From assembly GCA_029262035.1 (NCBI GenBank), contig JAJDAE010000206.1:1-34422 (forward strand): 34,422 nucleotides of DNA, read 5' to 3'. This document shows positions 1-34,422 of the stretch, piece by piece. Each line of letters opens with the position of its first letter. Within the stretch, counting starts at the first letter, position 1. Made by a program: the position numbers and the translations under genes. Source of the stretch: Candidatus Zhuqueibacterota bacterium (GTDB lineage: Bacteria; Zhuqueibacterota; Zhuqueibacteria; Oceanimicrobiales; Oceanimicrobiaceae). The notes under the pieces are model-generated. The model was not told the origin of the DNA. It was given only the letters and a program-made list of their open reading frames with translations, and did not search any database.

Positions 1-1194
1 TTGCGTTGGCGGGTCGTAAACAAAATGTTGGTAGTCCTCAGGGTCGTGACCGCCGTAAAATGTGTAAGTGCCACGCCCGAGATTGCCGTGGATATATTTT
101 ACTTCCTCAGTATTTTGCACTTCTCCAAGGATGGTTACGGATTTTTTGATGAGGCTGCGCTTGTAAGCTGTGGTCTGCCCCATATATCCATGAACTACAG
201 AAACATGATTTTGAGTTAACATGGTCGGCACCGGATCGTACTTTGCTGAAAACTCAAACAAGGTAAAATAGTCGGCTTCAGCGCTGCGTATACGCGGCAT
301 ATTGCTGGGCGGATAATCAATATTCGAATGTTCATAAACCAGCGGGTTCTGAACCGGCGAAAAATTCTCAAAGGCGAATGTGTTTGTATAGTCGAGTTTG
401 GACTCTGCATCGGGTTCCGGCGGATCGCCATCAAAAATTTCGGCGACAATATCTGTCTGGTGAGCCGCCAATGCCAAATCAATCGTATCCGTGGCCGAGC
501 ACATTCCAAACAAAAAACCGCCAGCTGCGACATAGGCTTTTATGGCAAGCGCAACCGCTCGCTTTTCCTCTGAAACCTTGGCAAACCCCATCTTTCTGGC
601 CGTTTCTTCATTTTTTAAAACCTGCTCATTATACCATGGGGCGTTTCTAAAATTCGCATAAAATTTACCAAACTGGCCGGTAAAATCCTCGTGATGTAAA
701 TGCAGCCAATCGTATTCGCTCAAATCGCCCTTAAGTACTTCTTCATCCCACAATGTTTCGTATGAGATTTCAGCATAAGTCAGCGCCATGGTAACAGCGT
801 CATCCCAAACTTGTTTGTTGGGCGGCGTATAAATTGCAATTTTGGGCGCTTTTTCCAGCAAAACCACATCCATGTTGTTGTCTGTAAGTTCTGCATATAT
901 CCGTGTTGCCTGACCACCTGAAATATTTTCAAACGCGACGCCGCGCAATCTCAGTTCACGTTCCAGCGCCGGATAATGATCGAACATGAAAGAACCGCCA
1001 CGGTAATTGAGCAACCATTCCACGGGTATAGCTCGTTCCAGCGCCCAGAATGCCACGCCATACGCTTTCAGATGATCCGTTTGCTTTAAATCCATATTGA
1101 TGAGGATCTTTTGGGCGGGGAGGTTCGCAGTGAAAATAAATACTAATAAAAATATCGTTTTAATTATAAGGTTGGGCTTCGATTTCCACATCAT
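1..1194 (-). CDS. Secreted protein with glutamine-amidotransferase-like fold features, 3' end beyond window
   Basis: The frame is open from an ATG pair at 1194 to the window edge, giving 398 residues with no stop. Residues 1-27 look like a signal peptide: a KSK start, a hydrophobic stretch around 11-24, then an Ala-Gln end. Residues 118-170 alternate strand and helix, with IAIYTPP, a helix, and then LSEYDWLHLHHED. Residues 220-233 read YVAAGGFLFGMCSA, which resembles the nucleophile elbow of class I glutamine amidotransferase-like proteins with Cys232. GGHDPE at 381-386 could supply His and Glu. From memory, homologues in Bacteroidota-like genomes carry the database name asparagine synthetase B. 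Nothing here supports that name: the mature protein has no N-terminal Cys and no SGGxDS loop is visible. It lies 51 bases beyond the TPR gene stop and may end the same operon. No clear ribosome binding site was seen. Function is unknown. Confidence 0.75.
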   Translation of the reverse strand, partial: MMWKSKPNLIIKTIFLLVFIFTANLPAQKILINMDLKQTDHLKAYGVAFWALERAIPVEWLLNYRGGSFMFDHYPALERELRLRGVAFENISGGQATRIYAELTDNNMDVVLLEKAPKIAIYTPPNKQVWDDAVTMALTYAEISYETLWDEEVLKGDLSEYDWLHLHHEDFTGQFGKFYANFRNAPWYNEQVLKNEETARKMGFAKVSEEKRAVALAIKAYVAAGGFLFGMCSATDTIDLALAAHQTDIVAEIFDGDPPEPDAESKLDYTNTFAFENFSPVQNPLVYEHSNIDYPPSNMPRIRSAEADYFTLFEFSAKYDPVPTMLTQNHVSVVHGYMGQTTAYKRSLIKKSVTILGEVQNTEEVKYIHGNLGRGTYTFYGGHDPEDYQHFVYDPPTQ

Positions 1195-1245
1195 TTAATA
1201 CCATTCATTCAATAGAGATTACTACATTTTCAGGATAACAAACCA

Positions 1246-3105
1246 CTAATTATTCAACTGCCGCCCTTGCAGTTCCCGCAACTTTTGCCGGACATCCTCT
1301 GTATAAACGCTCATCGGGTAATTCACCAAAACTTTTTCATACGCCTGAAAAGCTTTCTGCAGATCAGCAAGATTTGTTTCATAAATTTCAGCGATTCGTT
1401 TTTGGGCAGTAGCATTATGAACACTTTCAGGGTGATCGCTCAACAATTTTTCAAAACTTGAAATCGCCTGGCTATAATTACCCTGCATGCTTTCTATATT
1501 ACCAAGATCAAGTAAAACCAACTCTACCACCGCCGCAGAAGGAAACTTGTCTAAAATCGTTTTGAGTGTGTCGGTGGTTTCAATGTAATTTTTTCGTAAA
1601 TTAAATTTCTTAGCGGAACTGTAAAGGCGCAATGCTTCTTCATTCTTATCCTTGTTTTCCTGAATCAGAAAGCTCAGCTCAAGGGCATCGTTGGCATAGT
1701 CCTGGTTTACTGTCGCGTTCCCCATTTTATCTAGAATCTCGTTCAGAGAAACCAGGGCAGAGTCATAGTCCGCTTGCAGGAACAACAAATAAGAAATTTT
1801 ATACGTCGCCTGATCGTACAGTTCGTTCCGGGGCGCCAATAGACTTTTCGAACGGAAATACCATTGGGCTGCTTCAGAATATTTGCCCGCAGCCAAATTG
1901 CAATCCCCAAGCCTAAAGTATGCCTGATTGAGAAATTTATTTTTAGGGTATTTCTTCAACAGGGCCTTGTAGGCGTTAACCGCCTTTTCCAAATCAAAAA
2001 GTTTCTCATAGTAAATTTCTCCAATTTGAAACTGCGCTTCCTGCGCCATATTGCTGATACCGCTCTTGTTAATAACCTCCTGGAACTGCAGTAATGCTTC
2101 TTCCGACAGACCTTGTTTTTGTTTTGAAACAGCAAGCCCAAACAGAGCTTTGTGAAGAAAGTTGGACTTCGGGTAGTTCTCAAGGATCACTTGAAATGCA
2201 TCTTCAGCGTAAGAGTATTTTTCAGCACGCAAGGCTTTATCGGCGAAAAAGTATAGCTCTTTTCCAAGAAATGCGTTAACACGTTTTTTGTTTTGCGGTG
2301 ATAGCTTTTCCATAATCTTGAATTGTTCTAACGCAAGGCCAAACTCTTTAACTCTTAAGTAAATATCCGCCATTAACTTTCTGATTAAATATTTTTGTTT
2401 GGATTTGCGAATGCTGTTTTTTAAAACACCGGCTATTTCAAAAGCGCTGTCTCGCTCTTTTGTGTAACCGACTATTCTACTTTCAATATAATTGAACTGG
2501 TTGGGATTGGTTTCCAGGTGTGACAAGTATTCACGGGTTGCCTCCTTGAAGTTAAGCCGTAAAACGTAAATATTCGCCAGCTCAAAGACAAAGCTGCCGG
2601 GTTGGTCGAGATGGTTTCTACCTTGTTGATACACTTTGATCGCCTCATCATAAAGACGGTTTGCGATCATCGCATTGGCAACATGAGTGTAAGTAGCTTT
2701 GTTGTTTACAAACTGAGAGACTGTTCCCCGCCAAACCTCAAAGGCCTTGCCTGATTCAGACATCTGATAATAGACACTTCCAACATCCGCGTAATAACGT
2801 GCGTCATTTGAGCGGGCAATTTGTCCGTTAATAATTTGAAGTAGTTCATCAAATTGTTTCAGGCGAAGCATGGATTTTTTCACGCCCTCGTAATAAAGTT
2901 GATTGCCTGGAACCTGCTGATAGAGTTTTTTGTAAATATCCAGCGCTCTCAGAAAGTTACCACGGCGTTCAAGATTCTGTGCGACACGTAACTGGTTACT
3001 TAAATTGTTCTGTCGGTACGGGCGCTTTTCCTGTGTCTGACTATAGCCGGCAAATGTCGTCAGGCAAAGCATTAAAACAAGTACCATATTTATCATAAAA
3101 CGCAT
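1246..3105 (-). CDS. Tetratricopeptide repeat protein, exported
   Basis: The protein of 619 residues begins with a signal peptide (about 1-23, hydrophobic LVLMLCLTTFAG, ending YSQ). The rest is almost wholly helical, with repeated pairs typical of TPR units. Recognisable motifs include alternating Ala/Tyr/Phe positions and repeated ENYPKS, KKYPKN, DKFPSA, SDHPES and VNYPMS turns. The C-terminal repeats resemble the BamD/YbgF style of TPR used in envelope scaffolds, but no lipobox is seen. The start is uncertain. ATG at 3105 overlaps the stop of the DUF4175 gene by one base. A TTG one codon earlier (3108) has better spacing from the GGAGAG ribosome binding site. The tight coupling suggests the two products act together. 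Partners are not identifiable from sequence. Confidence 0.85.
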   Translation of the reverse strand: MRFMINMVLVLMLCLTTFAGYSQTQEKRPYRQNNLSNQLRVAQNLERRGNFLRALDIYKKLYQQVPGNQLYYEGVKKSMLRLKQFDELLQIINGQIARSNDARYYADVGSVYYQMSESGKAFEVWRGTVSQFVNNKATYTHVANAMIANRLYDEAIKVYQQGRNHLDQPGSFVFELANIYVLRLNFKEATREYLSHLETNPNQFNYIESRIVGYTKERDSAFEIAGVLKNSIRKSKQKYLIRKLMADIYLRVKEFGLALEQFKIMEKLSPQNKKRVNAFLGKELYFFADKALRAEKYSYAEDAFQVILENYPKSNFLHKALFGLAVSKQKQGLSEEALLQFQEVINKSGISNMAQEAQFQIGEIYYEKLFDLEKAVNAYKALLKKYPKNKFLNQAYFRLGDCNLAAGKYSEAAQWYFRSKSLLAPRNELYDQATYKISYLLFLQADYDSALVSLNEILDKMGNATVNQDYANDALELSFLIQENKDKNEEALRLYSSAKKFNLRKNYIETTDTLKTILDKFPSAAVVELVLLDLGNIESMQGNYSQAISSFEKLLSDHPESVHNATAQKRIAEIYETNLADLQKAFQAYEKVLVNYPMSVYTEDVRQKLRELQGRQLNN

Positions 3106-6100
3106 CAATTGTTTCGCTCTCCATTCTGTTCTGCTGCCAATGCCTCAAAGTATTTCTGTATCAGCTCTTTATAGTCTTCGGTGTAGCCTTCTTTCATCGC
3201 CTTTAACAAATCATTCCGAAGGCGCTCTTTTTTCTGATCAGAAAACATGGGCAGTTCTGCCGGAGTAAACGCCTGATAATTTTTTGCGGTCTCCGCTTTC
3301 CTTTTTTTGCTGAAATCGCGGGTTTGAATTGAGCGCTGCGCATCCAAAAGCCTGGAAAGAATTTTCTTCTGTTTGTTGATGGTTGATTGGTTCAATCGAT
3401 TCGCCTGCATTTCTTTGACGACTTCTTCCATTTCGCGGGTTACGCTGCCCATGTCACCGAGCAAATCGGACTGGCTCCCCGATTCCTTCATCAATTGCTC
3501 CAGTGCTTTTTGGACTGCGCCTTGCTCTGCCGACAATCGCGATAACGCCGCTTGTTGCTGCATGCTTAAACGACCTTGCTCTCCCATACCCTGCGATTGC
3601 TGATTAATTCCTTGTTGCTGTTGTGAAAGTCCCAACATGCGCTGCATCATTTCACCGAACCCGATTCCGGAGGAAGCGCCTTGCATACCTTGCATTGAAC
3701 TGCGAACCTGAGCTGCCGCATCGTTCAATCCGGACATTGCCTGTTTCTGATTTTTTCCGGACTTTCCCGGTTTCCGGCCTTCAAGGTTTTGCAGAGACTC
3801 TTGCATCCCTTTCTGAGCCTTTCCCAAAGCCTTTGCAATTTCCGGAGTAACAAAAAATGTGTTTTTTGAAAGCTCTAACATTTGACTCGAAACCCGATTC
3901 AAACCGGACATCATGTTTTGCTGATCATCGGCCAATTCGCCAAGACCCGGAGTATTCCGATCGGCGCCTTTGGTTTCAGACATCAACTCTTCCTGTCTTT
4001 TCGAAAGATTCAACAAGTCGTGGGATGAACGTTTCAACGCCTGCATAATTTTTTGTTTTTGTTCCTCCGAAAGCTGTTCTTGCGCCTCTTGTAAAGCCTG
4101 GCTCACCTGCTGCATGCCTTTAGATGCCTTCTGTCCGGACTGTTGCGCCGATTGCATCTGCCCGGACTTCATCTGGTTTTGGGCGTTCTGCATGTCCTGC
4201 AATGGGCCGTCATTGGACATTTGATCCTGTGCAACGTCCATTTTATCCTGCGGCATCTGCGGAAACTCACTCATCCGCTTTTGAAGATCTTCCATATCTT
4301 TTTTCAGACCTTCAGCATCTTTTTGAATTCTGTTTTGCTCCCGGCTATATTTTTCGCGCTCGGCTTCACTATTGGCCTTCGCCATTTGCTCGTTTAATTC
4401 ATCCTGCCGTCTTGCTAAGTCCTGTGCCTTACGAACAGCTTCATCAAGTTTTTGTTCAATTTGAAGTTTTTTAAGCAGGTTCAGAGTTCGTTCCATACTC
4501 TTCAAAAACTCCTCCTGTGTTTCGGCAAAGTCTTCCATGGTTTTTTTCAATTCATTTTGATTTAAATCTTCCATGGATTCCTGCAACTTTTCAAGGGTCT
4601 CCTTCATCTCCTCGGTCATCATTTCTTCAACCAGAGATTGCAACTCACGATACTTATCGAGAACCTCCGGAGAGACCAAATCATTTTGTTCCATACGATC
4701 GACCATGTTCTCGAGCTTCTCTTGAAGCTGCTCCAACTCTTGCTCCATCTGGCTTTGCGCTGCTGCCGACTCCTGAATCTCCTTCTTTTCTTCCCAGTTC
4801 AAACGCGGATCGCGCTTCATCTCTTGAACAATTTCATCGATTCCCTCTTTGAGCTCTTTCGTATCTTCGTAGATTTCACCTAACTCCTCAAATGCCTCCT
4901 CGTGATCGCGCGCAACCTCATCGTACAATTCATAAATGGAAGGAAAGCGAACCCGGTAGCTCAAACTACGAGAACTCTTGGGACCGGTGATGTCGTCGTT
5001 GTCAAAGACTTCAACAAAGTAGGTTACAATATCTTCCGGCTCCATTTTTATTCGTGACAAATCCCAGATAAAATTAAGAAGCAATTTATCAGCATTTTTC
5101 TTTTCAAGGGAGAGGTCCATATATTTTTGCCCTTGCTCAAAAATTCCCTGTCGCAAAACCTCATAACCGAGACGCGCTTTGGAAATTCCGTAATCATCCT
5201 GAGCCTCAACGCTCATAGGTAATTGCATGTCTTTGTTTAAATCAACATCCTGGGCTGGAAATGTAATTTCGACGGCCGGGTGTTGGTCTTCAATCATTGA
5301 GATACGATATTCGATTGGCTCGGTATTTTCAAGTTTCTTTCTGTCAACCAGGTGGATATGATAACTACCCGAATCCCCAATCTCAAAAGAACCTGAAAGT
5401 TCTTGACCTGCTAATCTTAGTGGCGTCTCGGTTGAATCTGAAAAAATAATTTTTGCAGTGGAAACTTCCTTATTCACACCGAGGGAGAGATTTACTTTTG
5501 TGCCTCTTAACGCGGAAATATCTCCCACATTTTCATCAAGGAACTGTGTGCCCATTTTGGAATAACGCGGATAATTCAGACTAATCTGCATCGTGCGGAT
5601 GAGGGGTCGCTCGATCACAGAAATTAAATAATTATCACTCCTAATTTTATCGAATTCAAAATAATATTCTTTGGACTGACCGATGTCTTCAATATTATAT
5701 GTAACGCTTCCTGCGGTTGATGGATTTAACTTGTAACGATGAAACTCTTCGCTAAATTCATTCTTAACAAACAAGGCCACTTGAGATGGCAAAGTCCCTG
5801 ATATTTGAGCGCGTAGCTCCAGATCGCTCCCTTTAATAGTTTCCGCTGTACCGGGAAAAACTTCAAACTGAAAACCAAGATCTTCAACAAACTGAACCGT
5901 TGGATGCATTAACCGGTAACTGGCATCGGTTAAAGTTGAAGCCGAAATAAAAACGATTACGATAAAAACAACCGCCGTAGAAAAAAATATCTTTCCTGCT
6001 TTTTGGAGCGGCAGTTTATCGATAACCCTGCCGAAGTCAAACATCTTGACCCGCTCATAACTTTCGCCGAGAGATGCATCAGCCAAATCAAGCGAATAAC

Positions 6101-6482
6101 CCTCTGTATTTTTTTGATGTTTTTTAAAAACCTGTAGCGCATCGGCCAACTGGTCTCGTACATCTTGTAGCTTCTCACCTACTTTTAAGGCAAGTGTAAT
6201 ATCGTCGGGATAGCTCTGTTTGAAAAAGATAGAATGCAGGGGTTTACCAACAAAATATACAAAGCCCATTAATAAAAATATTCCACCGAGAGACAAGCAC
6301 AACCCGCGACCCAATGGGCTAAAATGAAAAACAGATTCAAGCGCCAAAACCGACAAACCAACGACCAAGCTTAATACAGCAAAATAGAATGATCCGGTTG
6401 CAACCCCAAAAAATTTTTCGTAAAGGCGTAATTTGTTTAAGCGGCGTACAAGTTCATTGTACACACTGCTCACAGAAATCAT
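3105..6482 (-). CDS. DUF4175-family membrane protein with long coiled coil
   Basis: This 1125-residue protein has three predicted membrane helices, at about 31-52, 58-79 and 163-185. A region rich in beta strands follows, about 190-490, plausibly Ig-like and periplasmic. From about 500 to 1080 the sequence is very rich in Glu, Gln, Met and Lys and has heptad character. It includes Gln/Met runs and LSQQQQG-like low-complexity patches. This layout fits the DUF4175 family, which has no settled biochemical role. The start has a GAGG ribosome binding site 7 bases upstream. The gene begins 9 bases after the DUF4159 gene and overlaps the TPR gene. DUF4159 and DUF4175 genes also occur together in other genomes, often near MoxR/DUF58 genes, none of which is seen here. 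Confidence 0.8.
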   Translation of the reverse strand: MISVSSVYNELVRRLNKLRLYEKFFGVATGSFYFAVLSLVVGLSVLALESVFHFSPLGRGLCLSLGGIFLLMGFVYFVGKPLHSIFFKQSYPDDITLALKVGEKLQDVRDQLADALQVFKKHQKNTEGYSLDLADASLGESYERVKMFDFGRVIDKLPLQKAGKIFFSTAVVFIVIVFISASTLTDASYRLMHPTVQFVEDLGFQFEVFPGTAETIKGSDLELRAQISGTLPSQVALFVKNEFSEEFHRYKLNPSTAGSVTYNIEDIGQSKEYYFEFDKIRSDNYLISVIERPLIRTMQISLNYPRYSKMGTQFLDENVGDISALRGTKVNLSLGVNKEVSTAKIIFSDSTETPLRLAGQELSGSFEIGDSGSYHIHLVDRKKLENTEPIEYRISMIEDQHPAVEITFPAQDVDLNKDMQLPMSVEAQDDYGISKARLGYEVLRQGIFEQGQKYMDLSLEKKNADKLLLNFIWDLSRIKMEPEDIVTYFVEVFDNDDITGPKSSRSLSYRVRFPSIYELYDEVARDHEEAFEELGEIYEDTKELKEGIDEIVQEMKRDPRLNWEEKKEIQESAAAQSQMEQELEQLQEKLENMVDRMEQNDLVSPEVLDKYRELQSLVEEMMTEEMKETLEKLQESMEDLNQNELKKTMEDFAETQEEFLKSMERTLNLLKKLQIEQKLDEAVRKAQDLARRQDELNEQMAKANSEAEREKYSREQNRIQKDAEGLKKDMEDLQKRMSEFPQMPQDKMDVAQDQMSNDGPLQDMQNAQNQMKSGQMQSAQQSGQKASKGMQQVSQALQEAQEQLSEEQKQKIMQALKRSSHDLLNLSKRQEELMSETKGADRNTPGLGELADDQQNMMSGLNRVSSQMLELSKNTFFVTPEIAKALGKAQKGMQESLQNLEGRKPGKSGKNQKQAMSGLNDAAAQVRSSMQGMQGASSGIGFGEMMQRMLGLSQQQQGINQQSQGMGEQGRLSMQQQAALSRLSAEQGAVQKALEQLMKESGSQSDLLGDMGSVTREMEEVVKEMQANRLNQSTINKQKKILSRLLDAQRSIQTRDFSKKRKAETAKNYQAFTPAELPMFSDQKKERLRNDLLKAMKEGYTEDYKELIQKYFEALAAEQNGERNN

Positions 6483-6491
6483 AAATCAACC

Positions 6492-7157
6492 TCAGTTGGT
6501 CAAAGCATAAACTATAATATTAGTACCCATTTCAAAGGCTTTCCGGCGAATTTCCGGGGGGTCGTTGTGAACTGCCTGGTCTGCCCAGCCGTCAGAAATA
6601 TTCGTGTTGAATGTATAAAAAACAACCAACCTGCCTTCTCGAAATATTCCATAACTTTTTGGCGGCCCGCCATCGTGTTCATGTATTTTCGGCGCACCTC
6701 CTTTAAAGGTGAAATGGCTTTGAAAAATCTTATGAGAAAAAGGCAGCTCTACCAACTTTTCGCCGGGAAAAACTTTTTTGATTTCACTTCTAAATGACTT
6801 ATCCATGCCATAATCATCATCGGCAAATAGAAATCCACCGGAATCCAGATAAAGGCGAACCCTTTCAGCTTCCTGCTTTGAGAATGAAACCTTACCATGC
6901 CCGGTCATAAAAATTATCGGAAATGAAAATAGCTCATCATCCGAAATTTCAACGATTGACTCGGCAGAACCAGCGTCAATATTTGTATTTTTTTGAAGAA
7001 ACCGATGCAGGTTCGGCACGGCCGAAGGATCATTATACCAATCGCCGCCGCCATGGTATTTTAAGCGTGCTAAAATAAATTCGCTGTTTACGTTTTTATT
7101 CTGAGGAAAAAGAAGTCCACTATAAAAAAACAGGAAAGTAAGGAGAATTGTTTTCAT
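6492..7157 (-). CDS. DUF4159-domain exported protein
   Basis: The protein has 221 residues from ATG at 7157. The frame also allows a TTG five codons upstream (7172), but the ATG gives a cleaner signal peptide (MKTILLTFLFFYSG, then LLFPQ). After the signal, FILARLKYHGGGDWYNDPSA and the YLDSGGFLFADDDYG segment match the DUF4159 pattern. The latter is a strand, turn and acidic loop as in class I amidotransferase-like folds but without a Cys. A later stretch with SYGIFREGRLVVFYTFNTN and a final Asp/His-rich part complete the domain. The length suits a single-domain member. It lies between the DUF456 and DUF4175 genes. The function of the family is unknown; an envelope role is inferred from the signal peptide and neighbours. 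Confidence 0.82.
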   Translation of the reverse strand: MKTILLTFLFFYSGLLFPQNKNVNSEFILARLKYHGGGDWYNDPSAVPNLHRFLQKNTNIDAGSAESIVEISDDELFSFPIIFMTGHGKVSFSKQEAERVRLYLDSGGFLFADDDYGMDKSFRSEIKKVFPGEKLVELPFSHKIFQSHFTFKGGAPKIHEHDGGPPKSYGIFREGRLVVFYTFNTNISDGWADQAVHNDPPEIRRKAFEMGTNIIVYALTN

Positions 7158-7215
7158 ATTCCTGAAAACCAAATTTAACCAGGTAATTCATGAAACTTTC
7201 ATATAACATTGCAGG

Positions 7216-7713
7216 CTAATAAACAGCCGCACCAATCATTACAAGCATTGCAGTTCCAAAGGCCACTTTTGTAAGTTTTCCGCCAAGCGTACCCCAAAAA
7301 GCACCGACACCCACCTTTATAGAAGCATCCCAGTTTTTAGTATAACCATACTCAAAAACGGTTGCGCCGCCGAAAGCGCCGAGCAAGGTTCCAAGAACCG
7401 GAAAGACTGGTGTCATCCAGATGGCTCCCAGGAATCCTCCAATCATGGCTCCGGCCATTCCATACTTAGAGCCGCCATATTTACCTGCGGTGGCCGCGCC
7501 AATAAAAAACTCCAGCGCTTCTGCAATTATCGCACAAACCAGCAAAGTAAGAATGGTACCACCGGTTAAATTAATGAAGTCGGTTATCCATCCAAAAATA
7601 AAGGCGGTTAGAACAATGGCAAATGTGCCGGGTAATCCAACAGGAATTACAAGAAGTGAAAGGATAAGCACTGTCCACAAAGTTAAGTGCCCAAGGATTT
7701 CCAGCAGAATCAT
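7216..7713 (-). CDS. DUF456 family integral membrane protein
   Basis: This 165-residue protein is nearly all hydrophobic. Helices lie at about 4-24, 28-46 and 54-72, then a Gly-rich segment (85-125) and a last helix at about 145-165. The order VIPVGLPGTF near the start, EALEFFIG in the middle and GGSKYGMAGAMIGGFLGA afterwards is the DUF456 signature as I know it. The Gly-zipper motifs suggest tightly packed helices in the inner membrane. The ATG overlaps the SurA-like gene stop by four bases (ATGA), so translation is probably coupled. No biochemical function is established for the family. Confidence 0.83.
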   Translation of the reverse strand: MILLEILGHLTLWTVLILSLLVIPVGLPGTFAIVLTAFIFGWITDFINLTGGTILTLLVCAIIAEALEFFIGAATAGKYGGSKYGMAGAMIGGFLGAIWMTPVFPVLGTLLGAFGGATVFEYGYTKNWDASIKVGVGAFWGTLGGKLTKVAFGTAMLVMIGAAVY

Positions 7714-8996
7714 AAACCCTTTACTTCAATATAGACGTCATCTCTAATTTGGGCCACATAACTTTCAAAATTTTTCCTACGCTTAATGTCCAGAGCCCAA
7801 CTTTCTATTTGCTCCCAGTCCTTTTTAATCTCAAGGCCTCGCGTTGCCCGTTTCACATCCAAACGCACTAAATGCAGGCCAAATTGCGTTTTTGTTGGAT
7901 CGGAAATGTCACCCGCCTTTAAACCGACAATTGCTGTTTTAAATGCAGGAATCCTAAATTCCTCCATGTCGAACCAACCCAGATCCCCGGCTTTATCTTT
8001 TGACGTTTCATCTTTTGAGTATTTTTCAACTGCCTCTTCAAAAGTAAGCTCACCAGCTACAAGTCGTTTTCTTAAATCATTAAGTGTCTTTGCCGTTCTT
8101 TTTTCATCTTCTGCTGTTGGCTTCAAGCCGATCAACACGTGACGGGTGTTAATTTTTTCACCTAATTTTTTTATAAGTTGAATAATATGCAAACCAAACT
8201 GGGATTGCACAATACCGGATATTTCCCCGGGTTTTAAGTTAAATGCAACCTCTTCAAACTCTTTTACAAACTCGCCGCGCTGGACTAAACCCAGGCTTCC
8301 ACCACGAGCAGCTGAACCCGGATCGTCTGAAAACTGTTTCGCTAATTCACCAAAGTCTTCGCCTTTCTCAATTCTTGCCAGAACCTCGTTCGCTGTTTTG
8401 GTCGCCGCAATAACAGCTTCTTCGTTTGGTTCTACCTTTACCAAAATGTGACTAATTTTGACAGCCTCTTTCAATTCAGGCAAGCTATCTCGAAAAGTTG
8501 AATAAAACTGTTCCACTTCTCGCCGCGAAATTTGGGTTTCAAAACTTTTCGTTTCACGTAGTTTTTGTACCAGCAAGCGCTCCTCAACCTCATCGCGAAA
8601 CTCTCGACGAATTTGCCGCAGCGATGATCCAAAATATTCTTCAACTTTTTCTTCTGAGCCAAGCTGGGCGATCATATCATTTATTTGATTCTCAAGAACA
8701 GAGTTAATCTGTTTTTCGCTTACCTCAATACTGTCCTCTTTGGCCTTTACAAAAAGAACTTTCTGAATAATCATATCATCCAGAGTTTTTTGTAAAATCG
8801 CATTAAACTTGTCACCTTCTTTTAAAGGATCGATTTTATTTTGCATCGCAAAACTATAAGCAAACTGCTGCAACTCGGACTTCAAAATGATGTTGTCGTC
8901 CACAACCGCAACGATTTTATCTAATTCTTCCTGCGAATAACTTCTTGACAGAATAAGGAGTACCGCCAGAAATGTGGTGATGATTATTTTATTCAT
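7710..8996 (-). CDS. surA: SurA-like periplasmic peptidyl-prolyl isomerase/chaperone
   Basis: The protein has 428 residues with a signal peptide (about 1-22, ending SYSQ). The N-terminal chaperone part (about 23-170) contains IVAVVDDNIILKSELQQF, typical of SurA_N. Two parvulin (PpiC/rotamase) domains follow. The first runs about 177-275 (KISHILVKVEP to QFGLHIIQLI) and the second about 283-385 (TRHVLIGLKP to QFGLHLVRLD). The domain number, order and length match Escherichia coli SurA, which escorts outer-membrane proteins through the periplasm. The start overlaps the stop of the upstream PPIase lipoprotein gene by eight bases. The stop overlaps the DUF456 start. The symbol is given by domain architecture; I cannot prove orthology. 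Confidence 0.88.
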   Translation of the reverse strand: MNKIIITTFLAVLLILSRSYSQEELDKIVAVVDDNIILKSELQQFAYSFAMQNKIDPLKEGDKFNAILQKTLDDMIIQKVLFVKAKEDSIEVSEKQINSVLENQINDMIAQLGSEEKVEEYFGSSLRQIRREFRDEVEERLLVQKLRETKSFETQISRREVEQFYSTFRDSLPELKEAVKISHILVKVEPNEEAVIAATKTANEVLARIEKGEDFGELAKQFSDDPGSAARGGSLGLVQRGEFVKEFEEVAFNLKPGEISGIVQSQFGLHIIQLIKKLGEKINTRHVLIGLKPTAEDEKRTAKTLNDLRKRLVAGELTFEEAVEKYSKDETSKDKAGDLGWFDMEEFRIPAFKTAIVGLKAGDISDPTKTQFGLHLVRLDVKRATRGLEIKKDWEQIESWALDIKRRKNFESYVAQIRDDVYIEVKGL

Positions 8997-9867
8997 AAGT
9001 TAAGCTTTCTCCAGTATACAATAAAGAATCCAAAACAGACGAATCAAGAAGCTGAAAGTTGGTCTGAATATTGACCTTACTTTTCATTTGCAATAAGAAT
9101 CTCTGGTATCTGTCTTCTTTTTTCTTGGTTAACAATTTATGTTTAATCTCATCTTTTACGATTTCAAACTTTTTTATTTCCCCACTTTTTTGTTTATCCA
9201 CAACCCTTACAACATGGTAACCAAAATCGGACTTAATGGGGAACGGAACTGTGTTCACAGCTACTTTAAAAACGACCTTAGCTATTTCCGAGATAACTTC
9301 TTGTTTGGTGAAATACCCCAAATCATAACTTTGGGCACTCAAAGAGCCCCGACTGAACTCGCGTGCGATTTCTTCAAATGGCTCGTTGGACCGCAAACGC
9401 TTTCTGACGTTTCTTGCCTGATTATTGGTCTCTACTAAAATATGGTACGCCTTTACAATATCCTCGGAAAGAACAAACGCTTCCTTATTTGCAGAGTAAA
9501 AAGCCTGTATTTCATCATCCGTAACAGTTAGCGGTGACGAAAGCATATTTTCCACGAGCTTGTTTATTAACAGGTCCCGCTTGAGCATTTCAAATTCTCT
9601 TTGGATTCGTGGGTTGTCATCCAGCTTTTTTATCAAGGCTTCGCGGAATAAAACTTGATCATTTATCCAGCGCAGCACGATTTCGCGAATTACAACCGGA
9701 GATACATCTACTCGGATGTGCTCCGGAATTTGGTCAATCAGTTCTTCCAAAGTCAGAGTTTCTTCGCCAACAGAGGCTACAACCCGCCCTTGCTTTTCTT
9801 TCTTGCAACCAATCGAGATTAACAGGCAGATGCCAAGTATTGTAAAAACAAACTTCGTCAGTTTCAA
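8989..9867 (-). CDS. Parvulin-type peptidyl-prolyl isomerase lipoprotein
   Basis: I place the start at TTG 9867, not at the longer TTG at 9888, because an AAGGAG ribosome binding site lies six bases before the former. This start yields 292 residues opening MKLTKFVFTILGICLLISIGC, cut here to show a lipobox with Cys near residue 21, so the mature protein should be lipid-anchored. A SurA_N-like helical region follows, with VVASVGEETLTLEELIDQIP. One PpiC domain comes next (about 135-235; AYHILVETNN to SDFGYHVVRV). The protein ends with a helical tail. It resembles PrsA/PpiD-like foldases and sits just before the SurA-like gene, overlapping it. The two probably cooperate in folding exported proteins. 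Confidence 0.86.
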   Translation of the reverse strand: MKLTKFVFTILGICLLISIGCKKEKQGRVVASVGEETLTLEELIDQIPEHIRVDVSPVVIREIVLRWINDQVLFREALIKKLDDNPRIQREFEMLKRDLLINKLVENMLSSPLTVTDDEIQAFYSANKEAFVLSEDIVKAYHILVETNNQARNVRKRLRSNEPFEEIAREFSRGSLSAQSYDLGYFTKQEVISEIAKVVFKVAVNTVPFPIKSDFGYHVVRVVDKQKSGEIKKFEIVKDEIKHKLLTKKKEDRYQRFLLQMKSKVNIQTNFQLLDSSVLDSLLYTGESLTYE

Positions 9868-9894
9868 ATTTATCTCCTTTTGCAGCAATTCTTT

Positions 9895-12800
9895 CTAAGC
9901 CAAAATTTCGTCGCTGGGTTCCCTGGTATTGCTAATACTTTTCAAAAAGTCCGAAACAACAGAGAGTTTATCTTTTTCGTTTTTTGGAATTAAAACTCTG
10001 ATACCCAAAGTGTTGTTCTGCAAAAATTCGAACGGCTGCGATGCGACAGTCACAATTGAACCCAACCAGTTTTTGAATTGTTCCCCTTTTAAATTTATGA
10101 ATTCAGGGTCGTATTGAGCAAGCATTATATTCTGAGAAATGTTAATTGATCTTAATCCCAGCTTCTTACCCAAACAACGAATCGCAATAAAGTTTAATAG
10201 GTTTTTTACTTCAATGGGGAGTTTACCAAAACGATCTTGCAATTCAAAGAAAATTTCATCGACATCTTCATAATTTACCGCAGCGGTTAAGCGGCGGTAA
10301 ATATCAACCCGTTCTGAGCCCGATGATACGTAAGTCTCCGGTAAAAAGGCATCAAAGTCAATATCCACCTGCGTGTCAATTTTAAGCTGCTTCTTCTCCG
10401 GCGGCAGCTCTTCTTCCTTTAGCTCCACGACGGCTTCATCCAAAATCTTATTATACAAATCAAATCCAAGCGTATCAATAAACCCTGTTTGCTCAGCTCC
10501 CAACATATTTCCCGCTCCACGTATCTCAAGATCACGCATGGCCAGGTGGCTTCCTGCCCCAATTTCAGAAAACTCCTCAATAGCACGAAGGCGCTTTAAG
10601 GCATCCAGGCTCAGTGTTTCAATCGGGGGAATAATAAGATAGGCGTAAGCCCGTTGGTGCGAGCGACCGATTCTACCGCGCAATTGGTGAAGCTGAGCCA
10701 ACCCTAGTTTATCGGCGCGATTTATTATAATTGTATTTACATTCGGCATATCCAACCCGGATTCAATAATCATGGTCGAAACCAGAATCTGGTATTTATG
10801 ATCCATGAATTCAACCATAACTTTTTCAAGTTCCTTTTCGTTCATTTGGCCATGTGCAACTGCAACGGTTGCTTCCGGGATTAACTCGCTAACCATTTGA
10901 GCCACTCGATCTATAGACCGTACTCTGTTGTGAACAAAAAATATCTGCCCATCGCGCTCCAACTCCCGCAATATAACTTCGCGAATATAATCCGGTTTAA
11001 ACGGTAGAATCTCGGTAATAATCGGCAATCTGTTTCTTGGCGGCGTCATAATCATTGTCATGTCCCGTGCGCCCATTAAGGAAAATTGCAATGTTCGTGG
11101 AATTGGAGTTGCCGTCAAAGTTAAAACGTCGATCGATGTGCGCATCTTTTTCAATTTCTCTTTGTGAGATACGCCGAACCGGTGTTCTTCATCAATAATC
11201 AAAAGCCCCAGTTCCTTAAATTCTATGTCTTTGGAAAAAAGTCGATGCGTCCCAATAACAATGTCCACATCGCCCGCCTTCAAACCCGCAATGATCACTT
11301 TTTGTTCAGCTCGTGTTCTGAAGCGGGAAAGCATTTCAACTTTCATCGGAAACTTTTCCAACCGCTCTTCAAAGGTATGGTAGTGCTGATACGCCAAAAT
11401 TGTTGTCGGTACAAGTATCGCAACCTGTTTACCGGAAACCACTGCTTTAAATGCTGCCCTGATCGCTATTTCCGTTTTGCCAAAACCAACATCACCACAA
11501 ATAAGGCGATCCATGGGACGAGCCGTCTGCATGTCCTCTTTTACTTCTTCGGTAGCTTTAACCTGATCAGGTGTGTCCTCGTGTGGGAATGAAGCCTCCA
11601 ATTCCCGCTGCCATAAATTATCCGGGTCGAAGGCGTGTCCCGGCCGAGATTTTCTTTGAACATAAATTCGGATTAATTCTTTGGCAATGTCTTTAATTTT
11701 CTTCTTGGTCCGGCCTTTCAATTTTTGCCATTCCGGACTGCCAAGCTTATTCAACGTTGGAACGCTGGATTCTTTTGATGAATATTTATTCACCCTGTCC
11801 ATTCGTTCAACCCGAACATAAACCATATCTTTGCCCCGGTACTCGATTTGTAAACACTCGCGCTCATGGCCATGAACATCTATTTTCTTTAACCCCCGAA
11901 ATATGCCAACACCAAAATCGACATGTACAATATAGTCGCCGAGATTCAGATGCTTTAGCTGTTTTGGAGTTAGACCTTTAAAGCGTTTTTGGGGAAGGCG
12001 CAGCCGTTTGGAGCGCCCGTAAAATTCATGATCGGTATAAACACAAATATTCTCCTCGTGCATCTCAAAACCGTGATGCAAGGAAAGATTAGTTATTTTA
12101 ACGTTTGCAAAGTTGATGTCTTCTTCTGCAAAAAGCTCTTCCATGCGCTGACTTTGCAATTTGCTGTCGCAGCTGTATAAAACCTGAAGCTCCGGGTTCT
12201 GAGAACTTAAACCGGAAACTCTTTCTTTGAAGGTTTCAAAGCTTCCTTTAAAACTTGGCGTGGACTTGGAATTAAAATCTACGAGCTTGTCATAGTCCTG
12301 ACCGATTGAAACTATTTCAAGGCGCTTAAAGGCTGATAACTCTTTTTCGATTTTTCCCCAGAGATTCTCCTCCGTCAAGTTACCCTCTTTGGTTAAGCCC
12401 TGCTCTGTGTCCAGAATCGCCTTTTTAAGAAGATCCGGCTCTTCTAGTGCGAGAATACAGTTCTCTGGCAAATAGTTCAACAGAGACGACTTTTCTGTTT
12501 CGGCGTCTTCACCATTTCGCTCTATTTCTTGTGGATAAACACTGAACTTTTCGATGGTCTCTAAAGATCGTTGGTTATCGGGATCAAAGGTTCGGATGGA
12601 TTCTATTTCATCATCCCAAAATTCTATGCGGTACGGATTGGTGGCAGAATAAGGATAAACATCTATCAGGCCACCTCGAACACACATTTCTCCAACATGC
12701 TCCACGCGGGACTCTCGGACAAACCCCATTTCGACCAGTTCCATTACGACCAACTCAAAGTCAACCCTATCCCCAACATCCAAAGAAATTTTCTTTTTGG

Positions 12801-13212
12801 AGAAATGACTCTTGGTAGGCAGTTGATGTAAAAAACCTGAAGCATGCGAAACCACAATACCCTTTTTACTCTCGGTAAGTGCCTCTAGTGTTGAAAGCCG
12901 CGATTGGGTTGTCTCGTGATTGTGATGATCGAAACCCGTGCCGAAAAACACTGAGGCGGGAAAATAAGTAACAAACTCAGTCCCAACCAACCGCTCAAGC
13001 TCCTCTTTCAATTCTTCAGCCTCTTCCTGGTTTGAAGAAAAATAGGCAACGGGTGTTTTCATGTCGGAGTAAATCAATGCCAACAATAAAGATTTTGCTG
13101 CTCCGTGCAGACCTTTCACCGAAACTAATTTTTCACCAGACAAAACCGTTTTGGCTTCAAGGTACGGCGAGGTTCCCAAGAATAGGCTTTTAAGACTTTC
13201 TACATCTACCAT
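9895..13212 (-). CDS. mfd: Transcription-repair coupling factor Mfd
   Basis: The length of 1105 residues is normal for Mfd. The protein recognises RNA polymerase stalled at DNA lesions, pushes it off, and recruits UvrA. Domains in order are a UvrB-like N-terminal part (to about 350), the RNA polymerase-interacting CarD/TRCF domain (about 415-500, [20 protein letters not shown]), the DEAD helicase half with Walker [10 protein letters not shown] near 570 and DEEH near 672, and the second helicase half with QLRGRIGRS. The C-terminal TRCF domain is near 945-1060. All main motifs are intact. The gene begins four bases after rsmG and is followed by envelope genes. In many bacteria parA-parB occupy this position after rsmG. 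Confidence 0.97.
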
Positions 13213-13216
13213 GAAC

Positions 13217-13861
13217 TTAACTTTTTATAAAAACAATTTTTAAATTCTGAGACATTTCCAGCATAACAGGAAAGTCCCGAAGCTCAATAGAGAGCGATTT
13301 CTGTTTGGTTTTCAACTCCGTAATTTCATCGCTAACCCTGGAGCCTTTTACAGCAACAAGTTGCCCGGTCGGTTTTAAATACGGTTTTGCCCAATTGTAC
13401 AACTGCGGCAACCGGGCCACCGCCCGACTTACTACGATGTCATATTTATGACCTAGCTTTTGTTGTAAGCTTAACTCCTCTGCCCTGCCCCAGAAAACAT
13501 TCACCGAGAGATTCAATTTTTGAGCAACCTCTTTCAAAAAGACACTCTTTTTTTGCTTTGCATCCAACAAGTCCATATTTATTTGGGGGCAAACTATTTT
13601 CAATGGGATACCCGGAAAGCCACCACCTGTTCCCAAATCCAAAACATCTTGAGCCTCCCGAAACTCATTGAGAAAACTTAGCGCTGCGCTCTCTATAAAG
13701 TGCCTTTCTAATATCCGGCCTTCATCTTTTTTTGAGATCAAGTTTGCCTTTATGTTTCCGGAAACAACAGATTCAGCATACAGAAAAAACTGATCGGTCT
13801 GTTTCTTTGAAAGCACGATCCCTAACTTTTTAAAGGCGGCACTTATTTCCCTTTTAGTCAT
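13217..13861 (-). CDS. rsmG: 16S rRNA (guanine527-N7)-methyltransferase RsmG
   Basis: The 214-residue protein has the usual size. The S-adenosylmethionine-binding motif is VLDLGTGGGFPGIPLKI at 73-89. Later, VVSRAVARLPQLYNW and VAVKGSR match conserved blocks of the GidB family. It methylates N7 of G527 in 16S rRNA of the 30S subunit. Loss of this modification is known to give low-level streptomycin resistance. It follows mnmG, from which it is separated by a perfect parS site, and precedes mfd by four bases. No strong ribosome binding site is visible before the ATG. The parS palindrome ends 14 bases upstream of the start codon. Confidence 0.95.
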   Translation of the reverse strand: MTKREISAAFKKLGIVLSKKQTDQFFLYAESVVSGNIKANLISKKDEGRILERHFIESAALSFLNEFREAQDVLDLGTGGGFPGIPLKIVCPQINMDLLDAKQKKSVFLKEVAQKLNLSVNVFWGRAEELSLQQKLGHKYDIVVSRAVARLPQLYNWAKPYLKPTGQLVAVKGSRVSDEITELKTKQKSLSIELRDFPVMLEMSQNLKIVFIKS

Positions 13862-13875
13862 CTGATGCCAAAAAC

Positions 13876-13891
13876 TGTTTCACGTGAAACA
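13876..13891. other. parS: parS site 1 (perfect consensus)
   Basis: The 16-base palindrome TGTTTCACGTGAAACA is identical to the consensus parS recognised by chromosomal ParB proteins. It fills the gap between mnmG and rsmG and directly abuts the mnmG stop codon. ParB loads here, spreads, and recruits SMC and ParA for origin segregation. The site lies about 6.2 kb from the dnaA-side origin boxes, as expected for an origin-proximal parS. Confidence 0.95.
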
Positions 13892-15766
13892 TTAGACTCT
13901 TCGCAGATGAATTAGTAGCACAGAAACATCTGCAGGAGAAACCCCTGAAATCCTTGATGCCTGCCCGATGGTTTCCGGATTGATTTTTATAAATTTTTCT
14001 ATTGCCTCCGCAGACAAGGCTGATATTTTAGAGAAATCAAATCCGCGTGGGATAGATTTTGAATCGAGCCTCTTAATCTTTTCGGCATTTTCCTTTTGAC
14101 GTTTAATGAAGCCTTCATATTTAATTTCCAGATCGACTTGATAGCGAACCTCGTCCCATTCACGATCATTCCATTTCTCTAATATGGAAAGACTTTTTAT
14201 TCCCTTAAAAAATTCAATTTTTAACTCCGGACGTTTCAACAATTTATATATCGGTTCTTTCTCTGAAATTGGCGAGCTTTTGGCTTTCACCAACACATCG
14301 TTTATTTCTTGTGGTAAAACTTTTTCCTGCTTCAAGGCCTCTATTGATTCATCTATGCGGCGTTGTTTTTCCTGCAGAACTCTATAGTCTTCTTCCGAAA
14401 TTAACCCAAGACCGTGGCCATATTTCATCAGGCGTAAGTCGGCATTGTCCTGGCGAAGAATCAACCTGTGTTCCGCCCGTGAAGTAAACATTCTGTATGG
14501 CTCTATTGTACCCTTGGAAACCAAGTCATCGATGAGTACGCCAATATAAGCTTCTGAGCGCTCCAGAACAAATGGCGCCTCCCCGCGTAATTTGAGTACG
14601 GCATTAATGCCGGCCATAAAACCCTGGCTTGCTGCTTCCTCGTATCCGGTTGTGCCGTTTATCTGTCCGGCAAAAAACAGGTTCTCAATATACTTTGTTT
14701 CAAGATTCGTATAAAGTTGGGTGGGCGAAAAGTAATCGTATTCAACCGCATAACCAAACCTGATGACATTTACCCCCTCTAGCCCGGAAACAGAACGAAT
14801 TGCCTCGAGCTGAACTTCCTCAGGTAAGCTTGTAGAAAAACCATTCACATAATATTCTGTGGTGTTATAACCCTCGGGTTCCAAAAATATCTGATGTCTT
14901 TCCCTGTCTGCAAAGCGACTAATTTTATCCTCTATTGAGGGGCAATAACGCGGACCAACGCCCTTGATGCGATCTGTATACATCGGGCTGCGCTCAAACC
15001 CCTTTTCCAAAAGCTTATGCGTTTTTTTATTCGTGTACGTTATATAACAGGCTAATTGTTTTGTTTGCAGCTCTTTCGTTTTATAAGAAAACGGGGCAGG
15101 CGGTTCATCCCCTGGTTGGATTTCGGTTTTTGAAAAATCAATTGTATTACCATCGACCCTGGGTGGCGTGCCGGTTTTCAGGCGCCCGGATTCAAAACCA
15201 ACTTCGGTAAGGCATTCAGTCATACCTTTGGCTGAAAACTCCCCTGCCCGCCCGGCAGGATATTGCACCTCTCCAACATGAATGATACCATTTAGAAAAG
15301 TCCCGGCGGTTAGAATTACTGTGCGAGCCTCAATCAAACGGCCACTCTCAGTGCGTACACCCGCAACCTTCATGTCCTTGAAGTCTAAACTAACTCCCGT
15401 CCCCTGACGGATATCCAGGTTATCCTGACGCTCACAGCTTTGACGAACAGCCTGTGCGTAAAGTGCACGATCGCATTGGGCTCGTGGCGACCAAACAGCA
15501 GGACCCTTGGAGCGGTTCAGCATCCGAAACTGTAGTCCGGCTGCATCGGTGACGACCCCCATTTCTCCGCCCATTGCATCAATTTCTTTCACGAGCTGAC
15601 CCTTGGCCAACCCCCCTATCGCCGGGTTGCAGGACATCTGTCCGATGGTGAAAATATTCATGGAGAGTAAGAGTGTTTTAGCTCCCATTCGCGCCGATGC
15701 CAGGGCGGCTTCTGTGCCGGCATGACCACCCCCAACAACTATGACATCATATATATCTATTTTCAT
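13892..15766 (-). CDS. mnmG: tRNA uridine-5-carboxymethylaminomethyl modification enzyme MnmG (GidA)
   Basis: This 624-residue protein has the standard length. The FAD-binding motif VGGGHAGTEAA lies at 11-21. Other conserved family blocks are MSCNPAIGGLAKGQ, RMLNRSKGPAV, LKTGTPPR and the C-terminal helical domain near 560-624 that contacts tRNA and MnmE. With MnmE it installs the cmnm5 group on U34 of several tRNAs. A ribosome binding site AGAAG lies five bases before the ATG. The gene is flanked on both sides by parS sites. The partner mnmE lies immediately upstream in the same direction. Confidence 0.97.
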   Translation of the reverse strand: MKIDIYDVIVVGGGHAGTEAALASARMGAKTLLLSMNIFTIGQMSCNPAIGGLAKGQLVKEIDAMGGEMGVVTDAAGLQFRMLNRSKGPAVWSPRAQCDRALYAQAVRQSCERQDNLDIRQGTGVSLDFKDMKVAGVRTESGRLIEARTVILTAGTFLNGIIHVGEVQYPAGRAGEFSAKGMTECLTEVGFESGRLKTGTPPRVDGNTIDFSKTEIQPGDEPPAPFSYKTKELQTKQLACYITYTNKKTHKLLEKGFERSPMYTDRIKGVGPRYCPSIEDKISRFADRERHQIFLEPEGYNTTEYYVNGFSTSLPEEVQLEAIRSVSGLEGVNVIRFGYAVEYDYFSPTQLYTNLETKYIENLFFAGQINGTTGYEEAASQGFMAGINAVLKLRGEAPFVLERSEAYIGVLIDDLVSKGTIEPYRMFTSRAEHRLILRQDNADLRLMKYGHGLGLISEEDYRVLQEKQRRIDESIEALKQEKVLPQEINDVLVKAKSSPISEKEPIYKLLKRPELKIEFFKGIKSLSILEKWNDREWDEVRYQVDLEIKYEGFIKRQKENAEKIKRLDSKSIPRGFDFSKISALSAEAIEKFIKINPETIGQASRISGVSPADVSVLLIHLRRV

Positions 15767-15779
15767 TTCAGCTTCTCAG

Positions 15780-15795
15780 AGTTTCACGTGAAACA
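15780..15795. other. parS: parS site 2 (15 of 16 bases)
   Basis: AGTTTCACGTGAAACA differs from the parS consensus only at its first base. It lies in the 35-base gap between the mnmE stop and the mnmG start, 1.9 kb from the perfect site. The core GTTTCACGTGAAAC is intact, so ParB binding is likely. The site overlaps the mRNA leader of mnmG and ends 13 bases before its start codon. Confidence 0.9.
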
Positions 15796-15801
15796 TTGTT
15801 T

Positions 15802-17229
15802 CTATTTTCCAATACAAAATTGAGAAAAAATATTATCGAGAATATCTTCGCTTGTCACTTCACCAATAATTTCTCCCAGATGGTTCATTGCTTCCCGCAT
15901 ATCAAGAACGATAAACTCACCGGATAGTTTTTGTTTTGTTGACACAAGCGCTTTTTTCAAACATTCCAAAGCCATTTCCAGTGCATTTTTTTGTCTAATA
16001 TTTGAAATGAATCCACCACTCTCATTTGGACCTTTTTGGTCAAACGCCTCTTTCAATAGTACTTTCTCGAAATACTCAAAGCCACTCTGCTCTTTGGCCG
16101 ACAGTTCAACAATATTTATTTTTCCAAGTTTTTTTCGTATCTTTTTTATATCTATCTTTCTGTTTAGATCACTTTTATTGATCACCGCAACAACCTTGCA
16201 TCCTTGGTTTTTTTCCAGAACAGGCAAAACCAAGTCCATTAGGGTTTCATCTTTTTTGTGAAACTCCTCCGAGCCATCAAAAACGAACAAAGCAATTTGC
16301 GCCTCTTTAATTTCATCATACGTTTTTTCAACGCCTATTTTTTCTATTTTGTCTGATGTTTCATGAACGCCGGCTGTATCGACCAGCCTGAAAAAGACAC
16401 CCTTTATGTCTATCTGTTCTTCCAGGGTATCACGAGTCGTACCCGCAATCTCCGTAACAATCGCTCGCTCCTTTTTTAGGAGCGCATTAAGCAAGCTGGA
16501 CTTGCCTACATTTGGCCGACCAATAATGACGACCTTAACACCCTCTCTTAGAATTCTTCCCCGATTGTAGGTGGTTAAAAATTCTTCTACTTCACGAATG
16601 GTTTTTGAAAGTTGTTTCCTCAACTGACCCCGTTCGGCAAACTCAACATCCTCTTCGGCAAAATCTAACTCAAGCTCAATGAGTGAACAAATAGCTACCA
16701 ACTCTTTGCGTATCTGTTTTACGCGGTTTGATAGTGCACCTTCAAGTTGCAGGGTGGCAGAGCTTAAACTGGCCTCCGTTTTTGCATTGATTATATCTGC
16801 AACTGCCTCGGCCTGGGATAAATCCAAACGCCCATTTAAAAAAGCCCTCTCGGTAAACTCTCCCTTCCTTGCCAATCGAGCCCCATTCTTCAGCACAAGC
16901 TCTAATAGACGGTGCGTTAGAAAGTTGCCGCCATGACAGTTAATTTCAACAACATCTTCTTTGGTATAAGAGTTTGGCGCTTTATAAACAGCCACCAAAA
17001 CCTCATCAAGGAAGGCTGGCGCAGCCCGTTCTGTACTTTTGTCCTTTTGGTTCGGATCAATAATTTTGCCACAATAAATTTTATGGGATTCTACCTCTGA
17101 CAAAGGTCTGCGGCCCTTAAAAATTGATTCAACAATTCTAATTGCAACCGAACCACTCAGGCGGATGATCGCCACGCCTCCCGACCCAGGCGCAGTGGAA
17201 ATAGCCGCGATTGTTTCAATATCTGCCAT
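15802..17229 (-). CDS. mnmE: tRNA modification GTPase MnmE (TrmE)
   Basis: The 475-residue protein has the three expected parts. These are an N-terminal tetrahydrofolate-binding domain (1-120), a helical domain, and an inserted G domain. The P-loop is GRPNVGKSS at 237-245, G2 is TTRDT at 264-268, G3 is DTAG at 284-287, and G4 is NKSD further on. The last four residues, CIGK, supply the conserved Cys. With MnmG it modifies U34 of tRNAs. The start is ATG with an AGAG ribosome binding site six bases away. A strong terminator for yidC ends only 14 bases upstream, leaving almost no room for a separate promoter. Confidence 0.97.
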   Translation of the reverse strand: MADIETIAAISTAPGSGGVAIIRLSGSVAIRIVESIFKGRRPLSEVESHKIYCGKIIDPNQKDKSTERAAPAFLDEVLVAVYKAPNSYTKEDVVEINCHGGNFLTHRLLELVLKNGARLARKGEFTERAFLNGRLDLSQAEAVADIINAKTEASLSSATLQLEGALSNRVKQIRKELVAICSLIELELDFAEEDVEFAERGQLRKQLSKTIREVEEFLTTYNRGRILREGVKVVIIGRPNVGKSSLLNALLKKERAIVTEIAGTTRDTLEEQIDIKGVFFRLVDTAGVHETSDKIEKIGVEKTYDEIKEAQIALFVFDGSEEFHKKDETLMDLVLPVLEKNQGCKVVAVINKSDLNRKIDIKKIRKKLGKINIVELSAKEQSGFEYFEKVLLKEAFDQKGPNESGGFISNIRQKNALEMALECLKKALVSTKQKLSGEFIVLDMREAMNHLGEIIGEVTSEDILDNIFSQFCIGK

Positions 17230-17243
17230 TTAAATCTCTATTC

Positions 17244-17283
17244 AAAAAAACAAGCCCTGCATGTCTAAAACGTGCAGGGCTTT
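17244..17283 (-). terminator. Intrinsic terminator between yidC and mnmE
   Basis: On the minus strand a 10-base-pair stem (AAGCCCTGCA with TGCAGGGCTT; arms 17273-17282 and 17252-17261) closes an 11-base loop. It is followed by G and seven T residues (17250-17244). This is a textbook Rho-independent terminator ending the rpmH-yidC unit. Its T-tract lies almost next to the mnmE ribosome binding site, so it may also act as an attenuator. Confidence 0.9.
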
Positions 17284-17305
17284 AATTTGGCTTCGCAAAC
17301 TGTTT

Positions 17306-19084
17306 TTAGTTCCTGTTTTTATAATCAAACTTCTGTCGTCGCTTTTTCTTTTTCTGAGATTTTGCTGCTTTCAGTTCCTCCAAAGATTTGACTTTATAAG
17401 GAATAAACTTTTCCTGAACAATTGAGAGCACATTAAACAGCGCGTAATAAAGATTTAAACCCGATGGAAAACTATTAAACATCAGCGTTAGAAAGGCAGG
17501 CATAAAATAAACCATTGCTTTTTGTTTTGGATCCTTCATCGTTATTTTTTGCTGGATGAACATTGTTACTCCCATAACCAGTGGTAAAATGTTCACCTTG
17601 TCGCCGTACATTGGAATTGTAAATGGTAGGCTGGCAACGGTATCCGGAAGGGACAAGTCCGTGATCCAACCCACAAAATAGGCCCCGCGAAGTTCGATGG
17701 TTGATCTAAAAACGTTAAACAATGCAATCAAAAGAGGCATCTGTAAAATCATGGGGATACAGCCACCCAGAGGGTTTATGCCATAATCTTTATAGATTTT
17801 CATCATCTCAGCTTGCTTTTTTTGTGGTTCGTCCTTGTACTTTTCGTTCATCTCCTGAATAACCGGTTGCATAATTTGCATCTGCTTCATCGACTGATAG
17901 CTCTTCTTTGTCAATGGAAATAGCAGAACCTTGATCAGGATAGAAAAGAGGATAATAACAATTCCATAATTAGGTATAAAGCCGTGAAGAAGCTTGAAAC
18001 TCCATAAAACAAATTTTCCAAAAGGGCGGAAGGGCGCCCAACCCAAATCTATCATTTCCTCCAGCCCAACACCAAAGCTCTCGACGGTGTCAAAATCCAG
18101 TGGGCCTAAAAAGACTGTGAAGTTGTCTACTTTTCTGCCGGACTGATCATACGGCATTTGTAAATCAAAGGCATACTTCTTAAGGGGTACCTCCTGCTCA
18201 ACATTCACAGGCTCGCCATAAAACCTAACCGACTGGCCTTGCTTTTTAGGGACAACGGCTGTTGCAAAATACTTTGTGCGGATACCAACCCAATCTATTG
18301 AATTATCAAAAAATTCAACTTCCGCTTCATCGCTAATACTAAACTCTTCTTTTTCACCCTGAAAAGCATATCCAAAACTACTTTCCATATCAACCTTTAA
18401 ATTCGGCTCGTTCGATTGCATCCCGCTTTGCCAGGTTAAGTAGTATGAAAAGCCTTCGATAAAATTATTGAGATTTATAAATTCAACCTGGAGCTCGATT
18501 GCGTAGCTATCATAGAAAAACGTGTAGATCTTTTTAAGTAGCCTGCCTTCTCCAAGATCAAGTGTAAACTCCAGGCTTTCCTGGCTTTTTTTCTGGGTTA
18601 CTTTAATTTCACTTTTTGTTGATGAAAATATATGTTTCGAAGTATCCAGGGTATCGGCACCATGGGGAAGCTTAATGCCAAGATTTCCAAAACCATCCTC
18701 GCCGATAAGCTGCACTCGTTCCTGAAATTGATTTTCATACTGTTCCAACTCCCACAAACGAATGCCGCCGCCCTTTGTGGAAAATGTAGCTTTGTATAAA
18801 TTGTTTTCAACAACGATATTCTCGCCCGGCAAACCTTCTTCTAGTGGGCTTATAACAGTTTCTGTTTTTTGTGATGATTGAGGTGTTTGTATTAATTGCT
18901 TCTCGGAGTTAGCCTGAGATATAATTTTACCTCTTTCTTCAACGGCACCTTGTTCAAGAGCCGGAGTTTCTTCTGTTACGGGTTGCGGTGGTAAAAAATT
19001 ATTTTTATAAAAATCCGTTTGGATAAAAAGTAGTACCAGTCCTATAAGTGCAATCGCTATAATTGTCTTTTTGTCGAAATTCAT
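17306..19084 (-). CDS. yidC: Membrane protein insertase YidC
   Basis: The 592-residue protein has the diderm layout. One N-terminal helix (about 7-22) is followed by a large beta-rich periplasmic domain (to about 355) and then the conserved helical core. In the core, LIKVLLFPLTKKS places a Lys where Escherichia coli has the groove Arg366, so the charge is kept. The core also contains GGCIPMILQMPLLIALFNVF. A Lys/Arg-rich tail (KSQKKKKRRQK) ends the protein, which may help ribosome contact. It inserts inner-membrane proteins alone or with SecYEG. An AAGGAA ribosome binding site precedes the ATG. yidD lies 37 bases upstream, the usual arrangement. Confidence 0.97.
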   Translation of the reverse strand: MNFDKKTIIAIALIGLVLLFIQTDFYKNNFLPPQPVTEETPALEQGAVEERGKIISQANSEKQLIQTPQSSQKTETVISPLEEGLPGENIVVENNLYKATFSTKGGGIRLWELEQYENQFQERVQLIGEDGFGNLGIKLPHGADTLDTSKHIFSSTKSEIKVTQKKSQESLEFTLDLGEGRLLKKIYTFFYDSYAIELQVEFINLNNFIEGFSYYLTWQSGMQSNEPNLKVDMESSFGYAFQGEKEEFSISDEAEVEFFDNSIDWVGIRTKYFATAVVPKKQGQSVRFYGEPVNVEQEVPLKKYAFDLQMPYDQSGRKVDNFTVFLGPLDFDTVESFGVGLEEMIDLGWAPFRPFGKFVLWSFKLLHGFIPNYGIVIILFSILIKVLLFPLTKKSYQSMKQMQIMQPVIQEMNEKYKDEPQKKQAEMMKIYKDYGINPLGGCIPMILQMPLLIALFNVFRSTIELRGAYFVGWITDLSLPDTVASLPFTIPMYGDKVNILPLVMGVTMFIQQKITMKDPKQKAMVYFMPAFLTLMFNSFPSGLNLYYALFNVLSIVQEKFIPYKVKSLEELKAAKSQKKKKRRQKFDYKNRN

Positions 19085-19121
19085 ATTTTCCTTCTTTTTC
19101 TTTTATTCAATAAGAAAAAAT

Positions 19122-19331
19122 TTATTTTACCGGGTCATAGCCACCGGGATGAAAGGGGTGACATTTGGCAAGTCGTTTTGCGCCCCTGAATATACCTTTA
19201 AAAAAACCGTATTTTTTAATCGCTTGTAGAGCATATTCTGAACATGAGGGATAAAAACGGCAGGAAAGGGGTAATAAGGGTGAAATTAATAACTGGTATA
19301 TTCTGATTAAAAAAATGCCAAAGTGCTTCAT
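19122..19331 (-). CDS. yidD: Membrane protein insertion efficiency factor YidD
   Basis: This small protein of 69 residues carries the YidD pattern: [20 protein letters not shown], then a basic amphipathic helix, then [12 protein letters not shown]. Three Cys residues are at the family positions. It is a peripheral inner-membrane protein that aids YidC-dependent insertion. It begins 14 bases after rnpA and lies before yidC, giving the conserved order rpmH-rnpA-yidD-yidC. Confidence 0.95.
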
Positions 19332-19345
19332 CCAAGACTACAATT

Positions 19346-19693
19346 CTAATTTAACTTTTTCAGAAGATTAATGTACTCTCTCTCTAATTTACAAAACTCT
19401 ATTCTTTCACAACCCGACCTTAGAAAGACGACTACTTTTTTTTTCTTGGGCAGCATCTCTTTTTTTTGTTGTACAATTTCTTTAACTCGTCTTCTTGCCC
19501 TATTGCGTTTTACGGCGTTACCCACCTTACGTGAAACGGCAAAACCGTATTTAAGAGCATTTGATTCGGTAAAATAGAGAGCAATGTGTCTCGATGATAA
19601 TTTTTTGCCGTGTCTAATGAGAGATGAAAAATCAGATCGTCTTTTTAAAATTTCAGCCTTATCCAAATGTTGATCACAGAACCTATCTATCAC
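19346..19693 (-). CDS. rnpA: Ribonuclease P protein component
   Basis: The 115-residue basic protein has the RNR motif of RNase P protein ([17 protein letters not shown]-like, split here) and an early [16 protein letters not shown] block. It binds the RNase P RNA and helps 5' maturation of tRNAs. The start chosen is GTG 19693, which overlaps the end of rpmH by 11 bases. A TTG at 19666 would remove nine residues and is also possible, since neither has a clear ribosome binding site. Overlap with rpmH is common in this cluster. Confidence 0.93.
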
Positions 19694-19826
19694 TAACTGT
19701 TAGGCTTTTTCTGCCCCTTGCTCTCCGCCTTTTCAAGACCAAACGGCCACCCTTTGTTTTCATTCTTGCACGAAAACCATGTTTGTTAACTTTTTTCCGG
19801 TTACTTGGTTGAAACGTTCTTTTCAT
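19683..19826 (-). CDS. rpmH: 50S ribosomal protein bL34
   Basis: A 47-residue very basic protein begins [18 protein letters not shown] and continues [20 protein letters not shown], a clear bL34. It is a small structural protein of the large ribosomal subunit. The final SLTVSDR is a normal ending. An AAGGAA ribosome binding site lies about five bases before the ATG. The gene starts the leftward operon and is preceded by a good sigma70-type promoter. Confidence 0.97.
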
Positions 19827-19880
19827 CTTTATTCCTTAATTACTTCGTTTGCTTTCTGGATGATTAAAATAAAACCTTTA

Positions 19881-19909
19881 AACATATTAAATGTCTTCCA
19901 AAAAGTCAA
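19881..19909 (-). promoter_or_regulatory. Promoter of the rpmH operon
   Basis: On the minus strand TTGACT (19909-19904) and TATGTT (19886-19881) are separated by exactly 17 bases. Transcription would begin about 45-50 bases before rpmH and read through rnpA, yidD and yidC to the terminator at 17244-17283. Confidence 0.65.
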
Positions 19910-20039
19910 GCCAAATTGTAACTAAAAAATGCGACTCGTTTAATAATTATTAATCTCATTTTTATACTTTTCCTTGACATTCAAGGCTTATTTATTAACT
20001 TTTTTTTCGCCTGAAAAGAAGTATAGCCATAGAATTACT

Positions 20040-20048
20040 TGTGGATAA
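20040..20048 (-). promoter_or_regulatory. DnaA box, perfect
   Basis: TGTGGATAA is the exact complement of the TTATCCACA consensus. It lies about 240 bases before dnaA. Confidence 0.9.
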
Positions 20049-20190
20049 CTTAAAAAAGATTACGTTTTTTTTTGAAAACGAACACACGGCTCGAGACTCA
20101 ATTCTAATTACATGGCCTTAAGTTTCTTTTTATTAGTTATAACTTATAGAAAGAAAGTCTCTTCTGATGGAGGTTTGATTGTTTATAACT

Positions 20191-20199
20191 TGTGGATAA
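20191..20199 (-). promoter_or_regulatory. DnaA box, perfect, near dnaA promoter
   Basis: TGTGGATAA matches the consensus exactly on the minus strand, 90 bases before dnaA. A weak sigma70-like pair, TTGATT (20175-20180) and TAAATT (20197-20202), would overlap this box. DnaA bound here could repress its own gene; this is inference. Confidence 0.88.
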
Positions 20200-20288
20200 A
20201 TTAAATAGCTCAGAAAAAGGCACCATTGTCAAGGGAGGGTTCTTGCATTGCCCTAATAACATTAATACAAACCATGAGGGTATGTTAA

Positions 20289-21644
20289 ATGTCTATATCA
20301 TGCACTACAGCTTGGGATCAATGTCTAAACATCATTCAGGATAGCATAAATCCACAAAGCTTTACAACCTGGTTTAAGCCGATCAATCCAGTAAATTTGA
20401 ATGAAAAAAATTTTACGATTGAGGTGCCAAGCCAGTTTTTTTATGAATGGTTAGAGGGACACTACAGCGTATTACTTAATCAGGCCTTGTTGGAAGTTCT
20501 GGGCGAAAAGACCAATATTTCTTACACCATTGCACCAAATCAAAATGGATACGATCAATTGTCCAGAATGCCATCTATGGATAAAAAGAAGCCGGTAAAC
20601 CATTTTGATAAAAAAAGCAATTTGATAGAGCGCTACAACTTTGAGACATTTGTTGAAGGAGCGAACAATCAATTTGCCCGGGCTGCTGCGCTAGCTGTAT
20701 CTGAAGCACCTGGCAAAACAACCTTTAATCCGCTGGTTTTATATGGCGGTGTCGGCTTGGGGAAAACTCATTTAATACAGGCCATTGGAAATTTTTGTCT
20801 CGCCGAAGAGTTGATTCAAAATGTTCTTTATGTGGATAGTGAAAAATTTACGATTGAATTTATTAATTCTATTAAGAATAATAAAACAACCGAATTCAGT
20901 TCGATCTATAGAAACGTTGATTTATTAATCGTCGATGATATCCAGTTTTTCACGAATAAAGAAAGAACACAGGAAGAATTTTTCCATACATTTAATGCAC
21001 TTTACAACGCCGGCAAACAGATAGTACTGTCCTCTGACCGGCCACCAAAAGAGCTGGTTGGTGTTGAGGAACGTTTAATCTCTCGTTTTCAATGGGGACT
21101 TGTAGCAGATATTCAACCTCCTGACCTGGAAACCCGAATTGCTATTTTGCAGCAAAAAGCAGAAGAAAATGGCACAACTATACCTGGAGACATCATTGAT
21201 TTTATTGCAACTAATGTGACTTCAAATATAAGAGAGTTGGAAGGTGCGTTGATAAGGCTGCTCGCGTATTCATCCTTAAATGGAACAGATATCACAATAG
21301 AAGTGGCAAAAGATGTTCTTAAAAATCTCAGTCTAAAGAAAAAGAAAAATATAATGATTGAGGAAATACAAAGAATTGTAAGTGAGCATTTTGATATAGC
21401 AGATGACATGCTCCGAGCCAAGTCCAGAAAAAAAGAAATTGCTTATGTTCGCCAAATAGCAATGTACCTATCCAAGGAAATGACGAAGAATTCGTTAAAA
21501 ACGATAGGCCTACATTTTGGTGGAAGGGATCATAGCACAGTTATCCATGCCATTCAATGCGTTGAGAAACTGGTCGCAAATGACAAGGCCGTATCCGAAG
21601 AAGTTGCTGAAATAAAAAGAAAGATTGAAATGTCAAGTATGTAA
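20289..21644 (+). CDS. dnaA: Chromosomal replication initiator protein DnaA
   Basis: The 451-residue protein has all four domains. Domain I (about 1-80) begins with the WDQCLNIIQDSINPQSFTTW pattern. Domain II is a short linker (about 85-115). The AAA+ domain has Walker A GGVGLGKTH at 153-161, Walker B LLIVDDIQFF near 212-221, and the Arg-finger region ERLISRF at 261-267. Domain IV carries the DnaA signature GGRDHSTVIHAI. It binds DnaA boxes and opens the origin. A GAGGG ribosome binding site lies eight bases before the ATG. DnaA boxes lie on both sides of the gene. Confidence 0.98.
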   Translation: MSISCTTAWDQCLNIIQDSINPQSFTTWFKPINPVNLNEKNFTIEVPSQFFYEWLEGHYSVLLNQALLEVLGEKTNISYTIAPNQNGYDQLSRMPSMDKKKPVNHFDKKSNLIERYNFETFVEGANNQFARAAALAVSEAPGKTTFNPLVLYGGVGLGKTHLIQAIGNFCLAEELIQNVLYVDSEKFTIEFINSIKNNKTTEFSSIYRNVDLLIVDDIQFFTNKERTQEEFFHTFNALYNAGKQIVLSSDRPPKELVGVEERLISRFQWGLVADIQPPDLETRIAILQQKAEENGTTIPGDIIDFIATNVTSNIRELEGALIRLLAYSSLNGTDITIEVAKDVLKNLSLKKKKNIMIEEIQRIVSEHFDIADDMLRAKSRKKEIAYVRQIAMYLSKEMTKNSLKTIGLHFGGRDHSTVIHAIQCVEKLVANDKAVSEEVAEIKRKIEMSSM

Positions 21645-21647
21645 AAG

Positions 21648-21878
21648 TTATTCACATCACATGTTGATAACACAGACTTTTATGTGGAAACGTATGTTGA
21701 TAACCTTTAAGTAATTAACAAAAAAAAATAAATACAAAAAGTTATTAACAACTGATACGGGTTTTCAACAGATTTATAACATTTAATCCACACAAAAACT
21801 AAATTTTTCAAAACTTATAGCCACATTAAAAAATAAAAACTTAGCACAAATAAAAATGAAGTTATCAACATATCCACA
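21648..21878. other. oriC: Cluster of near-consensus DnaA boxes (oriC, downstream part)
   Basis: Boxes with one mismatch to TTATCCACA lie at 21648-21656 (TTATTCACA), 21662-21670 and 21695-21703 (both TGTTGATAA), 21784-21792 (TAATCCACA), 21862-21870 (TTATCAACA) and 21870-21878 (ATATCCACA). Weaker matches are at 21683-21691 and 21742-21750. They lie in the 323-base dnaA-dnaN gap, which contains no gene. Their density and position mark the active side of oriC. Confidence 0.85.
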
Positions 21879-21960
21879 GCCCCTATATACTACTACAAAA
21901 TTCTCTTGTTTTATAAAACTTTATTTATTAGATTTTTGTTTGTTCAAAAAAGATAATTGA
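21862..21960. other. Putative unwinding element: box pair, C-rich spacer, CTA trios, AT-rich DNA
   Basis: Two adjoining DnaA boxes (21862-21878) are followed by GCCCC (21879-21883), then CTA at 21883-21885 and two in-phase CTA trios at 21890-21895. About 65 bases of AT-rich DNA lead up to the dnaN ribosome binding site. This order matches the basal unwinding system with DnaA-trios described in Bacillus subtilis (box, GC-rich spacer, 3'-GAT-5' repeats on the bound strand). The number of strict trios is small. Confidence 0.65.
21906..21934 (+). promoter_or_regulatory. Possible dnaN promoter
   Basis: TTGTTT (21906-21911) and TAGATT (21929-21934) are separated by 17 bases. The pair lies 34 bases before dnaN inside the AT-rich unwinding region, where chance matches are likely. 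Confidence 0.3.
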
Positions 21961-21967
21961 GGCTCTC

Positions 21968-23083
21968 ATGAAATTTAGCGTTAACAGAAAAGAACTTCAC
22001 AAAGCGATTCAAAACATAATTGGTGTTGTTCCTGTAAAAACAACTATTCCAATTTTAGCAAATATATTATTTGATCTACGGGGTGACGATTTAATATTAA
22101 CCGGAACCGATTTGGAAGTTTCAATTTCAACAAAAATTAAAGTTCAAGGTGACTTAGATGGTTCGCTTACAATACCCGCTAAAATTTTATATGAAATAAT
22201 CAGAGAGCTTCCGGATATTCCCGTTGAGATAGATTGTAATGAAAATAATATTTCTTTAAATACCGAAAAAGGATTTTACAAACTGTCAGGGGAATCAAAA
22301 GAAGAATTTCCAAAAATTGCAGTTGATGAAAGTGAAGGCAGTTTTCAGATAAATGCCAAACACTTCATCAGCATGATCAATAAAACTATTTTCGCTGTCT
22401 CAACAGACGAATTGAGAACAACCCTGATGGGCGTTTATTTGCAAGTTCTGGAAAATGAATTAAGAATGGTTGCAACGGATGGTCACCGTCTGGTTAAGAT
22501 TATAGATAGCACTTTTAAGGCCCCTGGCTTGCAAAAAGAAGCAATAATTCCCACCAAAGCCTTAAACTTATTAACCAAAAATGTTCAGGATGACACTGAA
22601 ATAAAAGTGAGCCTTAGTGACGACCATATTGTTTTCCAGTTTGGTGAAACCACAATTTTCGGAAAAGAGATAGAGGGCCAATTCCCAAACTACGAACGTG
22701 TGATTCCGGTAGACAATGATAAAACAGTTCTTTTGAGTAGAGACCTGCTTAGTTCTTCTGTAAAGCGTGTTTCAATTTTTTCAAACTCGATCACACATCA
22801 AATAAGACTTTCAGTCAGTGATAGTTTACTGGAAGTACAATCTGAAGACATAGAATTTGGTGGAGAGGCAAAGGAAAAAATTACAGCAGATTATTCGGGG
22901 GAACCCATCAATGTAGGTTATAATGCGAATTACTTACTTGATATTTTGAAACACGTAGCTGTTGACGAAATTGAATTGCATCTTAAAGACGCCGTCAGCG
23001 CTGGTATAATTTATCCTGCAAACCAAAAAGAAGATGAGAATATCCTGATGCTTCTAATGCCTATTAGACTCAATGATAATTAA
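21968..23083 (+). CDS. dnaN: DNA polymerase III sliding clamp, beta subunit
   Basis: The 371-residue length and full-length similarity to DnaN are clear. It starts MKFSVNRKELHKAIQNIIGV, has VATDGHRLVK in the middle, and ends with LMPIRLND, the usual MPMR-type end. Three clamp domains of about 120 residues each are implied. The dimeric ring tethers polymerase III to DNA. The ribosome binding site GAGG lies five bases before the ATG. The gene overlaps recF by 11 bases. Confidence 0.97.
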   Translation: MKFSVNRKELHKAIQNIIGVVPVKTTIPILANILFDLRGDDLILTGTDLEVSISTKIKVQGDLDGSLTIPAKILYEIIRELPDIPVEIDCNENNISLNTEKGFYKLSGESKEEFPKIAVDESEGSFQINAKHFISMINKTIFAVSTDELRTTLMGVYLQVLENELRMVATDGHRLVKIIDSTFKAPGLQKEAIIPTKALNLLTKNVQDDTEIKVSLSDDHIVFQFGETTIFGKEIEGQFPNYERVIPVDNDKTVLLSRDLLSSSVKRVSIFSNSITHQIRLSVSDSLLEVQSEDIEFGGEAKEKITADYSGEPINVGYNANYLLDILKHVAVDEIELHLKDAVSAGIIYPANQKEDENILMLLMPIRLNDN

Positions 23084-24194
23084 GAATATTTCTTTATTAA
23101 ACTATAGAAATTATGAAACTGCAGAAGTCAACTTTTCACAAAACATCAATTTAATTTATGGATTAAATGCTCACGGAAAAACAAATTTCCTTGAAGCCAT
23201 TTTTCTTCTTTGTTTAAGCAGAAGTTTTCGCCAGTCTAAAAATAGCGAGTTACTTAATAAAGAAGCAAATACTTTTACAATAAACGGAACATTTATAAAA
23301 GACAACGAAAGTGAAAAGAAAATAGTTGTTCACTATATCAGGGATGGTAAAAAAGAAATAAGCATCAACAAAAAAAAAATTAATAGCCACTCAAAAATAA
23401 TTGGCCACTTTCCCATAGTTATAATGGCTCCGGATGAGTTTAGAATTACTTCCGGCGGTCCCTCAGAGCGACGAAGGTTTTTGGATATACTCTTGTCGCA
23501 AGTGAGTTTAACTTATCTCGCTGATCTTCAGGAATATAACAGAATTCTAAAACAACGGAATATGCTACTAAAAAATATACGTGACAGCAAGTTTGCTGAC
23601 GAAGCAAGTTTAGAAGTTTGGACGGAAGGTTTAATAAAAGCAGGCAGTCGCATTATTAATTTTAGATTAAAATTTATACAAAGTTTTTCGAAAATACTAA
23701 ATTCCATTTTTAAAAGATTTGAAAAAAATGGAGATACTCAATTAACTATAGAAAGTACAATCCAACAGAAAAATGAGGAAATGACAGAAGATTCATTTCG
23801 AGATGCTTTGCTATCATTTAGAAAAAAAGAACGAATACTCGGAACAACTTATGTGGGCCCTCACCGCGATGATCTGCTTTTTACTATCGATGGGATGGAT
23901 GTAAGAAAGTACGGCTCACGCGGCCAACATAAATCACTATTAATATCATTAAAAATCGCTGAATATAATTATTTGTATCAACAAAAGGAAGAACAACCAC
24001 TTTTGCTTCTGGATGATTGTTATTCCGAATTGGATGAAATGCGCGAAAAAAGTGCATTTGAATCTGTGCAGGGGCTGGGGCAGATAATATTAACAAGTCC
24101 CAGGAAAAACATACTGGAAAACAAAGACTATTCACACAGGGATGTAAATTATTATTTTGTAAAGCAGGGAACAATTGAACAAATCGAGAACTAA
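23073..24194 (+). CDS. recF: DNA replication and repair protein RecF
   Basis: The 373-residue protein is an SMC-like ATPase. Walker A is GLNAHGKTN near residue 30-38. The RecF-specific block EFRITSGGPSERRRFLD lies near 120-136. The signature and Walker B parts are GSRGQHKSLLISLKIAEY and LLLLDDCYSELDE. It loads RecA at single-strand gaps with RecO and RecR. The start ATG lies inside the end of dnaN, and the end overlaps the DUF721 gene by 20 bases, so the three are probably translationally coupled. Confidence 0.96.
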   Translation: MIIKNISLLNYRNYETAEVNFSQNINLIYGLNAHGKTNFLEAIFLLCLSRSFRQSKNSELLNKEANTFTINGTFIKDNESEKKIVVHYIRDGKKEISINKKKINSHSKIIGHFPIVIMAPDEFRITSGGPSERRRFLDILLSQVSLTYLADLQEYNRILKQRNMLLKNIRDSKFADEASLEVWTEGLIKAGSRIINFRLKFIQSFSKILNSIFKRFEKNGDTQLTIESTIQQKNEEMTEDSFRDALLSFRKKERILGTTYVGPHRDDLLFTIDGMDVRKYGSRGQHKSLLISLKIAEYNYLYQQKEEQPLLLLDDCYSELDEMREKSAFESVQGLGQIILTSPRKNILENKDYSHRDVNYYFVKQGTIEQIEN

Positions 24195-24474
24195 AACCCC
24201 ACAAATTTTGGGTAATTCAATATCCCTTTTCTTGAAAAATTTGGGCCTTGAAAGGAAGGTTAAGGAATATGAAATTATAGCACGATGGCCGGAACTTGTC
24301 GGCGAAAATGTCGCTTCTGCTACCATCCCTGAAAAAATACAAGATGAAATTCTTTTGGTCAGAGTAAAAAACAGTTCATGGCGGCATGAGCTACTTTATC
24401 TAAAGAATCATATTCTTTCTAAAGTAGAAACCGACATTGGCAAGGGAATAATTAAAGATATCAGATACATCTAA
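24175..24474 (+). CDS. DUF721 (DciA-like) protein
   Basis: The product of 99 residues begins at TTG 24175, with an AGGGA ribosome binding site four bases upstream inside recF. The pattern is an N-terminal helix, then ARWPELVGENVASATIPEKI, then LLVRVKNSSWRHELLYLKNHIL. This is the DUF721 domain, which has a KH-like fold. Members in many bacteria act as DciA, the replicative helicase loader or regulator used where DnaC is lacking. Position between recF and gyrB is the conserved one and supports a replication role here, by inference. Confidence 0.88.
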   Translation: MNKSRTKTPQILGNSISLFLKNLGLERKVKEYEIIARWPELVGENVASATIPEKIQDEILLVRVKNSSWRHELLYLKNHILSKVETDIGKGIIKDIRYI

Positions 24475-24496
24475 TAAAAGAAGGTTTAACCAATAA

Positions 24497-26410
<1,914 letters not shown>

Positions 26411-26432
26411 TTTAGGAAGGTCTAAGCATTAA

Positions 26433-28919
26433 ATGGATACAAAACGCGATAGAATAATACCGGTATTAATAGAAAAGGAAATGAAGGACTCTTACATCGA
26501 TTATTCGATGTCGGTCATTGTTTCCCGTGCGCTTCCTGATGTCAGGGACGGCTTGAAACCTGTGCATCGGCGGGTTCTTTTTGGCATGTCTGAACTTAAT
26601 TTACGTGCAAATGCAACATACAAAAAAAGCGCCAGAATAGTTGGTGAAGTTTTGGGTAAATATCATCCGCATGGTGATACTGCCGTTTACGACAGTATGG
26701 TTCGTATGGTTCAGGATTTCTCGCTGCGATACCCGCTCGTAAATGGTCAAGGTAATTTTGGTTCGGTAGATGGTGATTCACCCGCGGCTATGCGTTACAC
26801 CGAAGCGAAAATGACAAAGATAGCTGAAGAAGTCCTTAAAGATCTAGAGAAAGAGACCGTTGATTTTGCACCAAATTTCGATGAAACACTTAAAGAACCA
26901 ACAGTAATGCCCTCGGTCTTGCCGAACCTGCTCGTTAATGGTTCTTCAGGTATTGCGGTTGGTATGGCAACAAATATTCCGCCGCACAACCTTACAGAAG
27001 TTATTGATGCATTAAATGCTTTAATAACAAACCCGGAATGTACAATAGATGAGCTAACCACACACATCACCGGACCGGATTTTCCCACAGGCGCAATTAT
27101 TTATGGAAACGAAGGTATTTATAATGCCTACAGAACAGGTCGTGGCAGGGTTGTCATTCGCGCCCGCGCAAATGTTGAGACATTAAAAAATGATCGAGAA
27201 AGGATTATTGTTTCGGAGTTACCATATCAGGTTAATAAGTCGAACCTGATTGAAAAAATAGCCGACCTGGTTCGGGAGAAAAAATTAGAAGGAATCTCAG
27301 ATATCCGTGATGAGTCGGATCGTGATGGTATGCGGATTGTAATTGAGCTAAAACGCGATGCCTACTCCGAAGTTATTTTGAACCAACTTTACAAACATAC
27401 TCAAATGCAAAATACATTTGGGGTGATTATGTTGGCGCTTGTTGAAGGCCGGCCGAAGGTTCTCAACTTGAGAGAAATGCTTCAACATTTTCTCGATTTC
27501 AGACACGAGATAGTTGTTCGCCGCACAAAATTTGATCTGGATAAAGCAGAAAAACGCGCCCACATCCTAGAAGGATTGAAAATATGTCTCGACAATATCG
27601 ATGAAATCGTCGAGTTGATCAAAAAAGCAAAAAATGCTGAGGCTGCGCGAGTTTCGTTGATCAAAAGATTTTCATTATCTGAAATTCAAGCGCAAGCAAT
27701 TTTGGAAATGCGGTTGCAGAGGTTAACTGGGCTTGAGCGTCAAAAAATAGAGGATGAGTATCTCAGCTTAATTAAGTTAATTGAAAAATTGCGCTCAATC
27801 CTTGAGAGTAAAGATAAGAGAATGCAATTGATCACGGAAGAGCTTCTTGAGATTAAAGAAAAATATGGTGACGAACGCCGTACGGCAATTATTGGTCAAA
27901 CCGGTGAGTTCAGCATTGAAGACATGATTGCCGAAGAAGATATGGTAATCACGATTTCTCATGCGGGCTTCATTAAGAGAATTACAGTTAGCACTTATCG
28001 CCAACAATTACGTGGCGGCCGTGGCTCAACTGCTGCATCGACAAAGGAAGAGGATTTTATAGAGCATCTGTTTGTCGCTTCAACCCATAATTATATCCTT
28101 TTCTTTAGCAGTCAGGGAAGATGTTACTGGTTGAAAGTGCATGAAATTCCACAGGCAGGCCGGGCGACTAAAGGCAGAGCAATTGTAAACCTCCTCAACA
28201 TTGCTAAAGAAGAAACCATTGCAGCAATTGTAAATGTGAAAGATTTTAACGAAGAAGCGTTCATTGTTATGGCAACTCGAAAAGGTATCGTTAAAAAAAC
28301 CGCCCTCTCGGCTTACAGCAATCCAAGAAAAGGTGGCATCAACGCAATCACAGTCCGCGACGGTGACTACCTGATAGACGCCAGAATTTCCAATGGCAAC
28401 CATGATGTTCTTCTGGGAACAAGAAACGGCTTATCAATCCGCTTTCATGAAAGCGAAGTCCGCGAAATGGGTAGAACGGCCTCTGGTGTTAGAGGGATCA
28501 ATCTTCGGGAAGATGATTCCGTTGTTGGTATGGTGATTGTAAAACGCGAAGGCACTGTACTGGTTGTTACTACCAAGGGTTTGGGTAAACGAACCGCTCT
28601 CAAAGAATATCGTGTGAGCCATCGCGCAGGCAAAGGTATTTTCACGCTAAAAGTTACTGAAAAAACCGGGCCTTTGGTAACGCTTAAAGAAGTTCTGGAT
28701 GAAGACGACATTATGATTATCACACAACAGGGCGTCGTTATTCGACAAAGCGTTAATAAATTGAAAACACAGGGCAGAAATACACAGGGATTCAGATTAA
28801 TTAAGCTGGATGCTGATGATAGAGTGGCAGACGTGGCCCGTGTTGTCAGAGAGGATGAACCACCACCAGAGCAGGAAAATGGGGAAGAGAAAGAGGAAGG
28901 GCAAGGACAAGCTGAGTAG
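26433..28919 (+). CDS. gyrA: DNA gyrase subunit A
   Basis: The 828-residue protein has the catalytic Tyr exactly at position 122 ([10 protein letters not shown]). The quinolone region reads [12 protein letters not shown], so residue 83 is Thr where Escherichia coli has Ser, and Asp87 is kept. A Thr at 83 is wild type in some genera and does not by itself show resistance. The C-terminal beta-pinwheel carries the GyrA box QLRGGRG near residue 525, needed for wrapping and supercoiling. The protein ends in a Glu-rich tail ([17 protein letters not shown]). An AGGAAGG ribosome binding site lies somewhat far from the ATG. Confidence 0.98.
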
Positions 28920-28924
28920 CATCC

Positions 28925-30196
28925 ATGAAGTCTGATTTTTTAAAACAAGAAAAAGATCGTTTAACGCAAAGGCTGATCGATGACATCTCGCTTTCAAATG
29001 AGCAGGTGCCGTTAAAAAAGATACTACAAAAAAAGTATCCGTTGCTTTTTCAAGAACGAGCAAAAAAAGAAGCCTACAAAATACTTGACCAAGAAAACCC
29101 AATCGAACTAAAGACCGGCAAGCGGTTTAACTTTGATGGAGACATAGTTAAAACTCAGGTTTCAGATCTTAAAAAATCGATTTTGTTGGAATTGTTTTTT
29201 TCAGCCAAAGAAATAAAGAAGTTTGCGAAATTTTCAGTTTGGCTTCAAGTTGATATAATTATAAAGCCCCGTCAGACAATTCTAAATATTCTGTTTAAGA
29301 AAGAAAAAGAAATAGACAAAACCGTTGCCATGGATATTATTGCCGGCTTTGGTGAAGAAAGGCCTTTTATACGCAAACTAATTGCCGCTCTGGATAATGA
29401 AAATACTACAAAAATCCAGATGGAAGACATTAACAAACTCTCCGAGAAAATAGAAAGAAATGTTTACAAGCTAACGCCGATCTCATCGTTTTTAACTGAT
29501 GTTGGTCTTTACCTTGATTTCGAAATTTCCATCACAGGAGATTCTCAAACATTATTTCGCTCGGAGATTTTGCAGGAAATGTTTACGAAACGTGGCCTGG
29601 AGAGGGTTTCAAAATCAATCGCAGCCGAAGAGGAACGTGACTTTTGGACGATCACGGAAATCGAAAGTGCCTTTGAACGATTTCTTCTGGTTGGAAACCT
29701 GGAACAAGAAGAGCAAGTGGAGGTCATAGAAAAAACCGAAAAAAAGAAAACTGAATTGAGTGAGAAACAGCAGAAAAGAGAAGATGCGGAAAAAAGGCAA
29801 ATCAATTTCCTTGAAAACTTCTCAAAACCAATAGCCGATCCAGTGAAACCAAAAAACGGAGAAGTTATTAATGGCAGTTCGGGATCTGGAGGAACAAGGC
29901 CCCCCAATGGCTCTCGAAAGAATGGACAAAGTAACTTAGATGGGAATAAGGCTCAACGCCCGCAAATCTCAGCTCTGATAAATCAGGACGACAAAGATTT
30001 TTTGGTGAGCACAATTTTTAATAATAAGGCAGATGACTTTTCTCAATTTATCGAAAAACTTGATTTAATAAAGAAATGGCAAACAGCACGAGTTGCAATA
30101 AATGAGGAAATAGTAAAGCGAAATATTAGCCCCTACTCAAAAGAAGCCATTCTACTTGGGGATGTTGTGTTTTCAAGATACTTTACAGCAAAATAA
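28925..30196 (+). CDS. Unrecognised 423-residue protein downstream of gyrA
   Basis: I do not recognise this family. No signal peptide or membrane helix is visible, so it is probably cytoplasmic. Residues 1-265 are mixed helix and strand, with Lys-rich patches and a DVGLYLDFEI segment. Residues about 265-305 are highly charged and probably coiled coil (EQEEQVEVIEKTEKKK and more). Residues about 310-345 are a Gly/Ser/Asn/Pro linker (NGSSGSGGTRPPNGSRKNGQ). A compact helical domain of some 75 residues ends the protein (ISALINQDDKDFLV to GDVVFSRYF). It starts five bases after gyrA and ends six bases before bioY, so it should be co-transcribed with them. The ribosome binding site is weak. No function can be assigned. 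Confidence 0.85.
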   Translation: MKSDFLKQEKDRLTQRLIDDISLSNEQVPLKKILQKKYPLLFQERAKKEAYKILDQENPIELKTGKRFNFDGDIVKTQVSDLKKSILLELFFSAKEIKKFAKFSVWLQVDIIIKPRQTILNILFKKEKEIDKTVAMDIIAGFGEERPFIRKLIAALDNENTTKIQMEDINKLSEKIERNVYKLTPISSFLTDVGLYLDFEISITGDSQTLFRSEILQEMFTKRGLERVSKSIAAEEERDFWTITEIESAFERFLLVGNLEQEEQVEVIEKTEKKKTELSEKQQKREDAEKRQINFLENFSKPIADPVKPKNGEVINGSSGSGGTRPPNGSRKNGQSNLDGNKAQRPQISALINQDDKDFLVSTIFNNKADDFSQFIEKLDLIKKWQTARVAINEEIVKRNISPYSKEAILLGDVVFSRYFTAK

Positions 30197-30202
30197 AAGA
30201 AA

Positions 30203-30766
30203 TTGGCTTTGACTCGGAATAGCCAGCTTCGTACCCGCTCTTATGTTTTAGCAAGCTTGTTTGCCGCTCTGACAGCAGCAGGAGCCTTCATAAAAATTCC
30301 TTTTCCAATTGTGCCGCTAACACTACAAACATTTTTTGTAGTTCTTTCCGGTGCTCTTTTGGGACCCGTATACGGTAGCTTAAGCCAACTACTTTATCTT
30401 GCAATTGGTCTTTTGGGTATCCCTGTTTTTGCGAATGGAGGCGGACTCGGATATATTTTTCAGCCTACATTTGGCTATCTCCTAAGTTATCCTCTTGCCG
30501 CAGGTGCAATTGGCTATTTGCTTAGAAAAAATATAAGGGAGACTCCGGTTTTTAAAATATTGGCAGTAATTTCGGTTGGCATGATCATTATATACGCAAT
30601 TGGAGTAACAGGTTTATACCTAAATTTAAATTATATCATAGCAAAACCAACCACCTTTTCAACCATTCTTTGGACAGGTTGTATCTTGTTTATACCGAGC
30701 ACTATTGTTAAAAGTTTGGCCGCCGCTTTCTTGACTCAGAAATTATCTCGTTTCTTGCTGAACTAA
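30203..30766 (+). CDS. bioY: Biotin transporter BioY (ECF substrate-binding subunit)
   Basis: The 187-residue protein has five to six membrane helices. It carries the BioY blocks AALTAAGAFIKIPFPIVPLTLQTFFVVLSG (shown here in part: KIPFPIVPLTLQTFFV), LGPVYGSLSQLLYLAIGLLG, FANGGGLGYIFQPTFGYLLS and the later GWT-like segment. It binds biotin in the inner membrane, usually with an ECF energizing module that is not present in this window. The start is TTG 30203; a second TTG two codons on is an alternative. It sits six bases after the unknown gene and ten before anmK. Confidence 0.93.
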   Translation: MALTRNSQLRTRSYVLASLFAALTAAGAFIKIPFPIVPLTLQTFFVVLSGALLGPVYGSLSQLLYLAIGLLGIPVFANGGGLGYIFQPTFGYLLSYPLAAGAIGYLLRKNIRETPVFKILAVISVGMIIIYAIGVTGLYLNLNYIIAKPTTFSTILWTGCILFIPSTIVKSLAAAFLTQKLSRFLLN

Positions 30767-30776
30767 AAAAAGAATC

Positions 30777-31961
30777 ATGAATAAAGTTCTTGCGTTGCAA
30801 AATAAAAAACACAAACTAGCCATCGGCTTGATGTCCGGCACTTCATTGGATGGTATTGACGCCGCGCTGGTTAAAATATCTAATAATGGAATTGATACTA
30901 AAGTTGAATCGGTGCACTTTATCTCGTGCCCATATCCCGAAGGGTTAAAAAAGAGAGTTTTGGAATGTTCGGTGCCTGGTGGTGGCAGTGTAGATGAGGT
31001 TTGCCGTTTGAATTTTTTGCTGGGTGAAATTTTTGCAGATGCTGCGCTAGAACTCATTAAAGCAGCTAAAGTCGATAGTACGCAAGTTGATTTTATCGGT
31101 TCACACGGACAGACTATCCACCATTTACCGGAATCTGAAAACCTATTCGGACATGAAGTTATTTCAACATTACAGATTGGCGAACCGGCGGTTATTGCCC
31201 GGCGCACCGGAATTATGACTGTTGCGGATTTTCGCACCGCCGACATGGCCGCAGGCGGACAAGGTGCCCCATTGGTACCCTACTTCGATTTTCTTGTTTT
31301 TCGATCAGCAGAAAAAGGGCGAGTATTGCTCAATATTGGTGGTATTTCTAACTTTACTTTGCTGCCTGCGAGCTGCGGGATTGCCGATATAATTGCGTTT
31401 GATACAGGTCCGGGAAATATGATCATCGATGCTTTAATGAAGACGCTTTATGGGTGTGACTTTGATAAAGGTGGCGCTGTTGCTATAAGCGGTCAGCCAT
31501 CCGAAGCGCTTCTGGCTGATATGTTGGGGCACCCATTTTTTAAACTCGCTCCGCCAAAATCCACAGGGCGCGAAATGTTTGGTAAAGCGTTTACCGCAGA
31601 ATTTTTGGAAAAAGCAAGAAAGGCCAGGTTATCTAATCAAGATATAATCGCCACAGTATCTGAGTTTACCGTGCGGACGATTTGGGAATCTTTGGAAAAA
31701 AGTGGCTCACAAAATATAAAATGGGACGAAATTATAGTAAGTGGTGGTGGTGCAAAAAATAAATACTTGATGAGTCGTTTACGGGAAGTTTCCGGAGAAG
31801 CTGAAGTTAAAGCCAGTGATGATTTGGGTATATCCTATGATGCCAAAGAGGCTATGTGCTTTGCAGTGCTGGCGAACGAAACCATTCACGATAATCCGGG
31901 AAACGTGCCGGCTGCAACGGGAGCAAGTTCATCCATAATCCTTGGGAAAATTTCTTTGTAA
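30777..31961 (+). CDS. anmK: Anhydro-N-acetylmuramic acid kinase AnmK
   Basis: The length of 394 residues fits the family. The phosphate-binding motif GLMSGTSLDGIDAALV lies at 17-32. Other conserved parts are SHGQTIHH, VADFRTADMAAGGQGAPLVP, DTGPGNMIIDALM and VSGGGAKNKYLM. The enzyme converts anhydroMurNAc from turned-over peptidoglycan to MurNAc-6-phosphate. The gene is last in the run from dnaN. A 175-base gap then separates it from the GlmU-like gene. A MurQ etherase, the next step in recycling, is not in this window. Confidence 0.95.
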   Translation: MNKVLALQNKKHKLAIGLMSGTSLDGIDAALVKISNNGIDTKVESVHFISCPYPEGLKKRVLECSVPGGGSVDEVCRLNFLLGEIFADAALELIKAAKVDSTQVDFIGSHGQTIHHLPESENLFGHEVISTLQIGEPAVIARRTGIMTVADFRTADMAAGGQGAPLVPYFDFLVFRSAEKGRVLLNIGGISNFTLLPASCGIADIIAFDTGPGNMIIDALMKTLYGCDFDKGGAVAISGQPSEALLADMLGHPFFKLAPPKSTGREMFGKAFTAEFLEKARKARLSNQDIIATVSEFTVRTIWESLEKSGSQNIKWDEIIVSGGGAKNKYLMSRLREVSGEAEVKASDDLGISYDAKEAMCFAVLANETIHDNPGNVPAATGASSSIILGKISL

Positions 31962-32136
31962 AAAAAACATCGAAAATTGGGGCAACCTTAAGAAGTTTAC
32001 TCGCTTCTATTATTCACAAACTGGCAAAAATGTGCCAGGCACATCATTTAAATTTTATGAATAATGCAGGCTCGAAAGCCTTTAAAAAGTCCGACAAAAA
32101 AACGTGCCGAGAATCTTATCTAACTTTGTTTAGAGT
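31962..32136. other. Intergenic region with two small inverted repeats
   Basis: This 175-base gap holds no gene. It contains the palindrome at 32031-32043 and a weak hairpin, AGGCT/AGCCT with a CGAA loop, at 32068-32081 followed by three T residues. The latter could be a poor terminator for anmK. Confidence 0.4.
32031..32043. repeat. Short palindrome between anmK and the GlmU-like gene
   Basis: TGTGCCAGGCACA has six-base arms around a central A. It is preceded by AAAA and followed by TCATTT. Its TGTGCC core resembles short palindromes seen in dispersed REP-like repeats of other genomes, but only one copy was noticed in this window. Confidence 0.45.
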
Positions 32137-33366
32137 ATGAACCATTCAATCTGCATTTTTGAAGACGACCAGGCGGATAATCTTTATCCGCTATCATTAA
32201 CCCGACCTGTCTATGATTTACGTTGTGGGATTACTACACTTAAAGAGAAAATAATCCACCGGTTTCCGTTGACAGAAATTTATTTACACTGTCGAGAATA
32301 TTTAATGGAAATTGTGGCTGAGGATAATTCCGGAATCTCGATCAATAACTTTGATGATGATTCTTGTCTGTTTGTTAACGGTAGGTGGTTGCCCGAGAAC
32401 AAGGGAATAGAGGAATTAGATTTCAGCGAAGAGTGTATTTACTACGCTGGTTGTGAGGTGTTGGCTGCTTTCTTAAAAAAAGAAAATATTATAAAACTGG
32501 ATTTTTCCAAGCCGCTATGCTTTCCAAAGGACCTTTTTAGCAAAGTTAAAGAGAAACATGTCGAGGCCAATTTAATACATTATCCATGGGAACTGGTAAA
32601 TCACAATCAAGCCCAAATTACTGCGGACTTCAACTTGCTGGGTCAGGGTGGCGAGGTTTCAGGTGAAATTTATGAATCTGTGGCTTTGATGAACAAACGA
32701 AATATTTACGTCGGCGCAAACTCAAAAATTAAACCCGGAGTGGTTATCGATGCCGAAAACGGCCCGGTTTATATTTCTAAGAATGTTACCATAATGCCCA
32801 ACGCTGTGATTGAAGGACCGGCCTTTATCGGATATTCCTCAATCATAAAAACCGGTGCAAAGATTTTTGAGGGTACTTCAATTGGCGAGGTCTGTAAGGT
32901 TGGCGGTGAGGTTGAGGAGTCTATTGTTCACTCCTACAGCAATAAACAGCACGGCGGTTTTCTTGGTCATGCTTATCTTGGGCAATGGGTAAATCTTGGC
33001 GCTGATACCAACAATAGTGATCTCAAAAACAATTACGGTCCGGTAAAAGTATATATCAATGGCCAAACCGTTGACAGCAAGTCAATTTTTGTCGGACTGT
33101 TTATGGGAGACCATTCAAAGGCAGGCATTAATACCATGTTTAATACCGGTACTACAGTGGGGTTGATGAGTAATGTTTTCGGTGCAGGCTTTCCGCCGAA
33201 ACATTTTCCATCATTTAGCTGGGGCGGAAGTGCCGGAGTTGTAGAGCATGATTTGGAGAAAGCGATTGCAAGCGCAAAAAAGGCTATGGCGCGGCGAAAA
33301 AAGGAAATGTCAAAAGTGCAGGAAGCTCTATATCGAAAAATAAGAGGAAGCAAAAAGGATATGTAG
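32137..33366 (+). CDS. GlmU-like sugar nucleotidyltransferase/acetyltransferase (alternative bacterial GlmU family)
   Basis: The 409-residue protein starts ICIFEDDQADNLYPLSLTRP, the N-terminal signature of the alternative GlmU family (known to me as TIGR03991). Residues from about 180 to 350 are a left-handed beta helix of hexapeptide repeats, including GVVIDAENGPVYISKNVTIM and GHAYLGQWVNLGADTNNSDL. The family is predicted to make UDP-N-acetylglucosamine from glucosamine-1-phosphate or GlcNAc-1-phosphate. A basic tail (KKAMARRKKEMSK) ends the protein. It follows anmK and may feed recycled sugar back to cell-wall synthesis. Exact substrate is not proven. Confidence 0.85.
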   Translation: MNHSICIFEDDQADNLYPLSLTRPVYDLRCGITTLKEKIIHRFPLTEIYLHCREYLMEIVAEDNSGISINNFDDDSCLFVNGRWLPENKGIEELDFSEECIYYAGCEVLAAFLKKENIIKLDFSKPLCFPKDLFSKVKEKHVEANLIHYPWELVNHNQAQITADFNLLGQGGEVSGEIYESVALMNKRNIYVGANSKIKPGVVIDAENGPVYISKNVTIMPNAVIEGPAFIGYSSIIKTGAKIFEGTSIGEVCKVGGEVEESIVHSYSNKQHGGFLGHAYLGQWVNLGADTNNSDLKNNYGPVKVYINGQTVDSKSIFVGLFMGDHSKAGINTMFNTGTTVGLMSNVFGAGFPPKHFPSFSWGGSAGVVEHDLEKAIASAKKAMARRKKEMSKVQEALYRKIRGSKKDM

Positions 33367-33417
33367 GTTAGCAGTGAAACGGGGGTTTATAAAAAAAGTC
33401 AAGCCAGACATTTGGGG

Positions 33418-33445
33418 TTGACTCAACGAATGAGCAATTTATAAC
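33418..33445 (+). promoter_or_regulatory. Promoter of rho
   Basis: TTGACT (33418-33423) and TATAAC (33440-33445) are 16 bases apart, giving a short leader of about 20 bases. An AGGAAG ribosome binding site sits before the ATG at 33473. The -35 hexamer forms one arm of an inverted repeat with AGTCAA at 33397-33402. Confidence 0.6.
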
Positions 33446-33472
33446 TTTAATTAAAACAGGAAGAAACTAGTT

Positions 33473-34422
33473 ATGTCGGATACAGTAAGCGGTGTTTTGC
33501 ACTGCCTAAAACAAGGCGGAGGATTTTTGCGTAATCCAGAGCGATCTTTTCAAATAGGCCGTGAGGATGTTTGGGTTTCAAATAAAACAATTCGGGAGTA
33601 TAGACTGGTTGATGGCGCTGATATTATTGGGAAAAGAAAGAAGGGGAAAAAGGGCTTTGAGTTGGTCGATATCGAATCTGTTTGCGGACTAACTCCGGTT
33701 GAATTTCGATCACGCAAACGCTTTGAGAATTTGATACCCATCGATCCGAATGACCGTTTCCGGTTGGGGGATGGCGGTAATACAACTATGCGGATTGTTG
33801 AGTTGATTGCTCCTATCGGGAAGGGTACCCGCGGCCTTATTGTGGCGCAACCGAAAGCGGGTAAAACTCAGATTCTTGAGGATCTCGCCAATGCGATTAA
33901 TGAGTGTGATCCGGAAACCCGAATCGTGGTTTTATTGATCGATGAACGGCCGGAAGAGGTAACGCATTTTAGTCGTCAGGTTAAGGCGGAGGTTCTTGCC
34001 AGCTCAAACGATCAAAGTCTACAATCGCATGTTAATCTTGCAGAAATTACTCTGGGTCACATTCGCTGTGATCTTGAGTGTGGACGTGACGTTGTGGTTT
34101 TGGTTGACAGCCTCACCCGCATGGCACGCGCATTCAACTTAAATACATCCAGTGGCCGGGGTATGATGTCTGGTGGCTTGAGTCCACAAGCGCTTGAAAT
34201 TCCCAGAAAGTTTTTTGGTATGGCCCGCAACATTGAAAATGGCGGTTCAGTAACCGTTATTGCCACAGCGCTGGTCGATACCGGTTCGCGCATGGACGAT
34301 TTTATTTTTGAAGAATTTAAGGGTACGGGAAATAGCGAAATTGTTTTGAACCGGTCACTGGCCGACTCCCGAATTTTTCCGGCGATTGATATTGCTGCCA
34401 GCGGTACGCGTAAAGAACATCT
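33473..34422 (+). CDS. rho: Transcription termination factor Rho, short form, 3' end beyond window
   Basis: The open frame of 316 codons runs to the window edge. It begins MSDTVSGVLHCLKQGGGFLR, which aligns with the RNA-binding cold-shock-like domain of Rho. The usual N-terminal helical domain of about 45-50 residues is absent. The RNP-like motif is GGGFLR. Walker A is PKAGKT, followed by LLIDERPEEV, VVLVDSLTRMARAFN and KGTGNSEIVL. The Q-loop region reads SGRGMMSGGLSPQAL. The core is intact, so ATP-driven RNA translocation is expected. The gene has its own promoter and an AGGAAG ribosome binding site about eight bases from the ATG. It could be the sole Rho or a paralogue; this cannot be told here. 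Confidence 0.95.
   Translation, partial: MSDTVSGVLHCLKQGGGFLRNPERSFQIGREDVWVSNKTIREYRLVDGADIIGKRKKGKKGFELVDIESVCGLTPVEFRSRKRFENLIPIDPNDRFRLGDGGNTTMRIVELIAPIGKGTRGLIVAQPKAGKTQILEDLANAINECDPETRIVVLLIDERPEEVTHFSRQVKAEVLASSNDQSLQSHVNLAEITLGHIRCDLECGRDVVVLVDSLTRMARAFNLNTSSGRGMMSGGLSPQALEIPRKFFGMARNIENGGSVTVIATALVDTGSRMDDFIFEEFKGTGNSEIVLNRSLADSRIFPAIDIAASGTRKEH

Follow-up and report, generated by a model that had tools for sequence, protein, structure and literature searches.

The stretch of DNA analysed here (34,422 nucleotides, hereafter the window) makes up a single contig in a metagenome assembly of 5.31 Mb, which comprises 372 unordered contigs. The genes rsmG, mnmG, mnmE, yidC, rnpA and rpmH are read leftward in the window, and dnaA, dnaN, recF, dciA, gyrB and gyrA rightward (Table 1). 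The sequence-only reading of this DNA had placed a strand switch of the genes in this region, and we found that all major genes left of 20 kb indeed run leftward and those right of 20 kb rightward. The first leftward gene, rpmH, was assigned by direct reading of the sequence rather than by profile scan, and the genes past rnpA were identified as yidC, mnmE, mnmG and rsmG (matches to PF02096, MnmE, GIDA and GidB). The PF00308 match of dnaA is the sole copy in the genome, and its product gave a full-length match to Bacillus subtilis DnaA (8btg; E 5.4e-136). A gene of the DciA helicase-loader family lies between recF and gyrB (24175-24474). A tree of DnaA proteins identified the host as an FCB-group relative of Bacteroidota, Calditrichota and Latescibacterota.

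Table 1. Genes, DnaA boxes and origin elements around dnaA, in window positions.
Feature	Position	Strand	Remarks
rnpA (RNase P protein)	19346..19693	-	Pfam PF00825, E 2.8e-25
rpmH (ribosomal protein L34, 47 aa)	19683..19826	-	first leftward gene
Putative dnaA promoter	19974..20002	+	TTG-N19-TAACTTT, Bacteroidota-like
Perfect DnaA box TTATCCACA	20040..20048	-	distal of upstream pair
Weak DnaA box	20180..20188	-	2 mismatches
Perfect DnaA box TTATCCACA	20191..20199	-	proximal of upstream pair
dnaA (451 aa)	20289..21644	+	PF00308, E 8.7e-68
DnaA box TTATTCACA	21648..21656	+	1 mismatch
DnaA box TTATCAACA	21662..21670	-	1 mismatch
DnaA box TTATCAACA	21695..21703	-	1 mismatch
DnaA box TAATCCACA	21784..21792	+	1 mismatch
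Module box A TTATCAACA	21862..21870	+	1 mismatch; equivalent of B. subtilis box 6
Module box B ATATCCACA	21870..21878	+	1 mismatch; equivalent of box 7
GCCC spacer	21879..21882	+	4 nt
DnaA-trio array CTA-TATA-CTA-CTA	21883..21895	+	one-base phase slip after trio 1
Low-stability AT-rich tract	21884..21933		likely opening site
Putative dnaN promoter	21906..21936	+	TTG-N20-TAGATTTT; overlaps AT-rich tract
dnaN	21968..23083	+	followed by recF, dciA, gyrB, gyrA

Clusters of DnaA boxes flank dnaA on both sides. The gap between dnaA and dnaN (21645-21967) holds exactly six boxes with one mismatch (shuffle mean 0.12; six reached in 0 of 500 shuffles), in agreement with the earlier claim of at least six such boxes downstream of dnaA. 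The last two of these, boxes A and B, are co-oriented and overlap by one base (joint sequence TTATCAACATATCCACA), and the alignment columns of box B are nearly invariant. Two perfect boxes upstream of dnaA had also been claimed, and they are present, with two or more reached in none of 500 shuffles; every one of the six family members retains this leftward pair, at a spacing of 137-157 bp. In the window it lies directly past the promoter-like dnaA motif, which recurs at the equal position in L083, L084, L085 and L087, and this arrangement fits what is expected of autoregulation. Most likely, the leftward upstream boxes control the dnaA promoter, and a second role as one half of an origin is possible.

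The basal unwinding system (BUS) of B. subtilis combines tandem boxes with a GC spacer and trios (PMC8287927, PMC10721633), and the published search rule calls for three trios within 16 nt of a box (PMC8287927). We applied this rule with a box defined by at most two mismatches (or a tandem pair with at most two and four) and a trio array by at least three contiguous trios with a middle A (T on the given strand). Boxes A and B have one mismatch each, and box B is followed after 4 nt by the first CTA and after 8 nt by the first run of three trios. That run is provided by ATA-CTA-CTA alone, as a single base disrupts the phase that the usual 4-nt spacer sets. This inserted base (21886-21889) is absent from the other 29 of the 30 aligned modules and may be genuine or stem from an error in assembly. 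The site as a whole is unique: the 5.31-Mb genome has a single copy of the 17-base double box, and a profile of 35 positions, derived from relatives in the class, gave the window site as its sole strong match in the genome. Downstream of the spacer, the AT-rich 50-mer ranks among the least stable 0.02% of window 50-mers. The sequence-only reading had described boxes, GCCCC, CTA trios and AT-rich DNA in the order of Bacillus; the order stood and the spacer is read here as GCCC. To this we add that the trios do not share one phase and that the AT tract is in part a putative dnaN promoter.

This last point comes from a motif of the form TTG-N19-21-TAnnTTT, found before dnaN at 24 of 47 class loci (1.9 expected). 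The motif is also present at dnaN in the sister family f7, where the module is absent, so the AT-richness before dnaN belongs partly to the promoter. An assignment of the whole AT-rich stretch to the unwinding element was accordingly weakened by its overlap with this conserved promoter. Conversely, f7 modules that lie far from dnaN retain an AT tail (75-95% in seven genomes), indicating that such a tail belongs to the module. Promoter motifs of this Bacteroidota type stand before both dnaA and dnaN, and relatives share them, although the lineage does not belong to Bacteroidota.

Alignment of the dnaA-dnaN gap across relatives, which had been proposed as a check, showed that the six family relatives with dnaA all preserve the order of elements, as does most of the class, with the module close to the gap end. 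Among class genomes outside f7 with dnaA and module on one contig, the module lies 194-601 bp past dnaA on the same strand (32 of 32 genomes), and nearly all genomes that carry a module carry a single one. Using the second and third trios, which had played no part in picking the sites, we found NTA in phase at 33 of 58 positions (7 and 7 in the other phases; mean 9.2 and maximum 20 in 2000 shuffles). Even the GC-rich members L128 and L129 retain the pattern of box, spacer and trio. Our hand-made module finder imposes the 8-bp box spacing and favors a 4-nt spacer, and for this reason we rest both features on the alignment and on the profile matches in f7, a family kept out of training. No match to the module profile (R1) at E 0.01 was obtained in families f2 and f4 or in genus g12, although by eye many of their gaps hold degenerate forms of the module. 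In family f4 (L112, L119, L122) the tandem boxes apparently lie 9 bp apart rather than 8, while the spacer and trios are similar; two box registers may coexist in the class.

The genome being in unordered contigs, GC skew was computed contig by contig. In the window the skew changes sign at about 20 kb, with a cumulative minimum at 20011, upstream of dnaA and 1.9 kb left of the module. Among five family relatives, the cumulative minimum falls inside the gap (G005), within about 200 bp of the gap end (G002, G004), inside dnaN (G003) or just upstream of dnaA (G007). The skew minimum that had been predicted for this region is thus found in the gap, just past it or inside dnaN in four of the five at the level of contigs, with the window's own minimum 1.9 kb off. 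This check, like the alignment of the gap, turned out favourable to an origin here. In G012 the skew changes sign at dnaA.

We then examined family f7, in which dnaA and module are apart. Where dnaN adjoins dnaA in this family, the gap measures only 80-138 bp and the module is absent. A module profile trained without f7 found one strong module elsewhere in each of G029, G035, G038, G041, G044, G051, G058 and G062; the match in G016 was weak (E 0.385). In seven of eight genomes inspected, the module has its own cluster of three to six boxes (0.1-0.2 expected). The dnaA operon lies 17, 94 or 111 kb from the module or on a different contig, and perfect boxes are still found upstream of dnaA. Skew turns at or near the module and not at dnaA, which is clear in two genomes: the minimum is at 53.1 kb and the module at 53.5 kb in G041, and the minimum is at 121 kb, the module at 111 kb and dnaA at 17 kb in G016. 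The skew of G029 is broad and too flat for close placement (minimum 152 kb, module 174 kb, dnaA 285 kb), and that of G044, coarse and fine, is too flat to locate a minimum.

As to the surroundings of these loci, the f7 loci L226-L233 (G044, G041, G058, G035, G051, G029, G038 and G016, in this order) have the module away from dnaA. The G041 module adjoins carbamoyltransferase/SxtJ and TldD genes, with G058 and G051 alike by sequence, and the modules of G029 and G035 adjoin an HD/HD_assoc phosphohydrolase gene, with G038 alike by sequence. At L188 (G044:C5:2136000-2155999, from a 5-contig assembly), gyrB and apparently dnaN and recF are split into several reading frames, suggesting indel errors.

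The DnaA tree joins the f7 member to f10 (support 87); f10 members keep the module at dnaA, so the separation is derived. A move of the origin away from dnaA was considered and then reversed, since yidC lies 7-22 kb from the module in the five f7 genomes where the two share a contig. This instead implies that the dnaA operon moved, and its departure from an origin that stayed in place is the simplest account. We think it probable that the whole dnaA-dnaN-recF-gyrBA operon left the origin in f7, with the module and box cluster staying on the rnpA-yidC side. If so, the presumed halves of a bipartite origin have come apart in nature: the gap unit would be a one-part origin complete in itself, and the boxes ahead of dnaA would serve the gene and not the origin. 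The family shows that the module rather than dnaA marks the start site. No family of this kind, its dnaA apart from the origin, turned up in the literature searched.

Together, our results make it very likely that the dnaA-dnaN gap is the chromosome origin, with opening of BUS type at the low-stability AT-rich tract, and that the upstream boxes most likely control dnaA. Points that count against this reading are the phase slip in the window's trios, the local skew minimum 1.9 kb left of the module, the weak G016 match and the flat skew of G044 and G029. We observed directly the elements with their order, uniqueness and conservation, and also their association with the skew minimum; binding, filament formation, opening and loading are modelled on work in B. 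subtilis. By this analogy, DnaA would bind the box cluster of the gap and load from the overlapping tandem boxes (21862-21878), cross the 4-nt GC spacer onto the CTA trios and form a DnaA-ATP filament on one strand, and this filament would open the weak DNA; helicase loading would come next, probably via the DciA encoded just downstream.

The sequence-only reading had gone further and claimed a bipartite origin. Its oriC with a Bacillus-like module holds; its two-part form is doubtful, given that f7 keeps perfect boxes upstream of a separated dnaA. In a true bipartite oriC of the B. subtilis kind, the upstream boxes would loop to the gap as an indispensable second half; B. subtilis requires both of its halves in vivo (PMC6669920). 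The retention of the leftward pair in all six family members speaks for such a role. The f7 genomes argue against it without deciding the matter: their origin is one cluster beside the module, located elsewhere than the perfect boxes. Because those boxes have stayed upstream of the departed dnaA while the origin has its own cluster, the upstream boxes can be explained by autoregulation, and the window pair may do nothing else. In the genomes searched, the DNA upstream of dnaA yielded neither a module nor a trio array, which also counts against two halves, and we regard a bipartite origin as possible but doubtful.

Two further explanations concern the gap itself. The Bacteroidota-type promoter motif that overlaps the AT tract, and that persists in f7 without the module, would suit gap boxes that regulate dnaN only, with the AT-rich stretch as promoter and the origin elsewhere. 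This is extremely unlikely, as f7 modules without dnaN keep boxes, spacer, trios and AT tail, the skew turns at or near the module and the module occurs once per genome in nearly all carriers. The one-base insertion after trio 1, unique among the 30 aligned modules, could instead mean that the unwinding site of the window is degenerate, with trios out of phase, and that opening relies on a different site. We consider this quite improbable: ATA-CTA-CTA still supplies three trios within the published distance of the box, neighbours also have imperfect arrays in equal order, and the insertion may lie in the assembly.

The window is a well-supported case of a real origin of the already known BUS kind in an unstudied lineage, and it provides a base-level origin model for a bacterial class known solely from metagenomes. 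The module of box, spacer and trio keeps its identity across genome rearrangement and GC-rich drift. Where origin boxes and dnaA-control boxes stand side by side they are indistinguishable from sequence alone, and f7 offers a comparative means to separate them; the dnaA-origin separation in this sister family is the most useful by-product of the analysis.

Pelliciari et al. (2021; PMC8287927) reported a BUS in 85% of 2,070 species, with tandem boxes as the commonest form, and the window conforms to the rule used in that search. Its class is uncultured, with members known only as metagenome assemblies. The DnaA of the window can be aligned over its full length with the B. subtilis protein whose structure was determined on a BUS scaffold. 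With the B. subtilis incC BUS (boxes 6/7, GC spacer, trios) the window module shares the location between dnaA and dnaN, co-oriented tandem boxes 8 bp apart from start to start, a 4-nt GC spacer, CTA trios, an AT-rich tail and the orientation toward dnaN, and in a Siminovitchia locus of the Bacillota (L022) the letters of box and spacer, TTATCAACATATCCACAGCCC, are identical to those of the window. It differs from incC in that box A is TTATCAACA and not consensus, the window trios are out of phase, trio arrays in its class are mostly shorter (usually 2-5 against 5-8) and the AT tract coincides in part with a putative dnaN promoter of Bacteroidota type. The bipartite origins of B. subtilis and Helicobacter pylori likewise have boxes that flank dnaA or form two clusters, whereas f7 appears to manage without the second half.
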